Positions 1-64,000 of a stretch of 64,000 nucleotides of DNA are shown here, piece after piece. The notes below the pieces were generated by a model. It searched no databases. It was not told where the DNA came from and worked only from the letters and a program-made list of their open reading frames with translations. How positions within the stretch are numbered: the first letter of the stretch is position 1; every line of letters starts with the position of its first letter. Made by a program: the position numbers and the translations under genes. This DNA is from Alcaligenaceae bacterium (GTDB lineage: Bacteria; Pseudomonadota; Gammaproteobacteria; Burkholderiales; Burkholderiaceae_B). The stretch covers positions 1 through 64,000 of the forward strand of contig CANCMG010000007.1 of the NCBI GenBank assembly GCA_947378965.1, read 5' to 3'.

Positions 1-699
1 TTGGGGCACTGTTCGGCCTGTCACACCTCGCGCGATGCCTTAGGCGGTGAGCGCTCGGGGCTGGCTTACCTAAGCGGCGCCACCGTTGATGGCTGGCAGG
101 CACCAGCACTCAATGCGCGCTCGCCCAGCCCCGTGCCCTGGACTGAAACAGCCTTTTATGACTATTTGCGCAACGGTCATAGCGTCGAGCATGGCAGCGC
201 CTCGGGGCCAATGGCTCCGGTCGTTAGGCAGTTGGCGCAAGTGCCAGATACTGATATTGCTGCGATGGCGCATTATTTGGCATCGTTTCAAGCGCCGGTG
301 ACAGGTCAGACTGCACAGGCCTACATCGCGCAGGCTGCGTCTCGCGAGCCTCTGCTACTTGGCCCCGCGCAGCGCATGTTTCAGGCCGCCTGTGCGGCTT
401 GCCACCACGACGGCGATGGCCCGCGTTTGATCGGCGTCAATATTCCGCTGGCTCTGAGTACGGGCATGCACAGCGCACAACCTGATAACGTCATTCGCGT
501 GATTCTGGAAGGGATCCGCAAACCTGCCAGCGACCAAATCGGCTTTATGCAAGGTTTTGCCAAGCAGTTTGATGACCGGCAATTGACTGAGCTAGTGAGT
601 TATATGCGCAGTCGTTTTGCCCCCACTCAGCCACCTTGGCAAAACCTCGAACAAAAAATTGGGGTAATCCGTATGTCACCAAGCTTGCATTTACCGTAA
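1..699 (+). CDS. c-type cytochrome family protein (5' end probably outside the window)
   Basis: Two CxxCH haem motifs (CSACH, CAACH); ORF open from base 1. Confidence 0.75.
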
Positions 700-713
700 A
701 GTTTGCCCACAAT
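685..713 (+). promoter_or_regulatory. Candidate sigma70 promoter for greA: TTGCAT-N17-CACAAT
   Basis: -35 685-690, -10 708-713, 17-nt spacer; overlaps the 3' end of the cytochrome gene. Confidence 0.4.
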
Positions 714-729
714 AGCGATATTGTTGATC

Positions 730-765
730 ACCCCGGTTCTGACCCGAGCCGGGGTTTTGCTTTTT
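730..765 (+). terminator. Rho-independent terminator/attenuator in the greA leader
   Basis: ACCCCGGTTC-TGACCC-GAGCCGGGGT (10-bp stem, one G-T) followed by TTTGCTTTTT; 11 nt before the greA ATG. Confidence 0.7.
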
Positions 766-776
766 GGGAAAACACC

Positions 777-1253
777 ATGGCAACTATTCCTCTTACCGTG
801 CGCGGGGCCGAGCGCTTGCAAGCTGAACTGCAGCGGCTCAAGCATGTCGATCGGCCTGCGGTCATCAACGCCATTGCTGAAGCGCGTTCGCACGGCGATT
901 TGTCTGAAAACGCCGAGTACGATGCCGCACGCGAGCGCCAAGGCTTTATCGAAGGGCGCATTGCCGAGCTCGATGGCACGCTGTCCAATGCCCAACTCAT
1001 TGAACCGAGCACCATTGATGCAGATGGCCGTATCGTGTTTGGCGCAACCGTTGAGATCGAAGATCTTGAGTCGGGTGCCAAGGTCACTTACCAAATCGTT
1101 GGTGACGTTGAGGCCGATATTCGTGCGAACTTAATTTCGGTATCGAGCCCTGTGGCGCGTGCTTTGATTGGCAAATATGAAGGTGACGTCGTCGAGGTGA
1201 AAGCCCCGGCTGGTTCTCGCGAATACGAAATCATCAGCATTAAATACCTATAG
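777..1253 (+). CDS. greA: Transcription elongation factor GreA
   Basis: 158 aa [22 protein letters not shown]...; typical GreA coiled coil and C-terminal domain. Confidence 0.95.
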
Positions 1254-1355
1254 CCTTCACTGACCCCAGGTGCTGGCTGATGTCCGCACTTGGCGGAGTG
1301 GTCGAAAAAGATTTTGCCACCAAACGGTGAGGTCGACTGCTCACGTCGACAAAAA

Positions 1356-1382
1356 AAACAGCACCGATATTGGGTGCTGTTT
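1356..1382. terminator. Bidirectional terminator between convergent greA and yhbY
   Basis: AAACAGCACC-GATATTG-GGTGCTGTTT with an A-run before it and T's after. Confidence 0.65.
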
Positions 1383-1473
1383 GCTCAAGGTGTAGTGGGT
1401 AGTTCGGTGGCGTTTTTGCTGCAAATGTTGCTGCAAATGTTGCGGCGGTCAGGTTAGTCTGCAAACCGGTTTT

Positions 1474-2085
1474 TTAGCGTTTAACCGATGCGCGTTTACG
1501 TACCGTTGAGCCAAGTGCACCACGCCGCGCTCCGGCACGTAGCGACAAAGCGCTGCCGCTGCGACGCGGAATCCCATGTGAGGTATCCTTGGCGCTTGCG
1601 GCGCGTTTGCTAGGCCGTGCAGGGCGATCGCCCGAGTAAACTGTAGGGCGATCAGTTGCCAAGTCGTTTGGTTCGCGTTCTGGGCGATTGCGCCGGCTTG
1701 GCTTTTGAACCTTTTTGCCGGCAGCGGCTAATTTCTTAGGCGTGTGTGGTTCGTTAGGCTTACGCTTGGCTGGTGTTGCAGGTTCAGCCGGCGGTTTAAG
1801 GTAGGTGCCCTTTGAGCCAAAGCGATACAGGATCAACATTTTGCCCAGGTGGTGCACCGCGGCGCACGATAGGGTGTCGCAAATCGTTGCAAGCATGGCA
1901 TCGCGCTCGTCGCGGTCAGCACTGGCCCTAACCTTAATCAGCTCGTGAGCAGATAGGTTTAGGTCGATTTCTTTTAAGACTGCCTCAGTCAGCCCATTGT
2001 CGCCAATCATTACAACTGGTCGCAGGGGGTGAGCAGCAGCGCGAAGCGAACTACGCTCGCGGGGGGTAAGTTCCATAATAGTCAT
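1474..2085 (-). CDS. yhbY: YhbY-family CRM-domain RNA-binding protein with long basic C-terminal tail
   Basis: [50 protein letters not shown]; start 2085 or 2076. Confidence 0.85.
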
Positions 2086-2103
2086 AAGGTAGATTGTACG
2101 GGA

Positions 2104-2739
2104 ATGGCGAAGAACAAATTTTCTAAAGAGTGGGTCATGCAGCACATTAACGACCCTTTCGTCAAAATGGCGACTCAAAAGGGCTATCGGGCCCGTGCGG
2201 CCTTCAAATTGACCGAGATTCTAGATGCCGAAAAGCTCATGCGTCGCGGCGATATCATTGTTGATCTGGGCTCGACCCCAGGCAGCTGGTCTCAGGTAGC
2301 GCGCGAACGTCTGGTGGGCAAGGGTGGTGTACTAGATGGCCGCATCGTTGCGCTCGATCTTTTACCAATGGAGCCGATCGCTGGTGTCGAGTTCATTTTG
2401 GGCGATTTTTGTGAGGATTCTGTCCTCGAACAGATCAATCAAACCCTCGAAGGAACAAAGGTAGATTTAGTGATGTCGGACATGGCGCCTAATTTATCTG
2501 GTGTCGGACTGGCTGATGCGGCCAGAATTCAAGAAGTGATCGACTTAGCTCTTGAATTTTCGCTGATGCACCTCAAAACAGAGGGTGCCTTGATTGTGAA
2601 AGCGTTTCACGGCAGCGGCTTTTCACAAACTGTTGAAAGCTTCAAGCGACACTTCAAAAGGGTGGTCGAGCGCAAACCTAAAGCATCAAGAGATCGTTCT
2701 TCTGAAACTTTCTTGATTGCCAAGGGTCGAAAGGGCTAG
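2104..2739 (+). CDS. rlmE: 23S rRNA 2'-O-methyltransferase RlmE (FtsJ/RrmJ)
   Basis: [39 protein letters not shown] motifs. Confidence 0.95.
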
Positions 2740-2885
2740 AGCTTTGTAATTTCGGTCCCGTCGCACAGTAAGGGATTACTGCGAATGGGCTTTTTTAACA
2801 GGTAGAATGCTATTGTGCCTCGTTGCAACGCGTCCTTTAGGCCAAAGGAGCGTGGCGCGTCAGAATGACAAGCTGGAGATCGGCC

Positions 2886-4772
2886 TTGAACAATTCTTTT
2901 TCGAAAGTCGCGGTTTGGATGGTGATTGGTTTGGTGTTATTTACTGTTTTTAAACAGTTCGACACCCGCGCGCCTGTACAAGACACCGTGAGCTACACCC
3001 AATTTATGGAAGACGCCAAGTCGGGCAAGGTCCGCCGAGTCGACGTCCAAAACGATGTCATTCATGTCACGCCTGATTCGGGTCGCCCCTACACCCTGAC
3101 TTCGCCTGGCGATCTCTGGATGGTGTCTGATTTGCTCAAGGCCGGCGTGTCTGTCTCGGGTAAGCCGCGCGAAGAGCCCTCATTGCTCATGAGCATCTTT
3201 GTGTCTTGGTTTCCAATGTTGCTGCTGATTGGCGTCTGGGTCTTCTTTATGCGCCAGATGCAAGGCGGTGGCAAAGGCGGAGCGTTCAGTTTTGGTAAGT
3301 CGCGTGCGCGCTTGCTCGATGAGGGCACCAATGCCATCACCTTTGCTGACGTTGCGGGTTGCGACGAAGCTAAAGATGACGTCCAAGAAATTGTTGATTT
3401 TTTACGTGACCCATCTAAGTTTCAAAAGCTCGGTGGCCGTATCCCCCGTGGCGTGTTGATGGTGGGTTCGCCCGGTACCGGTAAAACGTTGTTGGCAAAA
3501 GCGATTGCTGGTGAAGCAAAGGTTCCGTTTTTTAGTATTTCGGGTTCTGACTTTGTCGAGATGTTTGTGGGTGTGGGCGCAGCGCGCGTGCGCGACATGT
3601 TTGAAAACGCTAAAAAGCACTCACCTTGCATTATTTTTATTGACGAGATCGATGCTGTCGGTCGTCAGCGCGGTGCCGGCTTGGGTGGCGGCAACGACGA
3701 GCGCGAACAAACGCTCAATCAGATGTTGGTTGAAATGGATGGCTTTGAGTCTGGCGTTGGCGTGATTGTGATCGCCGCAACCAACCGTCCTGATGTGCTT
3801 GATCCAGCCTTGCTGCGTCCCGGTCGCTTTGACCGTCAGGTGGTGGTGCCCTTGCCAGATATTCGCGGTCGCGAACAAATTTTGAAAGTGCACATGCGTA
3901 AAGTGCCGTTGGCGCAAAACGTTGATGCCCATACCTTGGCACGTGGCTGCCCTGGTTTTTCTGGTGCTGATCTGGCTAACTTGGTTAATGAGTCGGCCTT
4001 ATTTGCAGCACGCCGCAATGGCCGCACGGTGGATATGTCAGACTTTGAAAAAGCCAAAGACAAGATCATCATGGGTGCCGAGCGTCGTTCAATCGTGATG
4101 CCCGAAGAAGAGCGCCGTAACACCGCATACCATGAGTCAGGTCACGCGATTGTGGCTCGTATGTTGCCTAAAACTGATCCGGTGCACAAAGTGACGATCA
4201 TCCCGCGCGGTCGTGCCTTAGGTGTCACCATGCAATTGCCAGAAGGCGATCGCTACAGCATGGATAAAGAGCGCCTGCTGTGCACGATTGCGGTGTTGTT
4301 TGGTGGCCGTATCGCTGAAGAATTGTTCATGAATCAAATGACCACAGGCGCCTCAAACGATTTTGAGCGTGCCACAGCGATTGCTCGTGATATGGTCACG
4401 CGCTATGGCATGACCGATTCTTTGGGCCCAGTGGTGTACGCTGAAAACGAAGGCGAAGTCTTTTTAGGCCGTAGCGTGACAAAAACCACGCACATGTCTG
4501 AAGCGACGATGCAAACAGTCGATAAAGAGATCCGCAAAATTATCGACGAGCAGTACGCACGTGCGCGCACGATTCTTGAAAATAGTCGCGAAAAAGTCGA
4601 AATCATGACTAAGGCTTTGCTTGAATGGGAAACCATCGACGCAGATCAGATCGGTGACATCATTGAAGGGCGCCCACCGCGCCCACCAAAAGTGCCACAG
4701 GCGCCGGCTGATTCATCCGATACACCTCCTACAGGTGCCGCGCCGACTAACGATCCTGCAGCCGTGGTTTAA
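2886..4772 (+). CDS. ftsH: ATP-dependent zinc metalloprotease FtsH
   Basis: Walker [12 protein letters not shown] region, HESGH zinc motif; TTG start at 2886 preceded by GGAG (ORF-track ATG at 2865 is the alternative). Confidence 0.95.
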
Positions 4773-4794
4773 GACGACGACAGAGCTGACTCTG

Positions 4795-5640
4795 ATGTCA
4801 GGTAGCTGGTTATGCGGGCGCTTTGAGTTTGTACTCAAGCGCCCGCTTTTAATGGGTATCGTCAACGTCACGCCAGATTCATTTTCTGACGGCGGTCAAC
4901 ATGCTGATACACCCTCGGCGATTGCGCACGCGCAACAACTCGTTGCTGAAGGCGCCGATATTATCGACATTGGTGGCGAGTCCACCCGTCCAGGTGCCGC
5001 GCCGGTTTCTATCCAAGAAGAGCTTGCGCGCATTTTGCCGGTGATCGCTGCGTTGCGCGACAGCGGTGCCGCGATCTCAGTCGACACCTGCAAGCCTGAG
5101 GTGATGCAGACTGCGCTTGAGGCGGGGGCTGACATCATTAATGATGTGACAGGCATGCGAGCACCCGAGGCGCGGCGCGTTGTTGCTGCACATCCAAGCT
5201 GTGGGGTGTGCCTGATGCACATGCAGGGCGAGCCGCGCACAATGCAACGCAACCCTCAATATCAAAATGTCGTACACGAGGTGAAAGCGGCGCTCGTCGC
5301 GCAAGCGCAGTTGCTCGAGAGTCTTGGTGTCAAGCGCGCCCGCCTTAGCCTAGATCCGGGCCTGGGTTTTGGTAAAACGCTAAAGCATAACTATCAATTA
5401 CTGCAAGGGCTAGAGCATCTAGTGCAAAGCGGTTACCCAGTCGTGTTGGGTGCCTCGCGCAAATCTATGATTGGTAGCGTCACCGGTAAGTCTGTGGATC
5501 ACCGCCTCAGTGGTAGCATCGCTGGGGCGCTTGCGGGTGTGGTCAGAGGTGCAGCGGTCTTGCGTGTGCATGATGTCGATGCTACGCGCGACGCTTTAAA
5601 CGTTTGGCAGGCTGTTCAGGCTGCAGAGGATCTACCCTAA
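4795..5640 (+). CDS. folP: Dihydropteroate synthase
   Basis: [16 protein letters not shown] and [11 protein letters not shown] motifs. Confidence 0.95.
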
Positions 5641-5680
5641 TGTCCCTTTGGTGCTGAGCGGCGAGTTTCTCGGAGAAAAA

Positions 5681-7027
5681 ATGAGTCAAAGAAAATATTT
5701 CGGTACCGATGGTGTGCGCGGCAAGGTGGGTGGCGAGGTCATCAATGCTGAATTCGCACTCAGGCTTGGTTATGCGGCCGGTAAAGTGCTGGCTAAAGAA
5801 CATTCGGCGCGGCGTGGCCGTCCGACCGTATTGATTGGTAAAGACACGCGCATCAGTGGTTATATGCTTGAATCGGCGCTCGAAGCAGGCTTTGCTTCGG
5901 CCGGTATTGAAGTGTTGCTCGCGGGCCCGCTACCCACCCCAGCAGTGGCGTATTTGACGCGCACCTGGCGTTTGGTGGCCGGTATTGTGATCAGCGCCTC
6001 GCACAATCCTTATTACGACAATGGCATCAAGTTTTTTTCGTCTAAAGGGATGAAGCTGCCAGACGAGACTGAGGCTGCGATTGAAGCTGCGCTAGATGAA
6101 CCCATGCAGTGTGTCAGTTCTGAAAAGCTCGGACGCGCGCGTCGTATTGACGATGCTCCGGGTCGTTATATTGAGTTTTGTAAAAGTACTTACCCATCGG
6201 ATTTGGATTTAGGCGGTTTGAAACTCGTGGTAGACGCTGCTAATGGTGCTGCGTACCATATCGCACCTCACGTGTTTCGCGAGTTAGGTGCCGAAGTCAC
6301 CGCAATTGGCGTCTCACCCGATGGGTTCAATATTAATAAAGACGTCGGTGCCTTACATCCTGAAAGCTTAGCTGCTGAAGTCCGTGCACGTGGCGCAGAT
6401 CTTGGCATTGCGCTTGACGGTGACGCCGATCGTGTGCAAATGGTAGATGCCACCGGGCGTGTCTATAACGGCGATGAGCTGTTATACGCGGTGCTGCGCG
6501 AACGCCTCTTGCGCGGCCCCGTTGCAGGTGTCGTAGGTACTCTCATGACCAACTTCGGCTTTGAGCGTCAGCTTAAAACGATGGGCATTCCCTTTGAACG
6601 TGCTCAAGTCGGTGACCGTTACGTGCTAGAGCAATTGCGCAATCGCGGCTGGCTCTATGGTGGCGAAAGTTCAGGACATTTGTTGTGTCTAGATTCGCAC
6701 ACGACGGGCGATGGCATCGTTGCAGCCTTGCAGGTGTTGGCAGCCTTACAGCGCAGCGGCGAGACCCTATCTCAATGGGTGTCTGCCTTGCGCTTGTACC
6801 CACAAAAAATGATCAACGTGGCACTTAAACCCGGTACTGATTGGGCAACCCATGCCGGTTTACAGGCGGCTCAGCAACAAGCCGAAGCCTTACTCGGTGA
6901 ACGCGGACGCGTCTTGATTCGCGCGTCGGGTACCGAGCCCAAACTACGCTTGATGGTCGAGGCCGATGACGAGGCGTTGGCGACAAAGTGTGTGGCTTTG
7001 CTGGCGGCAGTTGATTTGACGAGCTAG
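5681..7027 (+). CDS. glmM: Phosphoglucosamine mutase
   Basis: [36 protein letters not shown] motifs; CGGAG SD. Confidence 0.95.
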
Positions 7028-7124
7028 CGATCAAACGCTCTGAAGTCAAAAAAACTTCATCATTTCGTCACTTTCGTGCAATGTCGGTTGGTCATCATGA
7101 GGGATACCTCAGGAGATCAACCTC

Positions 7125-7928
7125 ATGCTTGAGCTTGTGCGCAGTGCTTCTAGTTTATTTACGCTTCCGACCGCTTCAAATAACCCTGCCGGTTTGGTTG
7201 TCGGCCTGGCGCAGTCACCCGAAGAAATCGAATTAGTGCAGCGGCTTCGTCACGACGTGTTAAGTGCAGAGTATGGCGCTGCCCTTGGCAATGATCACGA
7301 TGGGATTGATCGTGATCACTTTGATCCCTGGTGTGCGCACCTGCTGGTGCGTGAACTCTCGACAGATCAAGTGGTAGGTACCTATCGAATTTTGACCCCC
7401 CAACAAGCCAAGCGTGCGGGTAGCTATTACTCGGAGTCTGAGTTTGATCTCAGCGGCTTAGGAAATGTGCGTGAGTCTTTAGTCGAATTTGGACGAGCTT
7501 GCATTCACGAAGAGCATCGGCAAGGCGGCGTCTTGATGATGCTTTGGTCGGGCTTGGCAGAAATCGTCAAGCAGGGTAATTACGAGCATGTCTTCGGTTG
7601 TGCAAGTGTCAGTCTGCGCGATGATGGTGTTACGGCGGCCGAAGTCTGGCGGCAGGTCAAAGAGCGTTCGTTGTTCACCGAGGACTTAGGCGTGAAACCC
7701 TTGCATCGTTATCCCGTTGAGCAGCTTGATAGCCAGTTACCGGCCTCGGTGCCGGCTTTGCTCAAAGGTTATTTGAAATTAGGGGCGCGCGTCTGTGGCG
7801 AGCCCGCCTGGGACCCTGACTTTAATACTGCGGATTTTCCGATGTTGCTGTCGGTCAGCCATATGGGTCAGCGTTACCGTAAGCACTTTGGCTTTGATAG
7901 CGTTAAACCTGGATTAACTCAAAATTAA
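7125..7928 (+). CDS. GNAT/hemolysin-like acyltransferase, OlsB (acyl-ornithine synthesis) type
   Basis: LRHDVLSAEYGA, DPWCAHLLV, EFGRACIHEEHR; OlsB-family resemblance. Confidence 0.75.
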   Translation: MLELVRSASSLFTLPTASNNPAGLVVGLAQSPEEIELVQRLRHDVLSAEYGAALGNDHDGIDRDHFDPWCAHLLVRELSTDQVVGTYRILTPQQAKRAGSYYSESEFDLSGLGNVRESLVEFGRACIHEEHRQGGVLMMLWSGLAEIVKQGNYEHVFGCASVSLRDDGVTAAEVWRQVKERSLFTEDLGVKPLHRYPVEQLDSQLPASVPALLKGYLKLGARVCGEPAWDPDFNTADFPMLLSVSHMGQRYRKHFGFDSVKPGLTQN

Positions 7929-9390
7929 AACCGACCTTACTCCATTCGGTTTCTTCGCCATGTAACGAAAAATCTGTGAGTGGATGCGAGGCGAGCCATT
8001 TTTTGTCGACCTTGCATACGATGGCAAGCCCTTTTACGCTGACCGAGAGTGGCAAACGAGACACATCTTCGCGACGCCGACAAAGCAGTACCGCTAAACG
8101 CAAACAAAGAATGGTTAACCATTGCTCGCGATGTTTAACCAGATTTTGCGCCTTACTGAGTTTGCCGGTATGCGCAAGCGCCAACAGACCCAACTGCGTT
8201 TGATCGACTCGTGAAAAGCCTGGCATGTCAGCGTTGTTCAAAATATAGGCGCTGTGCTTGTGATAACCCGCTTGGGCAATCGATAAACCCACCTCGTGCA
8301 AGTCTGCGGCCCAACTTAAGGTATGGCGCAGCTCGTCTGGCTCGGTGCGGTCTGGTAGCAAAGCATCAAACAGACTTAAGGCGCAGCGCTTGACTCGCGT
8401 GGATTGACGCGTATCGACGTGGTAGCGTTTGGTAAAGGCCAAGACAGACACGTCACGCCGGTCATGGGCTTCTTCGCGACCAGCGAGGTCAACCAAGACG
8501 CCAAGGCGCAAGGCGCCATCGCCGGTCTTCATGACCTCGACACGCATCTCGTCAAAGAAGGCGCTCATGATGGCCAGGCCGCCCGTTAAGACGTCGGCGC
8601 GTTCAAGCTTGATGCCTGGTAGGTCGTTTGGAATCACCCGCCCCGCGCGCACGAGCTTGGCCTTTAGTTTCTCAAGGCCGTCTCTCGTAATCCCTTCAGG
8701 CGACAGGCGACCTTCAGTCAAGATTGCGTAAAGTGCCTTGGCCGTGCCAGACGAACCAAAAGCGGCGTCCCAGCCCATTTTGCGATAAGGCTTGGTAATG
8801 ACCTCGATTTCGCGTCGGGCGGCGAGTTCGGCTTGCTTCATCGAATAGGTGTCGATGACACCCTCTGGAAAAAACTTTCTGCTGTAACTGACGCAACCCA
8901 TGTAGAGCGACGAGGTGAGCAGGGGTTCGTCGCCGCGACCGATAATGATTTCGGTTGAGCCGCCTCCGATGTCGATGACTAGGCGCCTGTCGGTCGAGAT
9001 CGGTAGGGTGTGACTGACACCAGAATAGATCAGGCGCGCTTCTTCGCGCCCGGCAATGACCTCAATCGGAAAGCCGAGCGCAGCCTCGGCGCGAGGTAAA
9101 AAATCAGCGACGTTGCGTGCCACGCGAAAGGTATTGGTGGCAACTGCGCGTACCCGATCGGGGTGAAAACTGCGTAAGCGCTCGCCAAAACGTTTGAGCA
9201 CCTCAATGGCGCGTTCAACGGATTCATCGTTTAGTATTTTGGCGGAGTTTAAGCCGGCGGCTAAGCGCACGGTCTCTTTGAGGCGGTCGATTTGATAGAT
9301 GTGTTTGGCACCATTTTGCTCGGCTACCCGTCCGATCGATAGTCTGAAGCTGTTCGACCCCAGATCTACTGCTGCCAAGAGGTGTTCCAT
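7903..9390 (-). CDS. ppx: Exopolyphosphatase (Ppx/GppA)
   Basis: AAVDLGSNSFRL, DIGGGSTEIIIG, FGSSGTAKA. Confidence 0.92.
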   Translation of the reverse strand: MEHLLAAVDLGSNSFRLSIGRVAEQNGAKHIYQIDRLKETVRLAAGLNSAKILNDESVERAIEVLKRFGERLRSFHPDRVRAVATNTFRVARNVADFLPRAEAALGFPIEVIAGREEARLIYSGVSHTLPISTDRRLVIDIGGGSTEIIIGRGDEPLLTSSLYMGCVSYSRKFFPEGVIDTYSMKQAELAARREIEVITKPYRKMGWDAAFGSSGTAKALYAILTEGRLSPEGITRDGLEKLKAKLVRAGRVIPNDLPGIKLERADVLTGGLAIMSAFFDEMRVEVMKTGDGALRLGVLVDLAGREEAHDRRDVSVLAFTKRYHVDTRQSTRVKRCALSLFDALLPDRTEPDELRHTLSWAADLHEVGLSIAQAGYHKHSAYILNNADMPGFSRVDQTQLGLLALAHTGKLSKAQNLVKHREQWLTILCLRLAVLLCRRREDVSRLPLSVSVKGLAIVCKVDKKWLASHPLTDFSLHGEETEWSKVGFNFELIQV

Positions 9391-9468
9391 CAATGTCAAT
9401 CCGTTACCCAATTGAGCCTATTATAAAAGGGTATCCAAAATTCAAAAAAATAAGCTAGTCTGACTTGA

Positions 9469-9486
9469 TTGTTATAAAACTGTAAC
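9469..9486 (+). promoter_or_regulatory. Pho-box-like site upstream of ppk
   Basis: TTGTTATAAAACTGTAAC, 15/18 to CTGTCATAWAWCTGTCAY; candidate -10 TACAAC 10 nt downstream. Confidence 0.65.
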
Positions 9487-9548
9487 CTTGTTGTTGTACA
9501 ACCCTAGGTAGCTCAACACTAAGTCGCTCAACCCCAAGGCCTCACCCT

Positions 9549-11618
9549 ATGCCAGCGCGTAAAAAAGCCGAACCGCTTTTTCTGAACCGAGAACTGTCCC
9601 TGCTTCAGTTTAATGAGCGGGTGCTAGCCATGGCTGAGCATCCAGACACCCCGTTGCTAGAGCGCCTGCGCTATGTCTGTATCGTAAGTTCGAATCTAGA
9701 CGAGTTTTTTGAGATTCGGGTGTCAAGCTTGAAAGAGCAGTTAGCGCAGCACCCCACGCTGATGGGCCCCGATGGCATGACCACCGAGCAAGCCTACGAA
9801 CGGGTGCAACTTGAAGTGCACCGTATGGTCGATCGGCAGTACGCCTTGCTGAATGATGATATCTATCCGCGTCTGCGTACCGAAGGTGTTTACCTCCATC
9901 ATGCGGTTGAATGGAATGACGCGCAAACCGCCTGGGCCAAAGAGGTGTTTCATCGCGATGTGATGCCGTTATTGACGCCGATTGGTCTTGACCCTGCGCA
10001 TCCGTTTCCGCGTGTCTATAACAAAAGTTTAAATTTTATTGTGCCCTTGTCTGGGCAAGATGCCTTTGGTCGTAAGGCAACGATTGCCATTGTGCAGGCG
10101 CCGCGAGCACTGCCACGCCTGATACAAATGCCACCTAAAGTGTCGGGTCAGCCTCACAGTTTTATTTTGTTGACGAGCCTGCTGCGCGCCTTCGTGGGTG
10201 AGTTGTTTCCGGGTATGACCGTGCAGGGCTGTTATCAGTGGCGGGTGACGCGTAATAGTGACTTGTTTGTCGATGAAGAAGAGGTCACTAACTTGCGTCA
10301 GGCACTTCAGGGTGAGTTGTCTCAGCGTAATTTCGGTTCGGCTGTTCGACTTGAAATTGATTTGCTGACGCCGGTTGAGATCGCCAAGTTTTTGCAAAAA
10401 GAGTTTTCATTGACTGAGGCAGACACCTACCGTGTCAACGGCCCAGCCAACGTGTCGCGCTTAATGCAGATTTGTAATTTAGTGAAAAGACCGGATTTAT
10501 TGTTTCCCGAGTTTCAGGGGCCGATTCCTGCGCCGTTTGATAGTTTGCCAAATCGGCCTTCTGCCATTTTTGAAGCGATCGCGAAACAAGACCGTTTATT
10601 GCACCACCCTTATCAATCCTTTCAACCGGTCATTAATTTTTTAACGGCAGCGGCCGTCGATCCGGATGTTGTGGCGATTAAACAGACGATTTATCGCACA
10701 GGCGAAGACTCTGAGTTGATGCGTCTGTTGCTCGCTGCAGCTAAGGCAGGTAAAGAAGTGACTGTCGTGGTAGAGCTGATGGCACGCTTTGATGAGCAGA
10801 CCAATATCAATTGGGCAGCCCGCCTCGAAGAGGTCGGTGCACATGTGGTGTACGGTGTTGTTGGTCATAAAACACACGCCAAGATGGCACTGGTGTTGCG
10901 CCGTGAAAAAGGTCGTATCAAGCGCTACGGTCACTTAGGTACCGGTAACTATCACCCACGCACGGCGAGTTTGTACACGGATTTTGGCCTGTTAACAGCT
11001 GACCCACGTCTGTGCGAAGACATGGATAAAGTGTTTTCGCAGCTAACGGGGCTTGGTTCGCGGCGTGTACTGAAAGAACTATTGCAGTCACCCTTTAATT
11101 TGCATGATACGGTGGTGTCGATGATTCGCGCCGAAGCGCGTGCAGCCCGTGCGGGCAAACCTGCACGGATTTTAGTGAAGTTAAATTCTTTGCTCGAGCC
11201 CATCGTGATTCAAGAGTTGTACAAAGCCAGCCAAGCGGGGGTCAAGATCGATTTGATCATCCGCGGCGTATGTGCCTTGCGTTCGGGTGTGCCTGGCTTA
11301 TCTGAAAACATTACAGTGCGCTCAATCGTTGGTCGCTTTCTCGAGCACTCACGGGTATTTTATTTTTACAATCAGGGCGCCGAGTCTGTCTATCTTTCGT
11401 CGGCGGATTGGATGGACCGTAACTTTTTTAGGCGGGTTGAGATTGCATTTCCGGTTTTAGAAAAAGCACTAAAAAAACGTGTCATTGAAGAGGCTTTTAC
11501 CTTTGCGCTGCGCGACAATCGCCTGGCCTGGTTGCAGCAGCCCGATGGCAGCTATAGCAAACTGGTCAATCGGCGTGCGGCGTTCAAATTACACGAATAT
11601 TTGATGGCAAAATCATAA
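9549..11618 (+). CDS. ppk1: Polyphosphate kinase 1
   Basis: LNRELSLLQFNERVL, SSNLDEFFEIRV, YGHLGTGNYHPRTA. Confidence 0.95.
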   Translation: MPARKKAEPLFLNRELSLLQFNERVLAMAEHPDTPLLERLRYVCIVSSNLDEFFEIRVSSLKEQLAQHPTLMGPDGMTTEQAYERVQLEVHRMVDRQYALLNDDIYPRLRTEGVYLHHAVEWNDAQTAWAKEVFHRDVMPLLTPIGLDPAHPFPRVYNKSLNFIVPLSGQDAFGRKATIAIVQAPRALPRLIQMPPKVSGQPHSFILLTSLLRAFVGELFPGMTVQGCYQWRVTRNSDLFVDEEEVTNLRQALQGELSQRNFGSAVRLEIDLLTPVEIAKFLQKEFSLTEADTYRVNGPANVSRLMQICNLVKRPDLLFPEFQGPIPAPFDSLPNRPSAIFEAIAKQDRLLHHPYQSFQPVINFLTAAAVDPDVVAIKQTIYRTGEDSELMRLLLAAAKAGKEVTVVVELMARFDEQTNINWAARLEEVGAHVVYGVVGHKTHAKMALVLRREKGRIKRYGHLGTGNYHPRTASLYTDFGLLTADPRLCEDMDKVFSQLTGLGSRRVLKELLQSPFNLHDTVVSMIRAEARAARAGKPARILVKLNSLLEPIVIQELYKASQAGVKIDLIIRGVCALRSGVPGLSENITVRSIVGRFLEHSRVFYFYNQGAESVYLSSADWMDRNFFRRVEIAFPVLEKALKKRVIEEAFTFALRDNRLAWLQQPDGSYSKLVNRRAAFKLHEYLMAKS

Positions 11619-11681
11619 AAATATTTGAGTGCCATTTTATAAAGATGTTGTAAATCAAATACTTAATTAATTTATCGAATG

Positions 11682-11702
11682 ACCCCAGTTTGGGGTATTT
11701 TT
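11682..11702 (+). terminator. Terminator after ppk1
   Basis: ACCCCA-GTT-TGGGGT followed by ATTTTTG. Confidence 0.5.
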
Positions 11703-11710
11703 GTTTGTGA

Positions 11711-11728
11711 CTGTCATAAAGCCGTCAC
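11711..11728 (+). promoter_or_regulatory. Pho box upstream of pstS
   Basis: CTGTCATAAAGCCGTCAC, 16/18 to consensus; candidate -10 TACCAT 10 nt downstream. Confidence 0.8.
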
Positions 11729-11808
11729 GTTCGGTCTGTACCATAGCCTGACTAGTGCCAAATGCTGGCCTAGATTTTGTCATGAATTGAATTTTATAAG
11801 GCTACGAC

Positions 11809-12849
11809 ATGCTCAAACGCTCATTTGTAAAACTCTCTGCGGCGCTCGCGCTCAGCGCTCTGGGTTTTGCCTCGCACGCTGTTGATATTACCGGTGCCGG
11901 CGCGACGTTTCCGTTTCCGATCTATGCCAAGTGGGCAGCTGAGTACAAGGCCGCATCAGGCAAGGCCGTGAACTATCAATCGATCGGTTCTGGTGGCGGT
12001 GTGCAGCAAATTACTGCTAAAACAGTTGATTTTGGGGCGACTGACGACCCGATGAGTGGCGCCCAGCTTGACAAGATCGGTCTGATGCAGTTTCCTGCCG
12101 TGATTGGCGGCACTGTTGCAGTGGTGAACGTCGAGGGCGTCAAGCCCGGTCAGTTGAAGTTGACTGGCACAGTGCTTGCCGACATTTATCTTGGCAAAAT
12201 CAAAACCTGGAATGACCCAGCCATTCAGTCAATGAACACTGACGTGAAATTGCCTGCCTCACAGATTATTGTGGTGCATCGTTCAGACGGCTCGGGCACG
12301 ACCTTTGGTTGGACTAACTATTTAAGTAAGGTGTCAACTGACTGGAAAGAAAAAGTTGGTGAAGGTAAAGCCGTGAAATGGCCAACCGGTCAAGGTGGCA
12401 AAGGTAATGAAGGTGTCTCTGCCTACGTTAGGCAGCTGAAAAACTCGATTGGTTATGTTGAGTTTGCCTACGCTAAACAAAACGGTTTGGCCTGGACGCA
12501 ACTCACAAACAAAGACGGTAAAACGGTTCAACCTGACCAAAAGTCTTTCGCCGCTGCCGCAGCAAACGCACAATGGGATAGCGTTCCTGGTATGGGTGTG
12601 GTCTTGACCGATCAGCCTGGCGCTGACTCATGGCCTGTCACAAGTGCAACGTTTATTCTTTTGTACAAAAACCAAGCCAAGCCTGAAAATGGCAAAGCCG
12701 CGGTGGCTTTCTTTGACTGGGCGTTTTCTAAAGGGGCCGCGTCAGCTTCTGCGTTAGATTACGTACCCTTGCCAGCAGCTGTCACAGATCAAATCCGTGC
12801 AAGTTGGAAAGCAAATTTAACCGCGGACGGTAAACCCCTGTTGAATTAA
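11809..12849 (+). CDS. pstS: Phosphate ABC transporter substrate-binding protein
   Basis: Signal peptide, GAGATFPFPIY, HRSDGSGTT. Confidence 0.95.
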   Translation: MLKRSFVKLSAALALSALGFASHAVDITGAGATFPFPIYAKWAAEYKAASGKAVNYQSIGSGGGVQQITAKTVDFGATDDPMSGAQLDKIGLMQFPAVIGGTVAVVNVEGVKPGQLKLTGTVLADIYLGKIKTWNDPAIQSMNTDVKLPASQIIVVHRSDGSGTTFGWTNYLSKVSTDWKEKVGEGKAVKWPTGQGGKGNEGVSAYVRQLKNSIGYVEFAYAKQNGLAWTQLTNKDGKTVQPDQKSFAAAAANAQWDSVPGMGVVLTDQPGADSWPVTSATFILLYKNQAKPENGKAAVAFFDWAFSKGAASASALDYVPLPAAVTDQIRASWKANLTADGKPLLN

Positions 12850-12945
12850 GCGTAGGCTAATTTTTGGTTTGTCTGTTACGTCTGAGCTTGCGTTGAGCGC
12901 TTCGTCAACTCGAGCTCAGTCTCCGACTCAGCTAGTAAGAGCGTT

Positions 12946-13884
12946 ATGAAAAAAACTCAGTATTCGTGGCACGATGCGGCGTTCAGTGGATTGACGCGAG
13001 TATTCGCGTTTTTGGTCTTTAGTCTGCTGGCCGCGATTTTGTTTTCGCTGATTTACGGTAGCCAAGAATCACTTTCAAAGTATGGGCTGTCGTTTCTTTG
13101 GACAAATGAATGGGATCCTGTGCAGGCCGATTTCGGTGCGCTCGTGCCAATTCTCGGCACCTTGCTCACCTCGTTCGTGGCTTTGCTGATCGCGATTCCT
13201 GTGTCTTTTGGTATCGCGATATTTTTGACTGAATTAGCACCCGGTTGGCTGAAGCGCCCGATCGGCACAGCAATTGAGATGCTCGCAGCGATTCCTTCGA
13301 TCATATACGGGATGTGGGGCTTGTTCGTGTTTGTACCGTTTTTTCAAGAGTATGTGCAGCCAACGCTGATTGATATGCTCAGCCCCTTGCCGTTCATTGG
13401 TTGGATGTTTGCCGGTGCACCCTTTGGTATCGGTATCTTCACCGCTGGGCTGATTCTGGCGATCATGGTGATACCGTTTATCGCTGCGGTGATGCGCGAC
13501 GTCTTTGAGCTTGTTCCAGCTCTACTCAAAGAGTCGGCGTACGGCTTGGGAAGTTCAACCTGGGAAGTGATGTGGAAGGTGGTGATACCCTTCACTCGCT
13601 CAGGTGTGATTGGTGGTGTGATGTTGGGCTTGGGTAGGGCGCTTGGTGAAACGATGGCCGTAACGTTTGTGATCGGTAACGCCTTCAGAATGCCCACCTC
13701 CTTCTTCGCACCTGGTAATTCAATCGCCTCGGCTTTGGCCAACGAATTTAACGAGGCTGCCGGCATGCAAAAGTCAGCCCTCATTGAATTAGGACTGATC
13801 CTTTTCTTGATCACGACGGTTGTGCTGGCCTTAGCCAAACTGATGTTATTGCGTATGGCAAAAGCAGAAGGCACAAAAACATGA
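12946..13884 (+). CDS. pstC: Phosphate ABC transporter permease
   Basis: PstC-like permease; follows pstS. Confidence 0.93.
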
Positions 13885-14768
13885 ACCTTAATGTGAAAAT
13901 GACGACTCAGCCCCCAGCCTCGAGTATCCGTTCAGACAATTGGGTGTACAGGCGGCGCAGCATCCTGAATAAAGTCATGCTGTCTTTGTCGATGATCGCC
14001 TTGGTGTTTGGCTTGTTTTGGTTGTGCTGGATTTTGGCGGTCCTCGTGTTAAAGGGTGGTAGCGCTTTATCGTTGACCTTATTTACTGAAAGCACTCCGC
14101 CTCCTGGTCAGGCGGGTGGTTTGCTCAATGCAATCATGGGTAGTTTTGTCATGGTGGGGTTTGGCACCTTAATTGGTACCCCGGTGGGGATTTTGGCTGG
14201 TACCTACTTAGCAGAATACGGGCAGCGCGGTTGGCTGGCGCCTGCCACTCGCTTCTTGAACGACGTGTTGTTATCAGCGCCCTCGATCGTGATCGGTTTA
14301 TTTATTTATGCGGTGTACGTGTCGCAGGTCGGCCACTATTCTGGCTGGGCGGGTTCGTTTGCCTTGGCGATTTTGGTGATCCCGGTTGTCGTGCGTACCA
14401 CCGACAATATGTTGCTCTTGGTGCCCAATAGTTTGCGCGAGGCTTGCTTTGCATTGGGGTGCCCGAAGTGGCGCATGATCACGATGGTGTCTTACAAGGC
14501 TGCCAGATCCGGCATCATGACGGGCATTCTGTTGGCGGTTGCCCGTGTTGCGGGCGAGACTGCCCCCTTGCTGTTTACGTCGTTGAATAATCAGTTTATG
14601 TCGTTTGATATGAACAAACCGTTGGCCAATTTGCCGGTGGTGATTTTTCAGTTTGCAGCTAGCCCGTTTACAGACTGGAACACATTGGCTTGGGCTGGCG
14701 CCACGCTGATCACCTTGGCTGTGCTGGGGCTCAACATCATTGCCCGTTCAATGTTTCGGCAAAAATGA
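13881..14768 (+). CDS. pstA: Phosphate ABC transporter permease
   Basis: PstA-like permease; ATGA overlap with pstC. Confidence 0.93.
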
Positions 14769-14832
14769 GTATCACCGTTAGACCCGCGCGACCTATTTCA
14801 GTCTGACTAAAAAGAACCCGAAGGTAAACAAT

Positions 14833-15624
14833 ATGGTTTTGAACGCTGCTGCAAAACAAGACACCGCTTTGGTATCAAAAATTGAAATTAAAAATCTCAA
14901 TTTCTATTACGGTAAATTTCATGCGTTGCGCGATGTCAATATGTCGATTGCCAAAAATAAAGTCACCGCGTTTATTGGTCCGTCTGGTTGCGGCAAATCG
15001 ACTTTATTACGCACCTTGAATCGCATGTTTGAGTTGTATCCCGGCCAACGTGCCGATGGTGAAATCTTGTTTGATGGCGAAAATCTCTTGACGTCTAAAA
15101 CGGATATTTCACTGATACGCGCAAAGATCGGTATGGTGTTTCAAAAACCCACGCCTTTCCCGATGAGCATTTACGACAACGTCGCCTTTGGTGTCCGACT
15201 CTTTGAAAATTTAAGTAAAGGGCAAATGGACGAGCGTGTTGAGTGGGCGCTAAGTAAGGCTGCGTTGTGGGGTGAGGTTAAAGATAAGCTAGGTCAAAAC
15301 GGCAGCAGCTTGTCAGGCGGCCAGCAACAACGTTTGTGTATCGCACGCGGCGTCGCGATCAAACCAGAAGTGTTGCTGCTTGATGAGCCTTGTTCGGCGC
15401 TTGATCCGATCTCAACCGCAAAAATTGAAGAATTGATTGCAGAACTCAAAAATGACTATACGGTCGTGATCGTGACCCACAACATGCAGCAGGCGGCGCG
15501 TTGTTCGGATTTCACGGCGTACATGTATTTGGGCGAGTTGATGGAGTTTGGCAAAACTGACCAAATATTTGTCAAACCTAATCGCAAAGAAACCGAAGAC
15601 TACATTACTGGGCGGTTTGGTTGA
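14833..15624 (+). CDS. pstB: Phosphate ABC transporter ATP-binding protein
   Basis: Walker [35 protein letters not shown]. Confidence 0.95.
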
Positions 15625-15655
15625 CGCGCGGAGCACGGTTCAATAGTCGTATGTG

Positions 15656-15684
15656 TTAACAGTAAAAAAATTTTTTATCATAAA
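15656..15684 (+). promoter_or_regulatory. Candidate promoter for the partner-switch cluster: TTAACA-N17-CATAAA
   Basis: Good -35, moderate -10, AT-rich spacer containing AAAAAAATTTTTT. Confidence 0.35.
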
Positions 15685-15708
15685 AAATAGTCGGTAAAGG
15701 TCGATAAC

Positions 15709-16047
15709 ATGGAAATTCGGATTGAACCCCTAGCAGAAAACTTTACCCTCGTGACACTGCTTGGTAAGCTAGATTTAATGGGCTCACAGGCGATTGATAC
15801 CCGTCTTGGCGCGACGGCTAACAGAGGCGATCACGTCGTGGTTGACCTTGAGGGCGTAACATTTTTAGCGTCGATGGGTATCCGCAGCTTAGTGATGGCG
15901 GCTAAGGCTGCGCAATTGAAAGGGCGACGCCTCATTGTGATTAAGGCTTCGGCTGACGTCGAGCAAGTTTTACTGGCAAGTGGTTTGGATAGTTTGATTC
16001 CGATGGTGGCGTCGGTTGAGGCAGCGATGGCCTTGTGTCAAAGCTAG
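15709..16047 (+). CDS. STAS-domain anti-sigma factor antagonist (RsbV/SpoIIAA-like)
   Basis: 112 aa; VVDLEGVTFLASMGIRSLVMAAK, conserved Ser-x-Gly region. Confidence 0.88.
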   Translation: MEIRIEPLAENFTLVTLLGKLDLMGSQAIDTRLGATANRGDHVVVDLEGVTFLASMGIRSLVMAAKAAQLKGRRLIVIKASADVEQVLLASGLDSLIPMVASVEAAMALCQS

Positions 16048-16099
16048 TTGCCGCACAGACTGAAAGTATCTGATGAACGAAGCCCTCGTGCAATGACTA

Positions 16100-16558
16100 T
16101 TGAGTATGATCATGACGCTATCCGTACCCTTAAAGATTGATTCGCTCATTCAGGTCGCGCAGTGGGCAGAGACTTGCTTAGGGCAGTGGTTGCTGCCAGC
16201 CTCAAAAAACTTCGCAGTCCAACTCTGTTGCGAAGAGGCGTTCTCAAACATTGTCAAGTACGGTGTTTCTGAGCAGGGCGGTGACGAGTTCGAATCGGCG
16301 GTTGCAAATTTTTCGCTTGACTATCAGCAGCATCGCTTGCAACTGATTATCGAAGATCCCTGTGAGCCTTTTAATCCGCTTGAAACAGCACCACCTGTGG
16401 TGCCTAGCAATCTTGCCGAAGCAAAGATTGGGGGGCTTGGCATTGATCTGATGAAGAAGTTCGCCCAAAAGATATGCTACGAGCGAAAAGATTTTAAGAA
16501 CCGTATTTCCTTTGTCTTTGACTTGTCAGGCTCGCCACAGGCTCCTAAGGTAACCTAG
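16100..16558 (+). CDS. RsbW/SpoIIAB-like ATP-binding protein (HATPase_c anti-sigma kinase type)
   Basis: CCEEAFSNIVKYG (N box), IEDPCEPFNP (G1), GGLGIDLMKKF (G2); TTG 16100 or ATG 16106 start. Confidence 0.87.
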   Translation: MSMIMTLSVPLKIDSLIQVAQWAETCLGQWLLPASKNFAVQLCCEEAFSNIVKYGVSEQGGDEFESAVANFSLDYQQHRLQLIIEDPCEPFNPLETAPPVVPSNLAEAKIGGLGIDLMKKFAQKICYERKDFKNRISFVFDLSGSPQAPKVT

Positions 16559-16683
16559 CTGCCTAGTGTGAACTTAAAGTGTTCGTATGAAATATGTGCG
16601 GTTGGCACCCCCAATCGAATCGTCAGGTCTAATCCTTCTTGATGTGCTGCGCTTTAAAAAAAAACGATAGCGGATGGTTTTAG

Positions 16684-18147
16684 ATGACTAAGACTGTCGA
16701 TCAGCTTTCTTTGCACCAGAAAATAATCGAGCCGACGATTTTGGTGAGTCAGCTCGAGAAAATTTTCGAGACGTACGCTTACATTCAAAGCTGTGTCATC
16801 GTTGACGCCGACAAACAACTCGGTGTGATTTCAAAAAAGAGGTTAATGGCGACGCTGAGCAAACCCTATGTTCGCGAACTGTATGCCCAAAAGCCGATTC
16901 ACTTGTTGCACTTTGTCAAGACGATTGATGAAGAGCCTTTAATCCTTGAGGGTACAACACCGATTGCAGAGGCTGTGGGCCTGGCCTTGGCCAGAGACGC
17001 TGAGCGTTGTTACGAGCCGATTGTCGTGAACACCCCAATTGGCCCCCAGACACTCGAGGTTGACCTTTTATTGCGTGCGCAGTCGATCATTTTACAAGAG
17101 TCGATTGATTTGAAGGAACGCCTGCTAACCGATGTCCGAAACGGCTCAGAAGAGTTGAAGCGGGCGATTTTCGAGCTTGAGGTGGCCAAAGAGCGCCTTG
17201 AGGCCTCAGAGGCTAGCCTCGAACAAGAAGTCGTTAAGCGTACGCGACAGTTAGAAGTCGTCAACGCCGACCTGGTGTCACAACAGGCTCAAATTCAAAG
17301 TGAATTGCAAGTCGCCCGAACCTTGCAGCAATCGATCTTACCGAGCGCCTTCCCAGAAGACCAGCGGTTTAGTGGGTGCGCGTATATGCGTGCGGCCAGA
17401 ATGATTGGGGGGGATTTCTTTGATGTCTTTAAAATTGACGAGCATCACCTAGGCGTTGTGGTGGCAGACGTAAGCGGCAAGGGGGTACCTGCGGCGATGT
17501 TTATGGTGCTCGTGCGCACGATGTTGCAAGAAGTTGCTCGTCATTCACTTGTTCCTAGCGATTGTTTAGCGAACGTGAATCAACAACTGCTGGCAAAGAA
17601 CCCACTTTCTCTGTTTGTCACGATGCTCTTCGGCATTTTGGATGCAAGGACAGGAGAGTTTGTGTTTTCGAATGGCGGGCATGCGATGCCGTATCTGCTG
17701 CGAGCAAATGGCGCCATTGAGTGCGTTGCGACACGCGGTTCGCCGTTAGTGGGGTTGTTGGATCTTGCGACCTACATTGATCATAAGGTTTATCTCTCTG
17801 CGCATGATCAAGTGCTCATGATTACCGATGGTGTAACCGAATGCTTCGATGATAACGAGCAGGTATTTGGTGAAGAGCGTTTATTAAACTTCTTGACCAC
17901 CGTGGCGCAGGGGTCGACTCAAACAATCGTAGACAGTCTTGTCAAGCGACTCGACGAATTTTCGCAAGGCACTGCCCCTTCAGATGATGTGACAGTTTTG
18001 GGCCTTCAATATCAAGGCTTGTTGGGAGGGCTAGAGGTCGCTTCGCCCAATGGGCTCCCCGGTGGTGAACGAGTCCCTAACGGCACTAGTCCCCTGAAGA
18101 CGCTGCGTAGCGCAATTGCCGAGTCGGCAGATTCGCTCCAAGCATAA
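16684..18147 (+). CDS. SpoIIE/RsbU-type PP2C phosphatase with CBS-like N-terminal domain
   Basis: CBS-like N terminus (SCVIVDADKQLGVISKKRL), coiled coil, GGDFFDVF...VVVADVSGKGVPAAMFM, SDDVTVLGL. Confidence 0.88.
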   Translation: MTKTVDQLSLHQKIIEPTILVSQLEKIFETYAYIQSCVIVDADKQLGVISKKRLMATLSKPYVRELYAQKPIHLLHFVKTIDEEPLILEGTTPIAEAVGLALARDAERCYEPIVVNTPIGPQTLEVDLLLRAQSIILQESIDLKERLLTDVRNGSEELKRAIFELEVAKERLEASEASLEQEVVKRTRQLEVVNADLVSQQAQIQSELQVARTLQQSILPSAFPEDQRFSGCAYMRAARMIGGDFFDVFKIDEHHLGVVVADVSGKGVPAAMFMVLVRTMLQEVARHSLVPSDCLANVNQQLLAKNPLSLFVTMLFGILDARTGEFVFSNGGHAMPYLLRANGAIECVATRGSPLVGLLDLATYIDHKVYLSAHDQVLMITDGVTECFDDNEQVFGEERLLNFLTTVAQGSTQTIVDSLVKRLDEFSQGTAPSDDVTVLGLQYQGLLGGLEVASPNGLPGGERVPNGTSPLKTLRSAIAESADSLQA

Positions 18148-18178
18148 ATTGTGCATGCTTAGTGGTGCGTGATAATGT

Positions 18179-21154
18179 ATGAGTGACGGTAAGATGGGTT
18201 TTTTGAATCCGATTGGTAGATTTAAGAGGATATTCTTGAAAAAGAGTATCAAACCTACGGCTGTTGCCCGCCGAACAACGGCGGCATCGCGGTTTTTGCC
18301 CGTACTTGGGCTGTTGTTCACGGTATTGATCGCGGTCGAAGCGTTTTACGTGTTGGCTCCCCGGTTTTTCGACGAGGCCGACAAGCCTAAGATGGTGCGT
18401 GCCGATGGCACCAAAATTGAGCCGCTCGATGTCGTATTAATTACCGACGAAACGGGCGCCACAAAAAATATTGGTAAAGACATGGCAAGCGGCTTTCAAA
18501 AGGCCCTGCAAACAAACGACGCCACGCAAGAGATTCGACTGATCGTGCGCGATGATAAGGGCGAAGTCGAGGCAACAGCCGCGATTGCAAGCGGTTCTGC
18601 TCTGGGCTTTCGTACGCTGGCCTTGGTGGGGCCGACCGAGCGTTCGGGGTTTCAAGCGGTCCGGGATGCAGCCAACGAAAACGAGGTTGTGGCGTTGGTG
18701 CCGATTGGTAGTCCGTCAAAAATGGCAAATGGCGATTGGACTTTTACCCTGCTGGCATCGTCCTATAAAAATGGCGTTGTCATGGGGCGCTTATTGCAAA
18801 AAATCCTCAAGAGTCCTTCGGTCGTTCAATACTCGCATGATGTGTTAGAGACGTCTGGATTTTGGGGCGGCATACTCGAAGCCTTTATGGGTAGTGGCGT
18901 TGAGGGGATTGATCAAGTTGAGTGGCTAAAAAATGCGACACCGACGCAGATCGCTGAATATATGGCCGCCAATAATTGGCACGATGTGACCATTATTTCA
19001 CTACCGATGGATGAGGCGGAGGTTGTGCTACGTTCTCTGCGTGAGTATGGTTATGTCGGCACGGTGGTTGTAGAGGGCGAGGCATCTTTAGAGCAGTTCG
19101 CTCAACGTTTTAAATCTGATCGAAGTGAGATATTGAAAACGGGGCAAATGACCAATAACGTTCTGAGTGTGGTCCCCTTTACTTCAACGATCGCTAGTGA
19201 AAAAAGTCAGCATTTGATTTCTGATTATCGAAGTCAAACGGGCGGTGAGCCGAGTTGGGCCTATGCCTATGGCTATGATGCGGGCTTATTGATTTCAAAT
19301 TTTGTGCGCGATAGTAAGGCTAAGGGTGTATTCAATTTGTCTAACCCCGACATGATGCGGGCCGAACTAAAAAAACACCTGAGTCAACTGCGTACAAATG
19401 AAACGGCAACTGTTGGCTTTACCGGGACCATCGACTTTAAAGAAAACAATACGCGTGAACTCTCGCCACGACTCGTGATGTATCGCGAGCGTAAGCAAAC
19501 ACCTTACTTCATCCAAGTGAGTGACACGCCTTCTCTTGTGTTAAATCAAGCGGAGGCAAATGATTACATCACGCTGGATCAAGTGAGCTATCGGGTAGTA
19601 CCCGTTGTGCACGTAGGTATCAATCCTCGCTCGTTTAGTGCGATCAATCTTGATGCAGGAACCTTTGAAACCACCTTTGATATTTGGTTCAAGTCCAAAG
19701 ATCTCATTGACATTGCGGATATTCAATTTTTGAATGCAGTCGGTGATTTGAAATCAGTGGTGTTAAAAGAAGAAAAACAGCTAGCCAGTGAGACGTATCG
19801 CAGGTACTTAGTGCAGGGCCTCTTTCGTTTTGATCCAACTCCTTCTGATTTGGTTTTAGATAAGATTCATCTTCAAGTGCTCTGGCGGCATCGCAAACTC
19901 GACTTAACACAACTTATATTTGTGGCAGACCCTGAAGTGTTTTATGTAACCGGCGCAAATCCCAAGGCCGCGACTCAGGGATATGATGCCTTGTCTGTGG
20001 CAGGGTACGGCCCACAATCTTCATTTTTGGCCATTGATAACAAGCAGGTGAAGGCCTTGGGTGATGATCGCGGGTTACGCGGCTTTGTTGATTATTCTGT
20101 GGGTACTTTTCAGATCGAGTTGCAGCGTAATATTTCGACGCTGACTTCGCACATCGTTAGGTTTTTTAGTGCAAAGGTTTTGCAAGATATATTTGGGCTA
20201 AGCGCTTTGTTGCTGCTGGGGGTATCACTGCTTTGGCTGGTTAAGCCCAATGCGTACTTTGCAGCAACCTTTTGTCTCGCTTTGCTGATTGTGAGTACGC
20301 TGAGTGAAACGATTCTGTTCACCTTGCCCTTGACCGCAAAATTTGATGTTGAAACGTTGGCGCTTATTCGAACAAGTTATAGCCTTCTGTTCATTCTTTT
20401 AGCCGTCCGTTTGTTTGACATGGGCCTGCTGGCTCTGATGTGGGGCAAAGGAAAAAAAGTAAAATCCGTGCAACCTGTGATCTTGTTTTTTTCGCGTGTT
20501 GGTTTGTATTTCGCGGGGATAGCGGTTTTTTACATGGGGGTCCTGGGTAAAGACTTGCTCCCAATTTTGGCGACGGCTTCAGTGCTCTTGACGGTGATCG
20601 GTTTGGCGTTACGAGAGTTGATTTTTGATTCTGTTGCGGGGATTGCTTTAGCGGCAGATCAAAACGTGGCCGTTGGTCAATGGATAAACTTCAAGACCAG
20701 AGACCGTAATTTGTCGGGTGTTGTAGAAATGCTAGGCTGGAGGTTTGTCACGCTTCGTTCGCGAGATCAACAAGCCCATTACATACCGAACTCGATTTTT
20801 GCGACGCAAATCCTCTCTAATCTGTCTAATGATCAGGGCTACATTCGTATTGAGATTCCCTTTTTGATGTCAGCAAAAGCAGAGGTCGATCGCTTATTTT
20901 TGATCTTGGTCGAGGCCCTCAAACAGCCGCTCGAGCAAGTGCCAGATGTTGATCATGCCCGCCCCGTGAAAGTGTTGCTTGATGGCCTTCAAGAGGGCAG
21001 TGTGCGTTGTGTGGTGCAGGTGTTTTATTCTCCACAGGTCAGCACAGATTTACTAAAAACGACCGTTTTAGAGGTGGTGCGTCAGGTTTTGGTCAAAGAG
21101 GATGCGCTGTCTAGTCCCTGGCTAAGTTTTAAGTCGAATGAATACGCGACTTGA
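18179..21154 (+). CDS. Type-I periplasmic-binding-domain / MscS mechanosensitive channel fusion (991 aa)
   Basis: N-terminal TM anchor; LivJ/Peripla_BP_6-like domain; beta-rich domain; several TMs; LTVIGLALRELIFDSVAGIALAADQNVAVGQWINF...IPNSIFATQILSNLS = MscS signature. Confidence 0.8.
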   Translation: MSDGKMGFLNPIGRFKRIFLKKSIKPTAVARRTTAASRFLPVLGLLFTVLIAVEAFYVLAPRFFDEADKPKMVRADGTKIEPLDVVLITDETGATKNIGKDMASGFQKALQTNDATQEIRLIVRDDKGEVEATAAIASGSALGFRTLALVGPTERSGFQAVRDAANENEVVALVPIGSPSKMANGDWTFTLLASSYKNGVVMGRLLQKILKSPSVVQYSHDVLETSGFWGGILEAFMGSGVEGIDQVEWLKNATPTQIAEYMAANNWHDVTIISLPMDEAEVVLRSLREYGYVGTVVVEGEASLEQFAQRFKSDRSEILKTGQMTNNVLSVVPFTSTIASEKSQHLISDYRSQTGGEPSWAYAYGYDAGLLISNFVRDSKAKGVFNLSNPDMMRAELKKHLSQLRTNETATVGFTGTIDFKENNTRELSPRLVMYRERKQTPYFIQVSDTPSLVLNQAEANDYITLDQVSYRVVPVVHVGINPRSFSAINLDAGTFETTFDIWFKSKDLIDIADIQFLNAVGDLKSVVLKEEKQLASETYRRYLVQGLFRFDPTPSDLVLDKIHLQVLWRHRKLDLTQLIFVADPEVFYVTGANPKAATQGYDALSVAGYGPQSSFLAIDNKQVKALGDDRGLRGFVDYSVGTFQIELQRNISTLTSHIVRFFSAKVLQDIFGLSALLLLGVSLLWLVKPNAYFAATFCLALLIVSTLSETILFTLPLTAKFDVETLALIRTSYSLLFILLAVRLFDMGLLALMWGKGKKVKSVQPVILFFSRVGLYFAGIAVFYMGVLGKDLLPILATASVLLTVIGLALRELIFDSVAGIALAADQNVAVGQWINFKTRDRNLSGVVEMLGWRFVTLRSRDQQAHYIPNSIFATQILSNLSNDQGYIRIEIPFLMSAKAEVDRLFLILVEALKQPLEQVPDVDHARPVKVLLDGLQEGSVRCVVQVFYSPQVSTDLLKTTVLEVVRQVLVKEDALSSPWLSFKSNEYAT

Positions 21155-21235
21155 GACTGTTTCGAGATCTTTGGTGTGTTGTGTTTTAGGTACCGTTTGG
21201 TTGCTCACTTTAATTCTGTTACACTGCTCATCTTT

Positions 21236-21312
21236 CGGGGCGTAGCGCAGCCTGGTAGCGCATCTGCTTTGGGAGCAGAGGGTCGTGAGTTCGAATCCCA
21301 CCGCCCCGACCA
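21236..21312 (+). tRNA. tRNA-Pro(TGG)
   Basis: 77 nt; CGGGGCG/CGCCCCG acceptor stem, loop TTTGGGA, GTTCGAATCC T arm, encoded CCA. Confidence 0.97.
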
Positions 21313-21320
21313 GTAATCTC

Positions 21321-21354
21321 AAAAGGCTAGTTTCTTAATTGAAACTAGCCTTTT
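21321..21354 (+). terminator. Strong terminator after tRNA-Pro
   Basis: AAAAGGCTAGTTTC-TTAATT-GAAACTAGCCTTTT, 14-bp perfect stem. Confidence 0.85.
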
Positions 21355-21455
21355 GCTTTGGGCGAGCGGTTTTTTGCTTGTGGGGGTCCTTTGCTTTGAG
21401 TGAGTGGCTTTTTACTTGAAACCGATCCTATGCCTTTGGCGAGCGGTTTTTTGCC
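21352..21455 (+). repeat. Degenerate tandem repeat, about 38-39 bp x 2.7 (core CTTTGGGCGAGCGGTTTTTTGC)
   Basis: Copies begin at 21352, 21390 and 21429. Confidence 0.75.
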
Positions 21456-21503
21456 GGCGGTGTGATAATCAGAGATGATCCACTTCATCTCTCGGAGAAC
21501 CTC

Positions 21504-22394
21504 ATGGCACCAGAAGTCGTATTTATTGGTCTAGGCAACATGGGCATGCCCATGGCACTTAATCTGCTACGTGGCGGGTTTTCAGTCATTGGTTTTGACT
21601 TGGCACAGGCTAACGTCGACGCTTTGGTGGCGGCAGGCGGGGCTAAAGGCCTTGACTTTGCGCAGGCTGTCAAAGGTGCCAAAGTCGTGGTCAGTATGCT
21701 GCCAGCGAGCCAGCACGTGCAAAGCGTGTATTTGGGCGACCAGGGCGTTTTAGCGCTTGTTCAGAAGGGTACTTTGCTAATCGATTCATCGACTATTTCG
21801 CCACAGGTGGCCAAAGAGCTCGGTACTGCTGCTGCCGCCAAAGGGATAGAAATGATTGATGCGCCTGTTTCGGGCGGGCCCTTCGGCGCTAAGGCTGGCA
21901 CCCTGACCTTTATGGTGGGTGGCACTGAGCAGGGCTTTGCGGCCGCACAGCCGTATCTGCAAAAGATGGGTAAGGCGCTGTATCACGCCGGTGCGCATGG
22001 CAGTGGTCAAACCGTTAAGGTTTGCAACAACATGCTGCTGGGTATCACCATGATCGGCACCGCCGAAGCCTTGCGTTTGGGTGTTGCCAATGGGCTTGAT
22101 CCTGCCGTACTGTCTGAAATTATGTCAAAAAGTTCGGGCAATAACTGGGTCTTGAATTCGTGTAATCCATGTCCAGGCGTCATGCCAGAGTCGGCCGCGT
22201 CAAATGGCTACGCCGGTGGTTTTGGTGTTGATTTAATGCTGAAAGACTTGGGTCTGGCGGTTGAAAACTCTTTGGCCACTAAGTGCAGTGTGCCGCTGGG
22301 TGGTTTGGCTCGTAACCTGTACGACATGCATAGCAAGTTGGGGCATGGCAAGCTGGATTACGGTAGCATCTACGAAACCTTAGGAAAAAAATAA
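21504..22394 (+). CDS. NAD(P)-dependent oxidoreductase, 3-hydroxyisobutyrate dehydrogenase family
   Basis: VFIGLGNMGMPMALNLLRGG, DAPVSGGPFGAKAGTLTFMVGG; CGGAG SD. Confidence 0.88.
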   Translation: MAPEVVFIGLGNMGMPMALNLLRGGFSVIGFDLAQANVDALVAAGGAKGLDFAQAVKGAKVVVSMLPASQHVQSVYLGDQGVLALVQKGTLLIDSSTISPQVAKELGTAAAAKGIEMIDAPVSGGPFGAKAGTLTFMVGGTEQGFAAAQPYLQKMGKALYHAGAHGSGQTVKVCNNMLLGITMIGTAEALRLGVANGLDPAVLSEIMSKSSGNNWVLNSCNPCPGVMPESAASNGYAGGFGVDLMLKDLGLAVENSLATKCSVPLGGLARNLYDMHSKLGHGKLDYGSIYETLGKK

Positions 22395-22398
22395 TTTA

Positions 22399-22419
22399 GT
22401 GCCGTTGCTACAACGGCGC
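22399..22419 (+). terminator. Hairpin after the dehydrogenase gene
   Basis: GTGCCGTTG-CTA-CAACGGCGC followed by AT-rich sequence. Confidence 0.4.
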
Positions 22420-22576
22420 ATTTAAATATTTTTTAAAAACTAGGGTAAACCATAATGAGAAAACCCTAGGCGCATAATAGGCTTACAGTACTGGCACATA
22501 GATCGTAATCTCAGTGCTTTTTACTGATAAAAGACGATTTGCTGCAAAAAATAAACACAACTCCAGGAGACAAACC

Positions 22577-23830
22577 ATGTTGCATCCTAAGCGTGCAGGT
22601 CTGCATTTTGTTAAAGCGGCGCTTGTCGCTGCGCTCGTGTCAGTGGGCTTCGCAAGTCACGCTGAAGTCGGTATCACCGACACTGAAATTTTGTGGGGTA
22701 ATTCGACGCCTCTTTCAGGCCCCAATGCAGGCTACGGCGCCATTGGTCGCGCGCAAAAGGCTTGTTTTGAATACGTCAATGCTGATCTTGGCGGCGTCAA
22801 AATGGGCGACGGCAAAACCCGCAAGTTCAAACTAATGATGTACGACGACGCGATGGAGCCAGCTCGCGCCTTGCAAAACGCCCGTCGTCTGATTACGCAA
22901 GATAAGGTATTTGCGATTTCGGGTAACGTCGGTACCGGCGCTAACCTTGGCGCACGTCCGTTCTACAACACCGAAAAAGTGCCGCAAGTATTTTTGTATA
23001 CGGGCGGGCCAATGTTTGGCTCAAAGCCTGAAGTTGAAAAGTTTCCGTACACGATGTTGGCTTTGTTAGCCTACAACACTGAAGCCGCGTTGTACGCGTC
23101 TTACATCAAGACCAACTATCCTAATGCAAAAGTTGCGCTATTCAACGATGATAGCGGTGGCCCATTTTTTGCGACAGGCTTTATCAAAGCCGCAAAAGAG
23201 CTAGGGCTCAATGTCGTGATTCACGAAGAGCATTCGTATAGCGAACCCACGATTGATGCAAAGATTGATCGTATCGCCGCCTCGGGTGCTGATGTGTTTG
23301 TGGATGCGACGACTCCTAAATTTGTCGTGCAAGCGTTAAAGCGTATGCAGACAATTAACTGGAAACCCGCCCACATCATTTGGGGTGTTGGCTCAAGCAT
23401 CGGTGGCGCCCTGCAGCCTGCGGGTGCAGCAGCTTCAACCGGTGTGTTAACAGGCTTGTGGCTTAAGGATCAGGCGAACCCAGCCTACGCCAATGATGAC
23501 GACATGAAGACCTATGTCGAGAAACTTAAAAAGTATGAGAGCAGCCTAAACCCAGCCGATCAAAATGCGGCGGCGGGGTGGTTTATTTGCCATGCAGTGA
23601 AGGCGGTACTTGAAAATACCAAGGCACCGACACGCGAGGCGTTCATGGAATCCGCACGCAACATGAAGGGTGTGAAAGCCCCCCTGTTGCTTGAAGGCAT
23701 CACCCTGAACACCAGTGGTTCGACCGATGGCTATCCGATTGAGTCGGTTCAGATGGGTCAGTACGATGGGGTGAAGTATGTGTCGAAAGGCCCAGTGATT
23801 AATTACGAGGGTAAGACGCCTGCACCTTAA
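22577..23830 (+). CDS. Branched-chain amino-acid-type ABC transporter substrate-binding protein
   Basis: Signal peptide plus GVTDTEILWGNSTPLSGPNAGYG-type Liv SBP start; AGGAG SD. Confidence 0.88.
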   Translation: MLHPKRAGLHFVKAALVAALVSVGFASHAEVGITDTEILWGNSTPLSGPNAGYGAIGRAQKACFEYVNADLGGVKMGDGKTRKFKLMMYDDAMEPARALQNARRLITQDKVFAISGNVGTGANLGARPFYNTEKVPQVFLYTGGPMFGSKPEVEKFPYTMLALLAYNTEAALYASYIKTNYPNAKVALFNDDSGGPFFATGFIKAAKELGLNVVIHEEHSYSEPTIDAKIDRIAASGADVFVDATTPKFVVQALKRMQTINWKPAHIIWGVGSSIGGALQPAGAAASTGVLTGLWLKDQANPAYANDDDMKTYVEKLKKYESSLNPADQNAAAGWFICHAVKAVLENTKAPTREAFMESARNMKGVKAPLLLEGITLNTSGSTDGYPIESVQMGQYDGVKYVSKGPVINYEGKTPAP

Positions 23831-23886
23831 CGCGTTGCGTTCAAAGCAGACGCAATACTTGGCAATATTCAAGCGGTAAGCACGAC

Positions 23887-23914
23887 CTCAGGCGCCTTGG
23901 AAAAGGCGTCTGAG
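23887..23914 (+). terminator. Terminator-like hairpin
   Basis: CTCAGGCGCCTT-GGAA-AAGGCGTCTGAG (12 bp, GNRA loop) then TTGTTC. Confidence 0.5.
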
Positions 23915-23937
23915 TTGTTCAAACTCATACACAAGAG

Positions 23938-24834
23938 ATGATCATGGCTCAAAACGGCGCTGGTGCAGGACAGAAAGTTGGCTTTGTAGGTTTGGGTGCA
24001 ATGGGCGGCCGTATGGTCGCTCACTTAAAAGATTTTGCCGACGTTCAGGTGTTCGATCTGGATGTTGCTCGGCGCGAACAGGCCGCCGCAGCGGCTGGCG
24101 GCAAGGCGGTGGCTAGCATCGGCGCGATGGCTGATGCTCAGGTGGTGATTTTGATGTTGCCTGACAGCCCGATCGTTGACAAGGTGTTGCGCAATGAATT
24201 GCTCAAGACGTTAAAGCAGGGCGCGATGGTGATCGATATGAGTTCGTCGACACCCGCCAACACCATTGAGAATGCCAAAATCTCAAAACAGCATGGCATC
24301 ACGTTTATTGATGCGCCTGTCTCTGGCGGAATTGGCGGTGCCGAGTCGGGCAAACTGGCGATCATGGCCGGTGGTGAGGCAGCAGACTTTGCACGTGCCT
24401 TGCCCTTGCTCAATCGTATGGGGACTAAAGTTGTGCATGTTGGCCCAGTGGGATCAGGTCATGCTGTTAAAGCGTTGAACAATTTGTTGGGTGCAACGAT
24501 CTTAGTGGCAACCTCTGAAATTTTTGCGGCCGGCGAAAAGTTTGGGCTTGATCCTGCCGTGATGCATCAAGTGATTGATGCCTCAAGTGGTGGCAGCTTT
24601 ATGACCGCACAGGCTTGGCCACGTGCGGTGTTGCCCAAGACTTGGAACTTCGGTTTTGCGATGCAACTGATGAATAAAGACGTTGGGATTGCAATGTCAC
24701 TGATCCAGTCCACCGGAGTCAAAACCGTTTTGTGCGAAGCGAATGCAGCGCTGTGGGCAAAAGCTGTCAAAGAGAATCCAGGCGCTGATATGACCATCAT
24801 CACGAAAAATATTCGTGAAGCGGCTGGGCTCTAA
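23938..24834 (+). CDS. NAD(P)-dependent oxidoreductase, 3-hydroxyisobutyrate dehydrogenase / tartronate semialdehyde reductase family
   Basis: VGFVGLGAMGGRMVAHL, DAPVSGGIGGAESGKLAIMAGG. Confidence 0.87.
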   Translation: MIMAQNGAGAGQKVGFVGLGAMGGRMVAHLKDFADVQVFDLDVARREQAAAAAGGKAVASIGAMADAQVVILMLPDSPIVDKVLRNELLKTLKQGAMVIDMSSSTPANTIENAKISKQHGITFIDAPVSGGIGGAESGKLAIMAGGEAADFARALPLLNRMGTKVVHVGPVGSGHAVKALNNLLGATILVATSEIFAAGEKFGLDPAVMHQVIDASSGGSFMTAQAWPRAVLPKTWNFGFAMQLMNKDVGIAMSLIQSTGVKTVLCEANAALWAKAVKENPGADMTIITKNIREAAGL

Positions 24835-25005
24835 ATCTGCATTGCATCGTGGGCGCAGTATCGCGCCGACCTGTGCTTGCGTGCCGATCTAGCAATTTTT
24901 TTCTAGGTATGTTTAGCGGTACTGTGCGTTCAGGTCGTCGCCGCGTTCAAGGCGCTTGAGATGTGCTGCGCATTGTTGCCCTAGACGGATAAATTGGAAA
25001 TCTTA

Positions 25006-25779
25006 ATGAGTCCAACCCATAAATTATCAGTGTCGGACCTATCTCTGCGCTTCGGTGGCATCGTCGCGCTCAATGGCTTGTCGTTTACCGTCGATGAAGG
25101 ATCGATTTGTGGGTTGATTGGTCCCAACGGTGCAGGTAAAACGAGTCTGTTTAATTGCATCAGCCGTTTGTATAACCCGTCGGCGGGGCGCGTGCTGTTT
25201 AACGGTCGTGACATTACAGCGGTCAAGGCCAAAGAGGTCGCCAACCTTGGGATTGCGCGTACCTTTCAAAACCTAGCCTTGCTATCTTCGTTGACGGTGC
25301 ACGAAAACGTGATGCTCGGCGGGCACCATTACGGTCGTAGCCGTTTACTGACAGCGCCGTTTTCGCCACTCTCGCGTCGGCCTGAAGAGGCTTCGCTCAG
25401 TCGGTTTGCGGATGAGTTGCTTGAGCGCTTGAATATGGGCGACTTACGCGATCAACGTATCGATGATTTGTCATATCCCACCCTGAAAAAAGTTGAACTT
25501 GCGCGTGCACTTGCGATGCGTCCAACATTTTTAATGTTGGATGAACCCGCTGGTGGCTTGTCGCACTCAGAGGTTGGTGAGTTGTCTGACACGCTCGTAC
25601 GTATTCGTAGTGAGTTTAATTTGACTCTGTTGCTCGTCGAGCATCATATGGGTATGGTCATGAAAATATCTGACAATATTGTTGTGCTTGATTTTGGGCA
25701 CAAGATCGCTGATGGCAAACCTGCCGACATCAAAGTCAACCCACGTGTGGTTGAAGCGTACTTGGGTAAACCAAGATGA
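25006..25779 (+). CDS. livG: Branched-chain-type ABC transporter ATP-binding protein (LivG)
   Basis: GPNGAGKTS, LivG-like; neighbours livF/H/M. Confidence 0.9.
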   Translation: MSPTHKLSVSDLSLRFGGIVALNGLSFTVDEGSICGLIGPNGAGKTSLFNCISRLYNPSAGRVLFNGRDITAVKAKEVANLGIARTFQNLALLSSLTVHENVMLGGHHYGRSRLLTAPFSPLSRRPEEASLSRFADELLERLNMGDLRDQRIDDLSYPTLKKVELARALAMRPTFLMLDEPAGGLSHSEVGELSDTLVRIRSEFNLTLLLVEHHMGMVMKISDNIVVLDFGHKIADGKPADIKVNPRVVEAYLGKPR

Positions 25780-26489
25780 AAGTTCTTGATATCCAAAACT
25801 TCTCGGCTGGGTATGGTCGCTTACGCGTGTTACACAACATTTCAATGTCTGTTCACGAGGGCAGCGTTGCGGTCTTGTTGGGCGCAAACGGAGCTGGTAA
25901 AACGACCACCTTACGCGCCATCAGTGGGTTGATCAAAAGTGAAGGCAGTGTTTTGCTCGATGGTCAAGAGACGCATGGCTTAAGCCCCGATCGCATTGCA
26001 CGCCTCGGTGTCGCACATGCCGCTGAAGGTCGTGGCACGTTTACTGATTTGACCGTCGAAGACAATCTACGCGTCGGTGCCTTTAGGCGCACCGACACAA
26101 AAGAGATCGCTGCCGACATTGAAAAAATGTACGCGTTGTTTCCGCGTTTGCGCGAGCGCTATCAGCAAAAAGCGGGCAGCTTGAGCGGGGGCGAGCAGCA
26201 AATGCTTGCGGTGGGTCGTGCCCTGATGCTGCGTCCGCGCGTACTGTTGCTTGATGAACCCTCGCTGGGCCTGGCGCCAGTCATCATTAATGATCTGTAT
26301 GACACTCTGGCGCGTGTGAATAAAGAGCTGCGTATCACCATGCTGATTGTTGAGCAAAATGCCAATTTGGCTCTGCAGATCGCGGACTACGCTTACGTAC
26401 TTGAGTCTGGGGTGATTTCATTGCAAGGCCCTGCACAAGAGATCGCCTCGCATGATGGCGTGCGTGCGGCTTATCTCGGAGAGGTCTGA
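25776..26489 (+). CDS. livF: Branched-chain-type ABC transporter ATP-binding protein (LivF)
   Basis: GANGAGKTT, LSGGEQQMLAVGRAL. Confidence 0.92.
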   Translation: MKVLDIQNFSAGYGRLRVLHNISMSVHEGSVAVLLGANGAGKTTTLRAISGLIKSEGSVLLDGQETHGLSPDRIARLGVAHAAEGRGTFTDLTVEDNLRVGAFRRTDTKEIAADIEKMYALFPRLRERYQQKAGSLSGGEQQMLAVGRALMLRPRVLLLDEPSLGLAPVIINDLYDTLARVNKELRITMLIVEQNANLALQIADYAYVLESGVISLQGPAQEIASHDGVRAAYLGEV

Positions 26490-27370
26490 TGATTTATTTT
26501 TTACAGCAACTGCTCAATGGCCTGGCAACAGGTGCGATCTATGCTTCGTTGGGCTTGGCACTCGTATTAATCTATCGCACCACCAACATCGCTAATTTCG
26601 CCCAGGGCGAGATGGCAACGTTCTCGGCATTTTTAACCTGGCAGCTAACCGAATTTGGTTTGCCGATTGGGTGGGCAATTTTGATTTCGCTTGGACTGTC
26701 GTTGATCATGGGCGCCGTCACCTACGTGTTGATTGTGCGGCCCGTGCAATACAAAGACGAGATGACAATCATCATCGTCACGCTAGGATTGTTTCTGGCG
26801 TACAACAGTGCTACCGGTGCGATTTGGGGCTTTATGCAAAAGGCCTCACCAAGCCCGTTGCCTGAACAGACCTGGACATTCGGCACACTGCGTGTTGGCG
26901 CTGAGTTACTGGCTTTTGTTGGGGTACTCGTGACGATTTCAGCCGGGTTATATGTATTGTTTCAGCGCACACGTTTGGGCATGGCTTTGCGGGCCGCAGC
27001 ATCAAATGCACAGTCGGCGCAGTTGGTCGGTATCCCCTATACCGCCATGATGACGCTGGGCTGGGGGATGGCTGCAGCGTTGGGCTCGGTGTCTGGCGCT
27101 TTGGTCGCTTCGCGTCTGACCTTAGATCCCAACATGATGGGTGATGTGATTATTTATGCCTTCGCGGCGGCGGTGGTTGGCGGGCTCAGCAGCTATCTGG
27201 GGGCTGTCGTAGGCGGTGTTGTCGTTGGTGTGTCTCAATCTTTCTCAACCGCATATTTGCCTGCACTCGGCGCAGATCTTCAGATCATTGTGCCTTTGTT
27301 GTTAATTGTTGCCGTGTTGATTGTGAAGCCTGAAGGTCTGTTTGGTAAAGCCGTGCAGGTGAGGGTATGA
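26489..27370 (+). CDS. livH: Branched-chain-type ABC transporter permease (LivH)
   Basis: LivH-like membrane protein; TGATG junction with livF. Confidence 0.92.
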   Translation: MIYFLQQLLNGLATGAIYASLGLALVLIYRTTNIANFAQGEMATFSAFLTWQLTEFGLPIGWAILISLGLSLIMGAVTYVLIVRPVQYKDEMTIIIVTLGLFLAYNSATGAIWGFMQKASPSPLPEQTWTFGTLRVGAELLAFVGVLVTISAGLYVLFQRTRLGMALRAAASNAQSAQLVGIPYTAMMTLGWGMAAALGSVSGALVASRLTLDPNMMGDVIIYAFAAAVVGGLSSYLGAVVGGVVVGVSQSFSTAYLPALGADLQIIVPLLLIVAVLIVKPEGLFGKAVQVRV

Positions 27371-28320
27371 ACATGACTGCTAAACATTGGTTGCTCGGCG
27401 TGCTCTTAGCGGCGCTGCTGATCGTGACACCAATTGTCGCCCCAAGCTATCTGACCTTTCAGTTAACTGGTGTGATGGCGTATGCGGTAGCGGCAATTGG
27501 TTTGAACCTGATCATTGGTTATGCAGGTCAGATTTCACTGGGGCATAACGCTTTTTTCGCTTTGGGCGCGTACACGGCCGCATTAAGTGTGGCGCATTTA
27601 CAGGTGCATTATGTGGTGTCGGTGTTGATCGCAGCGGCTGTCACGTTTGTGGTTGGATTTTTAGCAGGCTTTCCTGCGCAGCGTTTAAAGGGTCTTTATC
27701 TGGCCTTGATTACGTTGGTCCTTGCGGTGTCGGTGTCGCCTGTTATCAAGCACTTTAAGGCTTATACAAACGGGATGTCGGGCTTGGCGGTTGATCGTCC
27801 TACGCCACCTGCTTGGTCTGGCCTAACGCAAGATGCTTGGGTCTACTACGTTGTGTTGCTCTTCACCGCCGTGTGTTTTTTCTTAGCCCGAAACTTTGTG
27901 GCGGGTAGCACCGGGCGCGCGCTCACTGCAGTCAGACAAGCCCCGCTTGCGGCATCGTCGATGGGCGTAGATGTCAATGGCTACAAAGTGCTGATCTTTG
28001 GTCTGGGTTCTATGTTCGCAGGTATTGGCGGTGCGATTTTTAACTTCTCGATCGGATTTATTGCCCCTGACTCTTTTAACCTCTTGCTGTCGGTCAGTTT
28101 TCTGGCTGCAATCGTGGTGGGTGGCTTAGGGACCGTATGGGGCGCGCTGGTGGCTGGTTTGTTTTTACAGTTTGTGCCGTCGTACGCCTCTGACATCAGC
28201 AATGCCTTAGCGGGCGCTGTGTACGGTGGGATCCTGATCGTGTGTATGTTCTTTATGCCCAAAGGCATCGTTGGTTCAGCCATCGTTTGGCTGCGCGAGC
28301 GTCGATTGGCAAAACATTGA
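27367..28320 (+). CDS. livM: Branched-chain-type ABC transporter permease (LivM)
   Basis: AIGLNLIIGYAGQISLGHNAFFALGAY. Confidence 0.92.
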   Translation: MNMTAKHWLLGVLLAALLIVTPIVAPSYLTFQLTGVMAYAVAAIGLNLIIGYAGQISLGHNAFFALGAYTAALSVAHLQVHYVVSVLIAAAVTFVVGFLAGFPAQRLKGLYLALITLVLAVSVSPVIKHFKAYTNGMSGLAVDRPTPPAWSGLTQDAWVYYVVLLFTAVCFFLARNFVAGSTGRALTAVRQAPLAASSMGVDVNGYKVLIFGLGSMFAGIGGAIFNFSIGFIAPDSFNLLLSVSFLAAIVVGGLGTVWGALVAGLFLQFVPSYASDISNALAGAVYGGILIVCMFFMPKGIVGSAIVWLRERRLAKH

Positions 28321-28330
28321 AAGGTTGAAA

Positions 28331-29338
28331 ATGCGTTTAGCGATTTTGGATGATTACCTAGGTATTGGGCAGACGATTGTTGATTGGAGTGCGGTACCTG
28401 AGTTGGCGGTCGTTAGCTTTCGTGATCATGTGCATGATCAAAATGAGTTGGTTGATCGCTTGGCCGAGTTTGATGTGGTGATGCGAATTCGCGAACGTAC
28501 AGAGTTTCCACGCGAAGTGCTCTTACGTTTACCAAAATTAAAGTTGTTGTTGGCCACGGGTATGCGTAATGCACGTTCGATTGATTTACGTGCGGCAGAT
28601 GAGCTTGGCATTGTTGTCAGTACCACTGAGGCGCAACACCAAACGACAGTTGAAGTGACCTGGGCGTTAATTCTTGGGCTGTTTCGCGCGATTCCGCAAG
28701 AAAGCGCTTCGCTGCGCGCCGGTGGCTGGCAAGTGAGCTTAGGCCGTGGGTTGGCGGGCAAGACCTTAGGTGTTGTGGGTTTGGGCAATATGGGGATCCC
28801 TGTTGCGCAGATCGGTCAGTTGTTTGGGATGAAGGTGGTGGCCTGGAGCCGCAATATGACGCCCGAACGTTCAAACGTTTATCAAGTTGAGTCAGTCACC
28901 AAAGAGCAATTGTTTCGCCAATCTGATGTGATCACGATTCATATGCCGCTCAGCGATGCCACGCTCGGTCTCGTGTCGGCCGCAGATCTAGCCTTGATGA
29001 AAAAAGACGCCTTCTTGATCAATACGTCGCGTCCACAAATCGTAGCTGAAGGTGCGCTGCTCGACGCGCTTGAACAGAGGCGCATCGGTGGCGCCGGGCT
29101 CGATGTGTTTGAGGTTGAACCCTTGCCCGCTGACCATCCTTATCGAAGCTTGCCTAACGTGCTGGCAACGCCTCATATTGGCTTCGTGACCAAAGAGAAT
29201 ATGGAAGAGTTCTTTCATACCTCACTAAAGAATTTATTAGCGTTTTTGGCCGGTTCGCCGACTAACGTGATCAACGCAGCTCGGCCGTTTTTGCCCGATT
29301 CTCAGGTATCGAAACAAATGCACGCTAAAGGCCACTGA
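28331..29338 (+). CDS. D-2-hydroxyacid dehydrogenase family protein
   Basis: LGVVGLGNMGIPVA NAD fold, LINTSRPQIVAEGAL, GAGLDVFEVEPLP. Confidence 0.9.
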   Translation: MRLAILDDYLGIGQTIVDWSAVPELAVVSFRDHVHDQNELVDRLAEFDVVMRIRERTEFPREVLLRLPKLKLLLATGMRNARSIDLRAADELGIVVSTTEAQHQTTVEVTWALILGLFRAIPQESASLRAGGWQVSLGRGLAGKTLGVVGLGNMGIPVAQIGQLFGMKVVAWSRNMTPERSNVYQVESVTKEQLFRQSDVITIHMPLSDATLGLVSAADLALMKKDAFLINTSRPQIVAEGALLDALEQRRIGGAGLDVFEVEPLPADHPYRSLPNVLATPHIGFVTKENMEEFFHTSLKNLLAFLAGSPTNVINAARPFLPDSQVSKQMHAKGH

Positions 29339-29500
29339 TGCCTGGCGATTTGCCTTAAGTCGCATCTGGATCAAGCAATTTGAGCTTGAACGGCTGACTG
29401 AAATCTTATCGAGTCTCTAGTCACGCAGTGCGCTGCGGCTTGTAGGTCGAGTGGCGCCTCGGCCTCGCGCTGACTGCGCAGAGCTATTTTCCAGTTAATA

Positions 29501-29544
29501 TTGATGTACTAAATTATAGTATTTGATGTACTATTTTAATAAAT
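29501..29544. repeat. 22-bp direct repeat x2 (TTGATGTACTA...)
   Basis: TTGATGTACTAAATTATAGTAT / TTGATGTACTATTTTAATAAAT. Confidence 0.6.
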
Positions 29545-29565
29545 CCTAAGTCATTAATAATAAAG

Positions 29566-29961
29566 TTATTTCTTTAATTGAAATGACTCAACGCCAACGG
29601 CAGCACAATCGGCATAGACATCAGGTTTGGCCGTAGATACGCGGGCGGCACGCACCAGAGGATGTGCCAACATACGCTTCATGATTTCGTCGCAGAGAGT
29701 TTCTTGCAGCTTAATATGGCCCGGTGCGATGATATCTGCGATCGTTTGACGCATGAAGTCGTAGTCCACCACCTCACTTAAATCATCTCGGCTTGGCGTG
29801 TTGTCGGTGAGTGGTACGTAAAGATCCACATTGACGATGACGCGTTGTTCGCCCTTTTTTTCAAACTCGTGCACACCGATATTCATGTTGATCTCAAAAT
29901 CCTTGAGAAACAAACGACGGCAATTCGAGAGGTCGGGGTGCTGAATGAGGGCAAGAGTCAT
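29566..29961 (-). CDS. folB: Dihydroneopterin aldolase family protein (FolB-like)
   Basis: LFLKDFEINMNIGVHEFEKKGEQRVIVNVDL. Confidence 0.85.
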   Translation of the reverse strand: MTLALIQHPDLSNCRRLFLKDFEINMNIGVHEFEKKGEQRVIVNVDLYVPLTDNTPSRDDLSEVVDYDFMRQTIADIIAPGHIKLQETLCDEIMKRMLAHPLVRAARVSTAKPDVYADCAAVGVESFQLKK

Positions 29962-30105
29962 TGGGGTATCGAAAACGTTTTTAAAAGTGAAAAAATCAAC
30001 AGTATGAGGCCTATGCCGAGACTTGGTCACCGGTCAGCTATTTCAAATTGAGGCGAGTCAAGTCAGGTTACTTCAAATCAAACAGGTCTTCCTCCTCAAG
30101 GCAGA

Positions 30106-30894
30106 TCAAGTCAGAAACATGACATCTCGTTTAGAGGGGTTTAGGTGCTGCCCGCCGTCGACAAAGAGTGTAGTGCCTGTGATGGCATGTGCCGACACTA
30201 AGTACACCACAGCGTCGGCGATATCTTCGGGTGTAGACGATTTGCCTAAAGGTGTTTGTTGGTGCGCCTGCTCGAACCCTTCTTGTGTTTGATCCCCAGA
30301 GATCAACGTCAGCCCGGGTGCAAGCCCGACCACTCTGAGCTCGGGCGCATACGCTTGAGCAAGCAAGGTGGTGGCTTGGTAGAGCGCCGATTTTGATAAG
30401 GTGTAAGACAAAAAATCTGGATTTGGATTAGCCAGTTTTTGATCAAGCAAATTAATGATCACCGAAGGATATGTGAACACTCGCGCAGAGACTTCTTTTG
30501 CGTGTAGGCGTGCGCGATACAGATCCCGACTCAGTGCAATCGGCGCGATCGCATTGATCTGCATATGAGTCTCAAATTGCGTGGGGCTAAATTCGGCTGC
30601 ATCGTCAAAGGCAAATAAAGAGGCGCTATTGATGATGCAATCTGGTAGACCAAGCGCAGCCGTGCACTGCGCGACTAGCGAGTCAACTTGCGTTTGTTGT
30701 GCAAAGTCTGCCTGCAGTGCAACAGCACGACGCCCTAGGCCTTGCACCGCCAACACGGTCTCTTGCGCCTCGACAACTGATTGGCCATAGTGCACACCAA
30801 TATCCCAGCCGTCTCGCGCCAAACGTAAGGCGATTGAGCGCCCTAAGCGTTTTGCAGCGCCGGTAACCAATGCGATTTTAGTAGAAGCATTCAC
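30106..30894 (-). CDS. SDR oxidoreductase, FolM/pteridine reductase-like
   Basis: ALVTGAAKRLGRSIALRLA, YTLSKSALYQAT, GLAPGLTL; next to folB. Confidence 0.8.
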   Translation of the reverse strand: MNASTKIALVTGAAKRLGRSIALRLARDGWDIGVHYGQSVVEAQETVLAVQGLGRRAVALQADFAQQTQVDSLVAQCTAALGLPDCIINSASLFAFDDAAEFSPTQFETHMQINAIAPIALSRDLYRARLHAKEVSARVFTYPSVIINLLDQKLANPNPDFLSYTLSKSALYQATTLLAQAYAPELRVVGLAPGLTLISGDQTQEGFEQAHQQTPLGKSSTPEDIADAVVYLVSAHAITGTTLFVDGGQHLNPSKRDVMFLT

Positions 30895-30963
30895 TACGTG
30901 GCCTCATGGGTTTGAGCGATTGTTGAATAAGCGATCATCAAATGTTCTCGTAGCCATGATGAT

Positions 30964-31671
30964 TCATATCGCGGCCTCGCAACCTTGATAGCTGTTAGCG
31001 ATACAGCGCGTGGCGAGCTCTTGGGCTCGGGTCACCGATTCTTTTGACATCGTTTCAGAAAGTTCGGCAAGGGTGCGTACGGCACTCTGCTCGCCCAGCC
31101 CACGCGCAATATCCAGCCACATATATGCCAGAACTTTATTCTGCTTCACGCCTAGGCCTTTTGCATAGAGCGTGCCGAGGTGACGTTGTGCGTGCGGGTC
31201 GCCTTGCGCTGCCGCCAGTGCAAACCATTTACGCGCTTCAACAGGATTTGGTGTCACACCAAATCCATTTAGATTCATCAAGGCCAAGCGATACTGCGCG
31301 TTCGGCTCGGCAGCAGCGGCCGCTAACCCGTACCAGCGCAAGGCTTGCTTGTCGCTGTGCGCCACGCCTCGACCCGCTTCATACATAAATCCCAAATGGT
31401 ATTGCGCACTCGCATGGCCTTGCGCTGCAGCCTTTTCAAACCAGGCACGCGCCTGCTTATAGTCTTGTGCAACGCCTTGACCGTTGTCGTATAGCACCCC
31501 CAACATGTTTTGTGCCTCGGCGTTACCGCGTTGGCCGAGCTGGTTGAGTTGCGCGACGGCCTCTTGGGTTTTACCGCCTTCAAACAGTGCCATGCTTTCA
31601 GAGACGGTTTGCGCCTGACTGCTTAGGCATAGCAGCGTTAGACAAGCGGCAAGTAAATAGTGCAACGTCAT
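30964..31671 (-). CDS. Secreted Sel1-like repeat protein
   Basis: Signal peptide MTLHYLLAACLTLLCLSSQAQT; multiple AxxWFxxAAxQGxxxAQ repeats. Confidence 0.88.
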   Translation of the reverse strand: MTLHYLLAACLTLLCLSSQAQTVSESMALFEGGKTQEAVAQLNQLGQRGNAEAQNMLGVLYDNGQGVAQDYKQARAWFEKAAAQGHASAQYHLGFMYEAGRGVAHSDKQALRWYGLAAAAAEPNAQYRLALMNLNGFGVTPNPVEARKWFALAAAQGDPHAQRHLGTLYAKGLGVKQNKVLAYMWLDIARGLGEQSAVRTLAELSETMSKESVTRAQELATRCIANSYQGCEAAI

Positions 31672-31712
31672 GTGATCTTGAGGCAAAGGGCAAGTGAAGG
31701 GCTTGGTGTCAT
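31668..31712 (-). CDS. Mini-ORF MTPSPSLALCLKIT* inside the 41-bp junction repeat
   Basis: 14 codons; ATGA overlaps on both sides with mini-ORF 31709-31753 and the Sel1 gene. Confidence 0.3.
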   Translation of the reverse strand: MTPSPSLALCLKIT

Positions 31713-31753
31713 GTGACCTTAAGACGAGAAGAACGTAAATGGCTTGACGTCAT
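31709..31753 (-). CDS. Mini-ORF MTSSHLRSSRLKVT* inside the 41-bp junction repeat
   Basis: 14 codons; its ATG overlaps the upstream gene's TGA (ATGA). Confidence 0.3.
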   Translation of the reverse strand: MTSSHLRSSRLKVT

Positions 31754-32547
31754 GTAATCTTGATCGACAGATCTGGCATACGATCAAGTTTGCACAGGAT
31801 CACGTCGCCTTTGACAACCGGGCCGACATTTTCAGGTGTACCCGAGTAAATAATGTCACCAGCAAATAACTCGTTTGCTTCAGACAGTTTTGAAATCTGC
31901 TCAGCCACAGACCAAATCATTTGATCCAGAGTCGCCCGTTGTTTAACCACGCCGTTCACGGCAAGAGAGATTGTTTCTTTCGAAAAACTACCGATTGCAC
32001 TGACCGGGTAAATGGGCCCAATGGGCGCCGAGCGATCAAACGATTTGCCGATTTCCCAGGGTTTTTTCTGATCGCCCAGCATGCGCTGCAAGTCACGCCT
32101 GGTCATGTCTAAGCCAAGCGCATAACCATACACATGTTCAAGCGCGCGCTCGATCGAAATGTCTTTGCCGCCGGACTTCAGTGCTGCCACCAACTCGACC
32201 TCATAGTGGTAGTTTTTAGTGAGGCTCGGGTAGGGGTGATCCACTACCTGACCTGGGGCAACGTACTGAATCGCATCGGTTGGCTTCTGAAAAAAGAAAG
32301 GGGGTTCGCGCGTAGGATCTGAACCCATCTCGCGCGCATGCGCGGCATAATTACGACCGATGCAATAAATGCGACGCACCGGAAACTGCTGCGTGCTGTT
32401 CGCGATCGGGATAAAGGTTTGCTCAACGGTGAAAAGCGCTTTGGCTCCTGGCTGCGCACTTGCCTCGCGGCTCACCCCTACTGTCGCAGTGGCTGCTATT
32501 GCCGCCAAGCCTGCTTTGAGGCTGTCACGTCTAGAAATCATGTTCAT
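31750..32547 (-). CDS. Fumarylacetoacetate hydrolase family protein with Tat-type signal peptide
   Basis: IYCIGRNYAAHAREMG, YHYEVELVAAL; N terminus MISRRDSLKAGLAAIAATATVGVSREASAQ. Confidence 0.88.
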   Translation of the reverse strand: MNMISRRDSLKAGLAAIAATATVGVSREASAQPGAKALFTVEQTFIPIANSTQQFPVRRIYCIGRNYAAHAREMGSDPTREPPFFFQKPTDAIQYVAPGQVVDHPYPSLTKNYHYEVELVAALKSGGKDISIERALEHVYGYALGLDMTRRDLQRMLGDQKKPWEIGKSFDRSAPIGPIYPVSAIGSFSKETISLAVNGVVKQRATLDQMIWSVAEQISKLSEANELFAGDIIYSGTPENVGPVVKGDVILCKLDRMPDLSIKIT

Positions 32548-32581
32548 GCGTTCTCTCCTGTTGAGTCGTGTGCGTCAGCAA

Positions 32582-34039
32582 TTAGCGCAATAACTTGCTG
32601 CGAATTTTTGAATAACCACTTGCCAGATCGTAGGCGTGCCCAAGTTGTAGCACGCTCATGTCGCTTTGTACCGGGCCGATAATCTGTAGCCCAACGGGCA
32701 GCCCACCGCTGGTAAAGCCCGCGGGTGCTGCCAAGGTCGGTAGTCCGGCCATCGTGGCAGGGATAACCGACTGCATCCAGCGGTGGTAGGTATCCATTGC
32801 TTTGCCGGCAACCTGCTTAGGCCAGTGCTCTTCGGCGGCAAACGGACTAACCTGCGCCGCAGGCATGACTAAAAAGTCGAACTGTTCAAACAGGCGGCGC
32901 AGCTCTTGATACCAAGCCGTACGGACTTTGGCCGCTGCAAAAACGTCGGGTCCTGACAAGGCGAGGCCGCGTTCGATCTCCCACACCGCCTCGGGCTTGA
33001 GTAAGGCGCGCGAACTGGCAGAGTGATAGTGGTGGGCGTTGCCCCCAGCAAAGGTAAAGCTGCGCAGCGTGAGCCAGGCGTTCCAGAGTTGTTCAAGATC
33101 AAATGTAGGCACGGCCGCCTCAACCGTACTGCCAATGGTTTTGAAGTGTTGGAGAGCAGTTTCGGTGATCCCTAATAGCCCCGCTTCAATCGGCAAATGC
33201 CCGCCTAAATCCCCGAGCCAGCCAATGCGGGTGCCACGCAACTCGCGCTCAAGCGGTTGCTCAAATAATTTGACATCATCTTGTCTGCGCGATAACGGCA
33301 AGCGCGCGTCAAAGCCGGCTTGTACTGAAAGTAACAACGCCAGATCAGGGATATTGCGTGCCATGGGGCCCGTGACGCTGAACTGCTGAAAAAAGACTTC
33401 TTCGCCAGGGCCGTGCGGCACACAGCCTGGCGAGGTTCGAAAGCCAAACACATTATTAAAGGCTGCAGGCGTGCGCAGCGATCCCATCATGTCAGAACCG
33501 TCAGCAACGGGCAGCATATTCAAGGCCAGGGCAACGCCCGCGCCGCCACTGCTGCCACCCGCGCAGCGCGAGGGGTCAAAGGCGTTGCGGGTGATGCCGT
33601 AGACAGGGTTGTAGGTGTGTGCGCCCAAGCCAAACTCTGGCGAGTTGGTACGCCCGACAAAAATAGCCCCGGCGGCACGTACGCGCGCATTGGCCGCTGA
33701 ATCGGTCGTGGTGACTTGTCCTTTAAAGATCGGTGAGCCGTTGGTAGTGATCATGCCTGCCACAGGGGCGATGTCTTTGGGCGCCTGCGGAAACCCGTGC
33801 AACACGCCCATGCTTTGTTTGCGATCTAGCTGTGCATCGCGTTCGCGTGCTTGCGCAAATAGGGCGTCGGGGTCAGGCATGGCCACGATGGCGTTGACGG
33901 TAGGATTTTGTTGGTCGATTTGCACTAAGAACGCTTCGAGAACTTCGCTACAAGACACCTCGCGGCGATGGATCGCGCGCGACAGGCTGACAGCATCGAG
34001 CGAAACAATAGAACTGGAGGGGGCGGCGGCTGAGGTCAT
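32582..34039 (-). CDS. Amidase (amidase-signature family)
   Basis: GSSGGAGVALA motif, amidase-signature architecture; start inferred at 34039. Confidence 0.88.
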   Translation of the reverse strand: MTSAAAPSSSIVSLDAVSLSRAIHRREVSCSEVLEAFLVQIDQQNPTVNAIVAMPDPDALFAQARERDAQLDRKQSMGVLHGFPQAPKDIAPVAGMITTNGSPIFKGQVTTTDSAANARVRAAGAIFVGRTNSPEFGLGAHTYNPVYGITRNAFDPSRCAGGSSGGAGVALALNMLPVADGSDMMGSLRTPAAFNNVFGFRTSPGCVPHGPGEEVFFQQFSVTGPMARNIPDLALLLSVQAGFDARLPLSRRQDDVKLFEQPLERELRGTRIGWLGDLGGHLPIEAGLLGITETALQHFKTIGSTVEAAVPTFDLEQLWNAWLTLRSFTFAGGNAHHYHSASSRALLKPEAVWEIERGLALSGPDVFAAAKVRTAWYQELRRLFEQFDFLVMPAAQVSPFAAEEHWPKQVAGKAMDTYHRWMQSVIPATMAGLPTLAAPAGFTSGGLPVGLQIIGPVQSDMSVLQLGHAYDLASGYSKIRSKLLR

Positions 34040-34283
34040 GGCAGAAGCTCGTGCAAAAGACGCTATTGTGCCACCGCAGCGTTTGCTATGGCTTGTACTA
34101 GATTGGCCAGATGAAAACACGACATATCAAGGATTTCCCTATGTTTCATCGACACCCCCACTTTTGAGCGCTGACAGAGTTCGATCGGGGGTCACTAATT
34201 TCTACCAAAATTAGCCGTCAGTGAGGTATCTTGTTAACTCTAGAACAATATTGATTGAGCCGCACAGGCCAACAGGAGCAGAC

Positions 34284-35390
34284 ATGACACACGCGAGCGC
34301 GCACGGTTGCAACAGTTCCATTGTCCAATCACCAGTCAGAGTGCAGCGTTCGGCGGTAGCCTTGGCGTTAGGGGGGCGTGTTCAGTCTTTCTCGCGCAGT
34401 CGGGCTTGGTTACTGCAGCAGTCGGTAGTCGCGTTGTCATGCTTGGGGCTGTTATTTGCGGGCCCAGTTGCACAGGCCGAGAGCGCCGCGAGTTATCCCA
34501 GTCGTAATATCTCAATTATCGTGCCCTTTACCCCTGCGGGCACCACCGATATTTTGGCCCGTATGATGGCCGCCAAGCTTGGTGAAAAATTTAACCGAAC
34601 CGTTGTGGTTGAAAATCGTCCGGGCGCTGGTGGCAATACCGGTAGCAACGTGGTGGCCAAAGCGGCCCCAGACGGCTATACCTTGTTGCTCGGCACGATC
34701 AGCACGCATGCGATCAATACCTCGTTGTACAAAAATATGCCTTACAACGCGATCAAAGACTTTGCGCCGATTAGCCGCATTGCTAACGTGCCGAATCTGT
34801 TGGTCGTGAATAAAAATGCGCCGTACAGCACAGTGGCGGAGCTTGTGGCTTGGGGTAAAGCGAATCCCGGCAAACTGACCTTCGGTTCGTCAGGCAGCGG
34901 CACGACCTTGCACCTATCCGGCGAACTTTTTAAACAAATGACGGGCGTAGAAATGACGCACATCCCTTATAAGGGGAGCGCCCCTGCGGTGTCTGACTTG
35001 ATCGGCGGACAGATTTCTATGCTCTTTGACAACATGCCGACGGTCTTGCCCCAGGTCAAGTCTGGCAATTTGAAAGGGCTTGCCACGACCGCAGCGACGC
35101 GTAACCGCGAACTGCCTGATATTCCGACTGTGTCTGAAAGTGGTTTAACAGGATTTTTGGTGATGTCGTGGTTTGGTTTGTTAGCACCAGCGGGCACGCC
35201 AGCCGATATCATTGAAAAATTAAATCGGGCTGTGGTAGAAATTATTAAAACACCTGATGTGCAAACACGGATTTTGGCAATTGGTTCAGAGCCATCACCC
35301 GAATCCCCAGCGCAATTTGCGGCGTTCATTCAGGCCGAGACGACCAAGTGGGCAGACGTGGTCAAGAAGTCTGGCGCTTCGGTTGAGTAA
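34284..35390 (+). CDS. Bug/TctC-family tripartite tricarboxylate transporter substrate-binding protein
   Basis: YPSRNISIIVPFTPAGTTDILARMMA, VVENRPGAGGNTGSNVVAKAAPDGYTLL. Confidence 0.92.
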   Translation: MTHASAHGCNSSIVQSPVRVQRSAVALALGGRVQSFSRSRAWLLQQSVVALSCLGLLFAGPVAQAESAASYPSRNISIIVPFTPAGTTDILARMMAAKLGEKFNRTVVVENRPGAGGNTGSNVVAKAAPDGYTLLLGTISTHAINTSLYKNMPYNAIKDFAPISRIANVPNLLVVNKNAPYSTVAELVAWGKANPGKLTFGSSGSGTTLHLSGELFKQMTGVEMTHIPYKGSAPAVSDLIGGQISMLFDNMPTVLPQVKSGNLKGLATTAATRNRELPDIPTVSESGLTGFLVMSWFGLLAPAGTPADIIEKLNRAVVEIIKTPDVQTRILAIGSEPSPESPAQFAAFIQAETTKWADVVKKSGASVE

Positions 35391-35407
35391 GATGCTGAGC
35401 CAAGCGA

Positions 35408-35446
35408 TTGCACTTTTGACCCAAGGTGCAATGCGAAGCCTTTTTT
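35408..35446 (+). terminator. Terminator-like hairpin after the Bug-family gene
   Basis: TTGCACTTT-TGACCC-AAGGTGCAA and a downstream TTTTTT. Confidence 0.4.
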
Positions 35447-35545
35447 AGCGACATGATGACGGCAATTGCACCATGAGCGTGGTGTGCTTGCTTAAGCCTC
35501 GCCCACTTGCGGTGGGTTGATATTTCATTTAGGACAGAGCAAACA

Positions 35546-37090
35546 ATGAGTTGGACCCCCGAATTAGAAGAGTTAGCGCTTAGAAAAAAACTTTCACTCA
35601 CGATGGGTGGCGAAGACAAGATTAAGCGACAGCACGATAATGGCAAGTTAACGGTACGCGAACGCATTGATCAACTCGTGGATTCGCAAACCTTTCGTGA
35701 AGTCGGTGGCTTGGCCGGTACTGCCACTTACGACGCCGAAGGAAAGTTAGTCAGCGTGATGCCGTCTAATGTCATCATCGGTCGGGCGCAAATCAATCAG
35801 CGACCCATCGTACTGGTGGGTGATGACTTCACGGTGCGTGGTGGTGCCAATGACGGTGCGGTTGGCGACAAAATGATTTTTGCTGAACAAATGGCCTGCG
35901 ACTTGCGTTTGCCACTTGTGCGCTTGATAGACGGTACAGGCGGCGGTGGCTCGGTGAAAAACATCGAAAAAATGGGGCATGCCTTATTACCCAAAATGAA
36001 AATCTGGACATCCATCACGCGTAGTTTGGCTCAGGTGCCTTGCGTGTCATTGGCCTTGGGTTCAGTGGCTGGACAAGGCTCGGCCCGGGTGTCGGCTAGC
36101 CACTATTCTGTGATGGTGAAAGATACCTCGCAGTTGTTTGTCGCAGGACCACCGGTGGTGGCACGGATTGGCCAAAACTACACAAAGAACGAGTTAGGCG
36201 GCAGCCAGATTCATGCCCGCAATGGCGTGGTTGATGATGAGGTTGCGTCTGAGGCTGAGGCTTTTGTCGCGGCTCGCCGCTTTTTGTCGTATCTGCCAGC
36301 GTCAGTACATGAACTTCCGCCACGGGGTCCAGTGCCAACAGAATCGCTCGATCAAAGCTGGTTGCGCAACGCCATCCCAAAAGATCCCCGTAAAGTTTAT
36401 AAAATCCGACCAATCATTGAAGCCTTGGTTGACTCAGGTTCGTTTTTAGAAATGGGCAAGCAGTGGGGGCGCGCCATCGTCGGTGGCTTAGCGCGCGTGG
36501 ATGGCTGGCCCGTGGTGTTCGCGGCAAGCAACCCCTATCACTATGGCGGTGCTTGGGATCGTCAAACCTCTGACAAGTTTGTGCGCATGATTGATTTGGC
36601 CGAGACCTTTCATTTGCCCTTGATCAATATGGTGGATGTGGCGGGCTTTCAGATTGGTATTGAGGCTGAGCAAGATGGCGTGATGCGTGCAGGTGTGCGG
36701 GCGCTGACGGCGGTCTCGCAATCGACCGTACCTTGGTGTTCGGTGATTATGCGTCGCGCGTTTGGCGTGGCCGCTGCCGGTCATCAAGCCCCTGGGCGCT
36801 TTAATTTTCGTTATGCCTGGCCTTCGGCGCAGTGGGGCTCATTACCCATCGAGGGCGGCCTTGAGGTGGCTTATCGTGCCGAGATCGAAGCGGCGGCCGA
36901 CCCCAAAGCGAAACACGCCGAGATCGAGGCCCGCGTGCGAGCGTTGACATCACCGATGCGCAGTGCCGAGGCGTTTGTGATCGAAGACATTATCGATCCG
37001 GCAGAAACGCGGGCTGCTTTGGTTGAGTTTGCGACCCTCGCCGCGCCTTTACGTCAAGCGGGGGTACGAACGGTCACTTACCGGCCTTAA
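35546..37090 (+). CDS. Acyl-CoA carboxylase carboxyltransferase subunit family protein
   Basis: KLTVRERIDQLVD, RLIDGTGGGGSV, RRAFGVAAAGHQAPGRFNFRYAWPSAQWGSLPIEGG. Confidence 0.88.
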   Translation: MSWTPELEELALRKKLSLTMGGEDKIKRQHDNGKLTVRERIDQLVDSQTFREVGGLAGTATYDAEGKLVSVMPSNVIIGRAQINQRPIVLVGDDFTVRGGANDGAVGDKMIFAEQMACDLRLPLVRLIDGTGGGGSVKNIEKMGHALLPKMKIWTSITRSLAQVPCVSLALGSVAGQGSARVSASHYSVMVKDTSQLFVAGPPVVARIGQNYTKNELGGSQIHARNGVVDDEVASEAEAFVAARRFLSYLPASVHELPPRGPVPTESLDQSWLRNAIPKDPRKVYKIRPIIEALVDSGSFLEMGKQWGRAIVGGLARVDGWPVVFAASNPYHYGGAWDRQTSDKFVRMIDLAETFHLPLINMVDVAGFQIGIEAEQDGVMRAGVRALTAVSQSTVPWCSVIMRRAFGVAAAGHQAPGRFNFRYAWPSAQWGSLPIEGGLEVAYRAEIEAAADPKAKHAEIEARVRALTSPMRSAEAFVIEDIIDPAETRAALVEFATLAAPLRQAGVRTVTYRP

Positions 37091-37156
37091 TGGGTTCAAG
37101 ACTTAATGCAGTACGATACAAAAAATCATAAAAAATACTTTACTCAAGAGGCAATC

Positions 37157-38368
37157 ATGTTCAAGCAATCATTACTGTCAGTCGCGGTCGCTGCAACCCT
37201 CTGCATCATGCCCGTGCAGGCGCAAGACAAAATCTCTGGTGGTGTCGTCAAGATTGGTGTGTTGACCGACCTGTCTGGCTTGTACATGGCGAATGTGGGC
37301 CCGGGTTCGGTGCTGGCTACAAAAATTGCGATCGAAGAGTTTGGTGGCAAAGTGGCGGGCAAACCGATCGAGCTCGTGGTGGCTGATCATTTGAACAAGG
37401 CCGACGTTGCCGCGGCGCGTGCGCGCGAGTGGATCGACCGCGATGGTGTGGATGTCGTGACCGAATTGGGTAATAGCGCCGTTGCGTTAGCGGTCATGAA
37501 TATTGCAGCCGAAAAAAATCGCATGACGATGGCAACCGGCGCGGGCTCTTCGCGAATTACTGGCGCAGACTGCAAGCCGACCAACGTGATGTGGGTGTAT
37601 GACACCTACGCCCTAGCAAAAGTGGGTACCTTACCTTTAATTGAGCAAGGCGCAAAAAAATGGTATTTCATCACGGCTGATTACGCCTTTGGCCATTCAC
37701 TTGAAAGCGATGGCGCTCGGTTTATTAAAGAGGGTGGTGGTTCGGTGGTCGGGTCGTCGCGGTATCCTTTTCCAGGTAATGATTTTTCGTCATACTTGCT
37801 CTCGGCACAAGGTAGTGGCGCCGATGCGGTCGCCTTTGCAAGTGCTGGGGGTGATTTATTGAATCAAATTAAACAGGCCAACGAGTTCGGTTTGGGAAAA
37901 AAACAAAAACTGGTCGCGCTGCTAATGAGTATTTCCGATGTGCACGGGGTGGGCTTGCAAGCGGCTCAGGGCATGAATTTTGCAGAGACCTTTTATTGGG
38001 ATATGGATGACGAGACGCGAAAGTTTTCGCAACGGTTTTTTAAAGAAATGGGAAAAATGCCAACTGCTTTGCAGGCGGGGCAGTACTCGGCTGTCTTAAA
38101 TTACCTGCGTGCGGTCGAAAAGTCGGGTAGTGATGATGTGACCGATGTGATGAAAACCTTGCGCGAGATGCCCATTCGTGATGCGTTTGCGCGCAATGCC
38201 AAATTACGGGCGGATGGCAAACTGATTCACGATACGTACCTGGTGTCGGTAAAGTCTCCAACTGAATCAAAAGCCCCTTGGGATTACTACAAGATCGTCA
38301 AAACCGTGTCAGGCGAGGATTCTTTTAATCCTTTGTCTGAAAGTCAGTGCCCGCTAGTCAAAAAATAA
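37157..38368 (+). CDS. Liv-type ABC transporter substrate-binding protein
   Basis: Signal peptide; VKIGVLTDLSGLYMANVGPGSV. Confidence 0.88.
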   Translation: MFKQSLLSVAVAATLCIMPVQAQDKISGGVVKIGVLTDLSGLYMANVGPGSVLATKIAIEEFGGKVAGKPIELVVADHLNKADVAAARAREWIDRDGVDVVTELGNSAVALAVMNIAAEKNRMTMATGAGSSRITGADCKPTNVMWVYDTYALAKVGTLPLIEQGAKKWYFITADYAFGHSLESDGARFIKEGGGSVVGSSRYPFPGNDFSSYLLSAQGSGADAVAFASAGGDLLNQIKQANEFGLGKKQKLVALLMSISDVHGVGLQAAQGMNFAETFYWDMDDETRKFSQRFFKEMGKMPTALQAGQYSAVLNYLRAVEKSGSDDVTDVMKTLREMPIRDAFARNAKLRADGKLIHDTYLVSVKSPTESKAPWDYYKIVKTVSGEDSFNPLSESQCPLVKK

Positions 38369-38375
38369 TACTATT

Positions 38376-38418
38376 AACTAAACGATCAACTAAACGATCA
38401 ACTAAACGATCAACTAAA
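38376..38418 (+). repeat. 12-bp tandem repeat AACTAAACGATC x 3.6
   Basis: Perfect copies at 38376, 38388 and 38400 plus partial AACTAAA. Confidence 0.95.
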
Positions 38419-38428
38419 GAGCCCAGTC

Positions 38429-38812
38429 ATGATGGATGTTTTGTGGTGTGAGGCGTTGGCGATCAAGGTCAACGCCGATGAAAGATTGGTGTGGAGGGGG
38501 CGCCATGTCTCAACTTCATTTTTGTTGCAAGTGGATCAGGCTCAATACGTGATTCAGATTTTGGGCGGGCGTATTACCGAGGTAAAAAAAGGTCCGTTCC
38601 CCATTGCCGACTGGGTCTTTGCGTTGCGGGCAAGCGAGGCCGCTTGGGCCGAGTTTTTACAACCTATCCCCAAGCCTGGCTTTCATGACGTGATGGCGAT
38701 GCTTAAACTCAAGCACCTCAAGATGGAGGGCGATTTGTATCCCTTGATGTCGCATCTACTTTACTTCAAAGATGTTTTGGCAAGCGTGCGCGGTGAAGAG
38801 GTCGCATCGTGA
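38429..38812 (+). CDS. Small protein with possible SCP2-like sterol-carrier fold
   Basis: 127 aa; MAMLKLKHLKMEGDLYPLMSHLLYFKDVLAS resembles SCP2-like C termini; GTGA overlap with next gene. Confidence 0.6.
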   Translation: MMDVLWCEALAIKVNADERLVWRGRHVSTSFLLQVDQAQYVIQILGGRITEVKKGPFPIADWVFALRASEAAWAEFLQPIPKPGFHDVMAMLKLKHLKMEGDLYPLMSHLLYFKDVLASVRGEEVAS

Positions 38813-39738
38813 GTCAAAACAGCATAAGTCAAAACAGCAAGAATCAAGACAGCATGAGCCCTGACCGTATGAGCGCGCAAGTGTTTGTAGAACCCATTGT
38901 CGGTCGCTATATGCACCTGACCTTAAACGGTCAAGCGCATCGAGTCTATTTCGAAGAGGCGGGCACCGGTGTGCCCTTGTTGTGCTTGCATACCGCAGGT
39001 GCCGATACGCGTCAGTATCGTGCGTTGATGAACGATAGCGAGTTGCTTAAACAATTTAGAGTGATTGCCTTTGATCTTCCTTGGCACGGTAAATCGTCGC
39101 CTCCAGAAGGTTGGCAAAACGGCACCTATCGCTTGTCGTCGCATGATTACACGCAGGCAATCTTAGCGGTTGCCGATGCGCTGCAACTGGATCAGCCGAT
39201 TGTGATGGGCTGCTCGATCGGCGGGCGAATTGTGCTGCACTTGGCGCTTGAACACCCCGAGCGTTTCGGTGCCGCGATTGGCTTGCAATCGGGCGCACAC
39301 GTCGAGCCGTACTACGACCTTGAGTGGTTACACCGCTCAGATGTGCACGGTGGCGAGATTGCGGCCGGAATCGTCTCTGGCTTAATCGGCCCCTTAAGCC
39401 CCGCGCAACACAAATGGGAAACCCTTTGGCATTACATGCAAGGTGGTCCCGGCGTGTTTAAAGGCGATCTGTTTTTCTATAACGCCGATGGCGATATTCG
39501 GGATCGCGTTAAGCAGATTGACACAAAAAAATGCCCGCTGTGGCTCTTGACGGGCGAATACGATTACTCGTGTACCCCAGAAGATACGGTGTTTTTAGGC
39601 AAGACGATTGAGGGAGTCAACTGGCAAATTATGCAGGGAATGGGGCATTTTCCAATGAGTGAAGATCCTGCAAAGTTTCTGACCTACCTCAAACCCGTCT
39701 TGCAAGCGGCCCTGCGCGCTCGCGCCTCAGCACCATAA
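38809..39738 (+). CDS. Alpha/beta hydrolase
   Basis: VIAFDLPWHGKSSPP, GCSIGGRI nucleophile elbow; GTG start overlapping upstream stop. Confidence 0.88.
   Translation: MSQNSISQNSKNQDSMSPDRMSAQVFVEPIVGRYMHLTLNGQAHRVYFEEAGTGVPLLCLHTAGADTRQYRALMNDSELLKQFRVIAFDLPWHGKSSPPEGWQNGTYRLSSHDYTQAILAVADALQLDQPIVMGCSIGGRIVLHLALEHPERFGAAIGLQSGAHVEPYYDLEWLHRSDVHGGEIAAGIVSGLIGPLSPAQHKWETLWHYMQGGPGVFKGDLFFYNADGDIRDRVKQIDTKKCPLWLLTGEYDYSCTPEDTVFLGKTIEGVNWQIMQGMGHFPMSEDPAKFLTYLKPVLQAALRARASAP
38812..38871 (+). repeat. 15-bp in-frame tandem repeat (AGTCAAAACAGCATA) x 3-4
   Basis: Encodes SQNSI-SQNSK-NQDSM-SPDRM at the hydrolase N terminus. Confidence 0.85.
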
Positions 39739-39749
39739 CGGCAGAGCGC

Positions 39750-39777
39750 GACTGCCCTACAATCGGGGCAGTCTTTT
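39750..39777 (+). terminator. Terminator after hydrolase operon
   Basis: GACTGCCC-TACAATCG-GGGCAGTC then TTTT. Confidence 0.6.
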
Positions 39778-39791
39778 AAATTCCGTTTTTA

Positions 39792-41363
39792 ATGAAAAAT
39801 TTACTGAATCGGCTGTGGATAGCAGCTTTGCTACCTCAGGCCACTCGCTGGCTTGTCTTAGGCACCGGCTTTTGGCTGGGGTGCTTGTCGTGGGTGCGGC
39901 ACTTGCACCTGCCCGACGAGGGGCGTTATGTGGGTGTGGCCTGGGATATGGCGCGCGCCGACAGCTTTTTAGTGCCTTTGATGAATGGCCTGCCTTATTT
40001 TCATAAGCCTCCGCTCTTTTATTGGCTCACTGATCTGTCGGTGCTAGTGTTCGGCGCGCACGAGTGGTCAGTGCGCATCCCGTCGTGGCTGGCGGCCTGG
40101 TCAAGCGCGATTGCCTTATATTTTTTTATACGCAAGCACCGCGGCCTTAAAAAGGCGACCTTGAGCTTAATCATCCTGTGCACCCTGCCCCTATTTTATG
40201 GCGGTGCGCAATACGCCAATTTGGATATGTTGGTTGCGGGCTTGATTTCACTCACGATTCTTGCCGGTGCAGAGGCGGTGTTGCGTAGTGAACAAGGTCT
40301 GCCCTACCGCTGGTTCTCGGTTGCAGCAGCAGTATTTGCCGGCTTGGCGATTTTGGCTAAAGGGTTGATCGGTTTGGCCTTGCCTGGTGGCGTTTTATTC
40401 TTTTGGTTACTGTTTACAACACGCTGGCGTAAGCTTGGCGTGTTGCTGTGGCCGCCTGCAATCGTCGCGTTTGTCGCGGTGACTTTGCCGTGGTTTTGGG
40501 CGATGCAGGTTAAGTTCCCCGAGTTTTTCAATTACTTTTTTATTCATCAACAATTCGAGCGCTTCGTGAGCCAGGGTTTTAACAACCCTCAGCCAGTTTG
40601 GTTCTATTTGCCTGTGCTGTTTGGCATGACGTTGCCGTGGTCGCTTGGTTTGCTAGTCGCGTTCAATCGTCGGTTTTGGCAAAACACCTTGCAGTCGTTT
40701 GGCTTATTGATGCTGATCTGGCTATTGCTGATTTTTATCTTTTTTTCGATCCCTGCCTCAAAGCTGATTGGCTATATTTTGCCGGCCTTGCCACCCTTGG
40801 CCGTGCTAAGCGCCGAAGCGTTGTTGTTGGCCTTGCAAGGTCGCTGGGCCGCGCACATCCCTCGAACGATTGCCACCTATTTTGTGATTGCAAGCGTGGC
40901 CTGCGTGATGGGGATGGGGGGATTTCGCTTTATTCAAACTGATACGGCCTACCGCATGGGCGCACAGATCGCTGCGCAAAAAAAACCGACCGACGTGTTT
41001 GTGTATGTGCGCAGTTATCCCTTTGATTTAGCGTTTTACGTGGGCGCCACTGAGCCTGCCTGGGTAGTCGAAAACTGGGAGAATCTTCCAAAGCGTGATA
41101 ACTGGCGCAACGAATTGGCCGATGCCGCACGCTTTAACCCAGAGGTGGGTAAGCAAACTCTCATCAATTTTAAAGAGTTTGTGGTGCGCCTGTGTGCGAG
41201 CGAACAAAGAGTATTTTGGGTACGTGGTGATCGGTGGATTATTCAGCATCTGCCTTTTTTGTCAGAGGTACCCCCCTTCTTTGAGCAGCCAGATGGCGGT
41301 CGGGTCTGGAAACTTGAAACCGATATCGCGTTTAAGGCTAAGCTCTGTAGTAAAGGTGAATAG
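39792..41363 (+). CDS. ArnT-like glycosyltransferase (PMT_2 / GT39-type membrane protein)
   Basis: DEGRYVGVAWDMARADSFLVPLMNGLPYFHKPPLFYWL; many TMs. Confidence 0.85.
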   Translation: MKNLLNRLWIAALLPQATRWLVLGTGFWLGCLSWVRHLHLPDEGRYVGVAWDMARADSFLVPLMNGLPYFHKPPLFYWLTDLSVLVFGAHEWSVRIPSWLAAWSSAIALYFFIRKHRGLKKATLSLIILCTLPLFYGGAQYANLDMLVAGLISLTILAGAEAVLRSEQGLPYRWFSVAAAVFAGLAILAKGLIGLALPGGVLFFWLLFTTRWRKLGVLLWPPAIVAFVAVTLPWFWAMQVKFPEFFNYFFIHQQFERFVSQGFNNPQPVWFYLPVLFGMTLPWSLGLLVAFNRRFWQNTLQSFGLLMLIWLLLIFIFFSIPASKLIGYILPALPPLAVLSAEALLLALQGRWAAHIPRTIATYFVIASVACVMGMGGFRFIQTDTAYRMGAQIAAQKKPTDVFVYVRSYPFDLAFYVGATEPAWVVENWENLPKRDNWRNELADAARFNPEVGKQTLINFKEFVVRLCASEQRVFWVRGDRWIIQHLPFLSEVPPFFEQPDGGRVWKLETDIAFKAKLCSKGE

Positions 41364-41421
41364 CTAAAGCCGAATAACCAAAGCCGAATCACCAAAGCCG
41401 AATCACTAAAGCTAAATAACT
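41352..41421 (+). repeat. 14-bp tandem repeat AAAGCCGAATCACC x 5, overlapping the stop codon of the upstream gene
   Basis: AAAGGTGAATAGCT AAAGCCGAATAACC AAAGCCGAATCACC AAAGCCGAATCACT AAAGCTAAATAACT. Confidence 0.93.
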
Positions 41422-41453
41422 CACTAATTTGCTGCCTTTCCGGAGACTTGAGA

Positions 41454-43208
41454 ATGACAACCGAAGAAAAAAAACCAAACATTAAAACCCCCGAGTCTTT
41501 GCGCAGTGCACGCTGGTTTGCCCCCGATGACTTGCGCTCGTTTGGGCATCGCTCACGTGCCATGCAAATGGGCTACGGCCCCGAAGACTGGGCCGGTAAG
41601 CCAGTGATCGGTATTATTAATACCTGGTCTGATATCAATCCCTGCCATAGCCATTTCAAGCAACGCGTCGAAGACGTGAAGCGCGGTGTCTTGCAAGCAG
41701 GCGGGTTTCCAATTGAGCTGCCGGCGCAGTCTTTGGCCGAACAGTACGTTAAGCCCACCACGATGCTATACCGCAACTTGCTGGCGATGGACGTTGAAGA
41801 ACTCTTGCGCTGCCACCCGATCGACGGTGCGGTGCTGATGGGCGGGTGCGACAAGACCACGCCTGCGCTGTTGATGGGCGCTACCAGTGCCGGTCTGCCA
41901 ATGATTTACGTGCCGGCGGGCCCCATGTTGCGCGGTAACTGGCAGGGCAAAACGCTAGGCTCTGGCTCTGACGCCTGGAAGTTTTGGGACGATCGTCGTG
42001 CCGGCCTGATTAATCAAACGCAGTGGCTTGAGATCGAAGGCGGTATTGCGCGCAGTCATGGCACGTGTATGACGATGGGTACGGCCAGCACCATGACAGC
42101 GATTGCCGAGGCCCTTGGCATGACCCTGCCAGGCTTTTCGTCTGTTCCAGCACCCGATTCAAATCACATGCGCATGAGCGCCGAGTCGGGTCGTCGTATC
42201 GTCGAGATGGTCTGGGAAGACCTGACCCCGAACAAAATTCAAACCCATGCCGCCTTCGAGAATGCGATCGTGATCGCGATGGCGATGGGTTGCTCGACGA
42301 ATGCGATCATTCACGTGATTGCGCAAGCTAAGCGCGCAGGGTGTGACATTGGTCTTGACGATTTCGATCGCTTTAGCCGGATCGTTCCGGTGATCGCCAA
42401 CGTGCGCCCGAGCGGCGAACAGTATCTGATGGAAGACTTCTACTATGCAGGTGGTTTACCGGGCCTGATGACGCGTATCCCCCAGCACCTGCATCTGGAT
42501 GCTCTGACGGTCACTGGCAAAACTCTCGGTGAAAATATCGCGGGCGCAGGCGTCTATAACGATGACGTGATTCGCCCTGTCGATAATCCGATCTATGCCG
42601 AAGGCGCGCTAGCCGTGCTCAAAGGTAATCTGGCCCCCGATGGTTGCGTGATTAAGCCCAGCGCCTGCCCCGAGCATTTACACCGTCATACGGGCCCGGC
42701 GTTGGTTTTCGATGACTACCCATCCATGAAGGCCGTGATTGACAGCGACGATCTTGATGTGACTGCTGATCATGTTTTGATTTTGCGTAATGCTGGTCCG
42801 CAAGGCGGGCCCGGGATGCCCGAGTGGGGCATGTTGCCCATGCCTAAAAAACTGCTCAAGCAAGGTGTGCGCGATATGTTGCGCATGTCAGATGCGCGCA
42901 TGAGTGGCACAAGTTATGGCGCCTGCGTATTGCACATTTCGCCCGAGTCGTATGTCGGTGGCCCGTTAGCGCTAGTTAAAAATGGCGACATGATCTCGGT
43001 TGATGTACCCGCCCGCACGATTAACCTCGAGATTTCTGACGCCGAGATGGCAGCACGCAAAGCAGCTTGGAAAGCCCCTGAGCCTCGCTACGAGCGTGGC
43101 TATGGCTGGATGTTCTCTAAGCATATCGAGCAGGCCAATGAGGGCTGTGATTTTGATTTCTTGCGAACCGATTTTGGTGCGCCAGTGTCCGAACCCGACA
43201 TCTATTAA
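41454..43208 (+). CDS. IlvD/Edd-family dehydratase (sugar-acid dehydratase type)
   Basis: GIINTWSDINPCHSHFKQRVEDVKRGV, MGGCDKTTPALLMGA, SHGTCMTMGTASTM. Confidence 0.92.
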   Translation: MTTEEKKPNIKTPESLRSARWFAPDDLRSFGHRSRAMQMGYGPEDWAGKPVIGIINTWSDINPCHSHFKQRVEDVKRGVLQAGGFPIELPAQSLAEQYVKPTTMLYRNLLAMDVEELLRCHPIDGAVLMGGCDKTTPALLMGATSAGLPMIYVPAGPMLRGNWQGKTLGSGSDAWKFWDDRRAGLINQTQWLEIEGGIARSHGTCMTMGTASTMTAIAEALGMTLPGFSSVPAPDSNHMRMSAESGRRIVEMVWEDLTPNKIQTHAAFENAIVIAMAMGCSTNAIIHVIAQAKRAGCDIGLDDFDRFSRIVPVIANVRPSGEQYLMEDFYYAGGLPGLMTRIPQHLHLDALTVTGKTLGENIAGAGVYNDDVIRPVDNPIYAEGALAVLKGNLAPDGCVIKPSACPEHLHRHTGPALVFDDYPSMKAVIDSDDLDVTADHVLILRNAGPQGGPGMPEWGMLPMPKKLLKQGVRDMLRMSDARMSGTSYGACVLHISPESYVGGPLALVKNGDMISVDVPARTINLEISDAEMAARKAAWKAPEPRYERGYGWMFSKHIEQANEGCDFDFLRTDFGAPVSEPDIY

Positions 43209-43254
43209 GCGAGATCCTCGACGAGCACTTTTAACTTGATATTTATTAGGCGGG

Positions 43255-43290
43255 ATGCTCGACGAGCACTCTGAACTTAATATTTATTAA
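43255..43290 (+). CDS. Mini-ORF MLDEHSELNIY* in the 41-bp repeat
   Basis: 11 codons, ATG 5 nt after a TAG, GCGGG before it. Confidence 0.25.
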   Translation: MLDEHSELNIY

Positions 43291-43295
43291 GCGAG

Positions 43296-43331
43296 ATGCT
43301 CGACGAGTACTCTGAACCCGATTACTACTAA
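43296..43331 (+). CDS. Mini-ORF MLDEYSEPDYY* in the 41-bp repeat
   Basis: 11 codons, ATG 5 nt after a TAA, GCGAG before it; resembles dehydratase C terminus SEPDIY*. Confidence 0.25.
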   Translation: MLDEYSEPDYY

Positions 43332-43343
43332 GCGAGATCCAAA

Positions 43344-44063
43344 ATGAGCACTCTTAAGCCCGAGACCCGCGAAAAACTGCTGGGGATTAGCACGGCCACA
43401 TTAGCGACTTGCCTGTTTAAGCGTGGCTTGCGCAATCAGTTTATTCAAGGCGTGCAGCGTTTATCAAAGTCCACCAAGAACATGGTGGGCGAGGCTTACA
43501 CGCTGCGCTATATCCCTGCGCGTGAAGATCTCAACACCATGGAGGTCTTTAAAGATCGCAGCCATCCACAGCGTAAAGGCATTAACGAATGCCCAGAAGG
43601 TGCTGTGTTTGTGATTGATAGCCGTAAAGATGCACGCGCTGCCTCGGCAGGTGGCATTTTGGTGGGGCGCCTGATGGCTCGCGGGGTGGCCGGTGTTGTG
43701 ACGGACGGTGGCTTTCGTGATTCGGCTGAAATCGCAGAGCTCGGCATCCCAGCCTATCATCAACGCCCGTCAGCGCCTACCAACCTAACCTTGCATCACG
43801 CGATTGACGTGAATGTGCCAATTGCTTGCGGCGACGCGCCAGTGTTTCCGGGTGACGTGATGGTTGGTGATGGTGATGGCGTGATTGTGTTGCCGGCACA
43901 TCTGGCAGATGAATTGGCAGCCGAAGCGTTTGAAATGACGATTTTTGAAGACTTTGCGACAGAAGAGGTGAGGGGTGGCCGCTCGATTATGGGCTTGTAT
44001 CCCAATACCGACCCGCAAACGACGGTTGATTTTCAGGCCTGGCGCAAAAGGACTGGCCGTTGA
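43344..44063 (+). CDS. RraA-like protein (RraA / HMG-aldolase-type family)
   Basis: GGILVGRLMARGVAGVVTDGGFRD, PGDVMVGDGDGVIVLP. Confidence 0.87.
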   Translation: MSTLKPETREKLLGISTATLATCLFKRGLRNQFIQGVQRLSKSTKNMVGEAYTLRYIPAREDLNTMEVFKDRSHPQRKGINECPEGAVFVIDSRKDARAASAGGILVGRLMARGVAGVVTDGGFRDSAEIAELGIPAYHQRPSAPTNLTLHHAIDVNVPIACGDAPVFPGDVMVGDGDGVIVLPAHLADELAAEAFEMTIFEDFATEEVRGGRSIMGLYPNTDPQTTVDFQAWRKRTGR

Positions 44064-44208
44064 AGAGTATTGCCGCATTTGCTGAGTTTTCTGCCCCAAT
44101 AAGTGGGGTAGAGTTGCAGAGCTGAGCGCTCTTGATGCTTTGTTGGTTTGATGGACGGCTCAGCCCCTGCTAACGTGGCGCAGCTTAGGCTTTAAAAGAG
44201 GGGGGGGG

Positions 44209-44285
44209 TGGGGTGAACGACGGGGCTCGAACCCGCGACAACCAGAATCACAATCGGGGACTCTACCCACTGAGCTACGTCCACC
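44209..44285 (-). tRNA. tRNA-His(GTG)
   Basis: Reverse strand GGTGGACGTAGCTCAGTGGGTAGAGTCCCCGATTGTGATTCTGG...GGTTCGAGCCCCGTCGTTCACCCCA; G-1 and C73 present. Confidence 0.95.
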
Positions 44286-44364
44286 ACAGAGCGAAGATTC
44301 TAGCATGTTTGCGCCCAGTTTGCCCCTTCTGCGGGGCCTCATGTTTTTACTGTAAGACCATTCA

Positions 44365-45822
44365 ATGACCAAATTGCTCGCGCTTCTCTCAGAATACTGG
44401 CCACACGTGTTGTTTGCCGTGTCGGGGGTGGCAGGTACGGCCGCTGCGGTGCACGCCGCGATGACTAAGCAAGATGTACGTGCTGCAGTTGCTTGGGTCG
44501 GTGTGGCACTGTTTTCGCCTATTTTCGGGGCGGTGCTGTACTTGGTTGCCGGTATCAATCGGGTGCGTAAGCAGCGCATCACCCAGCCACGGGCCGGGAC
44601 CATTTACGCTGAAGATGTGATTGAACGGGTGTTAGTTCAGGATGTCACCGCTGCGGCGGGCCCACAATTTTCTACCCTTAAAGTCCTAGGCGATCGCGTC
44701 AGTCATTTCAAGGTATTGAACTTTAATGAGATTCAGACGCTGCGAGGCGGAGACGAAACGTATCCCGCGATGTTGGCAGCGATTCGCCGTGCCACCCAGT
44801 CAATTGCCCTGCAAAGTTATATTTTTGATCACGATGTGTTGGGTGCTGAGTTTGCTCAGGCGCTGATCGAGGCGCAGGCGCGCGGTGTGCAAGTGAGGGT
44901 GTTAATTGATGCGGTTGGGTCAAAGTATTCGCGCCCTCCAATTATCCATATGTTGCTCAAAGGTGGCGTAAAAGCCGCGCTGTTTATGCGTCCCTTGTTT
45001 GGCCTGCGTTTGGCCTATGCCAACCTGCGCAGCCATCGTAAATTACTAGTGATCGATGGCGTGCATGGCTTTACAGGCGGCATGAATATTCGAGCCGGAT
45101 TTTTGAGCGCCGTGGCCAAAGCAGAGGTCACACAAGACACGCATTTTGAACTGAAGGGCCCAATTGTGCATCAGTTGATCATCAGCTTTGCACACGACTG
45201 GCAGTTCACCACGCAAGAAAAACTCAAAGGTCCTGAGTGGTTTGCCCCTGCCTTAGGCCAACTCACAGAGCGAGGGATACCGATGCGTTGTGTCGCCTCG
45301 GGCCCAGATGGCACCTTAGGCAGTACCCACAACATGTTATTGGGTGCCTTATCGGTGGCGCAGCATCATGTGCGTATTCAGTCACCTTATTTTTTGCCCG
45401 ATCTCGTGTTGATCGCAGCATTGTCGACGGCCGCGCGCAGGGGGATTGTGGTGGATATTGTTGTGCCGGGCGCTAACAATTTGAAATTGGTGAATGCGGC
45501 CATGATGGCCCAACTCGATCAGTTGATTTTGACTGGATGCCGAGTCTGGCAAGCCCGAGGCAATTTTGATCACTCTAAATTGTGCACGGTAGACGGAGGG
45601 TGGTCTTACGTTGGCTCGTCAAATATTGACCCGCGCAGCTTACGTTTAAATTTTGAGCTTGACCTTGAAGTGTATGACTGCCGTTTTGCCGCAGGGCTTG
45701 AAACCCAAATCGATACCGTCATCGCAGGGGCAGAACGGATCACGATCCGAACGTTGCGACGCCAGCCTTTTTGGTTGCGACTGCGCAATAAGGTGGCGTG
45801 GTTAGCATCACCTTATTTGTAG
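44365..45822 (+). CDS. cls: Cardiolipin synthase / phospholipase D family
   Basis: Two HKD-type motifs (HRKLLVIDGVHGFTGGMN, HSKLCTVDGGWSYVGSSN), N-terminal TMs. Confidence 0.9.
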   Translation: MTKLLALLSEYWPHVLFAVSGVAGTAAAVHAAMTKQDVRAAVAWVGVALFSPIFGAVLYLVAGINRVRKQRITQPRAGTIYAEDVIERVLVQDVTAAAGPQFSTLKVLGDRVSHFKVLNFNEIQTLRGGDETYPAMLAAIRRATQSIALQSYIFDHDVLGAEFAQALIEAQARGVQVRVLIDAVGSKYSRPPIIHMLLKGGVKAALFMRPLFGLRLAYANLRSHRKLLVIDGVHGFTGGMNIRAGFLSAVAKAEVTQDTHFELKGPIVHQLIISFAHDWQFTTQEKLKGPEWFAPALGQLTERGIPMRCVASGPDGTLGSTHNMLLGALSVAQHHVRIQSPYFLPDLVLIAALSTAARRGIVVDIVVPGANNLKLVNAAMMAQLDQLILTGCRVWQARGNFDHSKLCTVDGGWSYVGSSNIDPRSLRLNFELDLEVYDCRFAAGLETQIDTVIAGAERITIRTLRRQPFWLRLRNKVAWLASPYL

Positions 45823-45950
45823 AGGGTTGTTTTGCCGCACTTAGGGCTTGCTGAAAAGCATTTTCACTCAGCCTAAGCGCGACAGCACTGATCGTTACTT
45901 GCGCCAAGCCTCTCCCTTCAAGACGTGAAGGGGAGCTGAGCGACATTCGA

Positions 45951-46829
45951 TCAAGGAGCCGTGAGCGGATCTACTTTTGGATCAGCCGCTGGCCCCACGC
46001 CCGCACCCTTGATGTCGTAGCGCGTCATCGAGTCTCTCACAACGCCTTGCGCTTTCATCTCTTCAACAAAGGTACGCAAAAATAAAGCGGCCTCGGGGCC
46101 TTTTGTTTTGGGTACGCCCATCGCCTGATTAATCACCATAAAGCGCTCGGCTAACATCCGAACGCCAGACACACCTTTGGTGTCGGCTTCGAGCTGTTGC
46201 TTGACCCCTGCAGCCACTTCAAAACCTTTGTCTAAAAAGCTCGACACCACCACTTGTGACGATGCCACACGTTCGAGCGGCGCGTGCTTTAGATTGCGCG
46301 TTAAAAATAAATCATAGGCACTGCCCTTGCCGACAACTACGCGGTTTGTCGCCACGTCAACTTGCTCGTTACGCTGGATGCTTGAGTCAGTACGTACCAA
46401 GTAATACCCTTCAATTTGTACGTAAGCGGCAGTAAACGCGATGTCTTTACCGCGCTCGGGGTCGACCGCAAAAAAACCGACATCGGCACGGCCTTCTTCT
46501 AGGGTGGCAACCGATTTGCCAGCTGTTTCATTGACGATCAGTTCAACTGGTACGCCCAATTTTTTGCCAAGCTCAAGCGCCAAGTCGATTGATATCCCAA
46601 AAGGCTTGCCTTGTGCGTCACGGTTCGCTAACACGGGGTTGCCCATGTTGAGCGAGGCGCGCAGCACTCCGGTTGGGGCAAAGGCTTTGATTAGATCTGC
46701 GTGCATAGCTGAAAAATCCTTAGATTTGGGTTGTGTTTGGGCGTAACTCGAATTGCTCAGATTGCAGAGCATGAGCGTAGTCAGAGAGATAGCTGAAAAC
46801 AATATTCTCATTTTCTTTCCGTTTTTCAT
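45951..46829 (-). CDS. Polar amino-acid-type ABC transporter substrate-binding protein (SBP_bac_3)
   Basis: Signal peptide; LALELGKKLGVPVELIVNETAGKSVATLEEGRADVGFFAVDPERG. Confidence 0.85.
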   Translation of the reverse strand: MKNGKKMRILFSAISLTTLMLCNLSNSSYAQTQPKSKDFSAMHADLIKAFAPTGVLRASLNMGNPVLANRDAQGKPFGISIDLALELGKKLGVPVELIVNETAGKSVATLEEGRADVGFFAVDPERGKDIAFTAAYVQIEGYYLVRTDSSIQRNEQVDVATNRVVVGKGSAYDLFLTRNLKHAPLERVASSQVVVSSFLDKGFEVAAGVKQQLEADTKGVSGVRMLAERFMVINQAMGVPKTKGPEAALFLRTFVEEMKAQGVVRDSMTRYDIKGAGVGPAADPKVDPLTAP

Positions 46830-46933
46830 TTTTATCCTTTCGCTCTCAAGATCTGCCGATGTGCGTGCCCCACCTATAATAGGGCTTAATAGGTTGCTGT
46901 TTTGATCTCTTTCATAAAGTGTAAACAAAAATC

Positions 46934-47755
46934 ATGCAGACTCTCTTTTCAAATTTTTCGATTGCGTCTCGTGCGGTGTTTATGGCGCTGTCGCTGAGCG
47001 CGGTTTGCGCAAGCAGCTTGGCGCAGACCAAACCCCCAGGCGCATTTGCGACCGTCAACGGCGTGGCTGTTCCACAGTCTTTGATTGACACAAATGTTAA
47101 GGTCAATGTTGCTAAGGGGCAAAAGGATTCGCCCGAGTTACGTCAGGTGATTCAAGACGAACTTGTCAATCGCGAAATTCTTGCGCAAGAGTCGGTCAGG
47201 CTCGGCTTAGATAAAACCACCGAGGCGCAAGCCCAGTGGGCGCAAGCGCGTCAGACTTTTCTGGTCGAACTTCTACTCAATGATTACGTAGCGCGCAACC
47301 CCATTACTGACGCAACACTCAAAACTGAATACGAACGCCAGATGGCCCAGCTCAAAGATCAGCAGCAATATCTCCTGAGTCTAATTGTGACCTCAACTGA
47401 GGATCAAGCTAAAGCTGTTTTAGCTAGACTGCGCAAGGGCGAAGCTTTTGCAAAGCTTGCCACCGAGACGTCTATTGATCCTAGCAAGAAAGATGGGGGC
47501 AGTGTGGGATGGGTGTTACCGGCTCAGATATTGCCAGCCATTTCAAACGTGATGGTGAACTTAGCAAAAGGCGCTTTAGCGGCAGCGCCGATTCAAACTT
47601 CAGCAGGCTGGAACATACTCAAGCTTGAAGATACCCGCCCGTTTAAAGCGCCTACGTTGGACGAGGCCAAAAACGAGATCCGGCAAGTGCTGGTGCAAAA
47701 GCAGCGCTTTGACTACGTTAAAAAACTGCGCGAAAACGCTAAGGTTGTGCAGTAA
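46934..47755 (+). CDS. Periplasmic parvulin-type peptidyl-prolyl isomerase (PpiC/PrsA-like)
   Basis: Signal peptide; LARLRKGEAFAKLATETSIDPSKKDGGSVGWV. Confidence 0.9.
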   Translation: MQTLFSNFSIASRAVFMALSLSAVCASSLAQTKPPGAFATVNGVAVPQSLIDTNVKVNVAKGQKDSPELRQVIQDELVNREILAQESVRLGLDKTTEAQAQWAQARQTFLVELLLNDYVARNPITDATLKTEYERQMAQLKDQQQYLLSLIVTSTEDQAKAVLARLRKGEAFAKLATETSIDPSKKDGGSVGWVLPAQILPAISNVMVNLAKGALAAAPIQTSAGWNILKLEDTRPFKAPTLDEAKNEIRQVLVQKQRFDYVKKLRENAKVVQ

Positions 47756-47767
47756 GGCGTATATTTT

Positions 47768-47844
<77 letters not shown>

Positions 47845-47930
47845 ATGCGGGGGATTTTAACCTCTTAATAGCCATCGTACTTGCCGCTTGAGTTGATTCT
47901 GGCGCTACTGAACCCTTTGAAAAAATAGCT

Positions 47931-48557
47931 ATGTCACAACTGTTTGTGGTGCACCCCGACAACCCTCAGCCCCGCTTGCTCAAGCAGGCGGCGCAACTGC
48001 TGCAAGAGGGCGGTTTGGTGGCATTGCCCACTGATTCAAGCTATGCGGTGGTTGCTCGCCTAGACGACAAGGGGGCCGCAGACGCCTTGCGTAAGTTGCG
48101 AGGGCTTGACGATCGCCATCATCTGACCATTCTATGTCGCGATCTAGCTGAAATCAGTCAATTTGCGCGCGTCGATAATGTTCAGTATCGGCTGCTTAAG
48201 CTGGCAACACCAGGGCCCTGGACCTTTATTCTTGAGGCCTCACGCGAGGTACCTCGGCGTGTTTCGCACCGGTCACGCAAAACCATTGGGATTCGGGTGC
48301 CTGCACATCCGGTCACGCTTGCGTTACTCGAACACGCGCAATCCCCGCTCTTGTCTACCACCCTGATCCCTGAAGGCGAAGAACTCGCCCTGACTGACCC
48401 CACCGAGATTCGCGAGCGCTATCAACATGCGTTGGCTGCCGTGATCGACGCGGGCGCCTGTGCACTCGAGGCGACCACGGTGATTGACCTAACGACCTCA
48501 CCCCCCGAGGTGGTGCGGCGAGGCCGTGGCGATCCAAGTGTGCTTGGGCTTGATTGA
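47931..48557 (+). CDS. Sua5/YciO/TsaC-family (threonylcarbamoyl-AMP synthase-like) protein
   Basis: LVALPTDSSYAVVARLDD, GPWTFILEA, IGIRVPAHP. Confidence 0.87.
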   Translation: MSQLFVVHPDNPQPRLLKQAAQLLQEGGLVALPTDSSYAVVARLDDKGAADALRKLRGLDDRHHLTILCRDLAEISQFARVDNVQYRLLKLATPGPWTFILEASREVPRRVSHRSRKTIGIRVPAHPVTLALLEHAQSPLLSTTLIPEGEELALTDPTEIRERYQHALAAVIDAGACALEATTVIDLTTSPPEVVRRGRGDPSVLGLD

Positions 48558-48620
48558 AAATTTCATGGTGTCAGTGACGTGAGGCCCTATTGAGCGCCCA
48601 TAAACCTCTACAATCGCAGT

Positions 48621-49265
48621 ATGGAAGACCTGATTCGAACTCTGACCCTTTACGCCTTGCCCGTGCTCTTGGCGATCACCTTGCATGAGGCCGCGCATGG
48701 TTATGTCGCTAAACTCTTTGGTGACCCAACGGCCTCTCTAGCAGGGCGGGTCAGCCTAAATCCGATTCGCCATATTGACCCGATTGGCACAATCGCGGTC
48801 CCTGTTGGCATTTTGGCGATGTCAAGTCTCTTTGGCGGTGGGTTTTTGTTTGGTTGGGCTAAACCGGTGCCGGTCGATTTTGGTCGCTTGCGGCGCCCCA
48901 AGCAAGACATGCTGTGGGTGGCCCTAGCCGGCCCTGCAGCGAATCTTTTGATGGCAATTTTGTGGGGAATTGCCTTGCGGTTACTGTTTGAGGCAGGCGA
49001 GCGAAGCGGTTTTTGGTTTCAAATGGCACAGGTCGGTATCCATATCAATTTAGTGCTTATGGCCTTGAATTTATTGCCTATTTTGCCCTTAGACGGGGGG
49101 CGGGTGTTGTTTAGTTTGCTGCCAAATCGGCTGGCCTGGCAATACGGTCGCGCCGAACCCTACGGCCTGTTGATCGTGATTGCGTTGTTGGCGACCAACG
49201 TACTCAATACCCTGCTGAATCCCTTGGTGGCGCTGGGTGAACAAGTTGTTCGTCTTTTTTTATAG
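48621..49265 (+). CDS. Site-2-protease-like M50 family membrane metalloprotease
   Basis: HEAAHGYVAKLFGD zinc motif; NLLPILPLDGGRV. Confidence 0.9.
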   Translation: MEDLIRTLTLYALPVLLAITLHEAAHGYVAKLFGDPTASLAGRVSLNPIRHIDPIGTIAVPVGILAMSSLFGGGFLFGWAKPVPVDFGRLRRPKQDMLWVALAGPAANLLMAILWGIALRLLFEAGERSGFWFQMAQVGIHINLVLMALNLLPILPLDGGRVLFSLLPNRLAWQYGRAEPYGLLIVIALLATNVLNTLLNPLVALGEQVVRLFL

Positions 49266-49345
49266 TTCGTCCCGCAATCCGGTAAACTGTCTTACTCACT
49301 TCGTATAGGTGCTTTTGCGCCTTGACTCGCCTTCTGGATCCATTC

Positions 49346-50251
49346 ATGGCCACGATCTCGACTTCTAAAGTACCCCAATTCATGGGCAGCATGGTTGCCT
49401 TGGTGACACCGATGCACCCTGACGGCAGCCTCGACTATAAAAGCTTCAAAGCACTGATTGACTGGCACGCCCAAGAGGGCACCGACGCGCTGGTGATTGT
49501 CGGTACCTCTGGCGAATCACCCACGGTAAACGTTGACGAGCACGCTGAACTCATTCGCGTTGCAGTTGAGCACTCTGCGGGTCGAATCCCTGTGATTGCC
49601 GGTGTAGGTGCCAACTCAACAAGCGAGGCAATCCACCTTGCCGAGCACGCCCGTAGCGTAGGCGCGCATGCCGGGCTATCGGTGGTGCCCTACTACAACA
49701 AGCCTTCTCAAGAGGGCATGTATCAACATTTCAAAGCTGTACAAGAGGCGGTTGATCTGCCCACGATTTTGTACAATGTGCCAGGCCGCACGGTAGCTGA
49801 TCTGGCGCACGACACAGTGCTGCGTCTGGCTCAAGTGCCCGGCGTCATCGGGATTAAAGATGCGACTGGTGATATTGGTCGCGGAGCGTTACTGATTCGC
49901 GATTTGCCCTCTGACTTTCTGGTGCTGAGTGGAGACGACGCAACTGCGGCGGCGTTAATTTTGCTAGGTGGTCGCGGCAACATCTCTGTCACCGCTAATA
50001 TTGCACCGCGCGCCATGCACGAGATGTGCAGCGCTGCACTGAAGGGCGACGTGTCAACTGTCAAGCGCTTAAATAATTTACTAGGGCCTTTGAACAAGCT
50101 ATTGTTTGTTGAAGGCAACCCTGTTCCAGTTAAGTGGGCGTTGGCCCAGATGGGGCGTATTCCTTCCGGGATTCGCCTGCCTCTGGTTCAACTTAGCGCT
50201 CAATTTCAAGCTCCTTTGCGAGCTGCAATGTCAGAGGCGGGGTTGCTCTAA
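49346..50251 (+). CDS. dapA: 4-hydroxy-tetrahydrodipicolinate synthase
   Basis: [30 protein letters not shown]. Confidence 0.95.
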
Positions 50252-51391
50252 ATGAAAAGTTTGTTGAACAAAAAGTGCGGTGTAGTGGCCGCTCTAATTG
50301 CTACGGTGTTGTTGTTGAGTGGTTGTAATAGTTTGCGGTCTGTCATGAGCGGTGATGACGCCATTGATTACAAAAGCGTGGTTCGCACCGATCCGCTCAG
50401 TATTCCGCCTGATTTGACACAGGCTTCAAACGACCCACGCTATCGATCGCCTACCGCAGGCACCACAACCTTCTCGCAATATCAGCAGGCGCAAACTAGC
50501 GGCAGGGGCGTGCCCAATGCTGCCCAGTCTGGCGTGCTGCCAACCCGCAGTGACATGCGTGTGATGCGTGATGGTGAACTGCGTTGGCTGACTGTTGATA
50601 TGGCGCCCGAAAAAGTGTTCTCGATGACCGCTGACTTTTGGACAGAATCTGGTTTTACGCTTGAGGTCACTGACCCCAAGGCGGGTTTGCTCGTGACGAA
50701 CTGGGCTGAAAATCGCGCAAAAATCCCAGAGAGCTGGCTGCGGCAAGCGTTGGGCTCAATGCTTGACAACCTGTGGGACAGCGGCACACGCGATAAGTTT
50801 CGCACGCGTATCGAGCGGGTAGGCTCGCGCACTGAGGTCTATATTTCGCACCGCCACATGGAAGAGGTCGCTCGAATTAACCAAGCTGAATCCGAGGTGC
50901 GTTGGGCCAACGCCAAAGAAGATCCGGGCTTGAACGCTGCGATGTTGGCTCGGCTGATGGTGTATTTGGGTGAAGATGTTGATGGCGCACGTAAAAAAAT
51001 GGCGCAATCAAATCCTGGTGCACAAGAGCCTAAAGTCAGCGCGCCGTCTGATGACAAGGCCATGTTGGTAGTCGCAGAACCCTTTGATCGCGCTTGGCGC
51101 CGTGTTGGTGTGGCGTTGGATTCGGGTGGTTTCACCGTTGACGATCGTGATCGTTCCACGGGCGATTTCTTCGTGCGTTATGTTGATACCGACACTGGCG
51201 AAAAGCGTGAAGAGCCCAGCTTCTTTAGTCGCTTGTTTGGCGGCAAAGATCCTGCTAAAGCGCCTACGCTGCGTATTCATCTGGTTCAGCAGGATAACCA
51301 GACGCAAATTACGGTGCTTGATGCGCAGGGCGTGCGTGACACCAGCGCCACGGCACAGCGCTTACTGAGTGTGTTGAGCAGCAAGATGTAA
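50252..51391 (+). CDS. bamC: Outer membrane protein assembly factor BamC (lipoprotein)
   Basis: Lipobox LLSGCNS; adjacent to dapA; BamC-like domains. Confidence 0.88.
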   Translation: MKSLLNKKCGVVAALIATVLLLSGCNSLRSVMSGDDAIDYKSVVRTDPLSIPPDLTQASNDPRYRSPTAGTTTFSQYQQAQTSGRGVPNAAQSGVLPTRSDMRVMRDGELRWLTVDMAPEKVFSMTADFWTESGFTLEVTDPKAGLLVTNWAENRAKIPESWLRQALGSMLDNLWDSGTRDKFRTRIERVGSRTEVYISHRHMEEVARINQAESEVRWANAKEDPGLNAAMLARLMVYLGEDVDGARKKMAQSNPGAQEPKVSAPSDDKAMLVVAEPFDRAWRRVGVALDSGGFTVDDRDRSTGDFFVRYVDTDTGEKREEPSFFSRLFGGKDPAKAPTLRIHLVQQDNQTQITVLDAQGVRDTSATAQRLLSVLSSKM

Positions 51392-51410
51392 GGTCGTTCA
51401 TTCGCTAGAC

Positions 51411-51439
51411 AAAAAACGACGGTCTTGGCCGTCGTTTTT
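51411..51439 (+). terminator. Terminator after bamC
   Basis: AAAAAACGACGG-TCTTGG-CCGTCGTTTTTTTTT. Confidence 0.9.
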
Positions 51440-51575
51440 TTTTAAACATTTGATAAAGGGCACGCACTCGCCGTTTGCCGACTTTTTGTGCGACTTACGC
51501 CAACAGACATGTTGACTTACCTGAGACGGTGCATGTTTACGCATGACACGCACGCACCCTTTTGTTGCAGCGGCA

Positions 51576-51592
51576 TGTACCAAAATGGTGCA
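51576..51592 (+). promoter_or_regulatory. NtrC-like dyad upstream of the urease operon
   Basis: TGTACCAAAATGGTGCA; one mismatch to the symmetric TGCACCA-N3-TGGTGCA. Confidence 0.6.
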
Positions 51593-51712
51593 TTTTTTAT
51601 TTTTTGCGATTACGCCTGCTGTTGCCAAACAATTCTCTTTGCATCTCGTTCAAAGATTCGTCATGATGGTGTTTTAATTGAATAACAAACAACTATCTAC
51701 TTTGTGTGATTG

Positions 51713-52609
51713 ATGCATCCCGGTGATCAGCGACATTGGTCTAGTGATTCAGACCCCTCAGGCCACTCTGCGGTTGAGTCGGCGCTCGCGTCCTGGACAG
51801 CACGTCTTGCGCTTGACTTCAACTTAGATCCTCATCAGCCTCAACTTAAGACTCGGCTCAATCATCAGCACCTTGGGCCCTTGCGAATTCAAAAAGCCTT
51901 GTACCCAGAAGGTGCTTCACCTTGTCACGCGATCATCGTGCACCCGCCCGGCGGTATCGCGGGCGGTGATCGACTTGAAGTATTGATCAATAGTCAGCCA
52001 GGTAGCCATGGTTTGGTCACCACGCCCTCTGCAGCAAAGTGGTACGGCGCAAATGCTTCGCTCGAGGCTTCGCAATTGATCGATATTGACTTGCAGGGTG
52101 CCTTCGAGTGGTTGCCACAAGAAACCATTGTGTTCAATCGTGCGCGTGTGCGTTCTGATATTGATATCAGGGTGGGTAAGCATGGGGCAATGTTAGGTTG
52201 GGATCACCTCATCTTTGGTCGCCAAGCCTCTGGCGAATCTTTCGCTGAAGGTCACTTTCGCCAATCGCTAAACATCCACATTGAGGGGCAGCTGGTTTGG
52301 CACGACCGCTTGGCCTTGGTGGGCGATGACGCGTTGTTTGCCTCGCCAATCGGCCTGCGCGGGTATTACAGCTGCGCAACGCTATGGGCGATTTTGCCCG
52401 TGTCTAAAACGTTTACCGAAGCAACCATGCAAACCTTGCGCGAGCAGTCTGCGCAGTTGGCCTGGACGCTTCTTCACCCTCGCTTATTGGTGGGCCGGCT
52501 GTTAGCCGAACCGCGTCAACTTAAGTTTTTATTACAAGACGCTTGGGCGCAATTGCGCCCGGTCGTGCTTGGTTTGCCAGCTGTCGCGCCACGTTTGTGG
52601 GCGACTTGA
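51713..52609 (+). CDS. ureD: Urease accessory protein UreD
   Basis: HPPGGIAGGDRL, TTPSAAKWY, LPQETIVFN. Confidence 0.93.
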   Translation: MHPGDQRHWSSDSDPSGHSAVESALASWTARLALDFNLDPHQPQLKTRLNHQHLGPLRIQKALYPEGASPCHAIIVHPPGGIAGGDRLEVLINSQPGSHGLVTTPSAAKWYGANASLEASQLIDIDLQGAFEWLPQETIVFNRARVRSDIDIRVGKHGAMLGWDHLIFGRQASGESFAEGHFRQSLNIHIEGQLVWHDRLALVGDDALFASPIGLRGYYSCATLWAILPVSKTFTEATMQTLREQSAQLAWTLLHPRLLVGRLLAEPRQLKFLLQDAWAQLRPVVLGLPAVAPRLWAT

Positions 52610-52643
52610 TGATTGAGATAATAAAAGTTGTTAAGGAGTAATT

Positions 52644-52946
52644 ATGGATCTGACACCACGCGAAAAAGACAAACTGTTAATTTTTACGGCGAGCTTGCTC
52701 GCCGAGCGTCGCCGAGCACGTGGCCTGAAACTCAATGTGCCCGAAGCGATCGCCATGATTTCAGCGGCCATCATGGAAGGCGCGCGCGACGGCAGAACGG
52801 TCGCTGAACTGATGAGCGAAGGCCGCAATATTTTGACTCGACAAGATGTGATGGAAGGCGTTTCTGAAATGATCCCCGACATTCAAGTCGAGGCGACGTT
52901 TCCGGATGGCACCAAACTTGTCACGGTGCATCAACCTATTCAGTAG
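52644..52946 (+). CDS. ureA: Urease subunit gamma
   Basis: [31 protein letters not shown]. Confidence 0.97.
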
Positions 52947-53001
52947 TCATTCGCGTTGTTGTTGTTCTCGCGTTGAAACGCGAGATTTTATGGAGAAAAA
53001 G

Positions 53002-53328
53002 ATGAGCACCACAACAATGATTCCGGGCGAGATGATCGTTGCCCCAGGTGAAATTGAAATTAATGTTGGCCGTACCTTGACTAAAGTGCTGGTCGCCAAC
53101 ACCGGCGATCGGCCGGTGCAGATCGGCTCGCACTATCACTTTGCTGAAACCAACGCGGCCCTGCGCTTTGATCGCGCGCAGGCCACTGGGTTTCGCTTAA
53201 ATATACCGGCGGGTACCGCCGTACGTTTCGAGCCAGGTCAAGAACGCGAGGTTGAACTTGTTGCCTTAGCGGGTGATCGGCTGGTGTATGGTTTTAGAGG
53301 TTTGGTAATGGGGGCACTCGACAAATGA
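53002..53328 (+). CDS. ureB: Urease subunit beta
   Basis: [30 protein letters not shown]; start 53002 after GGAG. Confidence 0.96.
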
Positions 53329-55037
53329 AGATTTCAAGACAAGCGTACGCTGAGATGTACGGCCCCACCACGGGTGATCGAATTCGCCTGGCCGATACGG
53401 CCTTGTTTGCGATGGTTGAAAAAGATTTCACCATCTATGGCGAAGAGGTGAAGTTTGGTGGCGGCAAGGTGATTCGCGATGGCATGGGTCAGTCGCAGCG
53501 CATGAGTAAAGATTGCGTGGATACCGTGCTGACCAATGCGTTGATCATCGACTACTGGGGCATCGTCAAGGCCGATATCGGCATTAAAAATGGACGTATC
53601 TCGGGTATCGGCAAAGCCGGTAACCCAGATATCCAACCGGGCATCACGATTGTTGTCGGGCCTGCCACTGAAGTGATCGCAGCCGAAGGCATGATCGTCA
53701 CGGCCGGTGGTATCGATAGCCATATCCATTTGATCTGCCCGCAACAAATCGAAGAGGCCTTGAGTTCAGGTGTGACCACCATGATTGGCGGCGGCACGGG
53801 CCCCGCGACCGGCACCTTTGCGACCACCGTCACACCGGGCCCCTGGCATTTGGCGCGCATGCTGCAGGCAATGGAATCCTATCCTATCAATATCGGTTTG
53901 CTGGGCAAGGGTAACGTGTCGGTGCCAGGCCCCTTGCACGAACAGATCGAAGCCGGTGCCGTCGGCTTGAAGTTGCACGAAGACTGGGGCAGTACGCCCG
54001 CTGCAATCGATAATTGCTTAAGCGTGGCTGACGAAACCGATACGCAAGTGGCGATTCACACCGACACCTTGAACGAATCAGGTTTTGTCGAGGCGACGAT
54101 TGAGGCGATTAAAGGGCGTGTGATTCACACTTATCACACTGAAGGTGCGGGCGGTGGCCATGCGCCTGACATCATCCGCATTTGTGGCGAGTCGAATGTG
54201 TTGCCCTCGTCAACCAATCCGACACGGCCGTTCACGATCAACACGCTGGATGAGCATCTTGATATGTTGATGGTGTGCCATCACCTAGATGCCTCAATCG
54301 CCGAAGACATTGCGTTTGCCGAAAGCCGCATTCGCCGCGAGACCATTGCCGCTGAAGATATTTTGCACGATATTGGCGCGTTTTCGATGATCTCGTCAGA
54401 CAGTCAAGCGATGGGGCGTGTGGGCGAAGTGATTATGCGAACCTGGCAGACCGCACACAAAATGCGCGAGCAACGTGGCTCAATGAGCGAGGCAGGTTTT
54501 TCAGATCCGTCAACCAGCGACAATGCGCGTATCAAGCGTTACATCGCCAAGTACACGATCAACCCCGCGATTACGCATGGCATGGCCAAAGAGATCGGGT
54601 CGATCGAGGTGGGTAAGTTTGCCGACTTAGTGTTGTGGCGCCCAGCCTTTTTTGGTGTCAAACCTTCGACTGTGATTAAGGGTGGTCAGATTACGATGGC
54701 CGCAATGGGTGACCCGAACGCGTCTATCCCTACACCACAGCCCGTGCATTTCAGACCACAGTTTGGCGCCGCACAAAGTGCGATTGCGACCAGTTGCATT
54801 ACCTTTATGTCGGGCATTGCGATTGACAAAGGTTTACCAGCTGATTTGGACTTAAAGCGTCACGTTGCCGCGGTGCAGGGCATGCGCAGCTTGACTAAGG
54901 CTGATATGAAGTTAAACGCCGCAACGCCCAAAATCACCGTTAGCCCTGAAAACTACAAAGTTTTTGCGGATGGTGTCTTGCTTGATTGCCCACCGGCTAA
55001 GACTTTGCCTATGGCGCAGCGGTACTTTTTGTTTTAG
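53325..55037 (+). CDS. ureC: Urease subunit alpha
   Basis: [29 protein letters not shown], active-site MVCHHLD. Confidence 0.98.
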
Positions 55038-55064
55038 GAAGACTGAACGTCGACTTGCTTGTCT

Positions 55065-55172
55065 ATGACCGATCAAAGTGTCTTTTCAGGTAAATATGTG
55101 ATTCAGGACTCGCTTGAGCTTAGGGCAGCAAAGTTTTTTACATTGGATGGTAGCGATGAGTTTAACGGTTGA
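55065..55172 (+). CDS. Possible 35-aa small ORF in the ureC-ureE gap
   Basis: MTDQSVFSGKYVIQDSLELRAAKFFTLDGSDEFNG*; no clear SD. Confidence 0.25.
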   Translation: MTDQSVFSGKYVIQDSLELRAAKFFTLDGSDEFNG

Positions 55173-55210
55173 AACAGTGCGTTGCTGTGTGGCATTGGTG
55201 AGGGCGTAGC

Positions 55211-55792
55211 ATGGCAATCATGTTAAACGCGCGCCGCGCGCACGATGATCCGCAGTTGCGCAGCGACAGCGCGGCCTGGCCAGAACCCTGGCCTGTGCTT
55301 GAACTGACGCTCGAAGATCGCCAGCGCTGGCGTTTGGCTGCGATGTTGCCCAATGGCCGCGCCGTGGCCGTGATCTTGCCGCGTACCGAGCCTATGCAGC
55401 ATGGTGATGTCTTGTGTGGCGAGCAGGGTGAGCGCGTGGTGGTACAGGCTGCAGTCGAAGAGCTCTTTTGTATTCAGGCGAATAATCCGTTTGAGTTGAT
55501 GCGTATTGTTTATCACCTGGCCAATCGCCACGTGCGAGCCATGCTCACGACAGAGGCGGTCTGGATCCAGCCTGATCCTGTGCTTGCGGAGATGGTGCGG
55601 CGCTTGGGTGGCACGGTAACGGTGGTGCAACAAGCTTTTATCCCTGAGGGGGGGGCCTATGCTGCAGGGCAGGGCGGTGGGCATCAGCACCACCATCATG
55701 CAACTGAGTGTGGTGTTGAAGAACACGACCAAGCCATGGGTAACCTTGGCGAAGAGCTCTCAATCGCCGCGCACGCGCGCGCAAAGTCGTGA
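55211..55792 (+). CDS. ureE: Urease accessory protein UreE
   Basis: UreE fold; His-rich tail GGGHQHHHH. Confidence 0.9.
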   Translation: MAIMLNARRAHDDPQLRSDSAAWPEPWPVLELTLEDRQRWRLAAMLPNGRAVAVILPRTEPMQHGDVLCGEQGERVVVQAAVEELFCIQANNPFELMRIVYHLANRHVRAMLTTEAVWIQPDPVLAEMVRRLGGTVTVVQQAFIPEGGAYAAGQGGGHQHHHHATECGVEEHDQAMGNLGEELSIAAHARAKS

Positions 55793-56472
55793 GGAGCCTC
55801 ACTCAAACCCAGTCGTTGCTGGCCGCCTTGCACCTGGCTAGCCCCGCCTTGCCTGTCGGTGGCTTTGCCTACTCTCAGGGTTTAGAGCAGGCGATTGAAG
55901 ATCGTTGGGTCACTCAAGTTGAGCAAGCCTATGTTTGGATTCGCGACGTACTACTCTTGAATTTGGCGCGCCAAGAGCTACCGTTGTGGTTGGCGTGCCA
56001 CCGTGCGGTATTGCAACAGGATTGGTCTGCCTTGGCCACCGCCAATCAAGAGCTTTATGCCCTGCGCGAAACCGCTGAGTTCAGGCTTGAGTCTGTGCAG
56101 ATGGGGCACTCGATGACTAAGTTGTTTGCGCAGTGGCCTCAAGGGGTCGCGCTTAATGCATTATCGATCGAACAATGGACATACCCCGCGTCTTACGCTG
56201 CCTTAGCGGCGATCTCTGGCATAGATGAGACGATGGCCTTGACCGCCTATTTGTGGAGCTGGGTTGAAAACCAAGCGCTCGCGGCGGTCAAGATTATCCC
56301 CTTGGGGCAAATTGATGGGCAGATTTTGCTGCATCGCTTAAAAGGCGATGTCGAACGCGCGACTGAAATTGCGCGTTCTACCGACCCCGCGCATGCAGGT
56401 TCGGCGGCCTTTGGTTTGGCACTTGCAAGCGCCAGACATGAATCGCAATACAGTCGTTTGTTCAGAAGTTAA
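55789..56472 (+). CDS. ureF: Urease accessory protein UreF
   Basis: LASPALPVGGFAYSQGLEQAIE. Confidence 0.95.
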   Translation: MRSLTQTQSLLAALHLASPALPVGGFAYSQGLEQAIEDRWVTQVEQAYVWIRDVLLLNLARQELPLWLACHRAVLQQDWSALATANQELYALRETAEFRLESVQMGHSMTKLFAQWPQGVALNALSIEQWTYPASYAALAAISGIDETMALTAYLWSWVENQALAAVKIIPLGQIDGQILLHRLKGDVERATEIARSTDPAHAGSAAFGLALASARHESQYSRLFRS

Positions 56473-56507
56473 ATTTTTTGTAGTTGTCACTATTTTAGGA
56501 TTGCACG

Positions 56508-57134
56508 ATGAATGCTTCTACTCAAACAAATCCCCTACGAGTTGGTATTGGTGGCCCCGTTGGCTCAGGCAAAACTACACTCGTTGAAGTTTTATGCAAA
56601 CGCATGCGTGATCAATACAAACTGGCTGTGGTGACCAACGATATCTATACCAAAGAAGACGAGCGTTTGCTGGTGGCTGCCGAAGCCCTGACCGCTGATC
56701 GCATCATGGGTGTTGAAACTGGTGGTTGTCCGCATACAGCGATTCGTGAAGATGCCTCAATTAATCTTGAAGCGATTGATCGCATGCAAAAGCGTTTTCC
56801 TGATTTGGATTTAATTTTTATCGAATCGGGTGGCGATAATTTGGCAGCAACCTTTAGCCCAGATTTATCTGATTTAACAATTTACGTGATCGATGTGGCT
56901 GGCGGCGAAAAAATCCCTCGTAAAGGTGGCCCCGGCATTACGCGTAGCGATTTGTTAGTGATTAACAAAACGGACTTAGCTCCTTACGTGGGGGCCAACC
57001 TGGACGTGATGCGCCACGACACCGCCCGCATGCGCGCAGATCGCCCTTGGGTGATGACAAACCTCAAAACCGGTGATGGTCTAGACGAGGTGATCAAATT
57101 TATCGAGAAGGCAGGGTGCTTGACTGCGAAGTGA
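56508..57134 (+). CDS. ureG: Urease accessory GTPase UreG
   Basis: [44 protein letters not shown]. Confidence 0.97.
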
Positions 57135-57201
57135 GCTACCACATCGAGCTCATACTTTGCGTTATTTCATTTTGTCTAGCTTCAAGTCAGGAAGTATTAG
57201 T

Positions 57202-57387
57202 ATGAGCAGGATCGTTATACAAAGAAAAAATAGTGTTCCAACGTCAAGTAAAAAGCCTTTGACGAATCGGCAAGGGGAAGTCAAATATTTGTCTCGCTTA
57301 GAACAAGACTCATTCAAACCGGCTGTCGAGGTGTTGTCTGACAGCCTGTTAAAGATCTTAAAGAGAAACTATCGGCGCACCAAATGA
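57202..57387 (+). CDS. Small hypothetical basic protein (61 aa)
   Basis: MSRIVIQRKNSVPTSSKKPL...; AGGAAG SD; 3' end overlaps the convergent gene by 19 bp. Confidence 0.5.
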   Translation: MSRIVIQRKNSVPTSSKKPLTNRQGEVKYLSRLEQDSFKPAVEVLSDSLLKILKRNYRRTK

Positions 57388-58634
57388 ATCCACCCAGCCG
57401 ACAGCCATTCTGTGAGCGTATCAACCGCTTCAGGCGTTAATTTTTGTGCGGCAGGGTCAGCGCCTGATAGTTCGCGAGCGTCGGCCAAAATCTTTAGGCC
57501 TGCTTCGGCGACCACGGGCGCGACCTCTCCATTAATAAACAGGTGCTTGCCGCAGTACAACATGCGTGTGCGGCGATCAAGCGCCCAGTGTGTGAAGGGT
57601 GCGTCTTGATTTTGCGCGACCGCGTTATCAGACTTGCCGTCGCGCATCGTATCGCCATCAATGTCACCATCGCCACTATCGTTACTGTGATCACCATCAT
57701 CACCATAGTCACTATCAAACACCGCCGCCTGATTCGGCTCAGTCAGCCAGCATCCTAAAAATCGCTGTGCCAGTGCTGCATTAAATTGGATCTTAGATAC
57801 CGCTTGCACTGCGGCATCAATCAAGCCGTCTGGGATTTCAGCGGGGTGTGCGCTAGCATGTTGCCCCGCGTCGCGATACAGAGCGTCAAGCTTTGGGCCG
57901 GGTAAGGGTGGCTCGCCGTATGGCCCACTCGCTAGTCCCGCACGCGCCACGATTTGATCCGCGGCGGCTTCGAGCATGCCGCGGGCCAAGGCAGCCTGAT
58001 CGGGTGCCCGAAAGCCGATTGAAATCGTCATGCAATCATTATCAAGTGCCACACCATCGTGCGCCGCCTGTGGTGGTAGGTACAGCATATCGCCAGGATC
58101 TAAAACAAACTCTTCTTCAGGGATAAAGTTTTGTAATATTTTGAGCGATAAGTCAGGGATCAGTGTGAGGTCGCGTTGCTGACTAATTTGCCAACGCCGG
58201 CGACCTTGACCTTGTAATAAAAATACATCGTAGCTATCAAAGTGTGGGCCCACACCGCCGCCTAGGGTCGCCAAGCTGATCATCAAATCATCTAAGCGTG
58301 CATCAGGTACAAAGCGAAACTGATTCATTAAGGCGCAGGCGGCGTCGTCTTGGATATCGACACTTTGCACTAACAGCGACCAGTCGGGCTCTGAAGCCTT
58401 TGGTAAACGCGCAAAGGGGCCCCGATCCATTTGCCATTGACCTTTTTCGCGCCACACCAGGCGCGATTCGACATCATCGCGGCGGCTCATTTTTTTTAGC
58501 GCGGCAGCAGAGACTGGCGGTTTGAAACCGGCAAACGCCTGTCGAATCACTAGCGGCTTTCGCTGCCAGTAAGTTTTCATGAACTGGGTGGGCGTCAAAC
58601 CACCAAGCAAAGCGAGAGGTTTATTTGGATTCAT
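57369..58634 (-). CDS. JmjC/cupin ribosomal oxygenase (RoxA/YcfD-like) with Asp-rich insertion
   Basis: GGGVGPHFDSYDVFLLQGQGRRRWQI, PGDMLYLPPQAAHDGVA. Confidence 0.87.
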   Translation of the reverse strand: MNPNKPLALLGGLTPTQFMKTYWQRKPLVIRQAFAGFKPPVSAAALKKMSRRDDVESRLVWREKGQWQMDRGPFARLPKASEPDWSLLVQSVDIQDDAACALMNQFRFVPDARLDDLMISLATLGGGVGPHFDSYDVFLLQGQGRRRWQISQQRDLTLIPDLSLKILQNFIPEEEFVLDPGDMLYLPPQAAHDGVALDNDCMTISIGFRAPDQAALARGMLEAAADQIVARAGLASGPYGEPPLPGPKLDALYRDAGQHASAHPAEIPDGLIDAAVQAVSKIQFNAALAQRFLGCWLTEPNQAAVFDSDYGDDGDHSNDSGDGDIDGDTMRDGKSDNAVAQNQDAPFTHWALDRRTRMLYCGKHLFINGEVAPVVAEAGLKILADARELSGADPAAQKLTPEAVDTLTEWLSAGWIHLVRR

Positions 58635-58718
58635 GATGTGTAGCCTGTTCTCAGTGCGTGGTCTGCCGTTCGTATCTGCGCAAGATAGGTGCGTAGCGCA
58701 AATTGAATACGAAGCGAA

Positions 58719-61481
58719 TCAAAGCTGCAGTTTTTTAAGTTGATATAACGCCTCAAGCGCCTCGCGCGGACTTAAGGTATCAGGGTCAAGGGCAGCCAAA
58801 GCCTGTTGCAAAGCCTCTTGCGCTTCGCTGATTTCAGCCGCAGCAGCGGCTTGCGCCTCGGCATCCACCACTTCGCCAAACAGCCCGAGTTGCGCCGTCG
58901 GCGCACCTTGCGCTTCAAGCCGCTCAAGCTCGCGCGTCGCGTGGCGAATCACCGCCTGTGGGATACCCGCACGTTGCGCGACTTGAATCCCGTAGCTGCG
59001 GCTGGCAGGGCCATCTTTGACCTCGTGTAAAAACACAATACCTGAGGGTGATTCGGCCGCAGCAAGATGCACGTTAGCAGTATTCGCTTGCTCGCTAGGC
59101 ATCCGGGTGATTTCAAAATAGTGCGTCGCAAATAGCGTCAGTGCACGGTTATGCGTGACCAAGCGTTGCGCAATCGACCAGGCCAAGGCTAAGCCATCAT
59201 AGGTCGAGGTACCGCGCCCAATCTCATCCATCAGCACCAAACTTTGCGCTGAACTCGAAGCCAAAATAGCCGCCGCTTCAATCATCTCCATCATAAAGGT
59301 CGAGCGCCCGCCGGCTAAATCATCGGCTGCGCCAATACGTGTAAAGATCCGATCAAGCGGCCCAATCGAAGCGCTTTGCGCGGGAACAAAGCTGCCGACG
59401 CGCGCTAATAGTGCGATGAGCGCAACCTGCCGCATGTAGGTTGATTTGCCGCCCATATTCGGGCCGGTAATCACAAGCAAAGCGCGGTGCGGATTTAACG
59501 AACAACTGTTTGGTGTAAAGCGTTCGATCGCGCGCTCAACCACGGGGTGACGACCCAAAGTGATTTCAATGGCTGTGTGCGCAAGCAGTGTTGGTGCCAC
59601 CCATTGATGATGCTGGGCGTGATGTGCCAGTGAAACCAACGCGTCAAGTTCAGCGCAGGCTGCGGCGCACTGCGCCAGTTGTTTGACTTGCGCAGTGAGT
59701 TGCTCAAGCAATTGCTCGAACAGCCATTTTTCGCGGGCAAGCGAACGGTCTTGTGCGGATAAGACTTTGTCTTCCCAGGATTTGAGTTCGGGCGTGATGT
59801 AGCGTTCGGCGTTTTTAAGTGTCTGGCGCCGACGGTAATCATCAGGCACTTTTTCGGACTGTGCGCGACTGACTTCAATAAAAAATCCGTGCACGCGATT
59901 AAATTCAACCCGTAGCGTGGCGATGCCTGTGCGGGCGCGTTCGCGCGCTTCAAGCTCAAGTAAAAAGGCGCCGTTATCGGTTGAGATTGCGCGCAGCTCA
60001 TCAAGCTCTGCATCAAAGCCCGTGGCGATCACGCCGCCGTCACGCGCTAAGGCGGCGGGTTCTAAGGAAATGGCGCGCGTTAATAACTCTTGCAAGCCTT
60101 CGGGTGGGGTGAGGGCTTGTGCGAGAGCTTGCAAGCGTAGTGTGGTGTTCGTTACATTCGCTTGAGTTGTTGCATACGTGGAATGCGCATGCTCTTGTTG
60201 TAATGCAGTAGCAGAGTGAACCGACGGTGGCGCTGCTTCAGCAGTTGTTAAAAGTTCAGACGCCTGCGATGGTGTCAGCGCTGAAAGCACTTGCTGCTGC
60301 ACCGCCGGTAACGCGCTTAAGGCATCACGCAAGCTGGCAAGTTCGCGCGGGCGTACTGACAGCAGCGCAATACGCGTAGCGATACGTTCAAGATCGGGTA
60401 GCTTGTTAAGTTCAGTGCGCAGTACTTGAAGTAGTGGCTTGGCGTGCAGCAATTCACTGCGCTGCGCACTGGCCGCCATCAAACTGCCGATTGCCTGTTG
60501 TCGCTCAAGCACCGGCGCATTGTCACGCAAGGGGTGATGCAACCACCTGCGCAACAACCGGCTGCCCATCGGGGTGCAACAGTTATCCAAAATCGAAAAT
60601 AAAGTGGGTGCTTCTTCACCAGAAAGAGTACGCGTTAACTCAAGATTGCGACGCGTCGCTGGGTCCATCAATACGTACTGACTTGCCCGATCGGCCACCA
60701 GCGTCTGCACATGCGATAGCGCGTGCGCCTGAGTGCGCCCCGCGTAACGTAATAACGCCCCAGCCGCGCATAACGCAGTGGGTAGATCATCCACATCAAA
60801 GCCTGAAAGCGATTCAGTTTTAAAGTGCGCCAGCAGATGCGCCTGGGCCTGCTCGGCCTCAAAATGCCAGGGTGGTATCTTAGTGGCTGCGCAATGCAGC
60901 GTTAGATCAAGTTGTGCATCGTCGGCAAGAATGATTTCGGCGGGATCAATGCGGTGCAGTTCAGAATCAAGCGCTTCAGCGGCGCACTCAGAAAGCTTGA
61001 ATTCGCCGCTTGCCAGATTCAGCCAGGCCACGCCAGCGCGTTGCGCCTTATTACCTTTGCGTGGCACAAACACTGCGGCCACACAGCGATCGGCCTTTGA
61101 GGGTAACAACGCTTCGTCAGTGAGTGTGCCCGGCGTAACAATACGCACGATCTTGCGCTCGACTGGGCCTTTACTTGTGGCGGGGTCACCAATTTGCTCG
61201 CAGATCGCTACCGAGACACCTTGCGCAACCAACTTAGCCAAGTATTGCTCGGCTGCGTGGTACGGCAAGCCTGCCATCGGGATGGGCACCCCATTTGACG
61301 ACCCACGCCGCGTGAGCGTTAAACCCAGCAGCTTCGCACCGCGCTCAGCGTCTTCATAAAACATCTCATAGAAGTCACCCATGCGGTAAAGCAGCAGCAA
61401 CGGCCCGGCCTCAGCCTTCAGACGCAGGTATTGCTGCATCATCGGTGTGTGTTCGGCTAGTTCTTTTTCAGGCAGAGTCAA
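58719..61481 (-). CDS. mutS: DNA mismatch repair protein MutS
   Basis: [55 protein letters not shown] start. Confidence 0.96.
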
Positions 61482-61533
61482 ATGTGATGTCCGTTGAAAT
61501 TGTTTTTGTCGTTAAAGAAACATCATGCCGATA

Positions 61534-61866
61534 TCAGCCAACAGCTAGCTTGACTGGTTTGCCGATGCGACTGAGCATTTCAACTAAAGTATCTATGGTG
61601 AACTTACATGTTTTGCTATTTACCACATCTGATACGCGCGGGCGCGAAACCATCAGAATCTCGGCTGCTTCAGCTTGTTTGAGGTGATGATCGCTAATCC
61701 AGACAGATAGCTCGGTCATCAGTTGTTGCTTTAGAAGTTGGGTGTCATTGATCTGTTTGCGAGACGCCGCCTGCAAACGCCTGGCTTCGGCGGGTGTGAA
61801 GCCAAGTTCCAGAAAGAGGTTCGCACCAGACTTCGTGACGTGTCGGATCTCTGTGTCGATTTTCAT
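61534..61866 (-). CDS. XRE/HigA-like antitoxin (HTH)
   Basis: LKQAEAAEILMVSRPRVSDVVNSKTCKFTIDTLVEMLSRIGKPV; ATGA overlap with the toxin gene. Confidence 0.87.
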   Translation of the reverse strand: MKIDTEIRHVTKSGANLFLELGFTPAEARRLQAASRKQINDTQLLKQQLMTELSVWISDHHLKQAEAAEILMVSRPRVSDVVNSKTCKFTIDTLVEMLSRIGKPVKLAVG

Positions 61867-62207
61867 GTTGTTGACTTTCTCGCGTTGACTACGGCACGAT
61901 AGCGTGCCTCGGTAATGTTCTTGTCCTGCTTAGTCGTTGTCTGTGCCTTCTTTTGAAAGCAATGTAAGACATAGATTACTTCTTCAAATTTGGCAACATA
62001 CATGACACGATAGCTACCACCACTTTCACGTAGGCGGATTTCTTTAGTACCCGCACCAACAACATCGAACGGTTTCCAATCGTCTGGATCTAAACCAACT
62101 TGAATCTTGCTTAACTGAAATCCAGCAGCGCGCCGTGCTTCATCTGGAAACGCTAGTAGATCACTGTAACTTGATCCTAACCAGCGAATGTCTTTTTCGT
62201 GATTCAT
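61863..62207 (-). CDS. RelE/HigB-like (Gp49 family) toxin
   Basis: DWKPFDVVGAGTKEIRLRESGGSYRVMYVAKFEEVIYVLHCFQKKAQTTTKQDKNITEARYR. Confidence 0.88.
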   Translation of the reverse strand: MNHEKDIRWLGSSYSDLLAFPDEARRAAGFQLSKIQVGLDPDDWKPFDVVGAGTKEIRLRESGGSYRVMYVAKFEEVIYVLHCFQKKAQTTTKQDKNITEARYRAVVNARKSTT

Positions 62208-62217
62208 TACAAACCTT

Positions 62218-62233
62218 GTATAAAATTTTATAC
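62218..62233 (-). promoter_or_regulatory. Perfect 16-bp palindrome, likely TA operator/promoter
   Basis: GTATAAAATTTTATAC 10 nt upstream of the toxin start; contains a -10-like TATAAAAT. Confidence 0.65.
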
Positions 62234-62509
62234 GCGCCCAATACGGAAGTCAAGCTTTAGGATTACGGCGGGCGATGTCGCTAAGCTTAGGACGATGCGA
62301 CCTGTAGCCGAGTATGACATTGCTTTTTTTGCTCCTGCACGGGCGTGATGACAAGTTTGTCCGGTCAGGCTCTGCGTACCTGAATAACAGGCCGTTGTTC
62401 TGGCTTTCGATTTTGTGAGAATGGTTCAGTCGAGGTGTAAAAACCAAGGACTGGACGTGCACCACTTATAATTCGCAAGTTAAATAAACTAAGCGATAGG
62501 AGTCACATC

Positions 62510-63502
62510 ATGGCGCTATTTAAGTCCGCACGTTCTGCTGCGCTGTTAGCCTGTAGTTTGCTTGGCCCGTTGGGGATGATGTCGAGTCCGGTTCAAGCCC
62601 AAACCCCCTTCCCAACTAAATCCGTGCGGATTGTGGTTGGGTTCTCAGCAGGTGGTTCGACAGATGTGCTTGCCCGTATCTTGGCTAAAGGCATGACCGA
62701 AGATCTTGGTCAAAGTTTTGTCGTTGAAAACAAACCCGGTGCGGGCAGCAATATTGCGGCCGAACTCGTTGTGCGCTCACCGGCCGATGGGTATACCCTG
62801 TTGATGATTGCAGTGACCAATGCGATCAATCAAACGCTTTATCCAAATTTAAAATTTGATGTGATCAAAGACTTTAGCCCGGTTGGTTTGGCAGCTAAGG
62901 TGCCAAACATGCTTGTGATTTACCCCAAGCTGCCTATTAATAGCGTCAAAGAATTAATCGAGTACGCCAAGAAAAATCCTGGCACTTTAAATTTTGCCTC
63001 GTCGGGTGCGGGCACCTCGATTCATATGACGGGCGAGTTGTTCAAACTGAAAACTCAACTCGATATTTCCCATATCGCCTACAAGGGTAGTACGCCCGCA
63101 CTGACTGACTTAATCGGTGGGCAGGTCCAGATGATGTTCGATAATATGCCAACGGCCTGGCCGATGGTGCAAGCAGGTAAATTGCGTGCGCTAGCGATCA
63201 CCTCGCCTAAGCGTTCGCCCGCAGCGCCCGATGTCCCCACCCTAGACGAATCGGGTTTTCCGGGCTTTGACGTGTCTTCGTGGTTTGGCTTGGCGGCACC
63301 CGCAGGTACGCCCAAAGAGGTCGTTGCTAAGCTAAACGTTTCAATGAATAAAGTCTTGAGCAATCCTGAGATTCAAAAGCGCTTGGATGACCTTGGTGCA
63401 ACAAACGGTGCGGGTACGGTCGAACAATTCGATCAGTTTTTGAAGTCGCAAACCGAGAGTTGGGGTGTTGTCGTTAAAAGCGCTGGCGCGAAGGCTGAGT
63501 AA
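62510..63502 (+). CDS. Bug/TctC-family tripartite tricarboxylate transporter substrate-binding protein
   Basis: FPTKSVRIVVGFSAGGSTDVLARILAKGM, VVENKPGAGSNIAAELVVRSPADGYTLL. Confidence 0.92.
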   Translation: MALFKSARSAALLACSLLGPLGMMSSPVQAQTPFPTKSVRIVVGFSAGGSTDVLARILAKGMTEDLGQSFVVENKPGAGSNIAAELVVRSPADGYTLLMIAVTNAINQTLYPNLKFDVIKDFSPVGLAAKVPNMLVIYPKLPINSVKELIEYAKKNPGTLNFASSGAGTSIHMTGELFKLKTQLDISHIAYKGSTPALTDLIGGQVQMMFDNMPTAWPMVQAGKLRALAITSPKRSPAAPDVPTLDESGFPGFDVSSWFGLAAPAGTPKEVVAKLNVSMNKVLSNPEIQKRLDDLGATNGAGTVEQFDQFLKSQTESWGVVVKSAGAKAE

Positions 63503-63519
63503 ACACTCAGACGAGCTTT

Positions 63520-64000
63520 TTATTCGTCAACCAGCTTATTCAAGCGTTGCGCATCAAGGGGTGCAGTTTGCCCTTTGACCTGCGAGCCCATCGCTTCGAT
63601 GGTTTGGCAAAGCTGAGCGATCCGAGCATCTTGCGCTGCTGCATGATTGATAAGTTCGTGCAAAACTTTGACTAAAGGGTCACCTGCACCTGGGTCAACT
63701 GCATACGCGGTGAACCCTGCCGAGTCGTTCGTTGACTGACCTGAGGTGACCGAGCCCGAAGCGGGTGCCCCTTTGTCGAGCAAGGCTTTCAGTGGCGCCG
63801 CATCCCAACCCGTATCGCAGGGCGATAAGGGGGTTGCGGTAGACTGTGGCGCAGTCGCATGCGCTACCTGAGGCTCGGCTGCCTGCGCATTGGCCGCTGT
63901 GGCTTCGGGTGAATCTTGTTTAGCCTCAATCAAACGCGCAGGGTTACCCACCGCCGTCGCGCCAGCAGGCACTGGCTTGACGACCACCGCATTCGATCCA
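63520..64000 (-). CDS. cysE: Serine O-acetyltransferase C-terminal part (5' end outside window)
   Basis: In-frame GSNAVVVKPVPAGATAVGNPARLI is the CysE left-handed beta-helix end; ORF open to the window edge. Confidence 0.75.
   Translation of the reverse strand, partial: GSNAVVVKPVPAGATAVGNPARLIEAKQDSPEATAANAQAAEPQVAHATAPQSTATPLSPCDTGWDAAPLKALLDKGAPASGSVTSGQSTNDSAGFTAYAVDPGAGDPLVKVLHELINHAAAQDARIAQLCQTIEAMGSQVKGQTAPLDAQRLNKLVDE

Follow-up and report, generated by a model that had tools for sequence, protein, structure and literature searches.

Tandem copies of an ATGA gene junction form chains of mini-ORFs that may relay ribosomes from FAH hydrolase to Sel1 in a freshwater Alcaligenaceae bacterium

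The FAH hydrolase and Sel1-repeat genes of a freshwater bacterium are separated by two tandem copies of their own junction, and we consider it probable, from the comparison of related genomes, that the resulting mini-cistrons relay terminating ribosomes from FAH to Sel1. The window, that is the whole stretch of 64,000 nucleotides analyzed, is part of contig 7 of a draft genome of 4.5 Mb, and the genus is known mostly from freshwater metagenome-assembled genomes (MAGs) labelled Alcaligenaceae/Burkholderiaceae. On the minus strand, the operon runs in the order amidase, FAH hydrolase, Sel1-repeat protein, short-chain dehydrogenase and FolB-type aldolase; the position of the dehydrogenase beside folB suggests the name FolM. 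The features concerned are as follows, with peptides written up to the stop codon:

32582..34120, minus strand: amidase gene (Pfam PF01425, E 6e-85), the upstream neighbour, immediately 5' of the chain in FAH-less species
31750..32547, minus strand: FAH-hydrolase-family gene, 265 aa (Pfam PF01557, E 1e-47), its TGA within the first ATGA junction
31709..31753, minus strand: mini-ORF 1, MTSSHLRSSRLKVT, 14 codons (unit 31753-31713)
31668..31712, minus strand: mini-ORF 2, MTPSPSLALCLKIT, 14 codons (unit 31712-31672), the copy adjoining Sel1
30964..31671, minus strand: Sel1-repeat protein gene, 235 aa (Pfam PF08238, E 2e-38), its start in ATGA, with the start overlap conserved
30938..30967, minus strand: mini-ORF 3, MNHHGYENI, sharing ATGA with the Sel1 stop and TGATG with mini-ORF 4, similar to the Sel1 3' end
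30894..30938, minus strand: mini-ORF 4, MIAYSTIAQTHEAT, sharing TAGTG with the GTG start of the FolM-like gene, similar to the 5' end of that gene
30106..30894, minus strand: short-chain dehydrogenase gene, FolM-like, GTG start (Pfam PF13561, E 5e-30)

The original prediction described an ATGA-linked chain leading from FAH through two 14-codon ORFs to Sel1 (minus strand, 31753-31668), and its coordinates and sequences proved exact. The FAH gene ends in ...AAGATTACATGA and its stop TGA (31752-31750) overlaps the ATG at 31753, and the Sel1 ATG at 31671 lies inside the ATGA that ends mini-ORF 2. A stop/start overlap or a spacing of few nucleotides was observed at 3/3 links from FAH to Sel1 and at 3/3 links from Sel1 to FolM in the window. 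The predicted 41-nt tandem repeat was also recovered: both units measure 41 nt and are identical to one another at 28/41 positions, and a divergence of this order explains why the array gave no TRF report at the score threshold of that program. In comparison with the first 35 nt of Sel1, the units were identical at 23/35 and 21/35 positions (shuffle p 0.0002 and 0.0007), and each consists of the 5' end of Sel1 followed by a few nucleotides from the FAH 3' end. Since the units resemble both one another and the first 35 nt of their own Sel1, they arose by duplication rather than as chance ORFs. The FAH/Sel1 junction is a single match in its own genome, with no dispersed copies. Shine-Dalgarno (SD) pairing was weak at the mini-ORF and Sel1 starts, the value for Sel1 of the window being about -0.5 kcal/mol, whereas the random median is -2.5.

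To place these chains against chance, 214 gaps in 464 kb were surveyed. Chance predicts 3.25 linked mini-ORF chains there, and we observed 5; for chains with at least two mini-ORFs the expectation was 0.4, and the 2 observed both lie in the FAH-Sel1-FolM operon. A chain of one mini-ORF alone is weak evidence, and the cross-species data decide. Chains with one mini-ORF that were detected in the 464 kb from overlap only were close to the chance level, lacked junction similarity and were not counted.

The FAH/Sel1 units were compared in 15 species, all of one genus and all represented by MAGs. Relatives had been predicted to differ by 0, 1, 2 or 3 copies of the junction, and this series was found: no unit and a direct FAH/Sel1 ATGA overlap in G009, G006, G001, G003 and G017; one unit in G018; two units in G000, G004, G013, G030, G019, G010 and G024; and three units in G027 and G007. 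The direct overlap in these five relatives and the resemblance of the units to the Sel1 5' end and the FAH 3' end support the earlier interpretation of the array as a duplicated ancestral ATGA junction. Unit length was 41 nt in 19/21 units. Frame-breaking indels that abolish the overlap, which the original prediction had named as contrary evidence, were absent from the Sel1-adjacent unit (41 nt, ATG, open frame and NTGA retained in 10/10 species, mini-ORF 2 included), whereas the distal units of three species were altered. A 42-nt unit in G013 merges two mini-ORFs into one ORF of 28 codons, its end still lying in the Sel1 ATGA. In G007, a unit of 39 nt stops early, 6 nt ahead of the next ATG, and that link is broken; in G004 the first ATG is gone, the FAH stop is TAA and the first link is broken.

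Of FAH, only the final few codons remain in six species (G030, G027, G019, G010, G024 and G007), in which the amidase now lies directly upstream and the chain is still there. The Sel1 start is GTG in five of these six species, yet GTGA is retained. Judged by a permissive rule, an ORF would link the amidase to the chain or to Sel1 in 5/6 of them; the chain-entry start overlaps the amidase stop in G027 and lies 8 nt past it in G030, G019 and G010 and 11 nt past it in G024. In G024 (L010), the 3' part of Sel1 and the dehydrogenase resemble those of G006 and the amidase resembles that of the FAH-less group, a mosaic that likely reflects recombination or a chimeric contig. The Sel1 protein tree was left out of the gain/loss counts because of its poor resolution and partial recombination around G024. 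Sel1 of G007 (L020) has shrunk to 163 codons by losing about two repeats in frame.

We propose that FAH and Sel1 would have stood in direct ATGA overlap in the ancestor, and that a tandem duplication of about 41 bp across this junction would have created a unit made of the Sel1 5' end and the FAH 3' end. With a length of 41 nt (2 modulo 3) and an A after the start codon, each unit necessarily forms a 14-codon ORF from ATGA to ATGA. Ribosomes ending FAH would restart on a mini-ORF, terminate and restart again, so arriving at Sel1, whose start would otherwise be separated from the FAH stop by about 80 nt and lack a good Shine-Dalgarno sequence. The function would reside in the start/stop chain, the peptides being presumably functionless; translation, reinitiation at each link and an effect on the Sel1 level are the steps that we infer. 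Published measurements in E. coli and Haloferax show coupling almost gone once stop and start are about 20 nt apart, and find the final 15 nt of the upstream gene enough to support it (PMC10666635). Sel1 has been moved 41 or 82 nt from FAH, and uncoupling is therefore expected unless the copies are translated. Given this expected uncoupling and the weak SD pairing of Sel1 and the mini-ORFs, a relay is the best account, and duplications at coupled junctions may survive mainly when they recreate the junction.

The same chain could also be a neutral by-product of frequent short duplications: copying 41 bp across an ATGA junction yields a linked mini-ORF for purely arithmetical reasons, and the chain would not yet have decayed. 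The broken distal units of G004, G007 and G013 fit this explanation, which we regard as unlikely in view of the selection tests on the unit next to Sel1. These tests used ten related species (MAGs), short units and a rough tree built from the unit's own columns. Parsimony steps numbered 0 at the ATG and TGA columns, against a mean of 1.42 at the other columns. In a neutral simulation, a mean of 1.9/10 units stayed intact and 0/5000 runs kept all ten. Since any start codon with an A after it supplies the TGA automatically, the independent evidence is the ATG, the open frame and the length only, and the fair test conditions on the Sel1 start; with the Sel1 NTGA kept, P was 0.0012, or 0.026 with halved branch lengths, both values reflecting substitutions alone and being ones that indels would lower.

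By codon position 1, 2 and 3, the steps numbered 17, 18 and 20, and the mini-ORF peptide is therefore unconstrained. That the mini-ORFs encode functional peptides, as frames open in 10 species might suggest, is scarcely credible beside these equal counts and beside units that fuse or change length in some species. A regulatory leader peptide or uORF with a conserved peptide was also considered and rejected, the mini-ORFs being without codon-position bias. ATCAC just 5' of the ATG is also conserved and could point to a nucleotide element. A unit acting as DNA or RNA (binding site, hairpin or promoter), with incidental ORFs, would account for the good conservation of ATCACATGAC across units, but it is very improbable: the RNA fold was no better than shuffles (z +0.98), the region held no minus-strand promoter match and no Rfam match, unit length and frame are maintained, and the second junction of the operon keeps its overlaps with a different sequence. 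Overall, the search of the FAH-Sel1 region for RNA structure, promoters/terminators and Rfam families found nothing.

That second junction, between Sel1 and the dehydrogenase (window 30894-30967, minus strand), is bridged by mini-ORFs 3 and 4, joined via ATGA, TGATG and TAGTG. Mini-ORF 3 is similar to the 3' end of Sel1 (p 0.03 in G000, <0.0005 in G030 and 0.002 in G027) and mini-ORF 4 to the dehydrogenase 5' end (p about 0.01); in G018, the second mini-ORF at this junction also resembles the Sel1 end (p 0.0005). The two genes are directly joined in G013, G024 and G007, and the other repeat-bearing species have one or two mini-ORFs between them. The chain was unbroken in 10/10 repeat-bearing species with spacers of -4 to 111 nt, which indicates that spacer length is free and the overlaps are kept; a chain arose in the shuffled spacer with a chance of 0.006-0.14 per species. 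The overlap was absent in the distant species G009, G001, G003 and G017. The persistence of the chain in 10/10 repeat-bearing species despite large length changes argues against a neutral by-product.

The genome analysis covered stretches totalling about 2.4 Mb of 4.5 Mb. A repeat scan of own-genome stretches yielded 28 non-redundant tandem arrays of period 25-60 (mostly 30-49), with none of that period in 220 kb of G006; such an abundance of duplications favours the neutral explanation. Many of the own-genome arrays had periods near 26-49 bp, and these were absent from the G006 and G023 stretches examined. Duplications spanning a start numbered 25 in 1456 genes, and 11 in 662 genes of a further independent set. 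Those at originally close junctions, other than FAH/Sel1, were the following:

L178: spacing -4, unit 38, MKHLKRLFATAVV, in phase
L186: spacing -8, unit 43, MRESSAKLQTNSARYG and MVEPIPNVQTDASLNV, between two permease-like genes, in phase
L111: spacing +3, unit 39, in phase
L143: spacing +2, unit 53, start of the first copy CTG, in phase
L219: spacing -4, unit 47, VKLKEQEVRGKNKDER and MRLKEQLVHSKNKDET, before a dehydrogenase, in phase
L236: spacing -4, unit 41, MSRALLDLTETQRP, in phase
L223: spacing +4, unit 40, in phase
L179: spacing -4, unit 34, out of phase

With FAH/Sel1 included, the unit length modulo 3 restores the stop/start spacing in 8/9 junctions whose close status was assigned by eye (P 0.00097 vs 1/3), a proportion that argues against a neutral origin. 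This count leaves out L209, L157, L114 and L170, in which the original junction was not close, unclear or of another spacing type, and J2, which was found by its chain and not by duplication. At L219, relatives showed a direct ATGA overlap (G018 and G023), a full relay arrangement (G027) or a one-unit arrangement with +2 gaps (G004), and the links were broken in G007 and G010, as a neutral by-product would allow. At L178, a length comparison showed four relatives about 38 nt shorter over that stretch, as expected without the unit. The window holds a second 41-bp array (43191..43354, plus strand) before a gene starting at 43344 with a 12-nt spacer; its unit starts have decayed to ACG, which again speaks against neutral persistence of the FAH/Sel1 chain. 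The counterpart of this array in G007 (L132, about 6680-6800) has ATG unit starts and two 14-codon mini-ORFs.

Three further arrangements were observed. At L136/L157 (G000 contig 10, about 57000), a 41-bp array of 2.9 copies, 98% identical, copies an amidase start with an SD-like GGAAA and holds two ATGA-linked 14-codon mini-ORFs (MTTNSEHATNWKSL). At L221:14486 (minus strand), a 38-bp duplication lies within the 5' end of a gene, and the start there opens a frameshifted ORF, MTQPSNIKTLISLKHAQAI, whose terminal ATGA provides an in-frame restart of the gene (MKTLISLKHAQAIID). At L170:19034 (plus strand), a phosphoglycerate-mutase-like gene is preceded by 20-bp units that read as a chain of ORFs of 4-7 codons (MTERYIA, MIAG, MTERYIA and MIEGYIA).

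Taken together, the copy series, the start, frame and overlap kept beside Sel1, the second chain, the chains that survive FAH loss and the 8/9 junctions in phase support a relay; the broken links in G004 and G007 at FAH/Sel1 and in G007 and G010 at L219, and the out-of-phase L179, stand against it. If every link shed some ribosomes, the number of units could instead tune Sel1 relative to the upstream gene. Copy numbers of 0-3 between species would suit such dosage control, which seems improbable to us, as the relay reading has no need of tuning. Whether the relay extends to a general habit is, in our estimate, evenly balanced: a high-duplication lineage would keep junction duplications that restore spacing, relays would accumulate genome-wide and operons would stay coupled over uncoupling distances, and after loss of an upstream gene the next gene would re-feed the relay.

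The ATGA, TGATG and NTGNNTGA junctions described here resemble those of termination-reinitiation coupling at -4/-1/-8 overlaps (PMC6728339, PMC10666635, PMC12548453), with which they would share ribosome hand-over and the need for a very short distance; unlike ordinary coupled pairs, the genes lie up to about 120 nt apart with one to three mini-ORFs between them. Among known systems the mycobacterial MIRU comes closest, an insert that, as summarized in PMC12548453, keeps -4 coupling through its own ORF (Supply et al. 1997). Both are repeats with a short ORF and a -4 overlap to the neighbouring gene. However, MIRUs are, in that account, dispersed and seemingly mobile elements that insert at start codons, whereas the FAH/Sel1 unit occurs at one genomic place, the other relays differ in sequence, and the units are copies of the local junction. 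The engineered bicistronic design, as outlined in PMC12548453, likewise uses a short meaningless ORF to hand ribosomes to the next start, but from its own strong RBS, whereas the present chains occur naturally and in tandem, and would receive their ribosomes from an upstream gene. Bacterial minisatellites/VNTRs also consist of head-to-tail units of a few tens of bp in variable copy number, as seen here (0-3 units, 15 species); here, in contrast, a stop/start junction falls within the unit, whose length preserves the spacing of that junction. We found no description of tandem copies of overlap junctions in the open-access literature, the scope of our search being limited to it and excluding subscription papers.

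If they are translated, these chains would constitute a natural test of multi-step reinitiation, with the same gene pair separated by 0, 1, 2 or 3 relay ORFs in sister species, and would bear on repeated restart of post-termination ribosomes and on scanning. They would likewise illustrate how a genome can tolerate insertions at the junctions of overlapping genes, and would provide an origin for some bacterial intergenic short ORFs that are neither peptide-coding nor regulatory.
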